A stretch of DNA of 64,000 bases from Verrucomicrobiaceae bacterium. GTDB taxonomy: Bacteria; Verrucomicrobiota; Verrucomicrobiia; Verrucomicrobiales; Akkermansiaceae. A model generated the notes under the pieces. That model had not been told where the DNA came from and searched no databases. It saw only the letters and a list, made by a program, of their open reading frames with translations. Shown piece by piece: positions 1-64,000 of this stretch (position 1 is its first letter; each line of letters opens with the position of its first letter). The DNA is taken from positions 1 to 64,000 of the forward strand of contig JAIXQH010000051.1 of the NCBI GenBank assembly GCA_027484055.1, read 5' to 3'. Position numbers and translations under genes: made by a program.

Positions 1-1
1 A

Positions 2-94
2 CTGATCCGGGATCATGAAGTGAAGATTGAACACTCGGAAGCCATGATCTACCTGTCGATGAGCAAGCGAATGCTCGCAAGAATCGCGAACTAG
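2..94 (+). CDS. C-terminal end of a DDE transposase (partial, IS5-like)
   Basis: Only the last 30 codons lie in the window, ending in TAG at 92-94. The tail reads HSEAMIYLSMSKRMLARIAN, which resembles the C-terminal helix of IS5-group DDE transposases, where a SEAM/AxI...LMLRRLA pattern closes the RNase-H-like domain. The catalytic DDE residues would lie upstream of the window. No terminal inverted repeat could be recognised in the 47 bases before folC. The identification rests on a short segment and is tentative. Confidence 0.5.
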   Translation: MIRDHEVKIEHSEAMIYLSMSKRMLARIAN

Positions 95-141
95 ATATTT
101 TTAAGACAGTCTCTTAGAGTTTTCGAAGTTTTGTCGCGCCT

Positions 142-1353
142 TCACTGAGAGCTACTCTGAAAATCGCTGGCAGTGAAAAACGCCCGCGCTTGGCCGACGA
201 GGAACAAGGAGCCTGCCACCAAAATCGGCCCCGAGTGTGCCGCAGCGGCGGTGTAAGCCGCTTCGAAATCCGCAAACAATTCATGCGACGCGGAATCTTG
301 CGGCAGATGCCGGGCAAGCACTGCTGGAGCTACGGCACGCGGCGTACTCACGGGGCATAGGAAAATCCGCGAGGCGAGCGGCGCGAGATGCTGGAGCACA
401 CCTTCGAGATCTTTTCCCTCCACGGCACTGAAAATGAGCTGTGCTTTTTCGTGCGGGAACGTGCGCTGCCAGGTGTTGGCTAACACTTCGGCAGCGTGTG
501 GATTATGCGCGCCATCTAATACCACGCCTGGCCGGATGATTTCAAAACGCCCGGGCCATGACACGTTGCGGAGGCCATAACTGACGCTATCCGAGCTGAG
601 GTGAAGCTGTAACTTGTGCAGCGCAGCGACGGCGAGTGCCGCGTTCCAGAGTTGGTGATCACCCGCCAGTGCCATGGGATAGCCGAGCAAGGGCGCGTCG
701 ATGAATTCGAGTGGCGAGCGGCTTTCATTTGCCTCTTTTTCGAGCACTGCGCGGGCGTCGGGATGCTGCGGGGCAGAAATCACAGGCTTTCCAGGGACGA
801 GTATCCCGGCCTTTTCCCGAGCGATTTTCTCCAAGGTGTCGCCGAGATACTCCGTATGATCCATTCCGATGGGGGTAATCACGCAGAGATCTGCCGGCAC
901 GGCGGTGGTGGCGTCCAAGCGCCCACCCATGCCCGTTTCTAAAATGATGATTTCACACTCGCAGCGGCGGAACCACTTCATGGCGAGCACGAGAGAAATT
1001 TCAAAAAACGTCGGATGCGTCTCCATGCGCTCGCAGAGACCCCGCAACTCGGTGAGAAGTGCTGCGCAGGCTTCCTCAGGGATTTCTTGGCCGCTAACCT
1101 TGATCCGCTCGCGGTAGTCGATCAGGTGAGGCGAGGTGAAAAGCCCACAGCGCTGACCGCAAGCGCGGGCGATGCTGTCCATCATCGCGCACGTACTTCC
1201 CTTCCCGTTCGTCCCCGCCACGTGGATGACGGTCACGCCGTGCGCCGGGTAAGCGAGAGCTTCTTTCAACAAGTGCCGAGGCCCCTCCAGCCCCAACTTC
1301 ACGCCGAACAGTTGGGTGGAATAAAGCCATTCGAGCGCGGCGCGGTAGTTCAT
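142..1353 (-). CDS. folC: Bifunctional folylpolyglutamate synthase / dihydrofolate synthase
   Basis: Mur-ligase-type ATPase that joins glutamate to dihydropteroate and extends the glutamate tail of folates in the cytoplasm. The protein is 403 residues, slightly short of the usual 420-430. The P-loop GTNGKGST is at about residues 47-54, followed by the family's TSPHL segment and an ILETGMGGRLDATT motif. The C-terminal Mur-ligase domain carries DGAHNPH. It starts at ATG 1353, 18 bases after the stop of the upstream DUF1080 gene on the same strand, so the two may be cotranscribed although no functional link is obvious. Confident from the motifs. Confidence 0.95.
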   Translation of the reverse strand: MNYRAALEWLYSTQLFGVKLGLEGPRHLLKEALAYPAHGVTVIHVAGTNGKGSTCAMMDSIARACGQRCGLFTSPHLIDYRERIKVSGQEIPEEACAALLTELRGLCERMETHPTFFEISLVLAMKWFRRCECEIIILETGMGGRLDATTAVPADLCVITPIGMDHTEYLGDTLEKIAREKAGILVPGKPVISAPQHPDARAVLEKEANESRSPLEFIDAPLLGYPMALAGDHQLWNAALAVAALHKLQLHLSSDSVSYGLRNVSWPGRFEIIRPGVVLDGAHNPHAAEVLANTWQRTFPHEKAQLIFSAVEGKDLEGVLQHLAPLASRIFLCPVSTPRAVAPAVLARHLPQDSASHELFADFEAAYTAAAAHSGPILVAGSLFLVGQARAFFTASDFQSSSQ

Positions 1354-1371
1354 GAATGCTGGCGCTGGGGC

Positions 1372-2625
1372 TTACTCGGGCTTGATCCAGAAATTCGCGA
1401 AATCGATCGCCGAGCCACAGCCTTGCAGGCCGATGGCACCTCTCGCAGGCAGACCCGTGAGTTTGGCGTTTTCGATCACCGGACGGCCATTGAGCGAAAC
1501 GGAAATGACGTCGCCCTTGAGGGAGATCATCGTTCGATTCCACTCACCCAACGGACGATCCGCCTTCAGCTTTGGAGTGGTGGCGTCGCGGATTTCAGGA
1601 GTACTGCGGTAGCCATGAATTTCTCCCGAGCCGCAGCTCCAGTTCCAGAGATTCACCTCGGCAGGCAGATGACCGCGGAGGTAGATCCCGCTGTTCTGAA
1701 GCTGAATTTGTTCGAGTTCGATACTACCGCTCGGCGAACGCTTCTCCGTGCCATCCGCCTGAATGAGCGGGGCCCCCTCGAGCGGGCCTTGACGAGTCCA
1801 GCGCCAATCGAAAACGAGCGTGCAGTCGCCATACTCCTCGACCGACCACAGATCGGCGGGACTGCCACTATATTTTAAAATGCCATTCGACGCGTTCCAT
1901 GAAGTGGATTCGCCGAGTTTCCAGCCGGCGAGATTTTTCCCATTGAACAAGCTTCGATACCCAGCCGCCGTCACTCCGGCGGTATTCGCAAGCGGCGCGG
2001 CTTCTAAAATGCGGATGTTCTGAAACGCGACGCGCCCACCATTTCCAAGCAGCGCAATGTGCCCGGCCCGGCGGTTGACTCCCGGGTGCTGTGGATTCCG
2101 GATTCTGATTTCATCGAGATTTGAGCGCAGCACCACCTCGTCGTTGAGCATGATCATCAAGCCAGAAGTCGTCACTGTCACTCGCTGGTGATTCCACTCA
2201 CCGGCCGGCTTCAGGCGAGCTGGCTTGGCAGGTGCGAGCAAGAAAATGGAGCTATTTCGCTGCGATGGCGTGAGGCTGAGATTCTGCGGCGAATCATTAT
2301 CCAGCAGCTGTAGCTTCATGCCCTGGTAAGCTGGATCTCCAGTCCCGCCATAATGAAGGCTCAACCCACCGTTTTTGCCCACAGGGAGCATGAAATCAAA
2401 ATCCAGCGTGTAATTCGCAAACCACTCCTCCGTGACGAGAGCCTTCCCCTCCGGCGTGCAAACGATGGTGCCATTTTCCACCGTGAAGCCCTCCCCGGTC
2501 CATCCACTCAGGTCTTTTCCATTAAATAAAAGCCGCGCTGCAGGCTCTTCCGCTGCCATGCTTGAAACGCAACACATCCCTATAGAAATCGCCCAAAAAG
2601 CGGATAATCGAAATATCATTGGCAT
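1372..2625 (-). CDS. Secreted protein with two DUF1080 (3-keto-disaccharide hydrolase-like) domains
   Basis: 417 residues. Residues 1-25 form a signal peptide: a basic/hydrophobic start, then a cleavage-like SSMAAEE. Two concanavalin-like beta-sandwich DUF1080 domains follow, each opening with the family hallmark LFNGKDLSGW (about residue 33) or LFNGKNLAGWK (about residue 227). Some members of this family hydrolyse 3-keto-glucosides or bind polysaccharides, and they are greatly expanded in Planctomycetes and Verrucomicrobia. The substrate cannot be told from sequence. It acts outside the cytoplasm. It is encoded just upstream of folC on the same strand. Confidence 0.85.
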   Translation of the reverse strand: MPMIFRLSAFWAISIGMCCVSSMAAEEPAARLLFNGKDLSGWTGEGFTVENGTIVCTPEGKALVTEEWFANYTLDFDFMLPVGKNGGLSLHYGGTGDPAYQGMKLQLLDNDSPQNLSLTPSQRNSSIFLLAPAKPARLKPAGEWNHQRVTVTTSGLMIMLNDEVVLRSNLDEIRIRNPQHPGVNRRAGHIALLGNGGRVAFQNIRILEAAPLANTAGVTAAGYRSLFNGKNLAGWKLGESTSWNASNGILKYSGSPADLWSVEEYGDCTLVFDWRWTRQGPLEGAPLIQADGTEKRSPSGSIELEQIQLQNSGIYLRGHLPAEVNLWNWSCGSGEIHGYRSTPEIRDATTPKLKADRPLGEWNRTMISLKGDVISVSLNGRPVIENAKLTGLPARGAIGLQGCGSAIDFANFWIKPE

Positions 2626-2635
2626 CGTGAGTTAG

Positions 2636-5092
<2,457 letters not shown>

Positions 5093-5110
5093 GAGGCCTA
5101 GAACTCAACC

Positions 5111-5153
5111 AACCTCAAGTCCACAGTTGCGGCTGTAGGCTTGAGGTTTTTTT
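5111..5153 (+). terminator. Rho-independent terminator of katG
   Basis: Nine-base perfect arms AACCTCAAG (5111-5119) and CTTGAGGTT (5140-5148), with an inner ACAG/CTGT pairing, run directly into a tract of seven T. It begins 18 bases after the katG stop codon. It also separates katG from the convergent gene ending at 5168. Confidence 0.85.
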
Positions 5154-5167
5154 GAACTTCAACTCAC

Positions 5168-6145
5168 TCAGTGAGCCATCCGCCCGAGTTCACGCGCCAC
5201 AAGCATCAGGATCTCTCGCACCCCAGGCGCGAAGCCACCTTCTGTCTGCACCGCCAAGATCACCGAACCCTCACGGATAAAATCCAGCGGAGTGGAACCT
5301 GAATACAGCTTCAGCTCGCTCCCGCCGAAGCCCAGATTCGACATCATGTGCTTCAGAGACTCCACCGTCGCCATATCATGTGCATGCAAGCGGGCGAGAT
5401 TCCGGATTCCAGGCAGCGCCCGTGAGCGCTTGAGGATTTCCTCCTCATTCATCTCACGGTCCATCCCGAAAATCGCCCGCAGCTCAAGCTGGCGAATGGA
5501 AAATGAATCCGATTGCGAGTCCTGCACAGGAGCTGGAGCAGGCACGGAATAGGTCGGCGCTGGCGCTGGAGCAGCAGGCGCGGCGACCGGACCCGGAGGC
5601 GCAAATGAAGTGGGAACCTGCACCGCCACCGGTGCCGTCGGATAGGATTGAGCAGCCATCCCAGGATAACCAGGTGGTGGCCCTACGACTTGGGCCGCCG
5701 GTGCGTATCCTGCCGGAGCATAGCCCTGCTGCGGCGGACTGGCCGGCCAACCATTGAACGCTTGCATCGGCTGCGGCATCTGACCCTCCACGGCAAAGGG
5801 AGAAGCGCCCATTGGCGGTGGCTGTGCTCCGGGAAAGGAAAACGCCGCCGCATGGTAGGCCTTCGCCTGCGCCTCGAAGCCGAAACCCTCATCCGCATCC
5901 CCGGGATAGATTGCCGCCTCAGGCTTTCGCCGCTCTGGCAGGCGGACACCGCGCCCAGACTCACTCTGAGGTGCTGCGGTTGGAGCCTCGAAAACGCTGA
6001 ACGGGGATTCCGGGCGAGCGGCACCGGCAAAAGGACTGGTCGGCGGCGAGGGCTCTTCACTCTCGGGAGCTATGGCAAATGGCGAATCCCGGGGGGAGGC
6101 AGGTTGAGTTGGAAAATTATCAAAGATTCCTCGGTTAGTGCTCAT
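5168..6145 (-). CDS. Proline/alanine-rich protein of unknown function
   Basis: 325 residues. The first ~215 are low-complexity, dominated by Pro, Ala, Gln and Gly, with repeated SPFA and GYAPAGYAPA-like stretches. The last ~105 residues look folded: a predicted helix bundle from about residue 220 (SIRQLELRAIFGMDREMNEEEILKRS is the start region) followed by a mixed alpha/beta end. No signal peptide or membrane segment is visible. It lies downstream of def on the same strand with a 103-base gap. I do not recognise the family; a surface or scaffold role would be a guess. Confidence 0.75.
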   Translation of the reverse strand: MSTNRGIFDNFPTQPASPRDSPFAIAPESEEPSPPTSPFAGAARPESPFSVFEAPTAAPQSESGRGVRLPERRKPEAAIYPGDADEGFGFEAQAKAYHAAAFSFPGAQPPPMGASPFAVEGQMPQPMQAFNGWPASPPQQGYAPAGYAPAAQVVGPPPGYPGMAAQSYPTAPVAVQVPTSFAPPGPVAAPAAPAPAPTYSVPAPAPVQDSQSDSFSIRQLELRAIFGMDREMNEEEILKRSRALPGIRNLARLHAHDMATVESLKHMMSNLGFGGSELKLYSGSTPLDFIREGSVILAVQTEGGFAPGVREILMLVARELGRMAH

Positions 6146-6248
6146 AAGAATTTGCGGTTAATAGACTGGCGGTCAGAAACAAATGGCTTTCTGTCACCTC
6201 AGATTCTTCCCATGTGCCCTAGGAAGTCGAGCATTGCCATAAAAAGTT

Positions 6249-6806
6249 TTAGGAGCCTTCATACTCTTCTAAAAGGCGTTTCAGGCGGTTTTTCATCGAG
6301 ACTTTCGTCACCGCCGGCAGCCGATCAACAAACAGCACGCCGTTTAAATGGTCGATCTCATGCTGCAGCGCCCGCGCCAGCAAGCCGTCCGTTTCCACCA
6401 CCAGCACCGAGCCATCGAGTTGCGGGAGAGTCGCTTTCACTGTCTCCGGCCGCCGCACTTCCGCGCGGATGCCGCGCAGACTCAAGCAGCCCTCCATCCC
6501 GAACTCCTTCGCCTGGCCAAAGGCTAAGTCCGGATTGATGAAAATCAGCGGCATGATCGAGTCCAACTCGGCATCCTCACCATTCACCTTCAGAAATGAA
6601 ATGCATTCTGGATCATGTGAAACGTCGATCACCGCCAAGCGGATGTCCTCACCGATTTGAGGAGCCGCAAGACCCACCCCATTTGCCTCCACCATCGTGT
6701 CCAACATGTCCGCCACCAGCTCGATGAGTTCTTCATTAACCTCCGTGACCGGACGGCAGCGCAAGCGGAGGACAGGATGGCCGTATTGGACAATTTTTCG
6801 AATCAT
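6249..6806 (-). CDS. def: Peptide deformylase
   Basis: 185 residues. Removes the N-formyl group from nascent proteins using a metal centre. All three family motifs are present: GVGLAAPQIG (residues 43-52), EGCLS (105-109, Cys ligand) and HEIDH (149-153, two His ligands and the catalytic Glu). The gene lies 40 bases downstream of the PEP-CTERM membrane protein on the same strand. fmt, the usual partner of def, is not in the window. A housekeeping gene with no oddities. Confidence 0.96.
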   Translation of the reverse strand: MIRKIVQYGHPVLRLRCRPVTEVNEELIELVADMLDTMVEANGVGLAAPQIGEDIRLAVIDVSHDPECISFLKVNGEDAELDSIMPLIFINPDLAFGQAKEFGMEGCLSLRGIRAEVRRPETVKATLPQLDGSVLVVETDGLLARALQHEIDHLNGVLFVDRLPAVTKVSMKNRLKRLLEEYEGS

Positions 6807-6846
6807 AATCAGTTGGCCAAATTCCTAGCCGACGCGATTGGAAAGG

Positions 6847-9456
6847 TCAAACCTCAGAAATCAATCCCTGCTCACACGTCTCACGCCGTCTCCGCAGCAG
6901 CGCAGCGGCAGACGTTAGCAGCACCAGCAAACTCGTCGAAGGCTCAGGCACGATCGGGATCTTGGGCGTTGCGCTGCCATCCGCCGGAGTCAGCCCGTGC
7001 TCGTCATATTGTTGCTGAGTTTCCAGAACAACGGCTCCGGAAAATCGTGTCACCAATTGGTAGCGTGCCGCAAGTTCAGCGCGGCCAGCATCCGTCAGGG
7101 GACTCGACATCGACTCCGCCGTAGAAGCCGCCCACAGCCGTGCCAGATGATCCCAGACCTTGGTGCCGGAATTGCTTTCGAGAGTGGCCGCACGTTTCCA
7201 TGTCCAGGCGGCAGCTTGATACCCAGTCCGTAAATCGGTGAGAAGCTGCGCAAAATCCCGCTCCGGCCCGTGCAGCATCGGCATGTTCTGAATACAGCCA
7301 GTCTGGTAGATCGCTTCTACCAGACGGTTAGGTCCAGCAGCGGCTGCGATTTCATAAATCACCGGGCGCACCGCACCTCGCTCTAGCTCCTGCAGCAGCG
7401 CTTCCGACTGTGACAGACCCACAGCCTGCGGCCCGTGAATCCAAACAATCGGCCCTCCGGACTCGCGCGCCAAGCGGAGACATTCACGCAGCGCCGGCTC
7501 GTTGTCACGCCCGCCAGTGAATGAATAAGTCTCCAACTCTTTCAACGATACCCGCCGTGCGTGATCATCCGCCAGCACCATGGTCACGCCCCCACTCTGC
7601 TGGCTGCTTAGCGTCTTGACGATCCAGTCCTTCGCCGGGGCCAGAGCTGCTGAACCATCGATTAGCACCATGACTTGGCTCACCGCTGGACGCTGCAAGG
7701 TCGTCGGTTCACGCACGAGAAATCGCTCCTCGGGCTTGGCAAATGGGTCCTCACACCACACGACCGCCGCCGCCTTGGGCAAGGAATGAGCACATACGGC
7801 AGTGCCAGAAGCTAGCAAGCTCGCTCGACCAAGGCGCGCCACCAACGAGCGGCCAGTTCCGTCTTGGACCGATTTTTGTGATTTCCCATCACCCGATAGC
7901 TCAAATTCACAATCCCCCTGGAGCCACACCGCGTTTTCCAAATTCCACATAAACCCGAAATTCCGCTCCACCACATACGGCAGCTCCCAGCGGCCTTGCT
8001 GCAGCGGCGCACTCACGCCAAGTCGGATCTTCATCTCCCCATTCGCTGGGACCGGGAAGCACTGCACCATCACCGTGTCCGGCCCCACCACATTCACCAA
8101 CACCGGATCGCGCCGCTGCACCACCGCCACCGCTTTATACGCCGCCTTCACCTTAGAAATCGTGCTGAACGCAGCCTCCCGCGGCTCGCCATTCACCCAC
8201 AGCGTCAGCCTGGATACCCGCCCACCTGCCGGTAATTTCACCAGACACCGCGCCTCATTCGGTTGGCTGGAACCGTTCTTAAAAACCATCGTCCACTCGC
8301 CATAGCCGATCCTCGACGCCGCATCCACATGCACATCCATGCGCGATTCGCTCAAATCCAATTTTTTCAATCGTGCCGCCACCTGATCACTGCCGCGCTG
8401 CTCGTCGAGTTCAAAATCATCCATCCCATGCCTGCCCCCTAGCCACAAGCCACCTTGGCCACTTGGCGGTTTTAGCGAATTGAACGGCTTGCCCGTCACC
8501 CGGAAAAACACGTTCCGCGCTTCACTCGAACTGCCGCGACCCACCCCTTTTAATCCAAAAATCCCCGGCAGACTCCCCCATGTGGACGTCATCCAGCCCG
8601 AGAGATCCGTCGCCGCACCCATCCGGCCGCCTCCCTCATAGCACGCATTTAGCAAGGTGCGTTCCGAGTGAAATCCTCGCAACCGCGACACGGCGACGAA
8701 CGAGTCCCGCCCCTCCTCCTGCGCGGCGATAAGATTCACCCGCGTCCATACAGACGGCCCCTCCAGAGCCAGCAAGACACTGACACTTGCCAACACCCCA
8801 AGCCGCCACCCCCGTTTGAAGAGCCTCGGTTCCGGTGAAATCAACCGCGCACGACGACCGATTATCCACGAATAGATGGCCGCTAGAATCGGCGTCAGCG
8901 ACAGCATCCCCAAGCCAAAAATGATCAATGCAATCAGCGACATGTGAATGATCGGTAAAAACAACAAGCCGTAGAACAACGTCGTCACCAGCGTGAACCC
9001 CGCCGCCGCCCCCCGCGTGGACTCCTTACCCGTCCCCCGCATGAGCCATGTGTTCAAAATCGGCACCAGCGCAATCCAGCTCGCATGCCACCACGTCGGC
9101 ACCGGGGAGAAAAAGGCGCCGCCACAGAGCTTCGTCAGCAGCTCCAAGAGTAACACCCCAAGCGGCATCACCACCCCGAACGTCCATTTCGAAAATCCTC
9201 CCTGTTCCCGCGAAACCGGCACCTCCCACATCCAATCCTCCACCGATCGGTAACCCGCATCGAGCCGTGCCAGCAGGTTCTCCAAATGCGTCAGCCCGAT
9301 CACGGCCGCTTCCGACTTCTCGACCTCCTCGTAGATGTGCCGCCTCAAGTCATCCTTCAACTCAGCAGCCTCCTCCCCCTCGAAGCCTTCACGCGTCGCC
9401 CGTTCCTGAAGGTATTCCGTCAAGCGCTGCTCTGATTGTGTTGTCCAATTTTTCAT
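6847..9456 (-). CDS. Membrane protein with VIT-like region and PEP-CTERM sorting tail
   Basis: 869 residues. The N-terminus (1-75) is charged and helical, similar to the HAAS-type leader often found beside PadR regulators. Four to five hydrophobic helices follow at about residues 90-235. The large extracytoplasmic part includes a VIT-like stretch around residues 400-490 (KAAYKAVAVVQRRDP, then a VFP-type strand CFPVPANGEMKIRLG), then a region that resembles a vWA fold (VMVLIDGSAAL). The C-terminus has VPEPSTSLLVLL followed by a hydrophobic helix and an RRRR cluster, the exosortase/PEP-CTERM architecture. The gene is preceded by a PadR-type regulator with 18 bases between them, so the regulator probably controls it. 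Confidence 0.8.
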   Translation of the reverse strand: MKNWTTQSEQRLTEYLQERATREGFEGEEAAELKDDLRRHIYEEVEKSEAAVIGLTHLENLLARLDAGYRSVEDWMWEVPVSREQGGFSKWTFGVVMPLGVLLLELLTKLCGGAFFSPVPTWWHASWIALVPILNTWLMRGTGKESTRGAAAGFTLVTTLFYGLLFLPIIHMSLIALIIFGLGMLSLTPILAAIYSWIIGRRARLISPEPRLFKRGWRLGVLASVSVLLALEGPSVWTRVNLIAAQEEGRDSFVAVSRLRGFHSERTLLNACYEGGGRMGAATDLSGWMTSTWGSLPGIFGLKGVGRGSSSEARNVFFRVTGKPFNSLKPPSGQGGLWLGGRHGMDDFELDEQRGSDQVAARLKKLDLSESRMDVHVDAASRIGYGEWTMVFKNGSSQPNEARCLVKLPAGGRVSRLTLWVNGEPREAAFSTISKVKAAYKAVAVVQRRDPVLVNVVGPDTVMVQCFPVPANGEMKIRLGVSAPLQQGRWELPYVVERNFGFMWNLENAVWLQGDCEFELSGDGKSQKSVQDGTGRSLVARLGRASLLASGTAVCAHSLPKAAAVVWCEDPFAKPEERFLVREPTTLQRPAVSQVMVLIDGSAALAPAKDWIVKTLSSQQSGGVTMVLADDHARRVSLKELETYSFTGGRDNEPALRECLRLARESGGPIVWIHGPQAVGLSQSEALLQELERGAVRPVIYEIAAAAGPNRLVEAIYQTGCIQNMPMLHGPERDFAQLLTDLRTGYQAAAWTWKRAATLESNSGTKVWDHLARLWAASTAESMSSPLTDAGRAELAARYQLVTRFSGAVVLETQQQYDEHGLTPADGSATPKIPIVPEPSTSLLVLLTSAAALLRRRRETCEQGLISEV

Positions 9457-9474
9457 GTTGAAACTCTGATTTTT

Positions 9475-9891
9475 TTATCGTGCTCCCGGCGTCTCCTGCT
9501 CCACGGGTAAAAGTCCCGTGAAGCCCACACTTGCCTGAAAATCCACCACCCCCCGCCGCATTTCCGAAAAATGCAGCTCCATCTCCACCGCCAGCGCCCT
9601 CCCCGCCGCCGTCGACGAATAATACTTCCGTGCCGGCCCTTCCGCCGACTCCTCCAAGCGAGTCGTCACCAGCCCCTGCCGCTTCAGCCGTGCCAGCAAC
9701 GGGTAAATCGACCCCTCCGCCACCCCCACACCCGGCACCGCCACCAGTGCTTTTACCAGCGCGTAGCCATACCACTCGGCGGCTGACAAGGCCATCAAGA
9801 TGCAAAGATCCAAGACCCCCTTCCGCATCTGGATCGTCCAATTCTCAAAAAGTGCGGCTGAAGTCTCCCGCTCCACTGACGTCTCACTCAT
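9475..9891 (-). CDS. PadR-family transcriptional regulator
   Basis: Winged-helix regulator with the PadR signature: MRKGVLDLCILMAL, then YGYALVKAL, GSIYPLLARLKRQGLV, and RKYYSSTAAGRALA. I place the start at ATG 9891 (MSETSVERE); in-frame ATGs at 9900 and 9912 would add 3 or 7 residues and none has a convincing ribosome site. The partner is presumably the membrane protein immediately downstream, whose charged N-terminal leader is typical of genes paired with PadR proteins. A palindrome lies directly upstream and could serve autorepression. Confidence 0.88.
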   Translation of the reverse strand: MSETSVERETSAALFENWTIQMRKGVLDLCILMALSAAEWYGYALVKALVAVPGVGVAEGSIYPLLARLKRQGLVTTRLEESAEGPARKYYSSTAAGRALAVEMELHFSEMRRGVVDFQASVGFTGLLPVEQETPGAR

Positions 9892-9903
9892 CGCCACCAT
9901 GTA

Positions 9904-9914
9904 GCATGCCATGC
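9904..9914. promoter_or_regulatory. Palindrome GCATGCCATGC upstream of the PadR gene (putative operator)
   Basis: An 11-base perfect inverted repeat (GCATG-C-CATGC) lies 13 bases upstream of the preferred PadR start. PadR proteins generally bind AT-containing dyads near their own promoters. Assignment is by position only; the classical ATGT-N8-ACAT PadR consensus is only partly matched. Confidence 0.35.
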
Positions 9915-10036
9915 AAGGTAGCCGTCAATCCCATTTTTATCTCACAGCCCTCGCAAGTTCAGCCAAGGAAATCCAATCCAAGTATTGACAGCCCGGCTCA
10001 TCCACCCTACTCACTCGTCCCCCAAGCCACCTCTGT

Positions 10037-10111
10037 GGCGGAGTAGCCAAGTGGTAAGGCAATGGTTTGCAAAACCGTCATGCGTGGGTTCGATTCCCAC
10101 CTCCGCCTCCA
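10037..10111 (+). tRNA. tRNA-Cys (anticodon GCA)
   Basis: Cloverleaf read by eye. The acceptor stem is GGCGGAG/CTCCGCC. The D-arm contains AAGTGGTAA. The anticodon stem-loop is ATGGT-TTGCAAA-ACCGT, giving anticodon GCA. The T-arm GTGGG-TTCGATT-CCCAC is complete. The discriminator T and an encoded CCA follow (10108-10111). Accessory DNA starts immediately 3' of this gene, consistent with its 3' end being an integration target, although I found no second copy of the tRNA 3' end in the window. Confidence 0.96.
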
Positions 10112-10713
10112 GTCTTAAGCCCTTAAAGATCAGGGATTTAGGTATCGGAATAGCCTCATATTAGGTAATACCGAAGTTGCCAACTTTAGCCAAAAATTGC
10201 CACTTTTTGCCACTTTTACCAATAGGTTGCCAATAGGTGAATTTGGGCCTTTCCGCTGATTCACTTCCCCTGCCATGATGCCTCGCGGCTTGCCCTGCCC
10301 CTTAAGCCAGAGACTTTTGGAGCACGGAGGGATGGAGCCTGAAAGAAAGTCCAGCTGTGCCGGGGATAAGATGCTGCGATCAGGCTGGACCGCTGGGAGA
10401 GAATTTTCCTGCCAACCACCCACTGACAAGTTCGCCGCATCAGGCGGGATAAATACCCTCGACGAACTGACTTAAAAAAGGCAGGAAGATGTCCCAATGA
10501 CATTGGTGCCTTTGAACGCAATTTGGGATGATGACGAATGGGTCAGTTGGCCGTCGCTCGGATATCGACGGAGTGGCATTACAAATCCCGACTCATCGAC
10601 CCCAAGACCTTAGGCAAAGAGGCCGGCAAACTCGCAAAGTTGAATTGGCATGTACATGACGACTCAGCCAATCAATCATGATTTGCTCATAAAAATACTC
10701 AATATTTTCTGAT
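10112..10713. other. 602-base intergenic region at the island border
   Basis: Between tRNA-Cys and the first island gene. It contains the phased decamer array at 10177-10236 described separately. Short reading frames exist on both strands, but none has a ribosome site or a recognisable domain. A tract around 10660-10712 is AT-rich and may hold the promoter of the downstream operon. No terminator was recognised. Confidence 0.5.
10177..10236 (+). repeat. Six phased 10-bp repeats (TTGCCA-type iterons)
   Basis: Six consecutive 10-base units start at 10177, 10187, 10197, 10207, 10217 and 10227: TTGCCAACTT, TAGCCAAAAA, TTGCCACTTT, TTGCCACTTT, TACCAATAGG, TTGCCAATAG. Four begin exactly TTGCCA and the other two are one- or two-base variants. 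The 10-base period places every site on the same face of the helix. Position beside a tRNA 3' end suggests arm-type binding sites for an integrase or excisionase, or iterons of a lost replicon. Confidence 0.65.
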
Positions 10714-13275
10714 ATGTGTCAAACAGCAGAAAACATTCATGGAGCAGTCCTCAGTCTCACTGGCAGCACTGACTTCATGCAGGCTGTTTCTGGTATATCA
10801 GACATGGGATTTCATTCACTAATGGACAGAGCTGTTACACAGTGGGAACAAATCAGCAATGCCGTAAAGCAATCCGAATTTGAGGTTCTACCAATCGGCC
10901 CTATCGCCGAGGCTGCCTCCTTGTCTTGGCCGAGTACCCGCTACAACGATCCTGTCGGAAGATTTCTTGACTTCGAGAGTCCACGACGCCTCCTGAACGA
11001 ACGGGGAATGGGCAAGCTCAAAGTCCGCACTCTACTGTCAGTCTTAATCGGTTTGGCCGATCTAATTGACAATGAAGGCCACGAGGCTGGGATAGCGCGA
11101 AGCGCACCATCCCAGCGGGCGATTGTCATTCCCGCAGACCCGATCGCACGGGTTGAAATGTTTTGGTCAAGAATTCGAGAAAAAATAGGAGCGTCCGAGA
11201 TGGCCGGGGAAAAGCTCAGCACTCTCGCTCGTCGGTGGGGGTTTCCCTGGCCAAACAGAAGCCATGTGGAATATAGTCTCGGGGATGTCTTAGGAATGGA
11301 TTCCCTAGCTCAGTTCGTGACGATAAGTCGAGGAATCGGAAAGTTGAAAAAGCCTTTGATCGCCACCATCATCTGGCGAGCTTGGACCGAAGTGGAACCT
11401 GATGGCCCGGCCGGGCCTCCCAAATCAGGAATTGAAGTTGCAAAAGCCGAATTCGAAGCATTGGTCGAGCATGCGGACGTTCTGGAGATTATCCAAAAAT
11501 GCCTTGATCTCGCAGGATTGAGCGAGCGCCAGCGCTCCATTTTGGAGCGTCGTTACGGGCTCATGGATGGAACGCCTATGACTCTTGAAGAAGTTGGACA
11601 AACCGATTTGGTCACACGTGAGCGCATCCGCCAGGTTCAGCAACACGCAGAAAAAAAGATTGTGGAGAACCAGACAAGCAGCGGGTTCCTGCGACTTGCG
11701 CTGAACAAGGAACTCCCTGAAGTGCTGCAACATCTTGAGAAACACAGTGGTTCACCTCTTCTCAAGAGTGATGGAGAGTGGCATCGGAATCTGATTCCGC
11801 CGCATTGCTTCCTGATTGAAGTCATCCACGGAGATGTCCGCCAACTACTCGATCAGCTGGTTGCCGATGGCACGATTCAAAAAACGTCGGCTGGATGGTG
11901 GTTGGGGAGCAAGCTCTCGGCTGATTGCGCGGCCTTGGCAGAATGGGTGCGGGAACGCCTCATCGCTGAGAAGCGGCCTTTGTCATTGGCGGTTCTCACA
12001 GAGGGGAAAGGAGTGGAGATCGAACAATTAGCGGATACTGTATTATCGGTAGGTCTTCGAATAGAAATGGGCTACGTTTTCCAGGGTCGAGTCATGGCGC
12101 CTGAGAGACGTTGCCTTTTCGCCCTCAGAGTTGCCTCCGAGACCAAGAGATGGCTTTGGCCGGAGCTCGAGTTCTATCAAGCGGCAATGGCCAAGAACGC
12201 GATTGAAGCGGGTAGCATGCGCTTGTTGATGCGTGACGCCGAGTGCATTCCCGGCGTCGCGTTCGATATTCCCGGTCCATTTGTGATCATTAACCCATGT
12301 GCGGCAGAAAACTCCGGTTTTCCGACCCAGTTGACCAGTGGACTTCCAGAGATTGATCTGGAAGAAGGAGATGAGAACGAAGACCAAGAGGCCGCCGAGA
12401 ACACCTGGGAACAATACCAAGGCGTAACTATTGCAAGCCAACTTGAAGAGCTGATGAGTCGCCACCGAATCCTCAAGTATGAGACGCTTGAGAACTATTT
12501 CTGTGAGGCGAGAATTGCGCCTCCTGGGAGCCTTGGTCCGACGCTGCTCTCGAAGCCACAGTTTGTTCGATACGCTCCGGCATATTGGGGCTTGAGGGGC
12601 TTGCTGCTTGGAGACGCTGATGTGAAGCAGTTGTGCAGTGAAGAAAATCTTATCCGCTACGTTAGATCGAAACGACTGGGAGGAATTTCCGAGCTTTTCC
12701 CATTTTGGAGTCCTGAGATGGAATACCGGTGGTGTCGATGGGCGGAAAGTCATTCAAATGCAGATCTTTTCCATTCCCTACTAGCGGTTTGCGAACCTGA
12801 AAATTGGTCTCTTCCGAAGGCCATTCAGATACAGTGGGAGGGGAAGAAGAACAAGTTAGGAATCAACCGATTACCAGCGGTCCAAGGGAACCTGGACATG
12901 GGCTACATTGATTTTGATGAAATTTACGGGCTTGTTCACCTTGCGAGCCAGCGTGGCAGTATCGGGCCGGCGACGATTCCGCACCTTTACGGTTTACGAG
13001 ATGCGGATCGGAAGGCCCTGGGAACGATGGCCCTGCTAGGCGCTCTCGGAATTCTCGATCCGAGAGACGATCTGGACTCGCCCTGGATCGCAGGCACTAG
13101 GGTGGATGAGTGGCTTCGACTTATGTCAGAACTCCACTATCGCGACCCGATGAACGTTGGAGCCCGTTGGAGAGAGGTCCTCGACAGCAGCATTGAGACG
13201 CTGGACCCGACTGAATCGTTCGGGTGGTTTACCGGTGAGGAGCTCAAGGAAAGTTTCTGCCGTTGGAAAGCGTAA
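10714..13275 (+). CDS. Large protein with sigma-70 region 4-like helix-turn-helix, Dnd-island associated
   Basis: 853 residues. A sigma-region-4-like segment is visible at about residues 269-316 (LSERQRSILERRYGL, then TLEEVGQ and VTRERIRQVQQHAEKKI), the motif that normally reads the -35 box. Two earlier segments resemble helix-hairpin-helix turns of the RNA polymerase alpha C-terminal domain (LLNERGMGKLKVRTLL near 92, and ISRGIGKLKKPLI near 205). The remaining ~530 residues are unrecognised, with an acidic patch near 550. It heads the plus-strand operon of phosphorothioation-linked genes. The start at 10714 lacks a clear ribosome site; the next in-frame ATG lies about 20 codons later. It may regulate or recognise DNA; its function is not known to me. 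Confidence 0.75.
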   Translation: MCQTAENIHGAVLSLTGSTDFMQAVSGISDMGFHSLMDRAVTQWEQISNAVKQSEFEVLPIGPIAEAASLSWPSTRYNDPVGRFLDFESPRRLLNERGMGKLKVRTLLSVLIGLADLIDNEGHEAGIARSAPSQRAIVIPADPIARVEMFWSRIREKIGASEMAGEKLSTLARRWGFPWPNRSHVEYSLGDVLGMDSLAQFVTISRGIGKLKKPLIATIIWRAWTEVEPDGPAGPPKSGIEVAKAEFEALVEHADVLEIIQKCLDLAGLSERQRSILERRYGLMDGTPMTLEEVGQTDLVTRERIRQVQQHAEKKIVENQTSSGFLRLALNKELPEVLQHLEKHSGSPLLKSDGEWHRNLIPPHCFLIEVIHGDVRQLLDQLVADGTIQKTSAGWWLGSKLSADCAALAEWVRERLIAEKRPLSLAVLTEGKGVEIEQLADTVLSVGLRIEMGYVFQGRVMAPERRCLFALRVASETKRWLWPELEFYQAAMAKNAIEAGSMRLLMRDAECIPGVAFDIPGPFVIINPCAAENSGFPTQLTSGLPEIDLEEGDENEDQEAAENTWEQYQGVTIASQLEELMSRHRILKYETLENYFCEARIAPPGSLGPTLLSKPQFVRYAPAYWGLRGLLLGDADVKQLCSEENLIRYVRSKRLGGISELFPFWSPEMEYRWCRWAESHSNADLFHSLLAVCEPENWSLPKAIQIQWEGKKNKLGINRLPAVQGNLDMGYIDFDEIYGLVHLASQRGSIGPATIPHLYGLRDADRKALGTMALLGALGILDPRDDLDSPWIAGTRVDEWLRLMSELHYRDPMNVGARWREVLDSSIETLDPTESFGWFTGEELKESFCRWKA

Positions 13276-13476
13276 CAAAGTGGCATTCCATTTAGTCATC
13301 CAACTTTCTGAGAGCAGTGTTCTCGCATTGGGGCGGACTGAGCCACTTTCCCGTCGGAGCCCGGATTTCCGGCTTGTCGTCGAATCCTGCGAACAACACG
13401 ATCAAGGCCGTAGATCGGCACTGGGTCGCCAGCTCACTAAAAAAAAGCACTCGGATCCTGAAGCGAAAGTCATTTT

Positions 13477-13680
13477 ATGCCGAGAGAAGAGGTCATCAAC
13501 GCGATCAAGAGCGAGATTGAATCGAGAAACCTGCCTCAGGAGGCATGTGACCGGATTCTCGCGTTCATCAAACAAGCCGAAAGTAGCGAGTTCCCGAATC
13601 GGGACCGCGAGGAACAGCTCGCCCTTATTCTTGAGGCATTGCCGTCTCTTGAGGTGGAGCAGGAGGATTCAAGGATATGA
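13477..13680 (+). CDS. Small DNA-modification-system-associated protein (67 aa)
   Basis: 67 residues, acidic and predicted all-helical (EEVINAIKSEIESRNLPQEA is the first helix region). Its stop overlaps the start of the following ATPase gene as ATGA (13677-13680), indicating translational coupling. Small helical proteins placed directly before SMC-like ATPases recur in phosphorothioation loci, and this island has a second example at 18441. It probably acts as a subunit or stabiliser of the downstream ATPase; this is inferred from position. Confidence 0.75.
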   Translation: MPREEVINAIKSEIESRNLPQEACDRILAFIKQAESSEFPNRDREEQLALILEALPSLEVEQEDSRI

Positions 13681-15644
13681 AAATCGAGTTGCTGGGGTGG
13701 AAAGCGGAGGGGCTCCGGGCTCCGGATATTGAGGTGAATCTTGAGAAGAACGACGGCTCTGTCGCCCGGGTCTCACTCTTGCAAATGCCAAATGGGACTG
13801 GCAAGACCACGACTCTGAACTGCCTCAGAGCTGCGATGGATGGCAGCGCCGAAAGCTGGCCCGAAGATAGGGTCAAATCCTACCGGGAGATCAATGGCTC
13901 GCGTGACCAGGGTTTGTTTGTCGCGACCCTCAGGGTACATGACACGCAGAAGATCATCGTGGAGATGACCTTCCATTTCAACGAAGGAGTGGTTACCTAC
14001 AAGACAACCGTTGGGAGTAAGACAGAGGACAACTACTCACCTCCGCCAGAAGTTCGGAGATACCTGGATCCGAGGTTCAGCAAGCTGCTGTTCTTTGACG
14101 GAGAAATGGCGAACAATCTGATTGATGGCAAGGGCACGACAAGCGCAAGCCAGATCATCGATACTTTTTACGGACTCTACCATTTATCCGAACTCAAGGA
14201 GAATGCACGGCTTAGTTATGAGCTCCATGAGAAGCGGGCCGGGGCAAAAGGAGCGGCGCAACTGACGAAGCTGATCGGCAGGCGGAATTCGCTGAGAGAG
14301 AAAAGCCAGCAACTGAAACATCAAGCAGAGACTCAAGAAGCCCGCCTCGTGGTATTGCGGCATGAGTCCGCTCGGATTAACGTTGAACTTGAAGAACATT
14401 TGCTGAAATCGGGTCAGTTCCGGGAGGAAGAGATCCGGGTACAGGAAGAGCGAGATCAGGCGTCATCTCGCCTTGAGGGAGCCTTCCACCAAGTTGACCT
14501 GATCTTTCCCGATCCCTTCGCAATCTGGCCACCGCTCGCGGCCGAGGTGCATGACCTGGTGGAGAGCCTGGACAGGCTCAAGCTGACGGCGCAGTCCTCT
14601 CGATTGTTTCTCGAAGACCTCGTTCATGAGTCCGTATGCGTGTGCGATCGCACGATGGACTCCGCCGCACGCACTTCCATTCTAAAGAGGGCGGATCAGA
14701 CTCTTGAGGATGCCGTGAATGCATACCTCAAATCACTTAAAAGGCAAATTCAACCCTATGCCAAGGAGAGTCCTTCTGTCTTTGGAGAAGCGGTGGATAG
14801 GATTGTAGCTGCCGACGATGATCTCAGCAAGGCCGGGAATGCGCTTGAAAACATTCGGGTACGGGCAGCAGCAACAGGCGATGAGGAGGTTGGAAAGAAA
14901 AAGGATCAACTGGAAAAAATTCAGGAAGAGATCGATGCGCTTGAAAGCTCGGTTGAAACGGCCCGCCGATTCACGAAGACCGGCGATGACGAACACTGCG
15001 GGTGCATCGATTATTTTGAGAAGCGCCTGAAAGAAGCGGAAAATGAGCTGGCACGCCTCAGCGGGACACGCGACCTGAAGCACCGGACGGATACGCTGAT
15101 CCAGGTAATTGACGCAGCCTACAAGCAGGCACATGCGCTATTAAAAGACGACGTCGTTAGACGCGCGAACGAGCGACTTTTGCAAATCCTCCGATATAAT
15201 CCCGTGCAGATCAGAGACATTGGCGAGTCTGTCCAACTCGAAGGGCGCGGGGGTGCCAGCGTGGGACAGACTCTCGCGGTCGGATATGTTTTCCTTGCCG
15301 GGCTATTGTATGAAGGAGGAAATCAATTTCCGTTGGTGGTTGATAGTCCGGTTGGCTCACTGGACGACGAGGCGAGAAAGGAGTTGGGCGGACTGATTCC
15401 CATCCTCGTCAAACAAATGGTGGGGTTTGTGATCGCGACGGAAAGAAAATGGTTCGTTGATCCTTTGGCGGACGCATCCGACGGAGACCTGCTCTATCTA
15501 ACCCATCTTCGGATCAACGAATACACCAAGGAGATCATTGCCGACTTGAAGGGAAACAAGCGGTCCAGTTCCGACAACGGCATTCTTTTGGAGGGGCGCG
15601 ATGCCTTCATGGCCCTCGGCGAAGGGGTGGAAGAAACAACCTGA
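13677..15644 (+). CDS. SMC/Rad50-like ATPase of the Dnd island (DndD-like)
   Basis: 655 residues. Walker A is MPNGTGKTTTL at about residue 37; the Q-loop-like region FFDGEMANNL is near 137. Long heptad-rich coiled coils occupy roughly residues 190-260 and 385-490, around a Cys-containing hinge (VCVCDRT near 320, HCGCIDY near 440). The C-terminal half-domain has an ABC signature-like VGQTLAVGYVFLAG and a Walker B/D-loop VVDSPVGSLDDEAR. It is distinct from the DndD that sits in dndBCDE. It is coupled to the 67-residue protein upstream and overlaps the next gene by 44 bases. It probably works in PT-dependent restriction, not modification. Confidence 0.85.
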   Translation: MKIELLGWKAEGLRAPDIEVNLEKNDGSVARVSLLQMPNGTGKTTTLNCLRAAMDGSAESWPEDRVKSYREINGSRDQGLFVATLRVHDTQKIIVEMTFHFNEGVVTYKTTVGSKTEDNYSPPPEVRRYLDPRFSKLLFFDGEMANNLIDGKGTTSASQIIDTFYGLYHLSELKENARLSYELHEKRAGAKGAAQLTKLIGRRNSLREKSQQLKHQAETQEARLVVLRHESARINVELEEHLLKSGQFREEEIRVQEERDQASSRLEGAFHQVDLIFPDPFAIWPPLAAEVHDLVESLDRLKLTAQSSRLFLEDLVHESVCVCDRTMDSAARTSILKRADQTLEDAVNAYLKSLKRQIQPYAKESPSVFGEAVDRIVAADDDLSKAGNALENIRVRAAATGDEEVGKKKDQLEKIQEEIDALESSVETARRFTKTGDDEHCGCIDYFEKRLKEAENELARLSGTRDLKHRTDTLIQVIDAAYKQAHALLKDDVVRRANERLLQILRYNPVQIRDIGESVQLEGRGGASVGQTLAVGYVFLAGLLYEGGNQFPLVVDSPVGSLDDEARKELGGLIPILVKQMVGFVIATERKWFVDPLADASDGDLLYLTHLRINEYTKEIIADLKGNKRSSSDNGILLEGRDAFMALGEGVEETT

Positions 15645-16131
15645 ACTCACCAATCAACAGATGGCATTCAAGCTACACAAGGAATCGAGGGATTGGTTCA
15701 AGAAGATCTTCGGAAATAGCCCGTTTGGGACGATGTTCGACCTCTATCAAGCATGTCTGATTCTCGGACTGGCTGCTGAACGTTGCGAACCCGATGAGAG
15801 TTCGATGACAGAGTTCATTGACGAATTCATCCAGCGCTACCGGCCTTATCAAACGACCATCATCGGCAGTATGATTTCGGTGGTCCTGAAACGAAAGGGC
15901 ATTTCCTACTCTGACCGTGAAGCGGTCGCAAAAGAAATCAGTCGGTTAGTGAATGGGGATAGTGCAAGCGGGGATCTCACTGTGGAAGGATTTCGTGAGC
16001 TCAATGGTTATGCGCTTGGCGGATTCAACTTGTTGAGGGAGAGCTTCAACTCTCCTCCCCAGCACCCGGCTTCATTCCTTGCAAAATATCGGAAGATCCT
16101 TGATGAGACGACACTTGGGCTCCAAATCTAA
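15601..16131 (+). CDS. Helical protein of unknown function in the Dnd island
   Basis: 176 residues, predicted mainly helical. The start at 15601 is supported by GGAGG six bases upstream, and it overlaps the end of the ATPase gene by 44 bases. A segment beginning FKLHKESRDWFKKIFGNSPF, followed by a hydrophobic helix, is loosely reminiscent of the DndE N-terminus (RLSKxxxDxLxxIxxxTGI). That resemblance is too weak for a firm call, and a bona fide DndE is encoded at 21991. Tight packing between an SMC-like ATPase and a restriction helicase suggests it is a subunit of that machine. Confidence 0.75.
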   Translation: MPSWPSAKGWKKQPELTNQQMAFKLHKESRDWFKKIFGNSPFGTMFDLYQACLILGLAAERCEPDESSMTEFIDEFIQRYRPYQTTIIGSMISVVLKRKGISYSDREAVAKEISRLVNGDSASGDLTVEGFRELNGYALGGFNLLRESFNSPPQHPASFLAKYRKILDETTLGLQI

Positions 16132-16216
16132 ACATCGTGGTCTCAGGCAGAATCCCATCGACACGAAAGATTGCCCGGCTTGATCAGCTTTCGGGGTGGA
16201 GGAAGGAGCTTACGCC

Positions 16217-18346
16217 GTGAAAGGTCTCCGTTCGCTACCTTTGGAGATCAGCTATCGCAGTGGTAGGAACGACCTGGTTGGTGACTTCTTGATACCATGT
16301 CTCGAAGAGTCCGTCCTTTACCGCCGGGCAGCTGGCTATTTCAGCAGTCATGGCCTCGCATTGGCCGCGCGTGGGGTGGCCAAGCTGATTGCCCAAGGGG
16401 GCGAAATGAGGCTGGTGGTATCGCCCTGCCTTCAGCCGGATGATGTTGAAGCCCTGCAAAAGGCGATGGACCAGCCCGCCAACCTGTTGCGGGCGATTTC
16501 AGCGCGATACCTGGAAGACGTTGAGGATGCCATTATGAAGGATCGCCTCAATGCCCTCGCTTGGCTTGCGGCTGCGGGACACCTCAAGATCAAACTCGCT
16601 CTCCCGGTGGATTCCAACGGCGTGGTCAAAAGAGGAATTTACCATGAGAAGGTCGGAATCCTCACCGATCACGAAGCGGAGCACGTCGCGTTCACTGGAT
16701 CCGCAAACGAAACGGCCGGCGGCTTGCTTGAGAACTTCGAGAGCATCGACGTTTACCGCTCTTGGAATGATCCCGACGGTCGCATTGGCGAGAAGATCGC
16801 GAACTTTGAGGCCATGTGGGCGAACGCGACCCCCGGTCTCCGCACGATTGATTTTTCGGAGGCAGGTCGGGAGTTGTTGGAAGCCTTCCGCGATCCCGAT
16901 AATCCGCCCTCGGGGTTTCACCACCCGGGATTGAAAGAAGAGGCCAAGCGGGAATTCTTCCGCCCACCGCCAGGTTTCAAGCTGCGTGAATACCAGGGTG
17001 ACGCCATCCGGGCATGGAGCCAGAACGGCGGGCAGGGTATTCTCGCAATGGCCACCGGCACCGGAAAGACGGTTACCGCCCTCTATCTCGCAAGCAAAGT
17101 AGCCGAGAAGAACATGCCGATGGTCCTCATCGTGGTTTGTCCTTTTCTCAATCTTTGCAAGCAGTGGATGCGCGAAATGGCCTCCTTCGGACTCCGGCCG
17201 CTGGCCTGCTACGAAGGCAAGGACCGCTGGCAACCCAAATTCGAGGACGGCTACCAGCGCCTTTCACTGGGCCTGTCATCGGTTCACGCGATCGTCACCA
17301 CCAATGCAACTTTCCAGAGCGAGGCATTTCAGTCCTACCTGCGCCCTCATGTGGCTGGGGTGCCGCGGCAACACCACTTGATCATCGCCGACGAAGTCCA
17401 CAATCTCGGGGCCAAGGCAGTCAGCGAGATTCTGCCGCAGGGGATCAAGCTCCGGCTCGGACTTTCTGCCACTCCCGAGCGGCACCTCGACCCGGAAGGG
17501 ACCTCTGCGGTGCTCTCGTATTTCGGCGACGTGATCTACGAGTTCGGCATCCAACAGGCCATCGCCGAGGGTCGGTTATGCCGCTACCGTTACCATCCGT
17601 TGCTCGTGAACCTGACAGAGGACGAGGCTGCGGCTTATGCGGAGATCACTGCCAAGCTTGGTCCGTTGCTCGCGGGAAGTGAGAAGAATCCGGAGCTCGG
17701 CCAAACGGCCATGAATCTCCTGATCAAGCGAGCCAGGCTGCTGGGCAGCGCTGAAAACAAGATCGAAGTGCTCGACCAGTTGCTCAGGACACTCCCGGAA
17801 AAGCCCACCAAAGCCATTTTCTATTGTGGCGACGGCAGCACGACGGACAAGGTGACGGATGAGGAAGTCCGCCAGATCCAGGCGGTCTCCCGGCTGCTGG
17901 GGGAGCGCCACGGTCTAAGAGTTAGGAACTTCACCTATCGGGAATCCCCTGCGGAACGGGAGGAAATCCTACGCGATTTATCCAGTGGTTTCCTTGACGG
18001 GGTGGTCGCGATTCGTTGTCTTGACGAAGGAATCGACCTTCCGGATCTACGCATGGGCTTTCTTCTCGCCAGTTCCACCAACCCTCGCCAGTTCGTTCAG
18101 CGACGGGGACGCCTCCTCCGCAACGCACCAGGCAAGAAATTCGCGGAAATCTACGACTTCGTCATCGCGCCGCCGGATCTGGGAGGAGATGTCGATGATG
18201 CTGCTTTCAACATGGAGCGTTCCCTCCTCAAGCGGGAGCTGAAACGCATCGAAGAGTTTTGCAATACCGCCGAGAACGGCCCCGAGGCACAGAGTCAGCT
18301 GCAAGACATTCGGAATACCTTCAATTTCCTCGGAGACCCTCATTGA
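16217..18346 (+). CDS. DNA phosphorothioation system restriction enzyme (PLD-like nuclease + SF2 helicase)
   Basis: 709 residues from GTG 16217, preferred over GTG 16196 because GAAGGAG lies eight bases upstream. An N-terminal phospholipase-D-like domain has YHEK...GSAN (about residues 141-165). A superfamily 2 helicase follows: MATGTGKTVTA (near 279), IIADEVH (near 391), LGLSATPER, and motif VI QFVQRRGRLLR. This architecture is that of the family named DNA phosphorothioation system restriction enzyme, which co-occurs with dnd genes and is thought to attack DNA lacking the PT mark. It presumably acts with the adjacent SMC-like ATPases. Confidence 0.88.
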   Translation: MKGLRSLPLEISYRSGRNDLVGDFLIPCLEESVLYRRAAGYFSSHGLALAARGVAKLIAQGGEMRLVVSPCLQPDDVEALQKAMDQPANLLRAISARYLEDVEDAIMKDRLNALAWLAAAGHLKIKLALPVDSNGVVKRGIYHEKVGILTDHEAEHVAFTGSANETAGGLLENFESIDVYRSWNDPDGRIGEKIANFEAMWANATPGLRTIDFSEAGRELLEAFRDPDNPPSGFHHPGLKEEAKREFFRPPPGFKLREYQGDAIRAWSQNGGQGILAMATGTGKTVTALYLASKVAEKNMPMVLIVVCPFLNLCKQWMREMASFGLRPLACYEGKDRWQPKFEDGYQRLSLGLSSVHAIVTTNATFQSEAFQSYLRPHVAGVPRQHHLIIADEVHNLGAKAVSEILPQGIKLRLGLSATPERHLDPEGTSAVLSYFGDVIYEFGIQQAIAEGRLCRYRYHPLLVNLTEDEAAAYAEITAKLGPLLAGSEKNPELGQTAMNLLIKRARLLGSAENKIEVLDQLLRTLPEKPTKAIFYCGDGSTTDKVTDEEVRQIQAVSRLLGERHGLRVRNFTYRESPAEREEILRDLSSGFLDGVVAIRCLDEGIDLPDLRMGFLLASSTNPRQFVQRRGRLLRNAPGKKFAEIYDFVIAPPDLGGDVDDAAFNMERSLLKRELKRIEEFCNTAENGPEAQSQLQDIRNTFNFLGDPH

Positions 18347-18440
18347 TGCAAATTCCTGTAAATTCTATCCAAACCTCAGGGCCACGAGCCGGCGACACTG
18401 ACGTCTCTGCAACCGGATCCGAAATCGGAATGATCTAACC

Positions 18441-18626
18441 ATGTCCAACGAAACCAAACCACCCGCGAAGGCGACCCGCGCCCAGATGATCTTCAAGGAA
18501 TCCCCTGATGACTTGAAAAAGCTGATCAAGGACATCCTGGAGGAGGAACGGAAGGTGATGCACAAGCTGCGCCGGCCGAACATCCATCAAACCATTTATG
18601 ACCAAGTCAAACGCCTGATCCGATGA
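18441..18626 (+). CDS. Small basic helical protein (61 aa) coupled to a DndD-like ATPase
   Basis: 61 residues. The N-terminus is Lys/Thr/Pro-rich and the rest is a charged amphipathic helix (KKLIKDILEEERKVMHKLRR). Its stop overlaps the start of the next ATPase gene (ATGA at 18623-18626). This repeats the arrangement at 13477-13680, where another small protein is coupled to another SMC-like ATPase. No Shine-Dalgarno sequence is obvious. It is probably an accessory subunit of the ATPase; no domain is recognised. Confidence 0.7.
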   Translation: MSNETKPPAKATRAQMIFKESPDDLKKLIKDILEEERKVMHKLRRPNIHQTIYDQVKRLIR

Positions 18627-20725
18627 TCCTCGAACGAATTGTATTTGAAAACTTCCGGCAGTTCAAAGGCCGGCAGGAATTGGTGCTCTCGGATGTCCGG
18701 GAGCGGAACATCACCATCGTCCATGCGGAGAACGGTTTCGGTAAGACCACGATCCTCAAAGGACTGCTCTGGGTACTATATGGTCGGGACGGCCTGATGG
18801 GAACGGACGGGCTGGCGGACGACTTCGAGAAGCCGGACCGGCTCCTCAATGAAGGTGTGGCCGCACAGGCCAGCGATCCGAACAAGGTCGCCGCATCCAT
18901 CGAGCTGACCTTCAAGCACGAGGGAGACCGGCACATCCTGAGACGATCGCTTTCGCTCGCCCAGCAGCGGCTGGATCCGAAAAAGACGGAGCTGACCTTG
19001 GAAGTGATGCGGGACGGGCAGACCTTCCGCCAGGACAACCCTCAGCAGAGGGTCCAGTCCATTATTCCGGATGGAATCCGCAAGCTGCTGTTTTTTAATG
19101 GCGAGCGGATCAACTATCTGGCGATGGAGCGCAGCAGTGCGGAAGTGTCGGCGGCGATCCGTCAGATGCTCGGCCTGCAGCTACTGGAAACAACGATTGC
19201 CGATCTCCACCACGGAAACGTGAAGGGCAAGCTCCGGGCGGACCTCCGGGCGCAGCCGACGACCGAAGAGAAGCGCGCCCTGCTCGACCAACGTGAGGCT
19301 GCCGAGACCATGTTGGCAGATCACAAGGAGTCGATTCAGCAGACCCGCAAGAACCTGGTGGCCCTGAATGAGCAGGTGGCGGTGATTGATGCCAAGCTCT
19401 CCGCCAACCAAAGGGCTCATGAGCTTCAGGCCAAACGGAATCGGCTGAACAAGGAGCTCGAAGAGATCCAGGCCCGCAAGGATGAGACATCCAAGAAATT
19501 GGCCAAGTTGATCGCGGAGGACGGCTACATGCTGTTCACGTCCGATTTGGTGAAACGCGGACAGGAGATCATCGGACGACTTCGGGCTGAGGGGAAGATC
19601 CCGGCACGGGTGCTGAACACCTTCCTCGCCGACCTGCTCCACAGCGAGGCCTGCATTTGCAAACGCTGCCTGGCACCCGGGACTCCGGAGCGCGAAGCGG
19701 TCGAGGCCCTGATGACCATCGCCGGCGACGCCGACTTCAACAATGCGGTTGGTGCGCTCGATCACGCCATTGGAGTGCTGGAAGAGGGTGCCCGCAAGAC
19801 CGAGGAGCAAATCCGCGATCTGAACGTCGAGCGTCTCGAACTCGCTCGCGAGATCAGTGAACGGGAAGAACAGCTTGAGGAGATCCACCAGCAGATCAGC
19901 GGCAAGAACGATGACGAGGCCAAGGATCTTGAGGCGAAACGCACCAGACTCCTCTTGGATCGCGACAGTCAGAATGCCGAGCTCGGACGGCTCGAAGGAA
20001 AGATTGAAGTCTGCCAGGAGAAAATCAACCGCCTCGGTGACCAGATCCGGCAGATGGAGGAGAAGGACGCCAGTGCCGATCTCGCCCAGCGACGGGTCAG
20101 CGCGGTGGAGGATTGTGCGGCCGTTCTCCAGAGGATTCTCGAAGCCGAGACCGAGGATCTCCGCCCCCTGCTCAATGAGGAGATCTCGAAACACTTCCGC
20201 AAGATCATGGACCGCGACTTCTGGCCGGAACTTGCGGATGATTTCACCCTCCGTGTCCGCAAGCGGGTGGCGGGTGCCATTGTAAACAGTCAGGATGCCG
20301 AGATCGACGCCGCCCTGAGCACCGGCCAACGCACGGTCACCTCCCTGGTCTTCATTGCCAGCCTGGTCGCCCTTGCCAACCGTCGCGCGGAAATCCCCAC
20401 CATCGTTCGAGGCCTTTCCGGATCGGCTTACCCGATCGCGATCGATTCGCCATTCGGCTCACTGAGTATGTTCCGCAAAGACGTGGCCCGCTACATCCCG
20501 GAACTCGCTCCACAGGTCCTGCTCCTGGTCAGCCCGACCCAATACGACGGCGATGTGGACGAGGCTCTTGAGTCGGTGGGCCGGGTTGGTAAACGCTACT
20601 TCCTCACCTTCACCGGGCCAACCATTCCGGATCGGGCGAACCCGGAACTCGTCGTCGGCGGCCAGAAAATCCAACAATACTTCCCCTCCAGCGAAGAGGA
20701 ATTCACCCAAATCTGCGAGCTATGA
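18623..20725 (+). CDS. DndD/Rad50-like SMC ATPase with zinc-hook-like motif
   Basis: 700 residues. Walker A is HAENGFGKTTIL (about residues 34-45), with FFNGERINYLAMERSS as the Q-loop neighbourhood. Extended coiled coils flank a CICKRC motif near residues 343-348, a zinc-hook-like CxxC. The C-terminal lobe has a TGQRTVTSLVFIASL signature region and the Walker B strand AIDSPFGSLS. The start of the protein (MILERIVFENFRQFKG) matches the DndD family. It is the second of four ATPases of SMC type in the island. It is coupled at both ends: ATGA overlaps with the 61-residue gene and with the 148-residue gene that follows. Confidence 0.88.
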   Translation: MILERIVFENFRQFKGRQELVLSDVRERNITIVHAENGFGKTTILKGLLWVLYGRDGLMGTDGLADDFEKPDRLLNEGVAAQASDPNKVAASIELTFKHEGDRHILRRSLSLAQQRLDPKKTELTLEVMRDGQTFRQDNPQQRVQSIIPDGIRKLLFFNGERINYLAMERSSAEVSAAIRQMLGLQLLETTIADLHHGNVKGKLRADLRAQPTTEEKRALLDQREAAETMLADHKESIQQTRKNLVALNEQVAVIDAKLSANQRAHELQAKRNRLNKELEEIQARKDETSKKLAKLIAEDGYMLFTSDLVKRGQEIIGRLRAEGKIPARVLNTFLADLLHSEACICKRCLAPGTPEREAVEALMTIAGDADFNNAVGALDHAIGVLEEGARKTEEQIRDLNVERLELAREISEREEQLEEIHQQISGKNDDEAKDLEAKRTRLLLDRDSQNAELGRLEGKIEVCQEKINRLGDQIRQMEEKDASADLAQRRVSAVEDCAAVLQRILEAETEDLRPLLNEEISKHFRKIMDRDFWPELADDFTLRVRKRVAGAIVNSQDAEIDAALSTGQRTVTSLVFIASLVALANRRAEIPTIVRGLSGSAYPIAIDSPFGSLSMFRKDVARYIPELAPQVLLLVSPTQYDGDVDEALESVGRVGKRYFLTFTGPTIPDRANPELVVGGQKIQQYFPSSEEEFTQICEL

Positions 20726-21168
20726 GCACACTTCGACGCATTCAGAGAGACACTTCACACGAAGAGTTTGTTAAGGAGCTAACTTCAGGCGATAAGCCAC
20801 TATTTCGAGAAATCTGGCGGCTCCTGCTATTTGCAGCTGCGATCGGTGTCCGGGATGGTGTGCGTGAACCGCTCTCCTCCATGGATTCCGGCAAAGCAAT
20901 GCCGGAGACTTACTTTAGCGCCCCCGCTTGGCGCGGCTTCCTTTACCTGATTGCAATATCTGATTCAGGTGACAGCAGCTGCTTGCATGCATCTCAGGAG
21001 AATCAGGATCGTTTGGTAACTGCGTTTGAGGAGTATGCTAATCATGGTCTAAAAGTGCTTAGGGAGCGAATTTCTTCTAGCGTAACTCCTCTCGACGATC
21101 TCGCTTCTTTCGTATTGGAAACTTCACAGGCTCAAATTCCCGCAGCGAAGATCGACGATCTAATCTGA
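20722..21168 (+). CDS. Dnd system-associated protein 4-like
   Basis: 148 residues, helical, no membrane segment. The centre (LFREIWRLLLFAAAIGVRDG, then an R-P-rich turn and an FSAPAWRGFLYLIA stretch) matches my recollection of the dnd-associated protein 4 family, which is found only in phosphorothioation loci and has no established biochemical role. It overlaps the upstream ATPase gene by four bases and lies eight bases before the HNH gene, so it is part of the same operon. Family assignment is moderate. Confidence 0.65.
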   Translation: MSTLRRIQRDTSHEEFVKELTSGDKPLFREIWRLLLFAAAIGVRDGVREPLSSMDSGKAMPETYFSAPAWRGFLYLIAISDSGDSSCLHASQENQDRLVTAFEEYANHGLKVLRERISSSVTPLDDLASFVLETSQAQIPAAKIDDLI

Positions 21169-21176
21169 ATACGGAC

Positions 21177-22034
21177 ATGGATCTGATTGAAAGAATTGAC
21201 TCGATAAATGTTTACAAAAAGGGCAATAACCGTGCCCCGCACAAACCGCTGTATTTGCTTCTTCTTCTGGGATCGCTGCAAAAAGGAAAGTCTCGGATGT
21301 TGCCCTTCACTGACATCGATCCAATTCTAGCTCGGGCACTTCGCCTTTTCGGGCAACGAACGGCGGGAGTTAGGCCCGAATACCCGTTTTGGAGACTTCA
21401 GCATGACGGGCTTAGCGAAGTAAAGCCTTCCTCGGTGGCGGCCTACGTAATCCGGCTTGGAAGCGGTGACCCAAAAAAGAGCTCCCTCATTAACTCGGGA
21501 GCGACAGGTGGATTGGCAGAGATGGACTACAAATTGCTGAAGAGCCAACCCGGACTGTTCAGCCATGTTTGCCATCGCATCCTCGACAATCACTTTCCTC
21601 TGAGTTTGCATGAAGACATACTTAATTTTTTCGGAATCGTGATCGACCGTAAAGCCGATCAGGAAAGCGACAACGCTTCCTTCAGAACAACAGTTCTGGA
21701 AGACTACGGCTACAGGTGCTCGATTTCTGGATTTGAAAGTAACCCGGAGGTGCAGCATGTTGGGATAGAAGCCACCGAGTTGATTTGGCGAAATCACGGA
21801 GGTGACGCTACAGCTTCGAATGCAATCGCAATGACCACGTTGCATCGAAAGCTCTTTCATTTCGGGCTGTTCACGATCACCGAAGACTACAAGGTAAAGC
21901 TTTCTCCTTTAATAGGCGGCTCAGACAACGTCGGACTCAAAAATGGAAGAAGTATTGAACTTCCGTCGAGGTCGTCAGCTTTCCCATCGCTCAAGGCTCT
22001 GGAATGGCATCAGCGCTGGGTCTTTCGAGGTTGA
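21177..22034 (+). CDS. Phosphorothioate-binding HNH restriction-endonuclease homologue with altered HNH motif
   Basis: 285 residues. The N-terminal half resembles a sulfur-binding domain: NNRAPHKPLYLLLLLG, then RALRLFG and YPFWRLQHDG, the pattern of enzymes that recognise phosphorothioated DNA. The C-terminal half is HNH-like (YRCSISGF, then IEATELIW, then SNAIAMTTLHRKLFHFGLF). Where the family has AAHI, supplying the first catalytic His, this protein has E201; N215 and H223 are kept. It may be nuclease-weakened or metal-altered. An enzyme that cuts PT-DNA beside genes that make PT-DNA would be self-damaging, so loss of activity makes sense. It converges on dndE with a 44-base overlap. Confidence 0.8.
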   Translation: MDLIERIDSINVYKKGNNRAPHKPLYLLLLLGSLQKGKSRMLPFTDIDPILARALRLFGQRTAGVRPEYPFWRLQHDGLSEVKPSSVAAYVIRLGSGDPKKSSLINSGATGGLAEMDYKLLKSQPGLFSHVCHRILDNHFPLSLHEDILNFFGIVIDRKADQESDNASFRTTVLEDYGYRCSISGFESNPEVQHVGIEATELIWRNHGGDATASNAIAMTTLHRKLFHFGLFTITEDYKVKLSPLIGGSDNVGLKNGRSIELPSRSSAFPSLKALEWHQRWVFRG

Positions 22035-22422
22035 GTTCGATTTTTAACCATTTTGAAACTAGCTGGTCGATAGATCGTGTGCCAGTTCCCGATGCGAGGT
22101 AACCAAGGCCGCGCCTGAGATGGGCGTGAAGAAGTGCTGAGTCATCTAGTCCGGATATCCTGCCGGCGGCGGCATTTTTCGAGTTCAGAAGTAACGCCGA
22201 ATAGAACTGAGCATTGTCCCCACCGAATACTTTCCATGTCATTTCAATGCCATCTTCGGTAGATGCTTTACCTACAGGGGGAGGTGTGGGTTCCCGAAGT
22301 GAGACGCACAAAGCCCATCGGCAAATGATATTCCAATTCTCAATCCCAGTGTTTCGCTTAATCTTGATCAGTTGATCGCGAGACTGTTTTCCAAGCCGGA
22401 TTGTTTCAGATGGCGGTTTCAT
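21991..22422 (-). CDS. dndE: DNA sulfur modification protein DndE
   Basis: 143 residues. DndE is a small helical protein that forms tetramers, binds nicked DNA and completes the modification complex. The N-terminus has the family pattern IRLGKQSRDQLIKIKRNTGI followed by WNIICRWALCVSLREPTPP. It starts inside the 3' end of dndD (17-base overlap) and its 3' end overlaps the convergent HNH gene by 44 bases. Normal length. Last gene of dndBCDE. Confidence 0.93.
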   Translation of the reverse strand: MKPPSETIRLGKQSRDQLIKIKRNTGIENWNIICRWALCVSLREPTPPPVGKASTEDGIEMTWKVFGGDNAQFYSALLLNSKNAAAGRISGLDDSALLHAHLRRGLGYLASGTGTRSIDQLVSKWLKIELNLERPSADAIPEP

Positions 22423-24397
22423 ATTGCGGGAAGTAGCCGGGTTTTACGGATGTCGATCCGAGTTTTTCGTCGTGAGCCAGGTAGTAACTGCGGGTGACAA
22501 AGGGTTGGATGGCGAGGTGGTAATCGCCGACGATTTCCTCGTCAGTGGAAAGCAGAAGCACCTGATGGGAAGAGAAGGGGAAATAGCGCTCGATCAAGTG
22601 CTTGCGGTGGGAGGAATCGAGGCGGCCAAGCGGCGTGTCAATGATGGTGGGGATGGGTCGGCCTGAGGCGCGCGCGAGTCCCCAGAGCAAGGAGGTGGCG
22701 AGCAACTGGCGCTCGCCGGCCGAAAGGCGGTCGAAGGGCAGAGGCTTGCCCACCCGGTCGAGGAGTGTCACGGCGAAGGTCTCCGGGTCAATCGTCAGGC
22801 CGGACACGAGGTCCGTTTTCCGGAGAAGGGCCTGGAAGGATTCTAGCATGAGTCCCTCGATCTTCCGAGCGTGTTTGCGGATGATGCGTGTTTTGAAGGT
22901 GGCGAGGGTGCTGCGGACCTTGGCGGAGTGCTTGAGCATGCGATGTCGGGCATCCTCGCTGAAGCGCGCCTCCACCTCCTGGGAACCGATTTTGTCCATC
23001 TGGGCTTCCGCCCGCTCGCACTGGCTGCGCAGTGCCTTCTTGCGGACCTTGAGTTCCTCAAGCTGATGCAGGGCCACCTGGTGAGCAGCTTGTTTTTCCT
23101 GCATTTTCTTCTGAGCCGCAGCAATGCGATCCTGATCCGGGACGCGTGCCAGTTCGGCTTCAAGCCGGGTGATCCGTTCGTCGAGCCGGGCGAGTTCGCT
23201 GAGAAGCTCGCCCGCCCGCTGACGCGCGGCAGGCAGCGTGTTCTCGCGCAGGTGCATGAGCTCGGTTTCAAACCCCGGCTCAGCATCGAGAATCAGTTGT
23301 TCGTCAGCTTCCTCCCGCCGCCATTTGCGATCCTTTGCCAACTCTCTTGCAACCCGCTTGATCGCGCTGGCGGACAGCGCCTCGAAGCCAAGGATTTCAA
23401 TGATCGTTTCGTCCCGTTCCTCCATGGCTTCCACCAGCAAACGGTTGTGTCGGACCCTGATTTCGTGGTGGGCCTGGCCCTGGACCTGGGCCAGTTGATC
23501 TTGAAGCAACAGTAGCGGTAGCGGGCCGGCGGCCAGTGTGCGGAGCTCGTCCAGCTTGACCTGCTTCTGTTCTTGCAGAACCTGCAGCTCGCGCTCCATT
23601 TCATCGTGACGGAGGAACAGGCTCCCACCCTCGTTTTCGAACGCCTCCTTTGCCTTTGCGACTTCGGCGGCCAGCCGCCCGGCCTCGTTGACGAGCCGGC
23701 CTTCACTTTGAAGGACCTTCCCCTCTTCCTCATGAATGTGCGCGAGTTCCTCCTGCGCCTGATTGAGACGCAGCAGGGCTTGCGAATCGAGGGTCTCGGA
23801 TTTCTTACGGCGCTCGAACACCCGGAGGTCGCTCTCCAATCGATCGACCAAGTCAAGCCCGAGGAGCGAGTGGATCGCGGTGCCGATGATCCGCGCCGCA
23901 TGCTGCCCCTCGGCGAGTTCCTTGATCTGTTCCCCGTCGAAGAAGAAGAGGTGGGCGATTCCCACCGGTAGATAGGCCTCTAGGCTTTCGTCCCAATGTT
24001 CAGTTAGCAGTTCGTCGGGTTCGCCGTTCTTGTTTACGCGGAGGACCTCCTCGATTCCCTTGTCGGTCTGCTTCCACGAGCGCTGCAACTCGAAATGAGT
24101 TACACGCCCCTCGGCCATCCGTTGGAACTGGATGGTGATGGACGCTCCCTCCTCCGGGTCCACACCACGGTGGATGCACTCGGCAAGATAGTCCCTATAC
24201 CCCAAGTTGCCCCGGTTGGAAGTCTTGGCCTTGCGGCCATAGAAGCCGAGTTGGATGGAGTCGAGGAAGGTGGTCTTGCCGCCGCCGTTCATGCCGCCGA
24301 AGAGGATGACCGGCTTGCCCGGCTCCGGGGTGAGGATGGCTTCCTGGCGGCCGGTATAGGCACCGAAATTGTCGAGGATGACGCGGTCGAGAATCAT
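22406..24397 (-). CDS. dndD: DNA sulfur modification ATPase DndD
   Basis: 663 residues. SMC-like ATPase that supplies the energy or DNA nicking step of phosphorothioation. Walker A is GGMNGGGKTT (34-43). A central coiled coil spans about residues 200-500. The ABC signature is RLSAGERQLLATSLLW and the Walker B/D-loop is TIIDTPLGRLDSSHR. FFFDGEQIKELAEG marks the Q-loop region. The start lies two bases after the dndC stop, and the 3' end overlaps dndE. This is the canonical DndD of the island; three more SMC-type ATPases lie at 13677, 18623 and 28748. Confidence 0.95.
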   Translation of the reverse strand: MILDRVILDNFGAYTGRQEAILTPEPGKPVILFGGMNGGGKTTFLDSIQLGFYGRKAKTSNRGNLGYRDYLAECIHRGVDPEEGASITIQFQRMAEGRVTHFELQRSWKQTDKGIEEVLRVNKNGEPDELLTEHWDESLEAYLPVGIAHLFFFDGEQIKELAEGQHAARIIGTAIHSLLGLDLVDRLESDLRVFERRKKSETLDSQALLRLNQAQEELAHIHEEEGKVLQSEGRLVNEAGRLAAEVAKAKEAFENEGGSLFLRHDEMERELQVLQEQKQVKLDELRTLAAGPLPLLLLQDQLAQVQGQAHHEIRVRHNRLLVEAMEERDETIIEILGFEALSASAIKRVARELAKDRKWRREEADEQLILDAEPGFETELMHLRENTLPAARQRAGELLSELARLDERITRLEAELARVPDQDRIAAAQKKMQEKQAAHQVALHQLEELKVRKKALRSQCERAEAQMDKIGSQEVEARFSEDARHRMLKHSAKVRSTLATFKTRIIRKHARKIEGLMLESFQALLRKTDLVSGLTIDPETFAVTLLDRVGKPLPFDRLSAGERQLLATSLLWGLARASGRPIPTIIDTPLGRLDSSHRKHLIERYFPFSSHQVLLLSTDEEIVGDYHLAIQPFVTRSYYLAHDEKLGSTSVKPGYFPQYETAI

Positions 24398-24399
24398 GG

Positions 24400-26223
24400 T
24401 TAGATCGTGAGTTGGCTGGGATCGGAAGAATCGGAGGAGACACCGGTGGCGCTCTTCTTCGAGCTTGGGTTTTTCTGGGATGCCATCTGCCGTGCCCGCT
24501 GGAGAGCATCCTCCTCATTGTCGTAGAAGGAGCGCTTGAGAGTCTTTTCAATCTGATCGAACACGCCGGAGCGGCGGGCGCTGTTGCGCTGCTGAATGGT
24601 CATGCCAAGAAGATCGCGGGTCAGTTGGTAGTGGAGCGAGTCGGTTCCGCAAATTTCCGTCAGCTCCCGCATCTCATCCTGCCCGAGCACCAAGTTGTCG
24701 TCGAGCTGGCGGCCTGGGTAGGGCTCGCCGACGACATCCTGATAGATGACCGGCAGCCGGTCTTCCAGCTCGCGCTTGTCCACCACCCAGATGCGGCGGA
24801 TCTCTTCCAGCTCTGGGAAGGTAATGAGTTCGATGTTCTTCACGTCATCCGGCCCCAGCCTGCGGACCGCCATCTGTGCCGTAAGCAGGGCACGGAGCCA
24901 GCATTCCCTCGCTTCCTGCACGTAAGGTCCGCGGATCTCGCGCCAGTCATCTGCGGAGACGGAGAGGTCCGGAATCATGTCGTGTTTTCCGTTGGTCTTG
25001 GTCCCTGCCTTTGTCATGGGCATGTTGATCTGGACATTTCCGGTATTGAGCCGTCGAAAATCACGGAGGTAGCGCTCCCAATCGCGATCCCGGACGAGAT
25101 CATCAATGGTGCGCCCGGAGACCCGGGTTAAGAACTTGCCCAAGGCTTCACCGACGGGGGACTGGAAGGCTTCACGCTTGGTATGAACCTCCCGGGTCTC
25201 GCCGGTGATCCGGTCTTTCGCGAAACTGTCTTCGCGGAAATCGATGAGGTTCCGGAGTTCTAGCAAGGGCTGCATCCACTCCATCTCGGCGTCGTTCTGC
25301 ACCATGGCAGTCATGGATTTGTCCTTCTCGACGAGGGTGCAGACCCAGCAGCCGAAACGGGAGTCACCGCAGCTCGGGGTGCTGTCATCCACGACGAGCG
25401 GGCACTCTCCGTCCGCCGAGGCTCCGGCATACATGCCGAGCAGGTCGCGGTTGTTGTAACCCCACGGGTTCTTGCGCTGCATCAGGTAGAACCATACATC
25501 ATCGTTAGTCCATGCCTCAACTGGGGTGTAAATCAAGCAACCCGCGAGAGTGGCGCTTGGACTCAATCGGTCACGGACGCGATACTGTGCGTTGCGCTTC
25601 ATTACCTTCGCCCTTGCATTACTTTCCGACTTTCGTGCGCCTAGCAGCAGAATTGCTTCGCCATTCTTCGTCACGACATCGGTAATGAAACCATTCGAGG
25701 GTCGGATCTTCAGCCGTTCGGTGCACCAGCGGAACTTGTGGCGGGGTGCGGGATAGCCCTTGCCGAGGAGGTTGACCCAAAATGAATCCTCAACGGCCGG
25801 GGTGAGGCGATGGGGTTTGAAAGGCAGGCCTTTGGCTTCGGCCGCCTTGCGCATGACCTCCAGCGAATTGGCGACCCAAGCCGAGACGATCGGGTTTTCC
25901 ACCAAGGTGTCCGTCGAGATGACGTGGATGGGCTTCCTATATTGTTCTGCGGGCAGTTTCTCGATGGCGCTCCAGATGAGTTGTAGGACTGCCGTCGAAT
26001 CCTTGCCTCCGGAATAGCCGATAATCCATGGCACATTGTCGAGGGCATAGAGCTCCTGAACCTCCTGCTCCAGATGGTCGATGACGCGCTCAAAGCCGTG
26101 GGACTTGAAGGCGGAGGCTTCCGCATAATTCGGCTCGGCTTTGACAGGAGCCTCAGTGACCGGAGCGGCTGGCGTGTCGTGAGATGGCGCTGTTTTCTTG
26201 GCAGCGGATTTATTGGCAGGCAT
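24400..26223 (-). CDS. dndC: DNA sulfur modification protein DndC (PAPS reductase-like)
   Basis: 607 residues. An iron-sulfur ATP pyrophosphatase thought to activate the DNA backbone or carry sulfur from DndA. The PP-loop SGGKDST is at residues 71-77. A Cys cluster CGDSRFGCWVC with an upstream Cys in DGECPLVV fits the [4Fe-4S] site. Residues 1-35 are a Lys/Ala/Pro-rich tail not needed for the fold, and the C-terminus is another low-complexity Ser/Lys stretch. The gene is longer than the ~500 residues of many DndC proteins. It lies 50 bases downstream of dndB and 2 bases before dndD. Confidence 0.95.
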   Translation of the reverse strand: MPANKSAAKKTAPSHDTPAAPVTEAPVKAEPNYAEASAFKSHGFERVIDHLEQEVQELYALDNVPWIIGYSGGKDSTAVLQLIWSAIEKLPAEQYRKPIHVISTDTLVENPIVSAWVANSLEVMRKAAEAKGLPFKPHRLTPAVEDSFWVNLLGKGYPAPRHKFRWCTERLKIRPSNGFITDVVTKNGEAILLLGARKSESNARAKVMKRNAQYRVRDRLSPSATLAGCLIYTPVEAWTNDDVWFYLMQRKNPWGYNNRDLLGMYAGASADGECPLVVDDSTPSCGDSRFGCWVCTLVEKDKSMTAMVQNDAEMEWMQPLLELRNLIDFREDSFAKDRITGETREVHTKREAFQSPVGEALGKFLTRVSGRTIDDLVRDRDWERYLRDFRRLNTGNVQINMPMTKAGTKTNGKHDMIPDLSVSADDWREIRGPYVQEARECWLRALLTAQMAVRRLGPDDVKNIELITFPELEEIRRIWVVDKRELEDRLPVIYQDVVGEPYPGRQLDDNLVLGQDEMRELTEICGTDSLHYQLTRDLLGMTIQQRNSARRSGVFDQIEKTLKRSFYDNEEDALQRARQMASQKNPSSKKSATGVSSDSSDPSQLTI

Positions 26224-26273
26224 GAAGTGGATGAGTGGAAAATTGGGGTGCTGAGCGGAGAAGACCAGATCGA

Positions 26274-27359
26274 TCAGGCTTTGTCTTTCTTGAGATGGGC
26301 TTTTTCCACCTTTTCTTCCTCAGGGGCGAGCGCGAGACCGAGGGCCTTTTTGATGACGTTGGTGGTGAGGATCACGTTGGTGGTGACCTTTGAAACCTTG
26401 CCGCCGATCATCGCGCGGCCTTCCCAGACCTTGGCGTTGGCGCGGGACCAGTTGATTTTTCCGAGGCCGGCGAGTTTGAATTTCCAGTCGTCGGGGTGAT
26501 TTTTCAACAAGGCGTTGCCGGCCTTGCCGATGGCTTGAAGTGCGATGCCATGGGAATGGATGAAGCCTTCGCGGACTTCGCTGGCGGGCATGCGGCCGTC
26601 CTTGACCTGCTCCCATGCGGGAAAGTGGGTGGCGACTTCTTCCCAAAACTCGCGGGCGAATTTGGCGTCATCGTTGAGATTGCCGGTGGCAAGTCCTTCG
26701 ACAAGGTCGGCGCAGGCATTGTAGAACGCGGACAGGGTGAAGAGCTTGCGTGAGCGGGGAGCCAGTGAGCACTTCTCCATGTCTACGACTTCCTTGTAGA
26801 AGCGGGACTTGAGGATGACGAGCTTGGCGAGCTTCGCCTTGTCGTTGCGGTGGTCGTAAAGCAGGCCGATCGAACGACTGGGGCGGATCGCGTGCCGGTT
26901 TAGGTCGGCGAACATCTGCTGGCAGCGTTCCAAGCCAATATCGAGGAAGAAGACCACGGCAATGGTTTCGTGGGCGAGTTCAGGGCGTTGCTCGATCGCG
27001 GCCTTGATTGCCTCGCGACGGTGCTGTCCGTCATTGATGATGAACTTGGCGTCCATGGGCACCTTGAGGATGCCAAGTTTGTCCTGATCGCCCAGGGACT
27101 GGAATTCGACCATGGAGTCGATGGATACCGTGAGCGCGGAGAAAACGTAGTCGTTCGGGTTGTCGAGAACGTAGCCAGCCATTTCCGGGATGCGGCCTTT
27201 GTTGAGGATGCGCTGGGCGCGCAGCTCCGGCGGGAGTTCGTCCTCATTGAAGATGGAAATCTGGCGCATCATGCGAAGACTCCACATGGCGACATAGTAT
27301 TCGCGCCGTGCTTGAAGACCCCGGATCACGGGGAAGCTGAGAGTGGGTTCGGTGTCCAT
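26274..27359 (-). CDS. dndB: DNA sulfur modification regulator DndB (DGQHR protein)
   Basis: 361 residues. The hallmark NDGQHRREAI is at residues 109-118, with a PSRSIGLLYDHRN segment downstream. In Streptomyces and Salmonella DndB represses dnd transcription and limits modification density by binding the dnd promoter. It is the first gene of the minus-strand dndBCDE operon and faces dndA across 200 bases. Those bases contain repeated GTTTnnnAAA elements, a plausible DndB target. Confidence 0.94.
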   Translation of the reverse strand: MDTEPTLSFPVIRGLQARREYYVAMWSLRMMRQISIFNEDELPPELRAQRILNKGRIPEMAGYVLDNPNDYVFSALTVSIDSMVEFQSLGDQDKLGILKVPMDAKFIINDGQHRREAIKAAIEQRPELAHETIAVVFFLDIGLERCQQMFADLNRHAIRPSRSIGLLYDHRNDKAKLAKLVILKSRFYKEVVDMEKCSLAPRSRKLFTLSAFYNACADLVEGLATGNLNDDAKFAREFWEEVATHFPAWEQVKDGRMPASEVREGFIHSHGIALQAIGKAGNALLKNHPDDWKFKLAGLGKINWSRANAKVWEGRAMIGGKVSKVTTNVILTTNVIKKALGLALAPEEEKVEKAHLKKDKA

Positions 27360-27495
27360 GGTGGGGGATGGGAATGGATTCAGGAGAGATTGTGGAAGGT
27401 GTTAATCAGCGGCAGATAAGGGGATTCTTTTTGGCGTTGCATGGCAAATCGCTTTGGGATTTCCTTTGTGGCGGACTGTTTTGCTTCGGACGTTT

Positions 27496-27528
27496 GTTTG
27501 TTAAAAATGAACACACTGTTTAGCAAAC
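27496..27528. promoter_or_regulatory. dndB-dndA divergent control region with paired GTTT-N3-AAA dyads
   Basis: The 200 bases between the divergent dndB and dndA starts hold a palindrome GTTTAGCAAAC (27518-27528) and a related imperfect element GTTTGTTAAAA (27496-27506), 22 bases apart, close to two helical turns. A longer imperfect dyad (TTAAAAATG with CATTTTTAG) spans the same region. AT content is clearly higher than in flanking genes. The likely binder is DndB; this is inference from position. Confidence 0.45.
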
Positions 27529-27559
27529 ACATTTTTAGAAATTTTCCAGCATCCAAGAA

Positions 27560-28693
27560 ATGTCGCCAGTTTACCTCGATTGTAACGCCACTACGCCGCT
27601 CGATCCCGCGGTCCGGGACGTGCTGTTTCATTTCCTCACTGAGGAGTATGGCAACGAAGGAAGCCGAACTCACGAATACGGCTCACGGGCCAAGCAGGCT
27701 GTGCAGAAAGCCCGCGACCAGGTGGCGGCGGTCGTCAGAGCCAAGCGCGACGAAGTGATTTTCACCAGTGGTGCAACGGAGTCTAACAATCTGGCGATCC
27801 TCGGACTAGCCGCCCATGGTATCGACACTGGAAATCGTCATTTGATTAGCACCCGGATCGAGCACAAAGCCGTCATCGAACCGTTGGAAGCGCTGGAGAA
27901 ACAAGGCTTCGAAGTAACCTGGCTGGCATCGGACGAGCAAGGCCGGGTGCGGGTGGAGGAGCTGGAAAAGGCACTGAGGCCCGACACGTTGTTGGTTTCG
28001 ATCATGGCGGCAAACAACGAGACAGGCGTCCGCCAGCCATTGGAGAAAATCTGCGGAATTATGGACGGCCACGAAGCCTATCTCCACACGGATGCGGCAC
28101 AGGCTTTTGGCAAGGACATCGAACCATTGCGCAACACTCGCATTGATCTGATTTCGGTGAGCGGTCACAAGATCTACGCGCCAAAAGGTGTCGGAGCCTT
28201 AGTGATCCGACGGAGGGGATATGAACGGATACCGCTCAAACCGCTTGTTCATGGCGGCGGTCAGGAACGCGGACTTCGCCCGGGAACCCTGCCGGTTGCT
28301 TTGGTCGCCGCTCTCGGCATGGCGGCGGAAATCGCGGTGAAAGAAAACGAGAAGCGAGTGAAGCACTGCCGGAAACTGAAGGAGGCCGCGCTGAAAGCCT
28401 TTGCCCCGCTATCGCCTCGCATCCACGGGCGGCAGGAAGAGACGATGGATCATGTGCTGAATCTCGCATTCCCCGGCATCGATTCCGAGGCTTTGATCGT
28501 GGCACTCAAGGATCTGGTGGCAATCTCCAACGGATCGGCCTGCACCAGCAGTAGCTACACACCAAGCCACGTGATCAAAGCGATGGGCTTTAGCGATGAT
28601 GAAGCGAACGAGGCGATCCGGCTGAGCTGGTGCCATCTAACGCCGGAGGTGGATTGGATCGATTTGGCGGAGAGGATCAAATACCTACGTTAG
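27560..28693 (+). CDS. dndA: Cysteine desulfurase DndA
   Basis: 377 residues, IscS/NifS-type PLP enzyme that extracts sulfur from cysteine for DNA phosphorothioation. The PLP lysine is K204 in SVSGHKIYAPKG, the PLP-stacking histidine and Asp lie in EHKAVIEP and HTDAAQAFGK, and the catalytic cysteine is C328 in SNGSACTSSS. It is adjacent to and divergent from dndBCDE, so the role is dnd-specific and not general Fe-S assembly; no iscU or isc genes are nearby. Chromosomal iscS can replace it in some organisms, but here a dedicated copy is kept. Confidence 0.93.
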   Translation: MSPVYLDCNATTPLDPAVRDVLFHFLTEEYGNEGSRTHEYGSRAKQAVQKARDQVAAVVRAKRDEVIFTSGATESNNLAILGLAAHGIDTGNRHLISTRIEHKAVIEPLEALEKQGFEVTWLASDEQGRVRVEELEKALRPDTLLVSIMAANNETGVRQPLEKICGIMDGHEAYLHTDAAQAFGKDIEPLRNTRIDLISVSGHKIYAPKGVGALVIRRRGYERIPLKPLVHGGGQERGLRPGTLPVALVAALGMAAEIAVKENEKRVKHCRKLKEAALKAFAPLSPRIHGRQEETMDHVLNLAFPGIDSEALIVALKDLVAISNGSACTSSSYTPSHVIKAMGFSDDEANEAIRLSWCHLTPEVDWIDLAERIKYLR

Positions 28694-28747
28694 GTGTTAG
28701 GAGTAGGTATGGATTGGAAAATTTTCCACCATTTCTGCTTCTTCGTA

Positions 28748-29494
28748 TCACTCGCGAACAGAGTTTAGATCGATGTCAGCTGACACGCCCAATGTATCTG
28801 CAACATTACTCTGCATCAACAAGATGACTTGACCCTCAAGTTTCAAAATTGCGCGGAAGCACGAATACATGAGAGATCTGTCGAGTATCCCGCCGAACCC
28901 ATCCCAAACAAGTGGCAACTGGAATCCATAGGGGAGGACTTCCCTGAGCGCGCATATCAGGGCAATGAACATCACCAACCTCTCTCCAGCGGCTCGAAAA
29001 GCCCAGTTCAATTTGTCTCCTGTTTCTGTGTGGACAATATCGATTCGGCTATCGTCCGAATAGCGCACGGAAATGTCTCTCGAAGAGGTCACATTCCCAC
29101 CGAACTTCGATTGCCCGGTGATCTTCGCATCCATGATTTCTCGAAGATGATCCTCGAAATGCTCAACAAACCGAACGCGGTCCACATCGGTTTTAAGTAG
29201 GCGGCTCAACAGCCCAGATCCAAATGATTCATCCCAGGACTCGCCAGGATACGGGAGACGCGTGCTCTCATCGACAAACATGATAGGCATCAAATCAGCA
29301 AAAGGCTCCTCACGCCCAAGCGTGCGTATGATTCGTGCCAGTTCGGTATTGATGGCGGATGCGAGCGTTGTTTTCCCACTGCCGCAGTCCCCAACAACGA
29401 AGTTGATTGTCGGTTTGAAAAAGAAAATGGTCTCCGGAGCGAATGGGCCGGCACACGAAACATCAGCTGAGGGTATTTGAGGTATGTGTTTCAC
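28748..29494 (-). CDS. Compact SMC/ABC-type ATPase without coiled coil, Dnd-associated
   Basis: 248 residues. Walker A is GDCGSGKTT (35-43). The C-terminal part has a signature-like RAAGERLVMFIALICALREVL, then a Walker B strand LPLVWDGFGGILDRS and a switch-like VILLMQS. The two ATPase lobes are joined by only ~110 residues, so the coiled coil of DndD-type proteins is absent. It lies 27 bases downstream of the Dnd-associated methyltransferase on the same strand and ends convergent with dndA. I do not recognise a named family. It may be a stripped-down partner of the methyltransferase. Confidence 0.75.
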   Translation of the reverse strand: MKHIPQIPSADVSCAGPFAPETIFFFKPTINFVVGDCGSGKTTLASAINTELARIIRTLGREEPFADLMPIMFVDESTRLPYPGESWDESFGSGLLSRLLKTDVDRVRFVEHFEDHLREIMDAKITGQSKFGGNVTSSRDISVRYSDDSRIDIVHTETGDKLNWAFRAAGERLVMFIALICALREVLPYGFQLPLVWDGFGGILDRSLMYSCFRAILKLEGQVILLMQSNVADTLGVSADIDLNSVRE

Positions 29495-29521
29495 GTCAAT
29501 TGCAGTCGGTGATCCTGATCG

Positions 29522-31540
29522 TTAGCAAACAGTCTCGGCAAAACCGTCATTTCCAAGATGGTTAAATTTTTCCCACTTTTCCTTCGATGGTCCATAGCCA
29601 ATTCCATCCTCACAAAGTCCGACTTTCCTGAGCTTCGCGCTGAAGCGGTCCATTTTCGCCCGTTCTGGATGATCCTTGGCAAGGAAGCGTTCCTTGAAAA
29701 ACAGGAGCTGGTGTTCGGGTCCGGTAGTATGGTCGATGACCGTGACGAAGAGCCGCTTGAGGTCGATCTTGATGCGGGTGAGCAGTTCGGGGAGAGGCGC
29801 TTTGTCGAAGTCCCGGTAGTAATGGAAAGTGAGCTTGCGGGAGTGGAGGTGAATCTTGATGAGATCCGCCTCCCGGGGATTTCCGTAGAGTCGCGCGGCG
29901 CATTCGACATAGACGCGGAGGATGACCGGCAGCTCGTCTAGCAGAGCGCGATGAACGGTGAAGTGGCCTTCCCGGGGATCGAGGAAACCGAAGTCAAGTT
30001 GGGCGACTGCGATTTCCAGTTCGTCCTCGTCGCCGGCGGCGAACATGAGTTCGCGGGCTTTTTCCTCGGCGTTGGCGTAGCTGCCGAAGAACGAACGTAG
30101 ATCTCGCTGGAGACGCTGTGAGAGCTGATTGAAAGGGATCTTGCGGCGGAGTTGGGCTGCGGCAATGAACACGAGCAAGTCCTCCTTTCGGCGCTGGCGT
30201 GCAGCGTTGAAGGTGGGTTCACCAAAGCGGTCGATGAAGAGTTGAAGGGCACGCGTTAGCGAGCCACAGGCTTGGCGCACTTCGGTAAGGCGGTCGAATT
30301 CCTCATCGCGCGGCATGCGCCCCAGTTCGAGCACGGATTCCCAGTAGGCATCGAGCAGCTCGCGGTGGGTGTCGTATGGATCTCGTTTTGCCTTGAGTGA
30401 ACGGAGCAGTCCGAGCTTCCGCGAAAGTGATTCCCAGTCAATAAAGCGCCGGGACCGTTGGGCGAGAAAATCGTGAAGATCCGCAGCGTCGCGGAAGACC
30501 AGATAGATGCCAAGGCCAACCGGCACGGCTTCGGTGTGAAGAGTGTCTTCAATCAGGGACTGGATCTCCGCCGGATCGAAGAATTTCTGGAAGGTGTCGC
30601 GACTGGTGAGCACGCCGTCTCCGAATGTTTGAATTTCTTCGTAGGCTTCCTGCCCGGCAATCAAGGTGGAGATAAGTAGCGAGCGGCGGGTGAGCTTCCA
30701 CGCGTCGAGCAGGGCCTCGACGCGCTCCGCCGGATCCTCGATGACATTGAGGACGAAGCCGAGGTTCACCACATCGGCGGGCTGTTTGCGAGCCTCCGGC
30801 GCGTGGACCGGGTCCCAGCCGTCGGAGGGATGGCCAAGTTTTCCCACTGCTTCCACATCGCCACCGTGTCCGCAGCCATAGTCGAAAAATGATTCACCAC
30901 GGCGGAGTTGGCCGAGTTCAAGCAGGGTCTTCACCGGCTTGGAAATTTCACGACGGACGAGGGCTGTCTTGTGGCGTTGGATTTTCTTCTCCTGAACCGG
31001 GGGGATTTTGGGGCCATCGGTGATCGCAAGTTCGACGAGGCGATGGCCTTTGAATCCAAGACCCTTTTCTGCCAGGTTCCGTTCCCAGTTAATGCGGAAG
31101 CCGATGCGCGCCGTATCTTCCAAAAGCCCAGCGGCCTCCTCCTGCCGAGTGAGCTTGGCGAATTTGGCGTGTAGCGGATGCTCTTGAGGCAGGAATGTTT
31201 CCTTACGGTGAAGAATCGGCGGGTTGGCTCGGGTGCGGTAATTATCGCGCCGTATCTTCCCTGTCACCAGATCTACGATGATAGACTCCGCCAGAGTTGG
31301 ATGCGGGTGTTTCTCGAAATCAGGGTAGGCCAGAAACGAGATCTTCGGAGAGGCGGTATGGAATTTCAATAAGTTGAACTCAGCGCCGATTCCCAAACGT
31401 TTTCTCAACTCTGCCACGGTGATTCTGAGCGCCGACGAGATGCGTAGGTCATCTCTCGGATCAATTACATACACCGCTCCAGGCAGTCGCTTGCCAAAGG
31501 GCAATGCGTCGAGGGACTGGCGGTATTCGGTCGCATTCAT
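29522..31540 (-). CDS. DNA phosphorothioation-associated putative methyltransferase
   Basis: 672 residues. The SAM-binding motif I is FFDYGCGHGGDVEAVG (about residues 216-231), with WDP and DVVNLGFVLNVIED as later Rossmann-fold elements. The N-terminal ~200 residues (ALPFGKRLPGAVYV at the start) and the C-terminal ~300 residues match my recollection of the family called DNA phosphorothioation-associated putative methyltransferase, which is found only near dnd genes. The substrate is not established. It is the fourth gene of a minus-strand operon with the AbiEi/AbiEii-like pair, the CBS-HEPN protein and the compact ATPase. Confidence 0.85.
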   Translation of the reverse strand: MNATEYRQSLDALPFGKRLPGAVYVIDPRDDLRISSALRITVAELRKRLGIGAEFNLLKFHTASPKISFLAYPDFEKHPHPTLAESIIVDLVTGKIRRDNYRTRANPPILHRKETFLPQEHPLHAKFAKLTRQEEAAGLLEDTARIGFRINWERNLAEKGLGFKGHRLVELAITDGPKIPPVQEKKIQRHKTALVRREISKPVKTLLELGQLRRGESFFDYGCGHGGDVEAVGKLGHPSDGWDPVHAPEARKQPADVVNLGFVLNVIEDPAERVEALLDAWKLTRRSLLISTLIAGQEAYEEIQTFGDGVLTSRDTFQKFFDPAEIQSLIEDTLHTEAVPVGLGIYLVFRDAADLHDFLAQRSRRFIDWESLSRKLGLLRSLKAKRDPYDTHRELLDAYWESVLELGRMPRDEEFDRLTEVRQACGSLTRALQLFIDRFGEPTFNAARQRRKEDLLVFIAAAQLRRKIPFNQLSQRLQRDLRSFFGSYANAEEKARELMFAAGDEDELEIAVAQLDFGFLDPREGHFTVHRALLDELPVILRVYVECAARLYGNPREADLIKIHLHSRKLTFHYYRDFDKAPLPELLTRIKIDLKRLFVTVIDHTTGPEHQLLFFKERFLAKDHPERAKMDRFSAKLRKVGLCEDGIGYGPSKEKWEKFNHLGNDGFAETVC

Positions 31541-31642
31541 GATTCCGGGGTATTCAGTCCAAAGCTCTCACAGGTTGCAATCAACACTGTGGCGTCGACG
31601 CTCTTGGGTCTCCATTGAGGGGTCTGGCAAAAGGCTGATCCT

Positions 31643-32686
31643 TCAGAGAATCTGAAGCATGTGCCTGGTGCGGCGAAGAATTTCTCGATCCTCCTCCGAA
31701 ATGCCGTCGGGATGAAAATGCATCACGCTGTTCCGGATTTCGTTCACCTTTTTAAGCCCATCAATGACCGTCTTGCGGTCCAAATCCAACCGCATCTTCT
31801 CCCAGGTGGACTGGTTTTCAAACGCGCGAAGGGTCTCACCAAAAGTAAGGTTATCCACCGACTTGACCTTGGCCTTTCTAACTTCGTCCTTTGGATCGAC
31901 CAAATCCTGCAAAGCCTCGGAAGTAAGCCTGGCAGATCGCAGCAGAACGCGGAGATGGTTTTCGATTTGATCAAGGAATAAAAATGGTTCCGAGAGTGTG
32001 ACGAACTGTTCGGCAACATCGGCAGTCGTGACGGAACCGCCAATCGTCTCGTTTGACGAACGCACGAGGGCAATACCTCGTCGCGTAATCTCACGGACTG
32101 TGTCGAAGAGCAAAGCATCAAATCGCACGATGTAGGGTTCACGTTCCATGCAGTCCGATATCTTTGAACCGGGACCCCGGCCGGCTCTAGCCCGGCCAAT
32201 CGACGACCAAGTAATCACACCGTCTACGAGTCGCTTGTTCTGAGAGACGACCAGATGGTCCACATCTTCCTGAAGCATGAGAGTCACGGCGCGAGAGATC
32301 GGCTCGTCCCTTTTGACGAATATGGGCTCACGCACGGCAGATGGCAGCTGCCCGATGGTTAGAACGACTGCTCGCTCTTCTTCCGGTCGCTCGGTAGTTG
32401 CAGCTGGTTCCACACCACCGGTTGGTTGCGGCTTGGGATGAATTTCAGGTTTTTTAATCGGCCTTTTCCCGTCCAGCGGGAAGATCTGAATCCGTGACTC
32501 AATGTTCACGAGCTCAAAATCCGGCTCTACCGTCAATTTGTGACGGCGAAGATGATTTCTGAGAGTTCGATTCGCATCCGTACCCCGACGATAGTGTCCG
32601 ATGCTCTTCATGAGATCACGGACTGACATGCTGTAGGGCTTGTCGGTTTCTTTGATCTTCAGGGCGATGTCTTTGAAATCAGGCAT
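31643..32686 (-). CDS. CBS-pair protein with C-terminal HEPN-like domain
   Basis: 347 residues. An N-terminal ~70-residue segment (SVRDLMKSIGHYRRGTDANR) is unrecognised, followed by a Pro-rich linker. A CBS pair spans about residues 115-240 (EPISRAVTLMLQEDVDHLVV, then DTVREITRRGIALV). The C-terminal helical domain ends in EIRNSVMHFHPDG, an R-N-x3-H form (R318, H323) of the RX4-6H motif of HEPN ribonucleases. CBS pairs bind adenosyl ligands, so this could be a nucleotide-gated RNase. It lies within the Dnd-flanking operon, 44 bases downstream of the AbiEii-like gene. Confidence 0.75.
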   Translation of the reverse strand: MPDFKDIALKIKETDKPYSMSVRDLMKSIGHYRRGTDANRTLRNHLRRHKLTVEPDFELVNIESRIQIFPLDGKRPIKKPEIHPKPQPTGGVEPAATTERPEEERAVVLTIGQLPSAVREPIFVKRDEPISRAVTLMLQEDVDHLVVSQNKRLVDGVITWSSIGRARAGRGPGSKISDCMEREPYIVRFDALLFDTVREITRRGIALVRSSNETIGGSVTTADVAEQFVTLSEPFLFLDQIENHLRVLLRSARLTSEALQDLVDPKDEVRKAKVKSVDNLTFGETLRAFENQSTWEKMRLDLDRKTVIDGLKKVNEIRNSVMHFHPDGISEEDREILRRTRHMLQIL

Positions 32687-32730
32687 GGTTTTATGTGGTG
32701 TTTCTATCGAAGTATTAACTGAAATATGTT

Positions 32731-33603
32731 TCAGCTGATTCCCAGCGCCTGTAGAAACTTATCCACTTGTCCGAAGGTGTCAGTCTGGATCTGTTCGGGT
32801 TCCATGTCCGTGAATTCTGGGGAGGCTTCTTCGAGAAATTTTCGAACTGTTGCCGGACCGAAGTCTTCGCGTTCGCGGAACTTGGAGGCGAGAAGATGAA
32901 AGCCCTCGGCGGCGATCGGGTCTGTCAGCAAAGGTTTGCAGTCCTCGGCCAGCTTGGCCGGGCCTCCGGGGTAGTTGCGGACGGAGTAGTAAATGTCGTA
33001 GGCGTCCTTCATCTTGTCTCGCCCACTGAGGGCGTATCCTTTCATCACGAGCAACGCAGGGATGGAGGCGACGGGAAGCTCGACGGTGTTAGGTCTGCCA
33101 TCCGGCATGTTGCCTTTGATTTCCTTGTTGGTGTGGTTGCGCAAGGCGACCCCACAACCATCGACCTGCTGAACGCGGAGCCCTTGGACAAGTTGGGGTT
33201 TGTTTCCCTTCAGTTTCACGCCCTTGGGAGCCAAGAGATCGACGATCACCGGCACCGGGTCGCCGCCATCGTGGGTGTCCACGAGTTTCCGCAATTGGAA
33301 CGGCTTCAGATCTTCAAGGTCGCGGCGGTAGCCAGCGCGTTCGAGGGTTTCGACTAGGGTGGCGTATTGGCCGTCGTCGAGATCCTCCGGGTTCAGACCG
33401 ATATCGATGTCCAAGGTGCCGAGATGGGGCGGCTTGCCGTGGTCGAGCAGCAGCCAAGGGACGGAACCGCCGACAATGACGTAGGATTTTGCGAACGGCT
33501 TGAGAATCTGGCCCAGTTCGATCAACGCGACAAACGCCGCCTTGATGTCGCGATCCTGGTAGTCACCGGCATTTATGGGTTCACGGATTTCCATTCGTTC
33601 CAA
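32731..33603 (-). CDS. AbiEii-like nucleotidyltransferase
   Basis: 290 residues. Polymerase-beta-like nucleotidyltransferase fold: VIVGGSVPWLLL (GGS at 45-47), then LDIDIG (D65, D67, metal ligands), and a C-terminal helical segment with GYALSGRDKMKDAYDIYY, as in AbiEii-type toxins. Such toxins transfer nucleotides to tRNA in type IV toxin-antitoxin modules. The start overlaps the end of the AbiEi-like gene by 31 bases, supporting a coupled antitoxin-toxin pair. The second catalytic Asp is likely in VPVIVDLLAP. Confidence 0.8.
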   Translation of the reverse strand: MERMEIREPINAGDYQDRDIKAAFVALIELGQILKPFAKSYVIVGGSVPWLLLDHGKPPHLGTLDIDIGLNPEDLDDGQYATLVETLERAGYRRDLEDLKPFQLRKLVDTHDGGDPVPVIVDLLAPKGVKLKGNKPQLVQGLRVQQVDGCGVALRNHTNKEIKGNMPDGRPNTVELPVASIPALLVMKGYALSGRDKMKDAYDIYYSVRNYPGGPAKLAEDCKPLLTDPIAAEGFHLLASKFREREDFGPATVRKFLEEASPEFTDMEPEQIQTDTFGQVDKFLQALGIS

Positions 33604-34811
33604 AGGGGGTTGAGTTTTTGGGTGAGAAGATGCTCGGCAGCTTCCCGGCCGCGTTCACCGCCCGCCTGGAGGTCGAGGTAGGTTTGGACCATACTGGTCG
33701 TGGTGATGCCATTAGGGAGATGGATCGGGTAGCGGTAGAAATCGGAACGGGGGGTGACCCAGAGAGTCACATTCGCCCCCTTCTCTGCGGGTTGCAGTTC
33801 CAATTCCTTGATCAAGACGCGTTCTCCTCCCGGTGTAGCATAGAGGCAAAGTGACGGGGTCCGCACAAACGGAGCAAACCAGACCGCCGCCGCGCTACCA
33901 GCAAGGGCAAAGGTTGCAGTCGGATCGGGCGGGCTGATTCGGTAGTCCCGGCAAAGTTTCGCCAAGCGCTCCTGGAGGGACCCCCCATGGAGGGTGGTGT
34001 AGAAAGTCCGTGTGGCCTGATGGATGGGGCGGTATTTCGCCGCCCAGTCGCGGAGCAGCCCTTCGGGATCAGTGAGGCGCAGCCCCTTATCGGTTTCTTC
34101 GGCGTAGGCGGATGCCATGAGCCGTTTCGCAACCTTGTTGACCGTGCCAAGGCTCACATTTGGGAAACAGGCCATGCTCAAATCCCGCTGCTTCCAGGAC
34201 TGGCCCACGTTCTTCGGTTCCAGCAACACCCGCAGCACCCGCTGGGCGTGGTCGCTGGTCCATGCAATGGTGCGTTCCTTCGACTCGAACGGATTGGGGA
34301 TTCCCTCCGCATGCAGATATCCGCCGGGAAAGTCAAAGTGGGCGTTCCCCACCAAATCAAACCAACCCACGCCCTGCTCATCCGCAATTCGCTGGACCGT
34401 GCGGGGTGAAAGCCAGCGGGAGGCAAGGACGGGGTAGGGTCGTGCATCCGGGCTGGAAAGGTCAATAGACCTCATTTTTTTATGGAAATCCGAAGATTCC
34501 ATCCTTTGACGCAGACGTGAAACCAGCTTTGCCACGTCAGATGGCCGGATGCTCTCCTTTAGCTCCACAAGAAAGATCACTCTTTCCCCAGCCGGCGTAG
34601 CCACTTCCGCTGCAATGTCGATTCCGACACTGGGATCCATGATCGGCAGGTAAAGATCCTTGGTTGGTTTCAGCCAAGAAATACGCTCCATCCAGTCAAC
34701 GAAACGATGACTTAACTGGAGTTCAAGATCCGGAAGATTTTCGGTCGCTGGCACTTTTGTTGACGAAAGAACACCTTCAGAAAGCAAAATGGCGAACGAA
34801 TTGCAAGCCAT
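33573..34811 (-). CDS. AbiEi-like antitoxin / transcriptional regulator
   Basis: 412 residues. The N-terminal ~120 residues are unrecognised but nuclease-like in composition. A winged helix appears around residues 210-260 (RVLRVLLEPKNVGQSWKQRD, then VSLGTVNKVAKRLMA). The C-terminal half resembles AbiEi antitoxin domains (TFALAGSAAAVWFAPF). It overlaps the AbiEii-like gene by 31 bases. Three inverted repeats of GTTCAC type lie directly upstream; known AbiEi proteins repress their own promoter through inverted repeats. The start ATG 34811 has no ribosome site and abuts the first repeat, so a later start is possible. Confidence 0.7.
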   Translation of the reverse strand: MACNSFAILLSEGVLSSTKVPATENLPDLELQLSHRFVDWMERISWLKPTKDLYLPIMDPSVGIDIAAEVATPAGERVIFLVELKESIRPSDVAKLVSRLRQRMESSDFHKKMRSIDLSSPDARPYPVLASRWLSPRTVQRIADEQGVGWFDLVGNAHFDFPGGYLHAEGIPNPFESKERTIAWTSDHAQRVLRVLLEPKNVGQSWKQRDLSMACFPNVSLGTVNKVAKRLMASAYAEETDKGLRLTDPEGLLRDWAAKYRPIHQATRTFYTTLHGGSLQERLAKLCRDYRISPPDPTATFALAGSAAAVWFAPFVRTPSLCLYATPGGERVLIKELELQPAEKGANVTLWVTPRSDFYRYPIHLPNGITTTSMVQTYLDLQAGGERGREAAEHLLTQKLNPLWNEWKSVNP

Positions 34812-34813
34812 TT

Positions 34814-34894
34814 GTTCACGAAATTGAACTGTTCACGAATTGTGTGAACCATGGGAAATACTAAAAATGTTCGAGATTCGAGAGCGTTCACGCT
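34814..34894. promoter_or_regulatory. Three GTTCACG-type inverted repeats (putative AbiEi operators)
   Basis: Three dyads share one half-site. GTTCA-N6-TGAAC lies at 34814-34829. GTTCAC-N7-GTGAAC lies at 34831-34849. A 19-base dyad GTTCACG-CTCTT-CGTGAAC lies at 34876-34894. They lie immediately upstream of the AbiEi-like gene. Their number and sequence similarity make cooperative autoregulation likely. Confidence 0.65.
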
Positions 34895-35549
34895 CTTCGT
34901 GAACAGACCACAGCCCCGCACGTTTCCGGGGAGGCGCTCAGGCGGAAATACTCATATGCATGTTGATCGGCAGGGATCCCGGATTACGGCAGTGTCCACA
35001 ACGTCTCATCATTGAACGAAAAGCCGCCTCTTTTTGGAAGCGGCTTGGGTTGGACTTGATACTTTCTCATACGTCACACTTTTGAGGGTGAGGCGTCGGC
35101 CTGATGAAAATGCCACAAAAAGATCACTCGCCCGTTGACTCAAAAGCAGATGTCACCAGAGCGAGTCCGGAGCGGTGGGGTAAATTTTTGAAAAATTAAG
35201 GCTTGTGTTCCCACAATAACGATTCGACAGTGGCTCCGTATGGTTTGCCGCTTCGGCGTGAGCAGGCTGCTTGCCCACTCCGGTGCGCGCAAGGAATACC
35301 GCGACTTTGCATTGGTCCCACTTACCCTCACGGGCAAATGGCTGCCGCCAACAAGCCGCGTAAATCACAACAAGATGGGTTGCGTATGCATTGCCCCTCC
35401 AATTGGCAATTGGGGGATAGACTTCGAGAATCTCCGGATTCAGAGAAGTCTTAGGGGCCCCTGGGTGAGCCAAGGTAAAATCATAGTTCAGTAGTGGATC
35501 TCAAAGAGATCTGCGCTGGCGGTTTTGAAACCTTGAGCTCACCAGAAAA
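34895..35549. other. Intergenic region between the Dnd-flanking operon and the mobilization module
   Basis: About 655 bases with no convincing gene. It contains a hairpin AAGCCGC/GCGGCTT at 35021-35046 that is followed by TTTTCG on the minus strand, so it could be a weak minus-strand terminator. Short open frames on both strands around 35140-35490 have no ribosome site and no recognisable sequence. It probably marks the junction of two separately acquired segments. Confidence 0.45.
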
Positions 35550-35774
35550 ATGCACAAAAAACACCCGAAATTTCACAAGAGCCATGATCGTCATTTGATG
35601 AGCGTGGAGGAAGCCGCCGAGTATCTCGGCATCAGCAGCCGGTCCGTCCGCCGCCACGTCGACAACGGCGACCTCGAACACCGTCGCGTTGGCTGGTTGA
35701 TTAAATTCGACACTACTGCCCTGGACGCGTTTGCGGCACCAATTGGTGGTCGGAGAAAGGGAGGAAAACCATGA
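35550..35774 (+). CDS. Excisionase-family / MerR-like helix-turn-helix protein
   Basis: 74 residues. One helix-turn-helix of the excisionase type: LMSVEEAAEYLGISSRSVRRHVDNGDLEHRRVG, then a short wing and an IKFDTTALDAFA end. Proteins of this kind control excision or transcription in mobile elements. Its stop overlaps the start of the next gene (ATGA), so it heads a coupled operon with the relaxase. Confidence 0.8.
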   Translation: MHKKHPKFHKSHDRHLMSVEEAAEYLGISSRSVRRHVDNGDLEHRRVGWLIKFDTTALDAFAAPIGGRRKGGKP

Positions 35775-36229
35775 ATCCTCCTGATTCCAAGCCTACAAAT
35801 CTGCCTCAGCCGGGTCATGGTGAGGCTGCCGAACGGCGCCCGGTCACCGGATCCAATGGGGCTGCTCCAAAGCCCGGGGTTGGTGCCAATGGTCTCGAGA
35901 AACCCAAGCCCGAAAAATTGGGGGATCGGATCTTAAAAATTTACTACGCTAAGGCAATCGCAGAGGCACGGAAGCTTGGGAATATGAACCTGCCCAAATT
36001 TGCTCTTGAAAGGGCTGCCAAAACTCTTGCCCTGAAGAAGACCAAAAAACGCCTCAGAGAGACTTCCAAGTATGCGGAGAATTCTGCCCAATCAGAGATT
36101 ATTACAGAAGCGGAGATCCTGACGGAAGTCCTCCCGGAGCTTGGAATCACCAACATGAAGCTTTGCCCTAAGGAACCGAAAAAGAAAGGTTCCAAAGGCC
36201 AAAAGAAAGGAGGAAACCATGGAGCCTGA
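35771..36229 (+). CDS. Lysine-rich hypothetical protein of the mobilization operon
   Basis: 152 residues, with a Pro/Gly-rich first 50 residues, a charged helical middle (YYAKAIAEARKLGNMNLPKF onwards) and a very basic tail (KKKGSKGQKKGG). It is coupled to its neighbours by overlaps of 4 and 11 bases. The basic character would suit DNA binding in a relaxosome, but no domain is recognised. Confidence 0.65.
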   Translation: MNPPDSKPTNLPQPGHGEAAERRPVTGSNGAAPKPGVGANGLEKPKPEKLGDRILKIYYAKAIAEARKLGNMNLPKFALERAAKTLALKKTKKRLRETSKYAENSAQSEIITEAEILTEVLPELGITNMKLCPKEPKKKGSKGQKKGGNHGA

Positions 36230-37049
36230 TCGCGAAGGCCAAGTGCGGGATGAGCTCGCCGTGTGGCGCGAAGAATTTGCAGCAGCGTTGGGCGAACCGC
36301 GGGAATGGTCGGACCTTGACCCTGACGCGCATACTTCCGCACCAATCAAGCTGGACGACTCTTCCACGAGGGGCGCGATACCCAGCTCGGTTACCCCCAC
36401 CCCCCGGGGATCTGTGACAGTGGGCGTTGCTGGAGCAGACGGGGCATCCTCGGATGTTGGTATGGATGCGCCCGCCAGTCCATGCGCGGATCATTCCTCA
36501 ACGAAACAACTGCGGATCGGCCTGCCAGAGGGTTATCTGAAAGCCCTTTCGAGGGCACCAGAGCGATTGCGAGCTCGTTTGTTTTTGGCTGCGGTGTTCG
36601 GTCCAATTGAAGACAGAATCCGCCCCGACGAATTTCTGGCCGCGGCGATCCAACTGGAGCGGTCAGGCAACATCCTTCGGCAAGTGCGGCATCTTGGCCT
36701 GCCTGCCGGGTATGTTGCCGAGGTAGACAAACTATGCAGTTGGATTGGCCGGGCCTGCAACCTGCGGCGTGACAACCGTGTGTCCTATTGCCCTCGGTTG
36801 CCCGATGTTCAGGCTCGCGCATTGCAATCTCTCAAGCCACGCGAAAGGGACGAATTCGTGAGGTTTGCTTTGTCTATTTCGCGCGCGGGTGTTTTTCGCA
36901 CCCGACTGGTGTCCGACGATTATTGGATTCGGGTTGCTTGTGACTGCATCACTTGGAACTTGGAAAGGGCTCCCACCGTGGTTCCCGTTGCCGAAATCGT
37001 GCCGCTGATCATTGTGCTTGAGGGACTACGCGAGGGAGGTGCCACGTGA
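36219..37049 (+). CDS. Hypothetical protein preceding the relaxase
   Basis: 276 residues. A low-complexity N-terminal ~95 residues precede a helical C-terminal domain (IGLPEGYLKALSRAPERLRA onwards) with an RQVRHLGLPAGYVAEVDKLC segment. Its position, overlapping the relaxase start by four bases, is that of MobC-type accessory proteins, but I cannot show a ribbon-helix-helix. Function unknown. Confidence 0.65.
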   Translation: MEPDREGQVRDELAVWREEFAAALGEPREWSDLDPDAHTSAPIKLDDSSTRGAIPSSVTPTPRGSVTVGVAGADGASSDVGMDAPASPCADHSSTKQLRIGLPEGYLKALSRAPERLRARLFLAAVFGPIEDRIRPDEFLAAAIQLERSGNILRQVRHLGLPAGYVAEVDKLCSWIGRACNLRRDNRVSYCPRLPDVQARALQSLKPRERDEFVRFALSISRAGVFRTRLVSDDYWIRVACDCITWNLERAPTVVPVAEIVPLIIVLEGLREGGAT

Positions 37050-37966
37050 AAAAGATCAAAGCGGTCGCGCGGATGACTTCCCGCCGGGATGGCAAGGGCA
37101 GGCGGGCCACATTCACCAGCCAACACCGGGCGACATACGACATAATGTATTATCTCCTCTCTGCCGTTAAGCCGGGCAGCAAGGAGGCTCTTTGTGCGGA
37201 CCGCGTTTCCTGGATTGGAGGGAGTCTTGCAGGGCACGGCATCATCATGCGCAAGGCCGACCTGATGGCGGCCGCTCTAGACTGCGGGCACAAGCACCTC
37301 GAAGGACGTCGTTTTCGTAACGTCATAGTGAGTTGTGAGCCCTGTAAGGAAGATGAGCGGGAGGAGGCAGAGCGGCTACTGCAAGCGTCTGCTCCGTTGC
37401 TTGCTGCTAAACTTGGCGCGGAACGTTGGATTGCCGTGATCCACCGCGACACAAATAAGCCGCACATGCATGTGATCATTTCGAATTTTGATCGGGAAAA
37501 ACGCCGTCGATTAGAATTCTCTCCCAAATTTTTGTCGGACCTCCAGGAACTGACTTGGACGAGCCATTTGGTCAGTGGCAAGGGAGCTCAGTTGGGAGGA
37601 CACAGTGCGCGCGGCGCGGCCATTTTGGCCCTAAAAATGGCCGCAGATCCGGTAGCCACAGACCGTGCGCTCAAAAAGGTGTATGACCTCTTGGGAAGAC
37701 ACACGAAGCTGGCTTTGTCGCTGAATGACATGGCTTTGTGGCTTGCCAGTCAGTGCGCACAGGAAGGCTGGGATGGTGCCAGACTGTTGAAAAAAGACGG
37801 ATGCCCCCAAAAGAAGCCCATGATCAAGGTGGATGGCATCGATTTGGGGCTGGGGTTTTTCCAGCGATTCGTGCGCAAACACCTCAAAAAGACTCCCAAG
37901 CCGCCCGCCAAAAAACGCATCTCTCGGCGGGTTGCCCATTCAGATTCTCCCATCGGTCCCGTCTGA
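37046..37966 (+). CDS. Relaxase / mobilization nuclease
   Basis: 306 residues. The metal-binding motif III is clear: IAVIHRDTNKPHMHVIISNFD region, with H133, D135, H140 and H142 (HxDxxxxHxH). MOB relaxases nick at oriT and carry the strand during conjugal transfer. The catalytic Tyr is probably among Y31, Y35 and Y36 in ATYDIMYYLLS. It is short, with no helicase or primase extension, as in mobilizable elements that borrow a conjugation apparatus. No VirB/VirD4 genes are in the window. The C-terminus is strongly basic. Confidence 0.82.
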   Translation: MKKIKAVARMTSRRDGKGRRATFTSQHRATYDIMYYLLSAVKPGSKEALCADRVSWIGGSLAGHGIIMRKADLMAAALDCGHKHLEGRRFRNVIVSCEPCKEDEREEAERLLQASAPLLAAKLGAERWIAVIHRDTNKPHMHVIISNFDREKRRRLEFSPKFLSDLQELTWTSHLVSGKGAQLGGHSARGAAILALKMAADPVATDRALKKVYDLLGRHTKLALSLNDMALWLASQCAQEGWDGARLLKKDGCPQKKPMIKVDGIDLGLGFFQRFVRKHLKKTPKPPAKKRISRRVAHSDSPIGPV

Positions 37967-37999
37967 CCATTTTTGCACTACTACCAACCAAACACACCC

Positions 38000-38863
38000 A
38001 TGAAGACGAATCCTAACGACCCTGTTCCCGACCCTAGTCCAAATCCTATTCCAGCCACAAACATCGTTACCATGTTTGTAGATGCAACCAAGGAGATTTC
38101 CTCGTCGGAAGACGATACTAGCGCTTCGCGGGATGAGGAAGACCTTGTGAAACGCACAGCCAAGATACTGCGACAGGGCATGCAATCCTCTCGCAAGGGC
38201 TTGAAGGAGATTTTCGAGGGGACGTTGCACCTGATGGACTTGCAGTTGCGTCACTCGGCGCAAGGAGCTCGCAACGACCTAAACCCACATGGGAAGAAGT
38301 CGGGATTCCTGAGGGTTCTGGACGAGGTTGGCACTCCGCCAACAACCGCTTACCGGTGGATCGAGAAAGTGAGCCGCTTCCTTTTGGAAATTGGGATCAC
38401 CAATGCGAACTTTCCTCGTCCCGATACCCTAGAGTGGACGAAAATGGTGACCTCAGTGAAACGAAGGGTAGAGCATATCAGTGGACTCGGTCTTCCGATC
38501 TGTGCGATTCCTCAGCCCAAAGATGAGGAAATTCTAACGCGTCTGCGCATGGCCGCCGCCGCTGGTCACGTAGAAGCGAGGCAGTTGTTGCAGGAGCTCG
38601 AAGCGGGCGAAACGACTATGGAGGAAGCAACTCGCCGCTACTGTATGGTCGAAAAAGTGGGCCAGCGGACTCCTCCTGCATTGCTGAAACTCAATCCCAG
38701 GACAATGCAGGCCGAGGGCCGAGCCATCAAAGCTATGGGAGTGGTGGAAGAGCTCTTTACAGGATGGGAAAAGTTCCCTCTGCATGTCAGAGTTCAGGCT
38801 CGCTTGCGGATCCGTGAAATGATTGGAAAGCTGCCGAAAGACTGCGAATTCTTGGATGACTGA
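38000..38863 (+). CDS. Hypothetical protein of the mobilizable element
   Basis: 287 residues from ATG 38000 (MKTNPNDP); an upstream in-frame ATG at 37973 is less likely because it leaves only six bases to the relaxase stop and the extra residues are not protein-like. The middle contains a helix-turn-helix-like LRVLDEVGTPPTTAYRWIEKV (about 105-125), resembling plasmid-borne DNA-binding proteins. The last ~50 residues are helical. A role in replication or partition control is possible but unproven. Confidence 0.65.
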   Translation: MKTNPNDPVPDPSPNPIPATNIVTMFVDATKEISSSEDDTSASRDEEDLVKRTAKILRQGMQSSRKGLKEIFEGTLHLMDLQLRHSAQGARNDLNPHGKKSGFLRVLDEVGTPPTTAYRWIEKVSRFLLEIGITNANFPRPDTLEWTKMVTSVKRRVEHISGLGLPICAIPQPKDEEILTRLRMAAAAGHVEARQLLQELEAGETTMEEATRRYCMVEKVGQRTPPALLKLNPRTMQAEGRAIKAMGVVEELFTGWEKFPLHVRVQARLRIREMIGKLPKDCEFLDD

Positions 38864-38999
38864 TTGTCCCATGGAGCATTTCACGTGATAATACCAAAGA
38901 TACTTAGAATTTGGATTTTTTTACCGCAGACGAACGGGATGAACCAAGATGAAGGGAGCGGAAATAGTCTGAAAGCGAAGGGATTTTGGTATGATTCAC

Positions 39000-39905
39000 T
39001 CACAGGAAGAACGGGGCCTGTTTTATTGCCCGGCGCGCCGCATCACGAAGACGCCAATCCTCTATGTCTCCGGGATAGGTGACCCAGCCTCCACCTACCT
39101 TGATGCGGGGATCGTAAAACCCTTTTGCCGCACTGGTATCCACGCTTCCGACGACTTTTCGAAGTGCTGGCAAACGCAGATCATGCGCGGCTTCAACCAG
39201 AAAGTCGCCGCCAATGGATTGTAGCTTGGGCGCGTGAACCACATGGGTTAGCAGTGTCAGAAGAAATCCGCCGCCGATGGTCTCTAGCTCGGGAAACCTC
39301 ACAACCTCGGCCTTAGTTAAGCAAAGATAGTCGCCGACGCTTCTGAGGTGTTTAGACTCTGCGGCAAAAGACCAATAGACTCCTAGAGACCTACCCACGG
39401 TAGTTAGGCGTGGCGGAATGTTTCCGAGCATTTTTGCCCTGCCACCAACGTGTTTCAGACGAGGAACATGCAGATCAAAGGTTTTCATTGCCTCAAAATT
39501 TCCACCTATGGCCTGCAAATTCGGCAGGTAGACTCGCTTGTCGGTCGTGGTAATCAAACTGCAACCAATGTGACGCAGGCAGGCCGCGTGGATGATGGCA
39601 TTAGAGTCAACGATCAGACTGCCATGGATTCCGGAATACGTCACTTGGAGGCGTCTCTTGCTACGCCACGTAAAGGAGGTCAGAAGAATGGTGCCTGTTC
39701 GGCTCTTGCAGGTCCTGCGTGATTCGTGGAGATGGGATTTTTTGACACGGGCAAGGTGCGGATTCCGATTGATATGGAACGAAATGTTGGGGGTACCAAG
39801 CCACCTGCCATGTTGGTCGTAGCAAGGGATCAGGTCATCGGGAATATGCCCTGTTGCCAGGTAGGTTTCAATATTTGAAAGTATGATCTTTGTTTCTGAA
39901 TTCAT
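39000..39905 (-). CDS. Leucine-rich-repeat-like protein
   Basis: 301 residues from ATG 39905 (MNSETKIIL); a longer in-frame ATG at 40034 would run into the neighbouring gene. From about residue 90 the sequence shows irregular repeats of the kind LPxLxxIGGxF (LPNLQAIGGNFEAM, VPRLKHVGGRAKM, FPELETIGGGFLL, APKLQSIGGDFLV, LPALRKVVG), which suggests a solenoid of ~20-residue turns. No signal peptide, so probably cytoplasmic. It lies within the mobilizable element. Function unknown. Confidence 0.65.
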   Translation of the reverse strand: MNSETKIILSNIETYLATGHIPDDLIPCYDQHGRWLGTPNISFHINRNPHLARVKKSHLHESRRTCKSRTGTILLTSFTWRSKRRLQVTYSGIHGSLIVDSNAIIHAACLRHIGCSLITTTDKRVYLPNLQAIGGNFEAMKTFDLHVPRLKHVGGRAKMLGNIPPRLTTVGRSLGVYWSFAAESKHLRSVGDYLCLTKAEVVRFPELETIGGGFLLTLLTHVVHAPKLQSIGGDFLVEAAHDLRLPALRKVVGSVDTSAAKGFYDPRIKVGGGWVTYPGDIEDWRLRDAARRAIKQAPFFL

Positions 39906-39937
39906 GTATGTGTTATTTTTTGTTAGTATTTGAGTGA

Positions 39938-40588
39938 TTAAATGACATCCACAAACGCTACTTCGATGGTTTCGATGATCTCCCTGAGATGAGGTTTCGC
40001 TCGGGACAGATGCTGGTAGACGCTGCTGCGGCAAACGTTCCGCCTTTTGGCGAGATCACCGACACGGATGCCATGCACGTAGACGGCTGCAGCCATTGCG
40101 GCGCTAAGCGCACTGATTCTGTCGTTACGCAAGGCCACACGAATCGCCTCGTGGCAGAGATCACGCATGACAGGCGTCGGCCAGTCACAGGTACGAACCA
40201 TCACGGGATGACAGGTTGTTGTGGGCATGGCCGGCATGCGGGGCCGGCTCTCCGCCTTTCTGAACAGCTCTTTGATGGTGTCGCGCTTGATGATTTGGAG
40301 AGCACCAGCGATTGCACGCGGTGCATGCCATGCCTCGACGGGCTTGTCCGGATCAATGCGGTCGCCTTGCAAATACCACGTCAGCGCGAGCAGAATGGCT
40401 TCTTGGCGGATGTCTTCTTCCTGTGCAGTCAAAATTCCCCGCAAGACCCCGTCGGGAAGACGCTTCAGTGCCAGTGTAGTCAGCTCTTCGGCAATCTTTT
40501 CAAGGCGCTCTTCAGACGCCTCGTGATCATTACGTTTGTTCGGATTTTGTGAATGGGTTGTGGTGTGTTTGGATTGGTTTGCTTTCAT
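39938..40588 (-). CDS. Sigma-factor-like helix-turn-helix protein
   Basis: 216 residues from ATG 40588 (MKANQSKHT). A segment EEDIRQEAILLALTWYLQGD resembles the region-2 helix of extracytoplasmic sigma factors, and the C-terminus GIRVGDLAKRRNVCRSSVYQHLSRAKPHLR is a clear helix-turn-helix like region 4. A longer frame from 40840 exists but runs back into the phosphoesterase gene and through two strong hairpins. It may regulate the element. Weak as a true sigma factor because the -10-binding residues are not evident. Confidence 0.65.
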   Translation of the reverse strand: MKANQSKHTTTHSQNPNKRNDHEASEERLEKIAEELTTLALKRLPDGVLRGILTAQEEDIRQEAILLALTWYLQGDRIDPDKPVEAWHAPRAIAGALQIIKRDTIKELFRKAESRPRMPAMPTTTCHPVMVRTCDWPTPVMRDLCHEAIRVALRNDRISALSAAMAAAVYVHGIRVGDLAKRRNVCRSSVYQHLSRAKPHLREIIETIEVAFVDVI

Positions 40589-40641
40589 AGCAATCGGGGA
40601 TTTCCGATTGCTGGATCGATGGTTCGAAAGAACCATCGATC
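40589..40641 (-). promoter_or_regulatory. Two strong hairpins in the leader of the sigma-like gene
   Basis: Perfect 12-base arms GATCGATGGTTC (40614-40625) and GAACCATCGATC (40630-40641) enclose four bases. Next to it, 9-base arms AGCAATCGG (40589-40597) and CCGATTGCT (40604-40612) end directly at the ATG of the sigma-like gene. No T-run follows on either strand, so a simple terminator is unlikely. Positioning suggests control of translation start or an RNA-processing site. Confidence 0.6.
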
Positions 40642-40682
40642 CCGATTTGTTTCTGGATTTGGTTTCCTTGCGAAGGTGCGAA

Positions 40683-41519
40683 TTATGAAAGTCGCAGGAC
40701 CTCAAGCGCGCCAAGTCTACCGGTCCGCGCATGAGCGACACGCACACAGATGTTCGGGCCGATTTGGGTGACGCTGGCGCTGTGGGAGTGACCGCACAGG
40801 ATGGTGATCCGACGAGTTGGAAACGCGCTTGCGATCCCACGGATCGCGAGGCCTACCGAAACATTGGCATAATGCGGCAGGTGAAGGGGGCCGCATGGTG
40901 CGTCATTGTAGCGCACGGCCTCTGCAAATGGCGGTGTGTGTGTAAGCACGATCACATGAAAAAAACGAGACAGGGCAAGGGGCAGGATCTGCCGGATCAA
41001 TTTCGCTGAATCCTTGCCCAGTTCCTGCATCTTGATCATGGACTGTTCTCGGGTAAGACCTCGAAAATCGACAATGGCGCGGTGATCCGGGCTCCGTAGG
41101 CGAGAATGAATACCATATCCCGCCCTAGCGTCAGGCCAACCATTGTGGCCTATTAAGCAAGTATGGCGGTTGAGTGGGATAATCTGCCTGCCGTTCAAGT
41201 AATGGAGATTCCCGACTTTCTCGCACAGAGCGTTGATTTCGGCATCCACTTCGGTAAACGAACCGCCGTAATAGTCGTGATTTCCCGTCACAAAAAAGAC
41301 GGGTCTGGGCATGCAGACCGTGGCGATGACGCGAAGGTGATTGGTCAGACAGCGTGCAGAGGAGATGTCACCGGTGATGGCTACGCAGTCCGCCGTGGAT
41401 TCCACGATGCATTGGAGGAAATAGTTGATTTGCCGGGTGTCTACCTTGTCAAGGTGGAGGTCGCTGTACCAGTTAACAGTGCTGGTTGTTGAGGATGGGC
41501 GGTGTGTGATTACTTTCAT
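40683..41519 (-). CDS. Calcineurin-like metallophosphoesterase
   Basis: 278 residues from ATG 41519 (MKVITHRPS). The five metal-site blocks are present in order: SDLHLD, GDISSA, GNHDYY, THTPPF and GHSHSA. Such enzymes hydrolyse phosphomono- or diesters, including nucleotides and DNA ends; substrate cannot be told here. Inside the mobilizable element and in the same direction as the sigma-like gene. Confidence 0.85.
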   Translation of the reverse strand: MKVITHRPSSTTSTVNWYSDLHLDKVDTRQINYFLQCIVESTADCVAITGDISSARCLTNHLRVIATVCMPRPVFFVTGNHDYYGGSFTEVDAEINALCEKVGNLHYLNGRQIIPLNRHTCLIGHNGWPDARAGYGIHSRLRSPDHRAIVDFRGLTREQSMIKMQELGKDSAKLIRQILPLALSRFFHVIVLTHTPPFAEAVRYNDAPCGPLHLPHYANVSVGLAIRGIASAFPTRRITILCGHSHSASVTQIGPNICVRVAHARTGRLGALEVLRLS

Positions 41520-42018
41520 TATCTGGTGCGAACGGCATGGTTGCGCCATTCACCCCAATTAGGTGGTTTTTCCGGCCAAGTGTACAGTCTCTCGACAGAA
41601 ATAAATTTTGAAAAAATGTCTGGGGCTCGCCTCTACAGAATTCCCTAAAGCCCCCTAATAAGGGTGATGAGAATGAATTCACACTTTTTTGCGGGTCGGA
41701 GCAAAGGAACCGACCATCATGTTGAACCCTATCGCCTGATTGAATGCGCGGATGGCATAGTTTTTGCCATCATCTTCGCCAGCCATGGCGTGGAGTTTAT
41801 ACAGGGTTACTGCCGCAAGGCACTGATCGACAAATGGGGCATGCAGTGCATCGATACGTTCAAGCGTGGGGGAGATTCTACGCTGACACGAGCATGGGCG
41901 ATTCCATTGAAACAAGGGAGTTTCCTGTTTCGTCCCACAAGATTGGATCTGGTTGCGGAGCAGGAGTGGATGCGAGGAACGAAGGGATAGCAGGGCCTGT
42001 TTACGGCAGCATCACATA
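41520..42018. other. 499-base stretch without a supported gene
   Basis: Overlapping short frames exist on both strands near 41664-41990, but neither has a ribosome site or recognisable domain, so I do not call a gene. The segment 41560-41660 is AT-rich and may contain the promoter of the phosphoesterase gene. Confidence 0.4.
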
Positions 42019-42957
42019 TCAGGTGGCGATTCCGGGGCTGGCTGGGTCATGCGTTGGCTGGGAGGATGGGTTCGTGGCGACTGAGAGGTGTTCGTGAATG
42101 GCGACTTCCAGCAGCAGTTCTTCGAAGAACCGGGGTCCTTGGCCGAGGCGGGTGGCTTCCGGAATGCCGTCGCGGGCGAGCATCTTGTAGCGTCCGCGCC
42201 AGCACTGGGGAAGTGACGACAGGATGCGGGCGAGCATGTCGTGGTAGTCTGCTTGCTGCAGGCGTGGCAGGGTGATCAACTGGGCACCAAAGCGCCGGCT
42301 GAGCTCCGCAGGAATATATTGGGCCAAGCGGTTCAGGTCCGGTGCATGGGATGCGGCGTTGCCGGACACGGTGCCAAAGCCGATCGGATCAGGCGAATCC
42401 CAGATTTCCTGAAACGCGCCGCCTGCGAGGATGAGGGTTTTGTCGCGCAGCGTGGTTTCGGCTTCTGTGATTTGCTGCTCGGTGAGCCGGTCACTCTCCA
42501 AATCATTGAGAGTGGATGGAAATTTCCGGTCCAGCAGAGAGAAGATTTCCGTGGTCTGGAAGCGCACCCATTCTCCCTGGCTTCTGAGGGTGCCGATTTT
42601 GTCGAGCTCATCCAAGTAGATGATGCCTCCCGGTTTATCCGCCAGTTGCTTAATGAACTGGTAGATGATTGGCCATGTAGAGGGCGCGCTCCTCTGGTTG
42701 GCACCCATGACGATCCATTCGGCCACCGAGATCGGCAGGTAAGCGAGGCCGAGACTGCTTGCCACGGCGTGGGCGAGGTGGGTTTTGCCAGAGCCCGAAT
42801 TACCTATAATGAACACGTTTCCGCGTGGCTTAATCGGCAGCGCCGAGAAGTCCGTATGGATGAAAGCGTTGGCGATGGCGCACAGCCGATCGTAGGCGGC
42901 ACGCTGGTAGGAATAGATCAGGGGCTGGGTGGTGGTGTCTGTTGGCTTTTGAAGCAT
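42019..42957 (-). CDS. AAA+ ATPase of the mobilizable element
   Basis: 312 residues from ATG 42957 (MLQKPTD). This start is preferred over 42990 because the upstream gene's terminator occupies 42962-43005. Walker A is GNSGSGKT (52-59) and Walker B is IIYLDELDK (112-120). An arginine-finger-like PAELSRRFGAQ lies near 237. Fold and spacing resemble ClpX/DnaC-type AAA+ proteins without a zinc domain. The Asn/Gln-rich N-terminal 40 residues may bind a partner. The gene follows the 266-residue protein; the partner is unknown. Confidence 0.8.
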   Translation of the reverse strand: MLQKPTDTTTQPLIYSYQRAAYDRLCAIANAFIHTDFSALPIKPRGNVFIIGNSGSGKTHLAHAVASSLGLAYLPISVAEWIVMGANQRSAPSTWPIIYQFIKQLADKPGGIIYLDELDKIGTLRSQGEWVRFQTTEIFSLLDRKFPSTLNDLESDRLTEQQITEAETTLRDKTLILAGGAFQEIWDSPDPIGFGTVSGNAASHAPDLNRLAQYIPAELSRRFGAQLITLPRLQQADYHDMLARILSSLPQCWRGRYKMLARDGIPEATRLGQGPRFFEELLLEVAIHEHLSVATNPSSQPTHDPASPGIAT

Positions 42958-42961
42958 ACTT

Positions 42962-43005
42962 GTGAGAAAAAAGAAGGAGCGGCGAGACAAACGTCTCGCC
43001 GCTCC
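42962..43005 (-). terminator. Rho-independent terminator of the 43027-43827 gene
   Basis: Thirteen-base perfect arms GGAGCGGCGAGAC (42976-42988) and GTCTCGCCGCTCC (42993-43005) with a four-base loop, followed on the minus strand by TTCTTTTTTC. It lies 21 bases past the stop of the 266-residue gene and just before the AAA+ gene. Confidence 0.88.
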
Positions 43006-43026
43006 CTTTGATTCGTGGGTTTGGGT

Positions 43027-43827
43027 TTATGGTTGTTCGATGATCTTGCGGACTGCTGCGACCTCGGCTTCGGGCATTAGGCGCTCAAGGCGTTCCCATT
43101 GCTCCTCCTCGGTCATGAGGCGAACCACTTGTTCGAGGGGTTGGAGGGCGGCAATTTCGCTCTCTGGCAGTTGCGCGAGCAGTTCCGAGATCCGTGAGGG
43201 CTTGCGGCCTGCGCGGAGGATGTAGCGTGGGTATTTGGATTCCTTGCTGATTACCTTTTCGATGCAGATTTGCACGCCATCTTCATCGGCTAGGATGTTG
43301 TGGGCCAGGTCATCGTTTTCGTCGCGGTCACTCGCCATGCGCAGGATTTGGTAGCCCAGACCCGGAGATCCGCCCCGCTCGCCCGAGTAACCGGATAGCG
43401 ACAACAATCGCGCCACATGAGGGCTGTCATTGTCTGGACTGCTGCGGGTGATCACCCAGCAAAGCGAGAGTGGTCTGGGCAGCAACCGCAATCCCTCGCG
43501 GTTCGATTTCGAGAACAGCTTTTCTGGGACAGTCTTGTGCAAATAGGTGTAGACGTTGTCCCAGACGCTGCGCTTGGCAGGTTCGAGGGTTCTTGGGTGG
43601 GCGAATTTTCCCGTAGGCGTCTCCAGGACATGCATCGCAAGGAGCCAATCGGAAGATCCGCTGACTTTTGCTGGCACGATGCGCATCCAGTTAAGTCCTT
43701 CTGCGAGACGCAACAGGCGATCTTCGAATTTGGTCGTTAGGAGTTCATCACTGTAGCGTTTGACTGGTGCCTTTTTCCAGGGATCGACAACCGTCGAGCT
43801 GGTGGGTTGGTGTTCGGTGGTTTTCAT
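43027..43827 (-). CDS. Hypothetical protein of the mobilizable element
   Basis: 266 residues, no signal peptide or membrane segment. The N-terminal ~150 residues look like a mixed alpha/beta domain (WMRIVPAKVSGSSDWLLAMH is a strand-rich portion), which has the flavour of a single-strand DNA-binding fold, but I cannot support that. The C-terminal ~60 residues are acidic and helical (LLAQLPESEIAALQPLEQVV), resembling the acidic tails of such proteins. It has its own strong terminator. Confidence 0.6.
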   Translation of the reverse strand: MKTTEHQPTSSTVVDPWKKAPVKRYSDELLTTKFEDRLLRLAEGLNWMRIVPAKVSGSSDWLLAMHVLETPTGKFAHPRTLEPAKRSVWDNVYTYLHKTVPEKLFSKSNREGLRLLPRPLSLCWVITRSSPDNDSPHVARLLSLSGYSGERGGSPGLGYQILRMASDRDENDDLAHNILADEDGVQICIEKVISKESKYPRYILRAGRKPSRISELLAQLPESEIAALQPLEQVVRLMTEEEQWERLERLMPEAEVAAVRKIIEQP

Positions 43828-44046
43828 TATCTTATATGTTTTTCTGGTTTGGTTTTGGCTGGTCCGACCCCAAGGGTTGTTGAGTATTTATCGGATGACG
43901 TGTGGGAATTTCGCTCGGGCGAACCGACCGAAAGGTCGGGGGGAAACGAGTTGATGCTTTTGGGTATGGTCCAAGTTGGATCTCCCTCAAACTGGTTCGT
44001 AAGCAGGGCACTTGCAGCAATCCCCTCTCTTCAGTCTTTCAACGTA
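43828..44046. other. Upstream region of the 266-residue gene and first structured repeat
   Basis: Together with the repeat at 44047-44326 this forms a gene-free stretch of more than 500 bases. A CGAACCGACCGAAAGGTCGG segment near 43919-43938 contains an ACCGACC...GGTCGG hairpin possibility. No promoter was recognised with confidence. Confidence 0.35.
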
Positions 44047-44326
44047 TAGCCTCCGGTCCAATCCCCAGCGTCCGAGGATAGTGCTTTGTGGAGGGGATCC
44101 CTCTGGCAGCCTCCCGTCACCCGGCAGACGGAAACACTCGTTTCTGTCCGGGTTAGGCGGGGGTTCAAGGGGGATCGGGACCCAACGCACAAGCAAACCC
44201 GCAGGAGGTGGGCTGGCGTCGTTTCTACAGGGGGGGGGCGTTGCGGGGGGGCACACCCACCCGCTGAGATGGGTCGTGGGCAACAGAGCGCCGCGCCGTG
44301 CCCACGAGGGAAGAAGCCTCTTCCCT
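44047..44326 (+). ncRNA. Candidate structured RNA, copy 1
   Basis: About 280 bases, almost identical over its first ~165 bases to 45637-45892. Three stems are visible. Stem A is ACCCG (44119-44123) and GACGGAAA (44127-44134) pairing with TTTCTGTC (44141-44148) and CGGGT (44149-44153), with a three-base bulge. Stem B is GTGGGCA (44276-44282) with TGCCCAC (44299-44305). Stem C is AGGGAAGA (44307-44314) with TCTTCCCT (44319-44326). Differences from copy 2 keep the pairing, and G-U pairs favour plus-strand transcription. It is convergent with the gene ending at 44353. Its family is unknown to me. Confidence 0.6.
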
Positions 44327-44352
44327 GCCCCTGCTTCCAACCATCCATTGCC

Positions 44353-45009
44353 TTACTTACAGATCTTGTATTGCCGATAGTCATATTCATTATAACCGAA
44401 GCGGCACATGCCATTCATATAATAGTTTTTCTTATCTTGATTGATCCACTTTCTGGCGGCCGAATAGTTGTCAAACCAGATTATTTCTCCATCATCGCCA
44501 CGGGCCCATCGACTGGTATCGCAATTCGTGTGCTTGTCGCGGAAAAACGTGTTGATCCACACGCGACAAAGTAAGTCATAGCCACGCTTCGCAGGACTCA
44601 GGGGCGGTTTGATCCCGAATCCCGCACACTTCTCTTCGAAGTATCCCTCTTCAGACGGATGGTATTCCCGGATCACGTTTGTGACATCCGATTCGACATA
44701 GGTGAAGATTTTTCCGTCTTCATCATAGGCATACACACGTTGACCGATCTGGTAGATGTATTGGTATCCTTCATCATGCCACCAGTTTACCGAAATTGGG
44801 CCAAGCATATCAATTTTATCGCCATTGAAATCTAACAAATTTGAGAGTAATGGGTCATGCTCTTTGATTTTCATCAGTTCATCGAACGAATCTTGGGACA
44901 ACAGCGGCTTCAAACGCTTCCTGTCGGCAAGCGTGAAGATGCATGGTTCTGTAGTGGCGGTGGTGTGTTTTGGCTCCGTGGGAGCCGCTTTCTTGGTTTT
45001 CTTATTCAT
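44353..45009 (-). CDS. Hypothetical protein flanked by the two structured repeats
   Basis: 218 residues. The N-terminus is Lys/Thr-rich; the body (RKRLKPLLSQDSFDELMKIK onwards) resembles SMI1/KNR4-like or SUKH-type composition, then a Trp/Tyr-rich stretch (NWWHDEGYQYIYQIGQRVYA). The C-terminal part has FDNYSAARKWINQDKKNYYM. I do not recognise a family. It is the only gene between the two direct repeats, so it could be lost or duplicated by recombination between them. Confidence 0.6.
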   Translation of the reverse strand: MNKKTKKAAPTEPKHTTATTEPCIFTLADRKRLKPLLSQDSFDELMKIKEHDPLLSNLLDFNGDKIDMLGPISVNWWHDEGYQYIYQIGQRVYAYDEDGKIFTYVESDVTNVIREYHPSEEGYFEEKCAGFGIKPPLSPAKRGYDLLCRVWINTFFRDKHTNCDTSRWARGDDGEIIWFDNYSAARKWINQDKKNYYMNGMCRFGYNEYDYRQYKICK

Positions 45010-45636
45010 GGGGTTTTGTGTTTTGTGTTGTGTGTTCCCGCCACGGAGATCCCGGGCGAAGAAAGTCTCAATGAAGAATCAGGCCAATGCCTCGGTACGA
45101 AGCTGCTGACTGCGGATGGATGTGCTCAACGGCCTGCCTCCAGGCTCGTGGCATCGATCTCTACAAAATCCCGTTACCGCGGGATGATGGCATAGATGCT
45201 CCTAGTTCTTCAAAAAATCAGTGAAAGTCTTATTCGATACTCGCGAAGGGGTGAGCCGATGGGGGCATCATCGGTTGTTCGAAATCGCTACAGAAATTGA
45301 ATGCGCAATACCGCCGCGTCCCGTCATTCGGGTCAGGGCGATTTACACGAGCAGTTTTCATAGCGAGATTAAGTGTTACTTGATGAGGCTCCTGATGTCG
45401 AGATATTTTTACCTCGCCCGCATGCGCGTGAGCGTACCGCGCATGCACGCGCGCTCGCGCATTAAGAGTTGCCAATAATCCTAAATTTATCTGCTAAAAA
45501 AAATCTTGCGCGAGGGTCACAGGAGCCCGAAAGGGGTACGTTGTGTTCACGGTCTGAACAGCACACCAGAATCGCACGCCTGGCACATGGTCTGTTCGAG
45601 CAGACCCTCTGTTCAGAATCATCCTCATCAAACCCG
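45010..45636. other. Intergenic region with alternating purine-pyrimidine tract
   Basis: 627 bases without a supported gene. A stretch at 45418-45462 is a run of CG, CA, TG and GC steps (CATGCGCGTGAGCGTACCGC begins it, and GCATGCACGCGCGCTCGCGC follows), prone to left-handed DNA. A GGTCTG/CAGACC hairpin lies at 45589-45606 and a GTTCA/TGAAC dyad at 45545-45559, just upstream of repeat copy 2. These may be promoter or control elements for the structured RNA. Confidence 0.45.
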
Positions 45637-45892
45637 TAGCCTCCGGTCCAATTCACAGCGTCCGAGGATAGTGCTTTGTGGAGGGGATCCCTCTGGCAGC
45701 CTCCCGTCACCCGGCAGACGGAAAAACTCGTTTCCGTCCGGGTCAGGCGGGGGTTCAAGGGGGATCGGGACCCAACGCACAAGCAAACCCGCAGGAGGTC
45801 GGCCGGCGCAGTCTCTTCGGGGCGTTGCGGGGTGTCCCCGCTGAAATGGGAGCGGGCAACGGAGTGCCTGCGCGGGAAGAAGCCTCTTCCCG
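45637..45892 (+). ncRNA. Candidate structured RNA, copy 2
   Basis: About 256 bases. Stem A GACGGAAA (45717-45724) pairs with TTTCCGTC (45731-45738), with G-C where copy 1 has G-U. Stem B GCGGGCA (45852-45858) pairs with TGCCTGC (45865-45871): relative to copy 1 one T-A pair became C-G and one G-C became G-U. Stem C CGGGAAGA (45873-45880) pairs with TCTTCCCG (45885-45892), closing C-G where copy 1 has A-T. The loop of stem B is 6 bases against 16 in copy 1. No T-run follows, so a simple terminator role is unlikely. Confidence 0.6.
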
Positions 45893-45996
45893 GCCTTATC
45901 CAGAATCCCTGGACTCCAGAACAGAATCAGGAATCACCTGGCATCCCCCAAGCGGCAAGCCTGCGGATTCTCCACCCAAAACGACGGTGCCCTCCA

Positions 45997-46146
45997 CTAC
46001 TCTGGCTTGTCTTTCAGGATCACATCAGGCGTCAGTTTCCAATATTGCTCGGCATCCTCATCGGTTTTCTCTCCATCGAGGTAGTGGTGACGAACCATGG
46101 ACTCGGAGTTGCCCATCTCAACAGCTACAACCCCCACTTCTCCCAA
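45997..46146 (-). pseudogene. C-terminal remnant of a tyrosine recombinase
   Basis: Fifty codons, open from TTG 46146 to TAG 45997. The reading frame gives VVAVEMGNSESMVRHHYLDG, the motif of tyrosine recombinases in which the His-rich turn leads to the nucleophilic Tyr (here Y22), followed by DAEQYWKLTPDV, the usual end of verrucomicrobial site-specific integrases. Everything upstream (core-binding domain, Arg and His-x-x-Arg boxes) is missing; the 3' end of the Argonaute pseudogene takes its place. The junction is near 46150. Confidence 0.65.
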
Positions 46147-47560
46147 TTAAGAACCCGGCAGGAATTGTAGTTCAGTTTGGTCAGGCCCATCACGTCATTC
46201 AGAACCTGCTGAATGTCCGCCTCGCCGCGACAGATCTCCACCTCCAACGGAAGCGGCACTTCCATGCCCGGGTAGGTCTTCATGCGTGGAATGTAGCCTC
46301 TCGTCATCAGGATGGCGCTTCGATGGTTCTGCACCCACGCCAGCCCACGCAGCACCGGCATTTTTGAGCCGACCCGATAGAGACGTAAGCGCTTCGCCTC
46401 GTGGATGCGGACACCGACCAGATTGGTTTCGCTCCGAGTGGCGTCCAGAAACCCACGCCACTCCTCGGCGGAGTAGCGGACTTTTCCGTGGATGAAGACT
46501 TCCCTGGGGTTCCGCCCGGAGTTCTTGGATCGATAGGATTCCAGCGCCTGCTCCAGCAGCATTCGGGCGGCGGCGGCGCTCAGATGAAATTCACCTGTCT
46601 TTGGTGCATACCACTCGCCAATGTTACCTTTGAAAACTACCCCATCGCCGGAGTCTAGGAACATCTGTGCCGCGCAGCAGGCGGTTTCCGGTGACGCGTG
46701 TTTGGTGTCCTGTTTGAAGACCAGCCCGAGGTAGCAAATCCCTTCGCGCACGCCATCCAGCTTCCACGGCCGGGCACCCAGCTTGTCATACATCGCCGAG
46801 CTGAGGTTCCACGCTATCTGCGACTGCAAGGAGTCGAGGTTCTGGAGCGGTTTCCCATTCGGCTTGAGAAACTCATGATGCGCGATCGTCCCTTCTTGGA
46901 TGATCTGCGTCACCACCCCCGCCGCCAGCAGCCGCCCCTTCAGTTGATTGTGGAAATCCGGCTCATACTGATAGGCTTCGGCGTCCTTGTTCAATTGCTC
47001 GAACAGGAATGGCTCACTTTGCACCTTACGCGCCGCACCCATGCTCATCCGACCCGTCGCCTCGATCCGCTTGCTTTTCAGCACGACGGATTCCGGTCGG
47101 CAGAACTGCCTCACGAAGTTCGGAATCACGATGATCCACACCTCCGGCTTCACCTCCTCGTCGCGGAGCGCCCTCAGGATCAACTCCGTGAAAAACCGCA
47201 CCGTCTCGAAGTTCCGCCTGTGGCGGTCATTCAGCATCACGACCTTTCGCAGCTCCTCCTCCCCGAAGCTCAGCTCCAAGGCCGGGTTCACGCTCCAAGG
47301 CATGCCAAAGGCAGCCTCGAATCCCGGATAGGGTGGCCGTGAGCGTTCCTTCCCTGCTTCGGAAATCGGCCTCTGAAGCTTTGAAATCCAATTCCTCAAC
47401 GCCGACTACCCTCCTTCGTGGCGACCACTCCGTACTTCACGCCGTAGTTCTGCGCCGGGTCATGCGGACCCAGTAGCGTCAAGCCGTCCCTCGGATCTTC
47501 CAGCGACTGGTTGTAGCCGAAAAGCAGGCGTGGCTCGGGCAGATGGATCAGATCGGGCAT
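46125..47560 (-). pseudogene. Short prokaryotic Argonaute (MID-PIWI), frameshifted and 3'-truncated
   Basis: ATG 47560 overlaps the end of TIR-APAZ by 13 bases. The first 54 codons (MPDLIHLPEPRLLFGYNQSL onwards, to VVATKEGSRR) match the N-terminus of short pAgo proteins, then TGA at 47396-47398. The rest continues in another frame from TTG 47399 (LRNWISKLQRPI). One missing base explains the break. MID/PIWI landmarks include WKLDGVREGICYLGLVFKQD, PREVFIHGK and GLTKLNYNSC. The usual PIT(I/L)KFAxxVG ending is absent because the gene runs into a recombinase remnant. Expected PIWI tetrad Asp residues are lacking, as in other short pAgos. AAGGAGG 10 bases before TTG might allow restart. Confidence 0.78.
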
Positions 47561-48921
47561 TCTTCCTCCTCTTCTTCAATCGGCTCTGCGTCGGGTTCAT
47601 CGTCATCCGAAGTGGCATCGGACAAGACCGCTTCGAACGAGACAGGGCTTTCAAAACGCAGTGGCCGCGCGTCGACCTCGAACGCGGCATCCTCTCCCAA
47701 CGGAACCCGGATCAACGACTCCGAACCCTCCTCCGCCAGAAACGCCATCGCCGCGAGCATCCGCGCAAGCCAGGTATCATTGTGCCACATCCGGCATTGG
47801 CTCCGGCGAGAGCTGTGTTGCCGCGTGGCACTTTCGTAAAGCGCCCCGTCCTCCGAAAAAACCACGTGCGATTTGATCACAATGACCGGCTCCGGCCAGC
47901 GTATCACCTGCGGTTGAATGCCGAAGTGCCAAGTGCGAAACCTCTCATCGCCATCCCGAGCCAACAGCTTGCTCTTCCCCACCATCCGGCGATAGGTCTT
48001 CTTCTTGAGTAGGTCTAGGAATTCCACCTTGTTCCCTTCACGAAAGCCCTCCGAGAACCAGAAGGACCGCGCCGCCCCGGCCAGATCGTACTTCCTCAGT
48101 CCGGCCGCAAGGCATCGCCGCTCGAAACCGTCCCTTAGCAGCGCGTGCATGATCCGGTTCGACTCGTTCCGGGCGATGTTCATCTGTGGCTCACCCTCAA
48201 AGTAGAAGCGCTCAGCGTCCAAGCATCTCGACTCCTCGACGGTGATTCCCATGGGTTCCAGCGCTTGAATCAGTTCCTTCGGAGTTTGGAACGAAAAACC
48301 GCCCGCTCCGAAGCGACGGAATGGATAGCTCAGCGGAAGCGGATCGGGCTTCTTCTTCTCACCGAGCAGCGAGTGAAGGAAAATTCTCTGTGGAAAGGAC
48401 CGGATCGGAAACCAATTGCAGGCCTACGGCTCGCTGCGGGCGATGACCGCCTGCCCGGAATAGAGGTTGTCCTGCCACCAGGTCGCCACAGCAGCAGCAT
48501 TGAAGCGCGGGTACTTGGGCACCCCGTCTTTTTCCAGCTTCTCCAACAGCTTCACGAGACCTCTCATCGCTCTACCCCGGAAGTCGATGGAGTTCAGTCT
48601 TGTCAGTTCGATGGTCGTTTCATCCGAGGCGAGGTCATCGATCTTCATAGGGATCACAAAGTCCTCGCGCCCCTTGCCGACACGCTTTGCCAGCGCCAAC
48701 TCCTGTAGTACCCCCGGCTTTTCGTTGGAGGTTTTGGAGAGGACAAAAAGAAACTTCGTCGTCCGGTTGCGAATCGCGTCCTCGATGTCGCTCCAGAAAT
48801 CCTCGCCGCCCAGCAGCTTGGTCAAGTCACACCAGACCGGATACCCCTCCCGTGCCAAGCGCAACGCCAGCCAACGGGTGAAATCGTTGTCTTCGGGAAG
48901 GGCATGGCTGAGGAAAATCAT
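47548..48921 (-). pseudogene. TIR-APAZ protein of a SPARTA-type system, interrupted by an in-frame TAG
   Basis: Read through, the frame spans 457 codons before TGA 47548-47550, matching the ~450 residues of TIR-APAZ proteins. The TIR domain (residues 1-130) has MIFLSHALPEDNDFTRW, a WCD...GGEDFWSDIEDAI segment with the likely NADase Glu, and FLFVLSKTS. A TAG at 48424-48426 (codon 166) follows ...IARSEP. The same frame stays open for 57 more codons (ACNWFPIRSFPQRIFLHSLL is the first part), linking to the APAZ region from ATG 48252. In working SPARTA, guide-loaded pAgo triggers NAD depletion. Amber, frameshift and truncation together suggest decay; a sequencing error cannot be excluded. Confidence 0.78.
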
Positions 48922-49106
48922 TTCGGGCGAATTATTCTACGACTTCACTCCGGCGACCAGCAGTAACTCATCCACCCGACCTACGACGCCGCAAGCGTCT
49001 TGTTGAACGGGCCGAAGAAGCTGAGGAAGATGCGGAGTCTTGATGTATTAGTTGGTATCGCTATTGTGATTCCATGATCAGACTTTGCGTGAATAAACAA
49101 ATTTAT

Positions 49107-49778
49107 CTATACAACTTTGATTTGAAATGAGCCTCCACAGTAGGTTACAATTCGTGTTGCTGCATCCTCAATAGCGGATCGGTTGTAATCGAGCGTCGTC
49201 AAGTCAGTGCCCTGAATGACAAGGAGGACATTTTTGGTATTTGAAGTGATCTTCACGTCGTTCGAGTCCTTCGAGTCTAGCCATGCGAGTATACGATTTT
49301 CATCAGCATAGACATAATCATTAGCGGCGGTCTTTTTAATCGAATTGCTACCAACGGCTAAGAATGGCTCGCCTCCTAATGAGAGCCGGAAACAGATATC
49401 CCTCCCGATGAGATCTAGGTCATGTGCTCCAATCGCGACTTTGTAGCGACATGCCGTGATATTGTAAGAATCAACAACGGTATTTATCGATGGAAAACAG
49501 CCTGACCTGCGTATATTTTCAATAAGATTACCTGCAGCAGGCGGGAACTTTTTGGAGCTTCTTCCGATCGACGAAACAAGCATTCTATAGCTATTTAGAA
49601 CCTTATCAGAATCTATATCTATATCATCTATAGCAAGAATCTCCTGTAGAATCTGCGCCTTTAAAATTACCAAACCATTTGCATGAGGTGGAATGTTTAT
49701 TCCGTAAATCTCGCATACTACACTACTTTTGATCCCTAGATTCTTTATTGGTTGTTCGACGTAGTAATTGCACCACAT
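49107..49778 (-). CDS. B3/B4 (tRNA-editing-like) domain protein
   Basis: 223 residues. The core (YRMLVSSIGRSSKKFPPAAG, then NLIENIRRSGCFPSINTVVD and LDLIGRDICFRLSLGGEP) matches the B3/B4 domain of phenylalanyl-tRNA synthetase beta subunits, which edits mischarged tRNA; stand-alone versions occur in bacteria. It lacks the rest of the synthetase. It is AT-rich compared with the genes on either side and is three bases downstream of the GAF/TIR-like gene, so it is the last gene of a three-gene operon. The role could be deacylation of tRNA or binding of an amino-acid adduct. Confidence 0.78.
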   Translation of the reverse strand: MWCNYYVEQPIKNLGIKSSVVCEIYGINIPPHANGLVILKAQILQEILAIDDIDIDSDKVLNSYRMLVSSIGRSSKKFPPAAGNLIENIRRSGCFPSINTVVDSYNITACRYKVAIGAHDLDLIGRDICFRLSLGGEPFLAVGSNSIKKTAANDYVYADENRILAWLDSKDSNDVKITSNTKNVLLVIQGTDLTTLDYNRSAIEDAATRIVTYCGGSFQIKVV

Positions 49779-49781
49779 ATT

Positions 49782-50903
49782 TTAAGCCTTTCCTCTTTTT
49801 CTTTTCTTCAATCCAACTAGAGCTGCAATTTCTTTATTATCTTTCATTAGCTGGTCGATAGCTTCATTGAGAACCTTGATTACAGAATCCTTGTTGAAAC
49901 TTCCTCCTGGGTTAGACAACTTCCAACACTTTATGTTATTGACATCGAAAGGACTTTGTTCTTTATCTCCACTTGGATGGTGCAATCGAATGATTGGTTT
50001 CTCGCAACCCATCATATATCCCCACTCAAGCATCACATTCCTGTTAAATGTTGTCGATATAACAATACCAAAATGTGCTGCCTTAATGTTGGACCAAATT
50101 GCATCCGTAATGTCGTCATTTGTATCAGGCCAAAGGCATTGAATCCCACGCAACACAAGAACCTCATCCAGCCACTGCCTTATCTCAAGTGCGAAGGGAG
50201 TGGAAAAATTCATGGCGACGAAACATTTGGGAATGAACCCAGCATAATGGGCACCCATTGTTGTTCTTAATATCGAAATTTCTTTAACCGCTGCCCGAGC
50301 ATACTGGTCAGCGTTCTGAGCTGCGTGCTTTCTGTTTAAAAGCTGTTCAATTACCGAAGCTACAGCCGAGGTAAAATCCATGGCCATCTTACTGGGGTAA
50401 ATCGGTTCTCTCAGTTCAATATTGAGTACTCCTGCCGCCCTAGTCTTTTTCTCGTGAACGGTTACTCGAAGTGGATGGCATATCTCAGTACATATAATTG
50501 ATTCTGTGTTGTACTCATAAATTGTATTTTCTGGAACAGGCGAACTGTTCTGCATCCATTCGTTTTCGTACACTTTTTCTCTCATCAGACCTTCGGAATC
50601 GACGATCCAAACTTCCCGATCATTTTCGTAAGCGTATCCCGTAAGCGAATTAGGTTTACGGGTTTTGTTATAGACTGATCTTGACGTGTAACCATTAGGC
50701 TCTGTTTCATGTGTTGCAATGAGAACCAACTCTGTATTACATCCCTGTGCGGATTCCCACATGATATCCACGAGATATGCATCGAAGTGTCGTCGTATAA
50801 TTTCGACCATTAGGTCAATAATATTATCTATCTCAACTGGATCCGTAGGTGTACGCGCGGCCAAGGTCTCTATCTTTGATAAAAGTGAATTAATTTTAGT
50901 CAT
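49782..50903 (-). CDS. GAF-like sensor with C-terminal TIR/deoxyribosyltransferase-like domain
   Basis: 373 residues. The first ~190 residues look like a GAF sensor domain (FDAYLVDIMWESAQGCNTEL, later ICHPLRVTVHEK and AAGVLNIE). The last ~150 residues contain PKCFVAMNFSTPFALEIRQW, then DITDAIWSNIKAAHFGIVIS and NRNVMLEWGYMMGCEKPIIR. This is the pattern of the TIR-like/nucleoside deoxyribosyltransferase-like domains found in defence proteins, with E at MLEWG as the likely catalytic residue. The protein may sense a ligand and then cleave a nucleotide. It lies four bases downstream of the FAD oxidoreductase gene. Confidence 0.72.
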   Translation of the reverse strand: MTKINSLLSKIETLAARTPTDPVEIDNIIDLMVEIIRRHFDAYLVDIMWESAQGCNTELVLIATHETEPNGYTSRSVYNKTRKPNSLTGYAYENDREVWIVDSEGLMREKVYENEWMQNSSPVPENTIYEYNTESIICTEICHPLRVTVHEKKTRAAGVLNIELREPIYPSKMAMDFTSAVASVIEQLLNRKHAAQNADQYARAAVKEISILRTTMGAHYAGFIPKCFVAMNFSTPFALEIRQWLDEVLVLRGIQCLWPDTNDDITDAIWSNIKAAHFGIVISTTFNRNVMLEWGYMMGCEKPIIRLHHPSGDKEQSPFDVNNIKCWKLSNPGGSFNKDSVIKVLNEAIDQLMKDNKEIAALVGLKKRKRGKA

Positions 50904-50907
50904 TTCA

Positions 50908-52377
50908 TTAAAAATTTTTATTGTTCATACAGTAATCCTCAAGGAGTGGACCAAGCTCACCATGTTCTATATCCCAGAGCAAATCAGGCGATGGCATGAA
51001 CTCAGAACCAAATTTTTTGTACATTTTTTCTACCCGCCGAACTACGCTCTCTTTGAATTCATCTTCCCAAGATCCACCCGACGGATAAACTGCCCCGCGT
51101 TCTGTTGCAATACCTATATAGTTTTCAACACCCATTTCTACGGCATAAGTTAGTGTTGGAACACTTGGAAGCGGTCTACGTTCTGGGATGAAAATCTCAC
51201 CTCCATCTAGCTTATCTTTGCCGCTTTCTAGAGCATCCACGGCGAGCTTTGCAATAAGAGGAGAGAGGTGGAATCCGTCTCGATAGGTGCCAGTTAGTAA
51301 CCACAAACCTTTCACCGACGTCTCGCCTAGAAGTGGAAATGTGTCTAGTGTAACAGGTCGGTAGCCGGTTAATACAGAAATTAATTCGGTTGTATTAATT
51401 CTTCGATCAATTTGCTGTGTTGCACAGTTTATAAGAAAGCCAACGTCACTAATAATTGGCATTTTGGCGGGACTTCGCTGAACAGTATTAGTGGCACCAA
51501 TGTATATACCGTCTCTGTTGGACGGCAAAACGTGCAATCCGCAAGAGAAGGAGCGATTTGGTGTTCTTATCGCCATTTCAAGATGCGGTAGGCTTTCGGG
51601 ACGGCGGCAAACGAGGGCTGTGCCGACACCAGATATCAAGGGCGGGATCCGACTCCTAATTTCTGGCTCGATTTGCAATACATTTAGAGATTCAGCCCCA
51701 CTGGTCACAATCACCTGTTTTGCAAAGATAGAACCTTGAGTTGAATTAATTCTATGTCCGTGTGTGTCTTGCGCTACTTCAAGACATCGCGCAGGTATCA
51801 TATCTATATTCGTAGATTTTTCCAAATGTTTGATTAAACTTGAAATCACACACGTAGCGTCGACATACCGTTCTCTGGGTATATAGATCGCTTTGAGCGG
51901 CCGGCCGGCATCAGTAGGCCGCATGCCGGGAATATCGAATCCATCCAAGTAATCGAATGGCTCTTTATACGCCATCAACGAGTTCAAGAGGGCGTTATAG
52001 TTACGATCATCCAACGTTCCTGATACAGCATTCAGGATGATTGCGGTGCCACTATGAAGTGTGATTTGATTATCCAATTGATTCTCGTTAAGAGACTCAA
52101 CCCAAGCAGGCCAGAGATTGGCCGCCCGCACACGCCATTCTGCCTTTAGGCGCCCACCCTCGGATGCTAGACCTAGTGTGGTAGTCTCGCCAAAGCCACT
52201 AAGCATCGCTCCGGCTGCAACCGAAGCACTTAAGGTCGCTTGATGAGAATCCAATAATGCAACTCTCAAAGATAAATTGCGTCGAGTAATTTCAAAGGCG
52301 AGACTCAGACCGAGGATGCCTCCACCTACAATTGCTAAATCATAGCGGCTCCCATTTCGATTATGCGAAACATTCAT
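50908..52377 (-). CDS. FAD-dependent amino-acid-oxidase-like oxidoreductase with C-terminal extension
   Basis: 489 residues. The Rossmann dinucleotide motif is LAIVGGGILGLSLAFEI (near 13-29). The DAO-family end is LLTGTYRDGFHLSPLIAKL (near 365-385), with PLLGE just before it. This resembles glycine oxidase ThiO, but an extra ~90 residues follow (PLPSVPTLTYAVEMGVENYI onwards), ending in acidic helices. The gene heads a compact operon with the GAF/TIR-like and B3/B4 genes. No thi genes are nearby. It probably oxidises an amine or amino acid; the extension may couple it to its partners. Confidence 0.78.
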   Translation of the reverse strand: MNVSHNRNGSRYDLAIVGGGILGLSLAFEITRRNLSLRVALLDSHQATLSASVAAGAMLSGFGETTTLGLASEGGRLKAEWRVRAANLWPAWVESLNENQLDNQITLHSGTAIILNAVSGTLDDRNYNALLNSLMAYKEPFDYLDGFDIPGMRPTDAGRPLKAIYIPRERYVDATCVISSLIKHLEKSTNIDMIPARCLEVAQDTHGHRINSTQGSIFAKQVIVTSGAESLNVLQIEPEIRSRIPPLISGVGTALVCRRPESLPHLEMAIRTPNRSFSCGLHVLPSNRDGIYIGATNTVQRSPAKMPIISDVGFLINCATQQIDRRINTTELISVLTGYRPVTLDTFPLLGETSVKGLWLLTGTYRDGFHLSPLIAKLAVDALESGKDKLDGGEIFIPERRPLPSVPTLTYAVEMGVENYIGIATERGAVYPSGGSWEDEFKESVVRRVEKMYKKFGSEFMPSPDLLWDIEHGELGPLLEDYCMNNKNF

Positions 52378-52549
52378 GTGACTGCAATTAGAGTTTTATT
52401 GAGAAGTCGTGGTCGATATCTGAAGGTTTTACTGCGAAGTGGATGGCGGTGCGCAGGCGATTCATTGTTTGAGGAGGATGTCTGAAGTTAGAAGGGGATG
52501 ATTTGTGGATTGGAAAACTGGGCTTTGTCGATTAAAGATTTTCCCCCAA

Positions 52550-54760
52550 TCAACCCGGTTCGCTGACTTCCTTGGCGTAAAGGACAGACCATTCGGCGGC
52601 TTCCTGGACGAAGTCGGTGGCGATGCGTTCGGTGAGGTTGAGGACTTCGTGTGACCAGGTGCCGGGGTTGGTGGTGGGATCGAGCGTGGAGGAGGATTGG
52701 ATGCGCTTGGCGAGGCGGTCGGCCTGGGCGAGGCGGCCTTTGTTGGGAGTTCCAGGGGAGGTTTGAGGGCGGCCAGCGAGGATGATTTTCATGACGGCGG
52801 AGCGTTCGGCGAGGCGTTGGCACTCGGATTGGAAACGGATGCCGCTGAGGGCCGCGACGATGGCCGGGAGGATGGCGGAGATGGCAATCAGCCATGGTGT
52901 GGCTGCTTTGGCGAAGTGTTTCCAGTCATGGGAGAACCAACCGAATGTCTTGCCGCCGATGAGGATGATGTCGAAGGCCACCACCCCGATGACGAGCCAG
53001 CCGAGTGATTTTTGGACACTTTCCAAAAAGTGGTGCATGGCGTGCATGGTATGGGTGTTGTTTTTGTGGTATTTGGCCTGCTCGCCGACCCATGAATCAC
53101 GGACTTTTTCGAGGGTGGCCGCAGGGTTCAGGGTGAGGAGTTTCTTGACCGTGATCGAGGACGTTCCGTCGTGGGATGGAATCTGGATTTCCCCGGCGGC
53201 AGCGAGATCGGCGGGTGAAATCGCGCGCACGATGGCATCGAACAGCCAGTCCACGGCGCTTTGCCGGACGACACGGGAGGCGAACTGGGGTGGTGCGGCG
53301 ACAGGCGGCTGGTTGCTGCCTGCTTCCGGGAGGTAATACATGCCCCGCAGGCGCTCGGCGAGGTAGCGGGTGTCCACGGCACGGTCATTCCATTTTAGGT
53401 CGTTGGCCCGCTTCGTATTGGAGGAGATGAAAATGAGGATACCTAGCTTGCCTGCGGCGAGGGCTAGCAGCAGAGGGAGGAGCCAGGGTTCCGGTTTTGC
53501 ACTCACAACCGCTTCCGCAGCGTGAAGGCCGCCCTTTTCCAGAAGCAGGGTGATGTTTTCGCCAACGGCCGTGTGTCCGGCGGTGCCGAGCAGGGTGAGG
53601 CTGGCGGCGGCTAAAACCACGGCGACGATGGCGAGGACGTAATTGAGGAAAAATGCCCCACGGTAGAGAGCGCTGTAGTGGTAGTTCAACGCGGTGGCGC
53701 GGTGGCGGTAGTAGGAATAGGGTGCGAGCTTGGGATCAGATGTGATTTTTTCGCCGTTCTTGAAGCGCTTCTCAAAAAACGTCCATGCGGATTTGCGAAG
53801 CCGAGTCATCCACTGCTTTTCCTGCCGGGCGGGACTGTCGCCATGATCGAAGAACTCGGTGAGGAGCGATTCGCCGTGTTTCCTGTAAACCGCGCCGTGG
53901 GGGGAATCGGTGGCAAGACCGTTGTCTGGGTCGGCGGTGAGTTGGGTGACCCAGGCTTTGAGGCGGGTTTCTCGTTCGGCGGAGTTGGGAGGAGCCTCAG
54001 CCAGCTCATTTGGTAAGCTATCGCCGGGTTCGATGAGATAGATCGCCTGATCGATGGTGGGCTTGCCGGTGTGGATGAAGATGACCGGGAGATCGAAGGT
54101 GAGGGCTTCCCGGACGGTTTCGAGGGTGCCGCCTGCTTTGCCGGGTTCGTCCGGGTTGGCGGCGGCGATCAGGATGTCGCTCTGGCGGAGAAGAAAGGCG
54201 GATTGGCCGCGATAGGCGCGGGATCGGCGGTGCTGCGCGAAGGGGGTATCGGGGTTGGGTTTATCGTAGATCCCGTCCAAGGCGAGGACCCAGGCGCAGC
54301 GGGAGAGTTGATCGTCGAATTGGGGTAAGAAGGCAGCGGGGCGGCTGGCACGATATGTTTCCACATCAAAGGGGAGGACGGCGGCGAGTTCCGTCTCGAT
54401 GCAAGGCGTGCCCAGTGGGCAGGACGCCCCGGCATCCGGGCTGACACTTACCTTGGTCAACGCTTCCGCAGCCACAGCGTCGGCACCTTCGCAAAGGCCG
54501 GTGACGAGCCTGAGGAGCGGGCATTCTTTGGAAAAGAAGGCGGAAACCGGCGGTTCCTTTCCTGCTTCGACGGGGGCGCCAGGGGCGATGGAGGAGAGGC
54601 GCTTTGCCAGCGTCTGCATCACATGATTGAGCGAATCCGCGACGATGCGATGTTCCGGGTCGGAGAGTTCCTTCCGCCCTGCGAAGCCCAGGCGGAGGAC
54701 CAGGCGGGGACGGGGGAAGGGGGCGGAAGGTGAGCTTTGGGATGACGGAGAAGATGACAC
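52550..54760 (-). CDS. SLOG-domain protein with four transmembrane helices (putative effector)
   Basis: 736 residues. The N-terminal ~290 residues are SLOG/lysine-decarboxylase-like: RLGFAGRKELSDPEH (a TGHRxL variant), RLVTGLCEGADAVAAEAL and the SAFLLRQSDILIAAANPDE loop. Four hydrophobic helices follow at about 375-400, 430-452, 605-625 and 640-662. The C-terminus is helical. SLOG domains bind nucleotide-derived signals, and SLOG-membrane fusions are predicted pore-forming effectors in bacterial conflict systems. It is the last gene of the Roc/FGE/ClpX operon, 137 bases after the ClpX-like gene. Confidence 0.78.
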   Translation of the reverse strand: MSSSPSSQSSPSAPFPRPRLVLRLGFAGRKELSDPEHRIVADSLNHVMQTLAKRLSSIAPGAPVEAGKEPPVSAFFSKECPLLRLVTGLCEGADAVAAEALTKVSVSPDAGASCPLGTPCIETELAAVLPFDVETYRASRPAAFLPQFDDQLSRCAWVLALDGIYDKPNPDTPFAQHRRSRAYRGQSAFLLRQSDILIAAANPDEPGKAGGTLETVREALTFDLPVIFIHTGKPTIDQAIYLIEPGDSLPNELAEAPPNSAERETRLKAWVTQLTADPDNGLATDSPHGAVYRKHGESLLTEFFDHGDSPARQEKQWMTRLRKSAWTFFEKRFKNGEKITSDPKLAPYSYYRHRATALNYHYSALYRGAFFLNYVLAIVAVVLAAASLTLLGTAGHTAVGENITLLLEKGGLHAAEAVVSAKPEPWLLPLLLALAAGKLGILIFISSNTKRANDLKWNDRAVDTRYLAERLRGMYYLPEAGSNQPPVAAPPQFASRVVRQSAVDWLFDAIVRAISPADLAAAGEIQIPSHDGTSSITVKKLLTLNPAATLEKVRDSWVGEQAKYHKNNTHTMHAMHHFLESVQKSLGWLVIGVVAFDIILIGGKTFGWFSHDWKHFAKAATPWLIAISAILPAIVAALSGIRFQSECQRLAERSAVMKIILAGRPQTSPGTPNKGRLAQADRLAKRIQSSSTLDPTTNPGTWSHEVLNLTERIATDFVQEAAEWSVLYAKEVSEPG

Positions 54761-54897
54761 AGGAACGGAAGAGCCAGTTAACGACTTGAGTGTGTTATCG
54801 AGTTTTTGCGGAATTGCAAAACTTGAAGTGTGCCAAGTTCTTCGGTTTTAGAAGATCGGGGGAAATTGGGAATCGCTCAACTTCCATGATCTTCCCA

Positions 54898-56376
54898 TCA
54901 GCTATCCTTCTTGTTCTCTGCTTCCTTCAACCTGCGGTAATCCAGATAATGCAGATTCGCCTGGATGTTGTCGGTGTTGGAATAGACGTAGCTCAGGAAG
55001 AACTCGGCGATGGTGGCTTTGCGGCGTTTCAATTCCTCCGCCAGTTTGAGAATCAGGGCCGGGCGGTGCTTGTTCTCGGTTTCGAAGGTTTCCCACCACT
55101 TGCGGGCGCTGCCGGTGGTTTGGTCCCAGTCGAGCGCATCACGCTTCACGACCTCGATGGTTTGCCGGATTTTCTCTTCCGACCATCCTCGCGTGTCGCT
55201 CAGGCCGTCTTGGGATGGTGAGGCTTTTTTCTCGGGACGGGTGGCGACGGGTCTGAGTGGGAGACCATCCAGGCTTTGGTGACGCAGTTCGTCGTCGATC
55301 CGGCGGGTGGCGCTGCCGTTCTTTTCCTCGATGGGTTGTGAATGGCCGGTCACCACGGCGGCGTTGACGATCACCCGCTGCACGCCTTGGTTCGCGAGAT
55401 CCGGCCAGCGGTAGTCCACGGAATCCAGGGCCTTACCGATGAGGCGGTGCAGGCCGCGTGCGCCGGTGCCGAGCGTTTCCGCCGTGGCGGCGATGGCATC
55501 CAGCGCGTCCTCGGTGATCACCAGCTCGATGCCGTGGACGGCGGCGAGTTTCTGCTGGAGTGCCAGCGGCGAGCGTTCCGTGCCCTCGCTGATGATCGCC
55601 CGCAGGTCGGTGCGGGATAGCTCGTGCAGGACGCTGAGGGTGGCGAAACGACCGATGAACTCGGGAATCATCCCGTAGCGGACGAGATCCGCTGTGTCCG
55701 CCTGGCAGAGCGCCTCATACACCGGGCGGTCCGGCATGTCTTCCACCTGTTCGTCCGGGCGGGAGTGGAAACCGATGACCTTGCGTCCCGAGCCGAGCCG
55801 TTGCCGGACGATTTCATCCAGACCCACGAAGGCCCCGGTGCAGATGAAGAGCAGGCGAGAGCTGTCCAGTTCCGCATGGGGGGAACTCGCCTCACCGGAG
55901 GAAATGCGACCGTCCAACAGCGTGAGCAGCGCGTTCTGCACGCCCTCGCCGCTCACATCGCGGCCACCGGTTTCGCCACGGCGGATCTTGTCGATCTCAT
56001 CGATGAAGACGATGCCGCGCTCCGCCTTGCGCGGGTCTCCGCCAGCGCGGTCCAGCAGGGATTCGATTACCGATTCCACACTGCTGCCCCGGTAGCCCAC
56101 CTCCACCAGCGAGGTGGCGCTGGAAAATCCCACCGGCACCCCGAGGAAATCCGCCAGCGTCTTCACGAGATAGGTTTTCCCCACCCCCGTCGGCCCGATG
56201 AGCAGCAGGTGATGCCGACCGAGATCCGTGCCCTCGCGCTCGCGATGCGCTTGGGAAAGATAGTGATCATACACCGCCACCGCGAGATCGCGCTTCGCCC
56301 GCACCTGACCGCGCACGAAGCGGTCGAGGTGGGCGATCATCTCGGCGGGGGTGGGGAGTGAGTTGGAGTCGTTCAT
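54898..56376 (-). CDS. ClpX-like AAA+ unfoldase lacking the zinc domain
   Basis: 492 residues from ATG 56376 (MNDSNSLPTP), chosen over ATG 56427 because two truncated paralogues nearby begin with the same MND..LPTPAE. Walker A is GPTGVGKT (61-68), Walker B is FIDEIDK (124-130), the pore-loop region is VEVGYRGSSVES (91-102, GYxG form), and PEFIGRFATLSVL is the ClpX-type arginine-finger helix. There is no N-terminal zinc-binding domain. A ~120-residue C-terminal tail beyond the AAA+ core has no match I know; no IGF-type ClpP-binding loop is evident. It likely remodels a partner in this operon. Confidence 0.85.
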   Translation of the reverse strand: MNDSNSLPTPAEMIAHLDRFVRGQVRAKRDLAVAVYDHYLSQAHREREGTDLGRHHLLLIGPTGVGKTYLVKTLADFLGVPVGFSSATSLVEVGYRGSSVESVIESLLDRAGGDPRKAERGIVFIDEIDKIRRGETGGRDVSGEGVQNALLTLLDGRISSGEASSPHAELDSSRLLFICTGAFVGLDEIVRQRLGSGRKVIGFHSRPDEQVEDMPDRPVYEALCQADTADLVRYGMIPEFIGRFATLSVLHELSRTDLRAIISEGTERSPLALQQKLAAVHGIELVITEDALDAIAATAETLGTGARGLHRLIGKALDSVDYRWPDLANQGVQRVIVNAAVVTGHSQPIEEKNGSATRRIDDELRHQSLDGLPLRPVATRPEKKASPSQDGLSDTRGWSEEKIRQTIEVVKRDALDWDQTTGSARKWWETFETENKHRPALILKLAEELKRRKATIAEFFLSYVYSNTDNIQANLHYLDYRRLKEAENKKDS

Positions 56377-56402
56377 GTTTATCAAAAATTCTAACCACCG
56401 CT

Positions 56403-57299
56403 TCATCGTCGAATAGCGGTCAAACAAAGCCGAAAGCCATTGGTCCAGTCACGATTGTCGTTCATGCTGTAAAATCGAAGTGACGTGCGCGATAGCGATG
56501 CGGAATCCACCCAAGATCCGCCACGCATTGCGTGCCAACCAGCAGAGATCACGTCAAATCGATCTTCCTCGCTTGCTATGTGGGGAACCATTAGGCGCAT
56601 GACGTTGACCAAATCTTCTCCCATCTCTCCCCAATCACCGAAATCATCCCAACTATCACGGCATCTCTGCCAAACACTTCCATGCAAGTCTGCCAGACCC
56701 CATCTATTTAATGCTTTTGATTTAACTGGATAAGGAATAAACAATCCGTCTTCGCCAAACCTCCCCACGTCCCTTAAGAAATCCTTTCCGTCTCCGGAAT
56801 AATACTCCGTCTCGGTTCCAGCACGACAGGCATACTCCCATTGGGCTTCACTGGGCAAGTCCACCGAATAGCATACAGGTAAGAGTCCCACCGCTTTCAT
56901 TTCCCCAGCCAACCACCGGCCAACTATGCGGGCTTCGTGCCAGCAAACTCCTACCACTGGCCGTTGGCCATCTAGATTGTCATTTGCAAGAAACTTGCTA
57001 GGAGAGACCCCCAAGTATCCATAGACATTTTCTAGTTCCCGTGAAGTTCTAGACGCCATCATTCTATATTGCTCCTGTGTTATCGGTGTCTCTCCCATCC
57101 AAAACTCTTCAACAACAACCTCGGTTACTGGATCTTCTTTTGTGCCATGCCCTTTAAGCCTCAGCTCTGCCACCTCATCATCATCCGTCCAACTTCCTCG
57201 CTGGCCCATGCGGAAGCACCCGGCGGGGATGTGCCGGAAGGTCATAGTGATGCCATCGCCGAGATCGACGGTAATCGGGGGCTTTTGTGAAGTCTTCAT
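56403..57299 (-). CDS. FGE-like (formylglycine-generating-enzyme fold) protein 1
   Basis: 298 residues from ATG 57299 (MKTSQKPP); the longer frame to 57323 has no support. FGE-sulfatase fold: FRHIPAGCFRMGQRG, then FWMGETPITQEQYR, EAQWEYACRAGTETEYYSGD, WGLADLHGSVWQ and GGSW...NGFRLC. It is shorter than its paralogues, lacking a ~90-residue insert they have before the GGSW motif. The two catalytic Cys of true FGE are replaced (Asp and Ser at those points), so catalysis is unlikely; a recognition role fits better. It directly precedes the intact ClpX-like gene. Confidence 0.82.
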   Translation of the reverse strand: MKTSQKPPITVDLGDGITMTFRHIPAGCFRMGQRGSWTDDDEVAELRLKGHGTKEDPVTEVVVEEFWMGETPITQEQYRMMASRTSRELENVYGYLGVSPSKFLANDNLDGQRPVVGVCWHEARIVGRWLAGEMKAVGLLPVCYSVDLPSEAQWEYACRAGTETEYYSGDGKDFLRDVGRFGEDGLFIPYPVKSKALNRWGLADLHGSVWQRCRDSWDDFGDWGEMGEDLVNVMRLMVPHIASEEDRFDVISAGWHAMRGGSWVDSASLSRTSLRFYSMNDNRDWTNGFRLCLTAIRR

Positions 57300-57338
57300 T
57301 GATAGTAAATGGCTCAAACTCACTGGTGTTTCTCTACA

Positions 57339-57602
57339 CTAATTTGATAGCCGCCTCACCGGCACTCCGAGGAATTCTCCTAGTGTCCGCACCGGACAGG
57401 ATTTCCCCACTCCGGTTGGCTCATTTATCAGCAAGTGATGCCAGCCCAGATCCTCGCCATCGCGCTCCCGCAAGGCGCGGGCGAGGTAGTGATTGTAAAC
57501 CGCCACCGCCAGATCGCGTTTGGCACGGGTCTGGCCAAGGATGTAGTGGTCGCGATAGGAGACGATTTCGGCGGGTGTGGGAAGGGCTTTAGGATCGTTC
57601 AT
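57339..57602 (-). pseudogene. Truncated ClpX-like AAA+ gene (87-codon N-terminal fragment)
   Basis: 87 codons from ATG 57602 matching the first ~88 residues of the ClpX-like protein at 54898: MNDPKALPTPAEI, ILGQTRAKRDLAVAVYNHYL and LINEPTGVGKSCPVRTLGEF, ending LGVPVRRLSN then stop. Walker A is altered from GPTGVGKT to EPTGVGKS and all later AAA+ motifs are missing. It lies between FGE-like genes 2 and 1. Probably the stub of a duplicated FGE-ClpX unit. Confidence 0.78.
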
Positions 57603-57606
57603 GATT

Positions 57607-58839
57607 TTAAAATAGATCGCCGCCGCCTCGCGGCGGGAAGTTGGTATTCAAATCCGCTCCGTCCGCCACCTCCGCCACGGCTGCGTCGTCCCTCCTTACC
57701 TTAGCTCCGGCTGCCGCTGTGACTGTGGCTTTCTGCCCCTGTTTCACCGAACCGGGGAACATGCACAAACGAAAGCCGCGGCTCCCGTATCGGTGATCAG
57801 GCCAGCCCATGCCGCGACATGCAGAGCGGCAGCTCCGGGCAGAATCGCCCCAGGAGCCACCGCGAAGGACTCGGTCCGGATCGGCAGAGTCGCTGGAAGA
57901 ATTCACCCAAGCTTGAAATATCTCACGCAACTCTTCAGCGGACTTCGCCTGATTTTCCGGCCATCTGCCATCGGCCAATGCTGCCTCGCTTCGCGAAAGT
58001 ACGTATTCTCCCCAAGATAGATCCCCGTTGGTCACCAGTCTTTTCCCAAAGTCGCGGAGTTTCACCATGACGGGAAAGTCCTCAATATGAAGCATACCCT
58101 CCGAGCCGCAGATCCGGGTGAAAAGTGCCACCCACGCGACGTAGTCTGGATTGGGTGGTGTGCGCACCAAGCGAGAGCGATCCTCATAAGCAGCAGCCTT
58201 GCCTCGGGGAATCCTAAAACGCCCGCGAATCGGCTCGTAGAGGTCCAAGCACCACTCATTCAGATTTCCATGCATATCGTGCAGTCCGAAGGCGTTGCGC
58301 TGGTCTTTCTCCCGCACCGGGTGAGTTGCACCGCCAGCATTTCCTCCATACCAGCCCACCTGCGCCAAAGCGGCATCCCCATCGCCGCTCCAATACTCCG
58401 TATCCGTGCCAGCCCGGCAGGCATACTCCCAATGATCTTCAGGCGGCAAGTCCACAATGTATCCCGGTGGGACGTAGCCTTCCACGCACATTTTTTCCAT
58501 AACCCACTCCGCCACCCTGCGTGCCTCGCACCAGTTAACGTTCTCCATCCGACGCGACGCGGAGTCATCGCGAACTTTGAATTCACCCGGCTCACTGCTT
58601 AGGTTACCTCCTATTCTGGTCAGTTGATCGATGCCCCCCTCCGCCATCATACGATACTGCGATTGTGTCACTGGCGTTTCCCCCATCCAGAATTCATCCA
58701 ACTCCACCTCGGTCATCGGCTCTTCATTCGCCTCTCCACCCCGCTGCCCCATGTGGAAGCGCCCCGCCGGGATGTGCCGGAAGGTCATGGTGATGCCGCC
58801 GCCGAGATTGATGATGATGGGAGGCTTTTGTTCGCGCAT
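57607..58839 (-). CDS. FGE-like protein 2
   Basis: 410 residues. Same fold as FGE-like 1: FRHIPAGRFHMGQRGG, FWMGETPVTQSQYR, YACRAGTDTEYWSGDGD, FGLHDMHGNLNEW and RVLRGGSWGDSARSCRSACR...GFRLC. It carries the ~90-residue insert shared with paralogues 3 and 4 (SRLVRTPPNPDYVAWVALFT and onward). Of the FGE catalytic Cys pair only the second position keeps Cys (SCRSA); the first is Asp. The C-terminus is a ~45-residue Ala/Lys/Asp-rich tail not seen in the others. The stop lies five bases before the ClpX stub. Confidence 0.84.
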   Translation of the reverse strand: MREQKPPIIINLGGGITMTFRHIPAGRFHMGQRGGEANEEPMTEVELDEFWMGETPVTQSQYRMMAEGGIDQLTRIGGNLSSEPGEFKVRDDSASRRMENVNWCEARRVAEWVMEKMCVEGYVPPGYIVDLPPEDHWEYACRAGTDTEYWSGDGDAALAQVGWYGGNAGGATHPVREKDQRNAFGLHDMHGNLNEWCLDLYEPIRGRFRIPRGKAAAYEDRSRLVRTPPNPDYVAWVALFTRICGSEGMLHIEDFPVMVKLRDFGKRLVTNGDLSWGEYVLSRSEAALADGRWPENQAKSAEELREIFQAWVNSSSDSADPDRVLRGGSWGDSARSCRSACRGMGWPDHRYGSRGFRLCMFPGSVKQGQKATVTAAAGAKVRRDDAAVAEVADGADLNTNFPPRGGGDLF

Positions 58840-58850
58840 TATAAGAATTT

Positions 58851-59954
58851 TCAGAGTCTATAGTCACCTGGGAACACACATAAACGGAACCCGCCGCGCT
58901 TGTCGCGGCCGTCTGGAAAGTACTTGCCGCGAAACATCGAGCGGCAGCGCCAAGCGGTGTTGCTCCAGGAGCCGCCGCGAAGGACGCGGTCCGGCTCAGA
59001 TGAGTCACTGGATGATTCAACCCGGGTCTGAAAAAACGCTCGAAACTCTTCGGCGAGGCCGCTCTGATCTTCTGGCCAACCTCCTTGGGCCAAGGCCGTC
59101 TCGCTGCCTGAAAACACGGGTTCCCAAGATAGGTCCCCATCAGTCACGCTGAGTTTCGCAAAGGCGTGTAGTTTTGCCATAACTGGGAAGTCTTCCGCCA
59201 GCAGCTTCAAGTTCCTCCCGGAGATCCGGGTGAACAGCGCCGCCCATGCGACCTCGTCTTGATTTGCGGGTGTCCGCACTAAGCGGGATCGATCTTCATA
59301 GGCCGCTCCATTGCCTTCGGGGAGCCGGAAGCGACCGCGGACGGCCTCAAAAAGATCCAAGCACCACTCATTCACATTTCCGTGCATGTCGTGCAGGCCG
59401 TAGCGGTTCGGTTGGTCTTTCGCCTGTGCCGGCTGAGTCCGACTACCCGCATTCCCGGCATACCAGCCCTCCAGTGCCAAGGCCGCCTCGCCATCGCCGC
59501 TAAAATAGTCCGTATCCGTGCCAGCGCGGCAGGCGTATTCCCAAAAAGCCTCAGGGGGCAAATCCACCACATAACCCAGCGGCAAAATCCCAGCATCGCG
59601 CATTTTTCCCATCACCCAGCCCGCCACCACCCGCACCTCGTGCCAATTCACCATTTCCACCGGTCGTTGCGGGGAATCCTCGTGATCCTTGAACTCGCTC
59701 GGCTCGCTGCCACGGTTGCCCTTGATGGCCACGAGTTCCTCCAGACAAACCTCCGCCATCACTCGGTATTGCTCCTGAGTCACCGGCGTTTCCCCCATCC
59801 AGAACTCCGGAACCTCCAACTCGGCCACCGGTTCTTCGTTCGCTTCGCCTCCACGTTGCCCCATGCGAAAGCGCCCGGCCGGGATGTGCCGGAAGGTGAT
59901 GAAAATGTTTTCGGCGAGTGGGACGAAAATAGGAGGCTTTTGCGAACTTTCCAT
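58851..59954 (-). CDS. FGE-like protein 3
   Basis: 367 residues from ATG 59954 (MESSQKPP), which lies just after the 34-codon ClpX remnant; a longer frame to 60023 would read through that remnant. Motifs: FRHIPAGRFRMGQRGG, FWMGETPVTQEQYRVMAE, YACRAGTDTDYFSGDGE, YGLHDMHGNVNEWCLDL and RVLRGGSWSNTAWRCRSMFR...GFRLC. First Cys of the FGE active-site pair is Asn, second is kept. Insert region SRLVRTPANQDEVAWAALFT as in paralogues. It ends 11 bases before FGE-like 2. Confidence 0.84.
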   Translation of the reverse strand: MESSQKPPIFVPLAENIFITFRHIPAGRFRMGQRGGEANEEPVAELEVPEFWMGETPVTQEQYRVMAEVCLEELVAIKGNRGSEPSEFKDHEDSPQRPVEMVNWHEVRVVAGWVMGKMRDAGILPLGYVVDLPPEAFWEYACRAGTDTDYFSGDGEAALALEGWYAGNAGSRTQPAQAKDQPNRYGLHDMHGNVNEWCLDLFEAVRGRFRLPEGNGAAYEDRSRLVRTPANQDEVAWAALFTRISGRNLKLLAEDFPVMAKLHAFAKLSVTDGDLSWEPVFSGSETALAQGGWPEDQSGLAEEFRAFFQTRVESSSDSSEPDRVLRGGSWSNTAWRCRSMFRGKYFPDGRDKRGGFRLCVFPGDYRL

Positions 59955-59964
59955 GGTTCGTAAT

Positions 59965-60069
59965 TCAGTAATTGTATAACGCCAAAGCGAGATCGCGCTT
60001 GGCGCGGTGCTGGCCAAGGACAAAGCGGTCGATTTCGGCGGGAGTCGGTAGCTGATTGGGGTCGTTCAT
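59965..60069 (-). pseudogene. 34-codon N-terminal remnant of a ClpX-like gene
   Basis: From ATG 60069 to TGA 59965 the frame reads MNDPNQLPTPAEI, then DRFVLGQHRAKRDLALALYN, then Y and stop. This matches residues 1-38 of the intact ClpX-like protein at 54898, with a four-residue deletion after PAEI. It lies directly between FGE-like genes 4 and 3, and its end abuts the FGE-like 3 start. It is the third trace of ClpX in this operon. Confidence 0.75.
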
Positions 60070-60108
60070 CTCTTCAAAGAATACCCGCCTCTCGGCGAGG
60101 AGGGAGTT

Positions 60109-61245
60109 TTAGATCCAACTCCTTTTCTGCACCAGCCCCTGTTTCAACAGACTGGGGAACACACAGAGACGGAAGCCACAGTTCCTGTCGCGGGAGTCAA
60201 TTTTGTCCCAGTAGCGATAAGCAGAGCGGCAAAATACTTCTGAAGCACTCCATGAACCGCCCCGCAGGACGCGAGCTGGCTCGGAAGAGGCGCTAGCGGA
60301 ATCAACCCATCCCTGGATTAATTCACGCACCTCTTCTGCGATCCCACGCTGGTCTTCTGGCCATACTCCCTCATTAAGTGCCACTTCACTTCCCTTTTTC
60401 ACAGGCTCCCAATCACCGTCTCCATTGGAGACAATGCTTTTGGCTCGATCGCGGAGTTTCACCATGACAGGAAAATCTTCCCCTGAGAGCTTCAACTGAC
60501 CGCCTGCAATTCGGGTGAAAAGTGCCGCCCATGCCACATGATCCGAGTTGGCAGGTGCGCGCACCAATCGCGACTTGTCTTCGTAGGCTGTAGCTCTGTC
60601 CCCCGGCAGGCGGAAGCGTGCGCGAACCGTCTCGTGTAGATCTAGGCACCACTCATTAACATTTCCGTGCATGTCATGCAGGCCCCAGAGATTAGGTTGC
60701 CTCCTTTCCCCCGATGGTTGGGTTTGGCCACCCGCAGTGCTGGCGTACCAGCCGACTGCCGCCAAAGCGACATAACCATCGCCGCTCCAATATTCCGTCT
60801 CCGTACCTGCCCGGCAGGCATACTCCCAAAGTGCTTCTGGGGGCAAATCCACAAGGTAACTTGGCGGCAAGGTTTCGCTCTTGCTCATTTGCACCATCAG
60901 CCACCGAGCAATCATTTGTGCCTCGTACCAATTCACCTTTTCTGCCGGGTTTTTCGGGGAATCCTCTTGGTCGTTGAAGTAGCTAGGCTCGGTGCCTCGG
61001 TTACCATCGATGGAATTGAGTTCTACTAGGCAAGCCTTCGCCATTACGCGATATTGCGCCTGGGTCACTGGCGTTTCTCCCATCCAGAACTCCGGCACCT
61101 CCACCTCGGTCACCGGCTCTTCGTCTGCATTGCCTCCTCGCTGACCCATGCGAAAACGCCCCGCCGGGATGTGGCGGAAGATCATGTCGTTGCCCTCGCC
61201 GAGTGGGACAATGATAGGTGGCAGCAAATTGTGGTTTGAACTCAT
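60109..61245 (-). CDS. FGE-like protein 4
   Basis: 378 residues. FRHIPAGRFRMGQRGG, FWMGETPVTQAQYRVMAKA, YACRAGTETEYWSGDG, WGLHDMHGNVNEWCLDL and RVLRGGSWSASEVFCRSAYR...GFRLC. The first FGE active-site Cys is Ala, second kept. The shared insert includes SRLVRAPANSDHVAWAALFT. It follows the Roc GTPase gene by 33 bases, so it is cotranscribed with it, and is followed by a ClpX remnant. Most similar to paralogue 3 by eye. Confidence 0.84.
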   Translation of the reverse strand: MSSNHNLLPPIIVPLGEGNDMIFRHIPAGRFRMGQRGGNADEEPVTEVEVPEFWMGETPVTQAQYRVMAKACLVELNSIDGNRGTEPSYFNDQEDSPKNPAEKVNWYEAQMIARWLMVQMSKSETLPPSYLVDLPPEALWEYACRAGTETEYWSGDGYVALAAVGWYASTAGGQTQPSGERRQPNLWGLHDMHGNVNEWCLDLHETVRARFRLPGDRATAYEDKSRLVRAPANSDHVAWAALFTRIAGGQLKLSGEDFPVMVKLRDRAKSIVSNGDGDWEPVKKGSEVALNEGVWPEDQRGIAEEVRELIQGWVDSASASSEPARVLRGGSWSASEVFCRSAYRYWDKIDSRDRNCGFRLCVFPSLLKQGLVQKRSWI

Positions 61246-61278
61246 CCTGTGTATCGGTGAAGTCTCAACCCGGCAGCT

Positions 61279-64000
61279 CTAAAGTCCCTCGCCCGGCGTA
61301 TCCGCTGCCAGTGCGTTCAGGACTTTGCGCTGTAATTCATCGAGCCAGCTCTCGCTCCCTTCTCTTGCCGTGACCGACTGTTTCTCGTTCCTACAAGCGG
61401 CATTCAAGAACTGCGTAATCTGGCTGTCCGTGCAGTCGACAATGGCTCTGCATTCGCGCTTATCGATTTCCGACCTGTGGTCGTTGCGCAGGTCCATCGG
61501 TAACCGTGGCTCGGTGACTCTTTTGTAGTAGCTGTCGATGAAGCCTTCTACAGCGGGCCGGTTGCCGATCAAGATCCGCTCGATATTCGAATTCGAAACA
61601 GTACCTGCATAAACCCAGAAGAATTGTTCGAAACGCCGGTGAGTCGAGCAGATTGCCTCCGCCAATTCGACCGGACAGTAGAGGTTGGTCTTCCCATCGA
61701 GGTCAGGCGTTTCGAAATAGGAGTCGGATGCAATCACGATGAGCACCCTGGCATTGTTCAAGAAGTCGTAAATCTTCGTCACCTGCGATTCCCGGACGTC
61801 ATCGCCCAGTTTCAGCAATTCATCTTCCGCATAATGGTAAACCAGCAAACGCCTAGGCATGTCTTTCTCGGTAATCCTGCCAAGCGCCTTGAAGCGGCCG
61901 ACGATGGCTTCCGCAATGGCCTTGTCGTTTGAGCGATAGGAAAGTGCGATGTCGTGGCGCAATGCCTTGTGAACCGGCCCGTCTTTTCGAACCCAGCCTG
62001 GCTGGCCGAATCCGCGCAGGCGGGGCAATTCCTCCTGTGACAAGTCGGGAGCACGAGTGTCGGACTTTTCGTAACGACCCTTGAAGATGGCAAGCGGCCC
62101 GCCATCTCCGAAAAGCAGATCTTGGAATCGCTTCCCTGAATCATCGTCATCGAAGCATAAGATTTGAACAAACAGGCCTCCTTCAAAGGACCCTTCGCCG
62201 CAAGGTTTCCATTCCACGCGGACGACGGCCGTGCTCTTTTTGCCTTCGATATCCGCTTCAAGAAAAATTTGGAAACCGTTGCTCCATAAGCAGAGATCCG
62301 CTCCCCGGCTTCTCTGATGATATCCAGGTTCATAGTCTTGCCTTTGTTTCCCTGACTCAGGCAGAAGGCAATCGAGAATCTTTCCCATTTGTTCTCGGGC
62401 GAAGTAGGCAAGAACCTTTCGGAAATCACTATCGCCCAACATGCTTCCCTGATCTCCGTGGAGGGCGAAGCTGTGGTTCACCAAGCCTGGGTAAGTTGCC
62501 GCTGTTGACTCCCACATTCTCGCCATCTCTGTCGCTATCTTGTCTCCGTTGTCAGGAAGAAGTTCCTTTTGGATCGCGATCCAATCATCTGCCCAAAGTC
62601 GGACGCAGACATCGCACTGATCGAGCAATTCAAGAACGAGGTCACATCGTTCAGGACTCATTTCTAACCATTTCACTGAGTGGTAATTCATTATTTCCCT
62701 CAATCGTTCCCCACCGAAGGTCCGCTGGGTGTAGGCTTTCATCGAAGTAGCCACCTTATTAGTTGTAAGCGTATAGATTGTCTCGATTCCCCACTTCTGA
62801 TTCACCATCACCTCGTAGCCGCCTTTGGACTTCTTCAGTTTGAAAATAATCCCGCAGCGGTGGAGATATGTCGCGACGGCATCAGCCTGCTCGATCTGAA
62901 TTTTTCTGCGCAATTGATCGTTGAAAACATCTAACTCAGGCGTCTGCTCGGTCACCAATGCCGTCCACGCCTCAAAATTCAGGAACATTCGATCCAGACT
63001 TGATTCACGAAGTTCCCTCGCGATCCGCTGCGCCACTTTTGAGAACAGTTCCGGCACTTTCATTCCATAGCGATCCGCTGCGCCACCGAGAGCTTCCCGA
63101 AGCCAACTGAGAATAAGCCGGGTGGGTTCCGCGCTGCTTTTCGCATGAAAATCCACGGCGACGATGCGGATATCGTGATCCAAAAGCTCGGCGTAGGGTC
63201 CCGCTTGCCTTCTTAGGTATTTCCTTGCTGTCTCTTCGCCTCCGCTTCCTGTGTGGACAACCAGAATGGAGACTTTTCCCTTGGAACTCTTCAAATCATC
63301 GATGGAAGCCAGGCCCAGAGCGGACCGCAGATAGTCGAGCCAGTATTTGAGTTCCCGATACTCGTTCTCCCTTTCGTAAAACGCTTTTTCCCCTTTGTCT
63401 GAAATGGCATCCAGTTCTTTTTTCAACCGGGCCTTGTGGGTATCCGGGTCTGTCGTGGCGATGATGAACACGCTGCCTTCAGAAGCAAAGAGACGGTGCG
63501 TGTTGTGATAGATCTCCTGCCCTCCGAAATCCCAGATGTGAACGGTGCCAGCTTTCGCTTCGCCGCTCCGAAACTGAAAATCCGTGTCCCATTGGTAAAA
63601 CTGGATGTTGCGGGTCGAGTCTTCGTCGAGGCGGACATTTTCTCCCCGGATGGCTTTGCTGATAGTCGTTTTCCCACAGCGACCGCTTCCCAAGAGAAGC
63701 AATTTTGACATGATCATCTCGCCTTTATCACCGGAGAGTCGCTTCATCGTTCGCCACACTCGCGCCACATTGTCTTCACCCGTCACGCTGAGATGGATCT
63801 TTCGAACATCCAAATCGCAAAAGGTGTGCAGCCTTTCGCAGCCTTCCGTCAGGAGGTAACGGATTCCCACTTCGTAATCGCCCTCTACTGTCCACCCGGC
63901 TGGCAATGATTGGATCAATTCGAGGGCCGAGCATTTGTTCAGGTTCAGGTGGTGCAGCCACGGATAGACCGAAAGATCAGGCAGTTTTGTCAAACTTGAG
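61279..64000 (-). CDS. Roc-COR GTPase with leucine-rich start and C-terminal TIR-like domain (5' end outside window)
   Basis: At least 907 residues; the frame is open to the window edge (SSLTKLPDLSVYPWLHHLNL), an LRR unit, so the gene begins beyond 64,000. The Roc GTPase has LLLLGSGRCGKTTI (P-loop near 98-111 counted from TTG 63993), IWDFGGQEIYH (switch II) and SILVVHTGSGG where THxD is usual. A COR-like region follows, ending near 560. About residue 680 onwards is TIR-like: HDIALSYRSNDKAIAEAIVG, later ARVLIVIASDSYFETPD and CPVELAEAIC. It is the first complete-in-frame gene of the operon and the probable sensor. Confidence 0.85.
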   Translation of the reverse strand, partial: SSLTKLPDLSVYPWLHHLNLNKCSALELIQSLPAGWTVEGDYEVGIRYLLTEGCERLHTFCDLDVRKIHLSVTGEDNVARVWRTMKRLSGDKGEMIMSKLLLLGSGRCGKTTISKAIRGENVRLDEDSTRNIQFYQWDTDFQFRSGEAKAGTVHIWDFGGQEIYHNTHRLFASEGSVFIIATTDPDTHKARLKKELDAISDKGEKAFYERENEYRELKYWLDYLRSALGLASIDDLKSSKGKVSILVVHTGSGGEETARKYLRRQAGPYAELLDHDIRIVAVDFHAKSSAEPTRLILSWLREALGGAADRYGMKVPELFSKVAQRIARELRESSLDRMFLNFEAWTALVTEQTPELDVFNDQLRRKIQIEQADAVATYLHRCGIIFKLKKSKGGYEVMVNQKWGIETIYTLTTNKVATSMKAYTQRTFGGERLREIMNYHSVKWLEMSPERCDLVLELLDQCDVCVRLWADDWIAIQKELLPDNGDKIATEMARMWESTAATYPGLVNHSFALHGDQGSMLGDSDFRKVLAYFAREQMGKILDCLLPESGKQRQDYEPGYHQRSRGADLCLWSNGFQIFLEADIEGKKSTAVVRVEWKPCGEGSFEGGLFVQILCFDDDDSGKRFQDLLFGDGGPLAIFKGRYEKSDTRAPDLSQEELPRLRGFGQPGWVRKDGPVHKALRHDIALSYRSNDKAIAEAIVGRFKALGRITEKDMPRRLLVYHYAEDELLKLGDDVRESQVTKIYDFLNNARVLIVIASDSYFETPDLDGKTNLYCPVELAEAICSTHRRFEQFFWVYAGTVSNSNIERILIGNRPAVEGFIDSYYKRVTEPRLPMDLRNDHRSEIDKRECRAIVDCTDSQITQFLNAACRNEKQSVTAREGSESWLDELQRKVLNALAADTPGEGL

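Follow-up and report, generated by a model that had tools for sequence, protein, structure and literature searches.

The closest described counterparts of the repeat analysed here are the intrastrand triplex repeats PIT, BoxC and TMECO. As portrayed in the sections of the source that deal with them, these share with our element a single strand that carries mirror-related purine tracts together with a hairpin, in a G/C-rich purine motif, as well as an intergenic location, many copies in some genomes and a copy number that varies widely among relatives (PMC4666352). TMECO of enterobacteria is described there as a class II element (pyrimidine strand, purine strand, third strand) of 34-37 nt that forms a single triplex; it is recorded from 262 proteobacterial genomes and is said to be absent from mobile elements (PMC4666352). 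The same account credits PIT elements with neither promoter nor terminator activity, reports conjugation to be unaffected by them and saw no triplex signal in footprints made in vivo (PMC4666352). The element described here also appears to belong among the purine-motif intrastrand triplex repeats, since its third strand mirrors the hairpin purine strand through the triads G.G-C, A.A-T and T.A-T. It differs from TMECO in being class I, with the third strand first, in its length of ~75-95 nt, in having two predicted triplex units, one of them with a looped-out hairpin, and in its occurrence in several phyla, on plasmids and islands. The BoxC/PIT/TMECO consensus, CCCTCNCCC-N3-6-GGGNGAGGG-N3-GGGNGAGGG, has the class II order and does not describe it; its own order is third strand, purine strand, pyrimidine strand.

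Other known systems resemble the element in part. A likeness exists to the dispersed intergenic palindromic repeats of the REP/BIME type, which are associated with RAYT (Y1) transposases; from these it is set apart by the lack of a tie to PF01797, by its triplex mirror tracts and by its presence also as a single copy on conjugative elements. The Frpo/ssi single-stranded DNA promoters are, like our element, structured DNA before establishment or anti-defence genes of conjugative elements, and the main text of the paper concerned does not use the word ArdC (PMC11541004). Many chromosomal copies are, by comparison, a feature of our element, and -10 and -35 boxes of the Frpo type, both within one mismatch of the sigma70 consensus, were found on either strand in 0/70 elements, in a scan confined to this sigma factor and to the elements without their flanks. 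The EGeRS of pLS20-family plasmids are likewise conserved inverted-repeat sequences ahead of ardC, and are distinguished from our element by their description as sequences of 420-750 bp on Bacillus plasmids (PMC8708921). In the portion of that work concerned with their activity, the EGeRS tested had no constitutive promoter and blocked read-through, and the authors consider a single-strand promoter highly unlikely (PMC8708921).

The window, which is the whole stretch of 64,000 nucleotides that was analysed, comes from a Verrucomicrobiaceae genome. The first-pass annotation proposed a duplicated sequence of ~255-280 bp, and sequence comparison bears this out, with two plus-strand copies at 44047-44329 (copy 1) and 45637-45895 (copy 2). 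On the plus strand, identity is 94% over 186 ungapped nt (44047-44232 against 45637-45822) and 78% between 44285-44329 and 45851-45895. A third copy, 90% identical to copy 2, lies outside the window at C61:74672-74975, 29 kb away. All three are carried by one island of ~66 kb, the borders of which are a 48-bp repeat in tRNA-Cys; the left end (10064-10111, plus strand) has 100% identity over 48 bp to C61:76375-76422, also outside the window. The island encodes a MobA/VirD2-like relaxase (37046-37966, plus strand; PF03432, E 3e-6). A stretch downstream of copy 2 (45990-46158, minus strand) recurs with 89% identity after copy 3, where a 400-aa ORF ends in it; this ORF gave no Pfam match, and we read it as the island integrase. 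Since the ~170 nt that come after copy 2 are thus shared, at 89%, with the sequence following copy 3, copy 2 is part of a longer duplication of the right end of the island. The neighbouring region 46125-48921 (minus strand) holds a short pAgo (PADLOC pAgo_I, E 2.5e-148) and, beside it, two ORFs, 47548-48252 and 48424-48921, each of which corresponds to one part of a single TIR-PNTD model; together they form a SPARTA-like system, in which the TIR gene looks split. The same island holds a DndB protein (PF14072), a PAPS-reductase-like protein and an SMC/AAA ATPase at 22406-27359 (minus strand), which are probably DNA phosphorothioation (dnd) genes.

The near identity reported for the first 165 bases is real, at 96% among copies over the first ~170 nt, and yet this part does not belong to the conserved structure. 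It is a 5' flank (44047-44218 in copy 1, 96% identical to 45637-45812 in copy 2, both on the plus strand) that contains stem A (44127-44148 and 45717-45738, respectively), and of 194 genomes in the window's phylum the present one alone contains it. As these first ~170 nt are seen only in this island, the idea that the full 255-280 nt form a single unit was rejected. In copies 1 and 2, reading frames on the minus strand span the private 5' flank; in the 3' part the copies differ in their indels, some of which have lengths not divisible by three.

The conserved element is the last ~75-95 nt of the repeat, 75-95 nt being its typical length. Its consensus reads GGGGCGTTGCGGGG-NNN-CCCCGC, followed by a purine tract J (AGAAGGGG), a T, a variable hairpin H2 and a terminal hairpin H3 (GGGGAAGG-CTTTCCCC). 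Two mirror relationships run through it: in GGGGCG-TT-GCGGGG the second half mirrors the first and in turn pairs with CCCCGC (unit 1), and J in reverse order matches the H3 purine strand (unit 2). In copy 1, as read from the plus strand, unit 1 (44230-44264) comprises a third strand at 44230-44240, a TT loop and a hairpin at 44243-44264, with expanded G runs and one mismatch; J (44265-44273) has a mirror match at 7/9 positions, the first seven consecutive, and is followed by H2 (44275-44306) and H3 (44308-44325; purine strand 44308-44314, pyrimidine strand 44319-44325). Copy 2, on the same strand, has a perfect mirror repeat and hairpin in unit 1 (45819-45841), within a covariance-model match at 45819-45893 (E 1.1e-12); its J (45842-45850) matches at 6/9 positions, including 6 of the first 7, and H2 and H3 are read at 45852-45871 and 45874-45891. 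In copy 3 the mirror match of unit 2 extends to 9/9 positions. The arms of H2 pair above permuted arms throughout the family (0.551 vs 0.441, z 5.9, 0/2000 permutations, 28 clusters), and the loops of H2 and of the first hairpin hold inserts of tens of nucleotides in some copies. A different H2 core is seen in Myxococcales copies (genomes G228 and G210; loci L260-L279 and L296-L298), where a GCGTAT..ATAGC-like sequence with one bulged G replaces the A.G mismatch found elsewhere.

The base pairs on which the first-pass annotation relied can be read as quoted. Stem A has G44130/T44145 in copy 1 against G45720/C45735 in copy 2, and G-C in copy 3; stem B, which is H2, has T44277/A44304 against C45853/G45870 and G44278/C44303 against G45854/T45869; stem C, which is H3, closes with A44307/T44326 against C45873/G45892. 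Stem A sits in the part private to the island, and stems B and C belong to the element of several phyla. Compensatory change is suggestive with two or three copies, and strong with the 70 distinct and 28 clustered elements considered below. That the wobble pairs work only on the plus strand fails to single out RNA, since single-stranded DNA, when folded, can have G.T wobbles as well.

The relationship between the two purine tracts of unit 2 was examined by scoring G:G, A:A and T:A as allowed (third strand : hairpin purine). Before this, 32/143 pattern hits were dropped, 10 of them for want of a G run after unit 1 and 22 because they had no perfect H3 reaching 6 bp. For the 70 distinct J/H3 combinations among the 111 parsed elements, the mirror match was 0.833 vs 0.687 with permuted hairpins (z 10.6, 0/5000). 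Permutations model shared ancestry incompletely, and the guard against this is clustering by similarity; with one element for each of the 28 clusters, the score was 0.859 (z 7.2, 0/5000 permutations), falling to 0.625 or below when the register was shifted by 1-2 nt. In a second set of 40 elements fetched by covariance model, 26 were parsed and 14 dropped; the mirror score had a z of 2.7 and was reached by 43/5000 permutations, a weaker value because only 12 distinct combinations remained. The direct-repeat control was null throughout (z -0.1 for the 70 combinations, 0.5 for the 28 clusters and -1.2 for the covariance-model set), and Watson-Crick strand exchange between J and H3 was rejected on these three values. 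Inverted pairing of J with H3 was also null in the 70 combinations (z 1.4, 532/5000). The substitutions themselves are informative: T stands opposite A in 23/121 cases and opposite G in 7/189 (p 1.5e-5), or in 10/43 and 3/78 when clusters are used (p 0.0017), an enrichment that agrees with the prediction for T.A-T triplets. At position 4, T is present in all 8 distinct combinations that have A in the hairpin strand.

Unit 1 is less variable than unit 2, and its mirror match was 0.993 vs 0.968 permuted (z 11.1, 0/5000) in 167 distinct elements with a perfect hairpin, a score that counts a longer third strand as a match, rests largely on run lengths and leaves out anchors without such a hairpin. 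The third-strand run reaches at least 5 G in 11/12 elements with a five-G hairpin strand vs 34/189 with four G. Individual variants also follow the rule. One Treponema copy has AAGG against GGAA, an A facing each of the two A positions; in the window's phylum, A stands opposite a terminal A in three copies; and the Fibrobacter variant GGGGTTTTAGGGG..CCCCTA (L201, L202, L208) keeps the mirror rule with T opposite A. It is not followed in GGGGCGTTACGGGG copies, where a hairpin base has changed while the third strand remains G, and 9/10 copies read from the Fibrobacteres genome G224 are without the third strand of unit 1. At loci L280 and L282-L289 of that genome unit 2 is present, the first hairpin is reduced and there is no third strand.

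Taken as patterns in the sequences, the hairpins and both mirror relationships are thus supported by covariation. Covariation between third strand and hairpin across distant bacteria is hard to explain unless the triplex is selected. The triads G.G-C, A.A-T and T.A-T with an antiparallel third strand define the purine motif. Such antiparallel triplexes are stated, in the part of the source that discusses RNA, not to form in RNA (PMC4666352), and for this reason the G-rich strand as single-stranded DNA is most likely what selection acts on. We infer from these patterns that the double triplex would form in cells and that single-stranded DNA would be the active molecule. In unit 1, the 5' G-rich third strand would lie on the G/C hairpin that follows it; in unit 2, the purine tract J would lie on H3, with the variable hairpin H2 looped out between them.

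Two other readings of the G-rich tracts were weighed against this fold. The C-rich complementary strand could be the active one, as RNA or DNA, through a pyrimidine-motif triplex; G-rich mirror repeats do imply a pyrimidine-motif partner on the opposite strand for the G.G-C and A.A-T triads, as set out in the pertinent part of the source (PMC4666352). For T.A-T triads, however, the pyrimidine motif offers no valid partner; T is nonetheless enriched opposite A and is the base found wherever hairpin A occurs at position 4, in all 8 distinct combinations. This possibility is already disfavoured and appears very improbable. The consensus also has four runs of three or more G, which could act as a G-quadruplex, although that structure would leave unexplained both the C tracts that pair with the G runs and the matched A and T positions; we give it hardly any credence.

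The question of a structured RNA deserves separate consideration, as the repeat was first put forward as a new one. Part of that proposal stands, namely a conserved folded nucleic acid outside the known families, with covarying hairpin arms and no Rfam match on the element; the RNA nature is not supported, as the strongest covariation is the mirror one, which follows the DNA triplex rule. Rfam found only tRNA in the whole window, a single weak snoU54 match, off the repeat, in 43800-46100 up to E 5, and Termite-leu plus one tRNA, both outside the element, at 18 element loci at gathering threshold. The Termite-leu match (RF01730, L046:4479-4555) is ~1.4 kb from an element and probably unrelated. 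Transcription of the G-rich strand into a small RNA or cis-element would fit the covarying hairpins, the variable hairpin amid conserved surroundings that is typical of RNA, and an H3 that looks like a terminator hairpin. These features are outweighed by the mirror covariation with T opposite A, the mark of a purine-motif triplex, stated in the relevant passage to be impossible in RNA (PMC4666352), by the absence of an Rfam match, and by the mixed orientation of neighbouring genes in many-copy genomes (+/+ 18, +/- 11, -/- 10, -/+ 8), a small sample of the 47/67 elements with two called neighbours, in which 19/67 elements lay inside ORFs chosen by length and probably spurious. An RNA gene is accordingly an unlikely explanation.

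Pieces of the element matched 44 plasmid records by blastn: 33 from Campylobacter, 4 from Ketogulonicigenium, 3 from Paracoccus and 1 each from Treponema, Magnetospira, Granulicella and Caulobacter, the Campylobacter matches listed spanning 31-32 nt. The exact pattern of the first hairpin occurs in at least 119 stretches of genome contigs and in 18 stretches of IMG/VR contigs; some of these hits are chance occurrences in coding DNA, and 10/143 have no following G run. Named matches include Treponema, Fibrobacter, Chitinispirillia, Alphaproteobacteria, Myxococcales, Acidobacteria, Verrucomicrobia and Nitrospinaceae. In phages blastn detected no match to the element, and a blastn search with one copy of it was negative for 5,426 E. 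coli genomes. Copies were counted with R1, a covariance model built from unit 1 and H3. By this measure the genome of the window has 3 copies at E <1e-6 and two weak matches near E 0.4 and 1, the window's phylum has matches in 6/194 genomes (1-3 copies each), and the order of Nitratireductor, which we take to be Hyphomicrobiales, has them in 20/121 (1-3 copies each). In the genus of Treponema bryantii 34/39 genomes are matched, with 0-64 copies per genome. Of 35 genomes identified from hit loci, those of Alphaproteobacteria, Acidobacteria and Verrucomicrobia carry 1-2 copies, and copy numbers are 5-111 in the 17 from Treponema, Fibrobacter and relatives, Chitinispirillia, Spirochaetaceae and Myxococcales.

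Copy numbers of this kind, up to 111 in a genome and 0-64 among the 39 genomes of the genus of T. bryantii, invite the explanation that the element is a passive repeat, a REP/MITE-like parasitic DNA moved by a transposase in trans, with a fold needed only for transposition. Orthologous sites in the genus Fibrobacter point the same way, as the element is present in some genomes, a variant in some and neither in others. Against this, no clean insertion boundaries were found: L213, L209 and L214 are without the element at the site of L037, with flanks that differ and no target duplication that can be read. PF01797, the REP transposase family and the sole transposase family searched, was detected in 10/39 genomes and is missing from G219 (64 copies) and G232 (55 copies), so mobilisation by RAYT is not supported. 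Where the element stands as a single copy ahead of ardC, its constant position and orientation further suggest a role there. We regard a purely passive repeat as rather unlikely, though it can be reconciled with the structural part of the preferred explanation, the purine-motif fold of single-stranded DNA. In many-copy genomes the element may be a parasitic repeat, or may serve replication or repair. Another intergenic repeat of Fibrobacter, GTGAGCCATAAGTGACTCGTCTTAACGAGTC-like, precedes the element or occupies the same site at L205, L208, L211 and L215. The origin of transfer (oriT) and integron attC sites were considered after the plasmid matches and dropped on context, as many copies adjoin housekeeping-like genes.

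The position of single copies is most regular beside ardC. An ArdC profile, seeded with four proteins of which three are among its matches, found 32 ORFs near 190 element contexts, corresponding to 24 distinct loci (8 being places fetched twice), in Alphaproteobacteria, Acidobacteria, the window's phylum, an Oceanobacter MAG and two IMG/VR contigs. In 24/24 loci ArdC is encoded on the opposite strand, to the left of the element, with one ORF, as called, running across it; the distance between the element and the start of ArdC is usually 83-90 nt in Alphaproteobacteria and, for the three loci that belong to the window's phylum, 270-295 nt. In the order of Nitratireductor, ArdC stands beside 12/20 further elements, in the same orientation in 12/12; these are 20 of 23 covariance-model matches and may overlap the first 24 loci. 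Six of the eight others have a different gene of ~400 aa at the same place and strand behind a similar leader (no Pfam match in the one tested), and two of the 20 (L308, L318) have neither. A CTCTCACTCT-like stretch lies directly left of the element in 19/20 of these loci (L305-L324 except L318), and this leader is similar up to the first gene in nine loci examined further, including loci in which the other ~400-aa gene replaces ArdC. The Campylobacter plasmid copy is an exception, with a recognisable unit 1 only and ardC on the other side; it falls outside the 24 loci because the scan required a following G run. PF08401 is absent from the many-copy genomes G203, G219 and G228, where no link to ardC is seen, and contig C61 has no ArdC, the ArdC genes of the window's genome being on other contigs.

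On plasmid pYP1 the gene order is element, ardC, DUF2958, parB, ..., repA, parA, DUF3363, traG and trb, with the genes on one strand; we take the DUF3363 protein to be the relaxase. In such plasmids oriT usually lies beside the relaxase gene, and the relaxase gene enters last. If this holds for pYP1, the G-rich strand would be both the transferred strand and the template of ardC. In the window's island, if oriT precedes the relaxase gene, the G-rich strand would be the non-transferred one. ArdC itself is a protein that attaches to single-stranded DNA and is required on the recipient's side (PMC7213743). From position and orientation, the element would work during DNA transfer at the establishment operon. 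A conjugative strand enters the recipient single-stranded, and its G-rich strand could fold into the double triplex, offering a site, specific to the single strand, at which a protein, a primase or RNA polymerase could act. Such a site might control the start of the adjoining establishment operon, with ardC and its relatives, through early expression or second-strand synthesis. The element travels with plasmids and integrated islands, and in several lineages it has multiplied as an intergenic repeat.

Overall, the element is probably a DNA element and not an RNA gene, its G-rich single strand being able to fold into two tandem antiparallel purine-motif triplexes, which may serve in DNA transfer. 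Intrastrand triplex repeats are known from PIT, BoxC and TMECO; what is new here is the class I double unit with a looped-out hairpin, its presence in several phyla and its location on mobile elements. The literature searched on its motif, on triplex repeats and on Fibrobacter and Treponema repeats, a scope with most subscription journals outside it, contained no description of the element, and its part on triplex repeats contained no report of third-strand covariation. If the fold is correct, it would be, to our knowledge, the first DNA triplex with a third strand backed by phylogenetic covariation. More tentatively, two intrastrand triplexes with a looped-out hairpin, selected in several phyla, could be a single-stranded-DNA signal that is read in trans on conjugative entry and starts an antirestriction operon; we offer this as a possibility that falls somewhat short of probable.

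The role of bacterial intrastrand triplexes has been open since PIT and BoxC were described, and the footprinting and functional tests covered in that account gave no function (PMC4666352). In the present element, changes in the third strand go along with changes in the hairpin in distantly related bacteria, and single copies hold a fixed place before ardC operons. The mirror-covariation test can be applied to whole genomes, and may bring to light other DNA folds that are missed by RNA tools.
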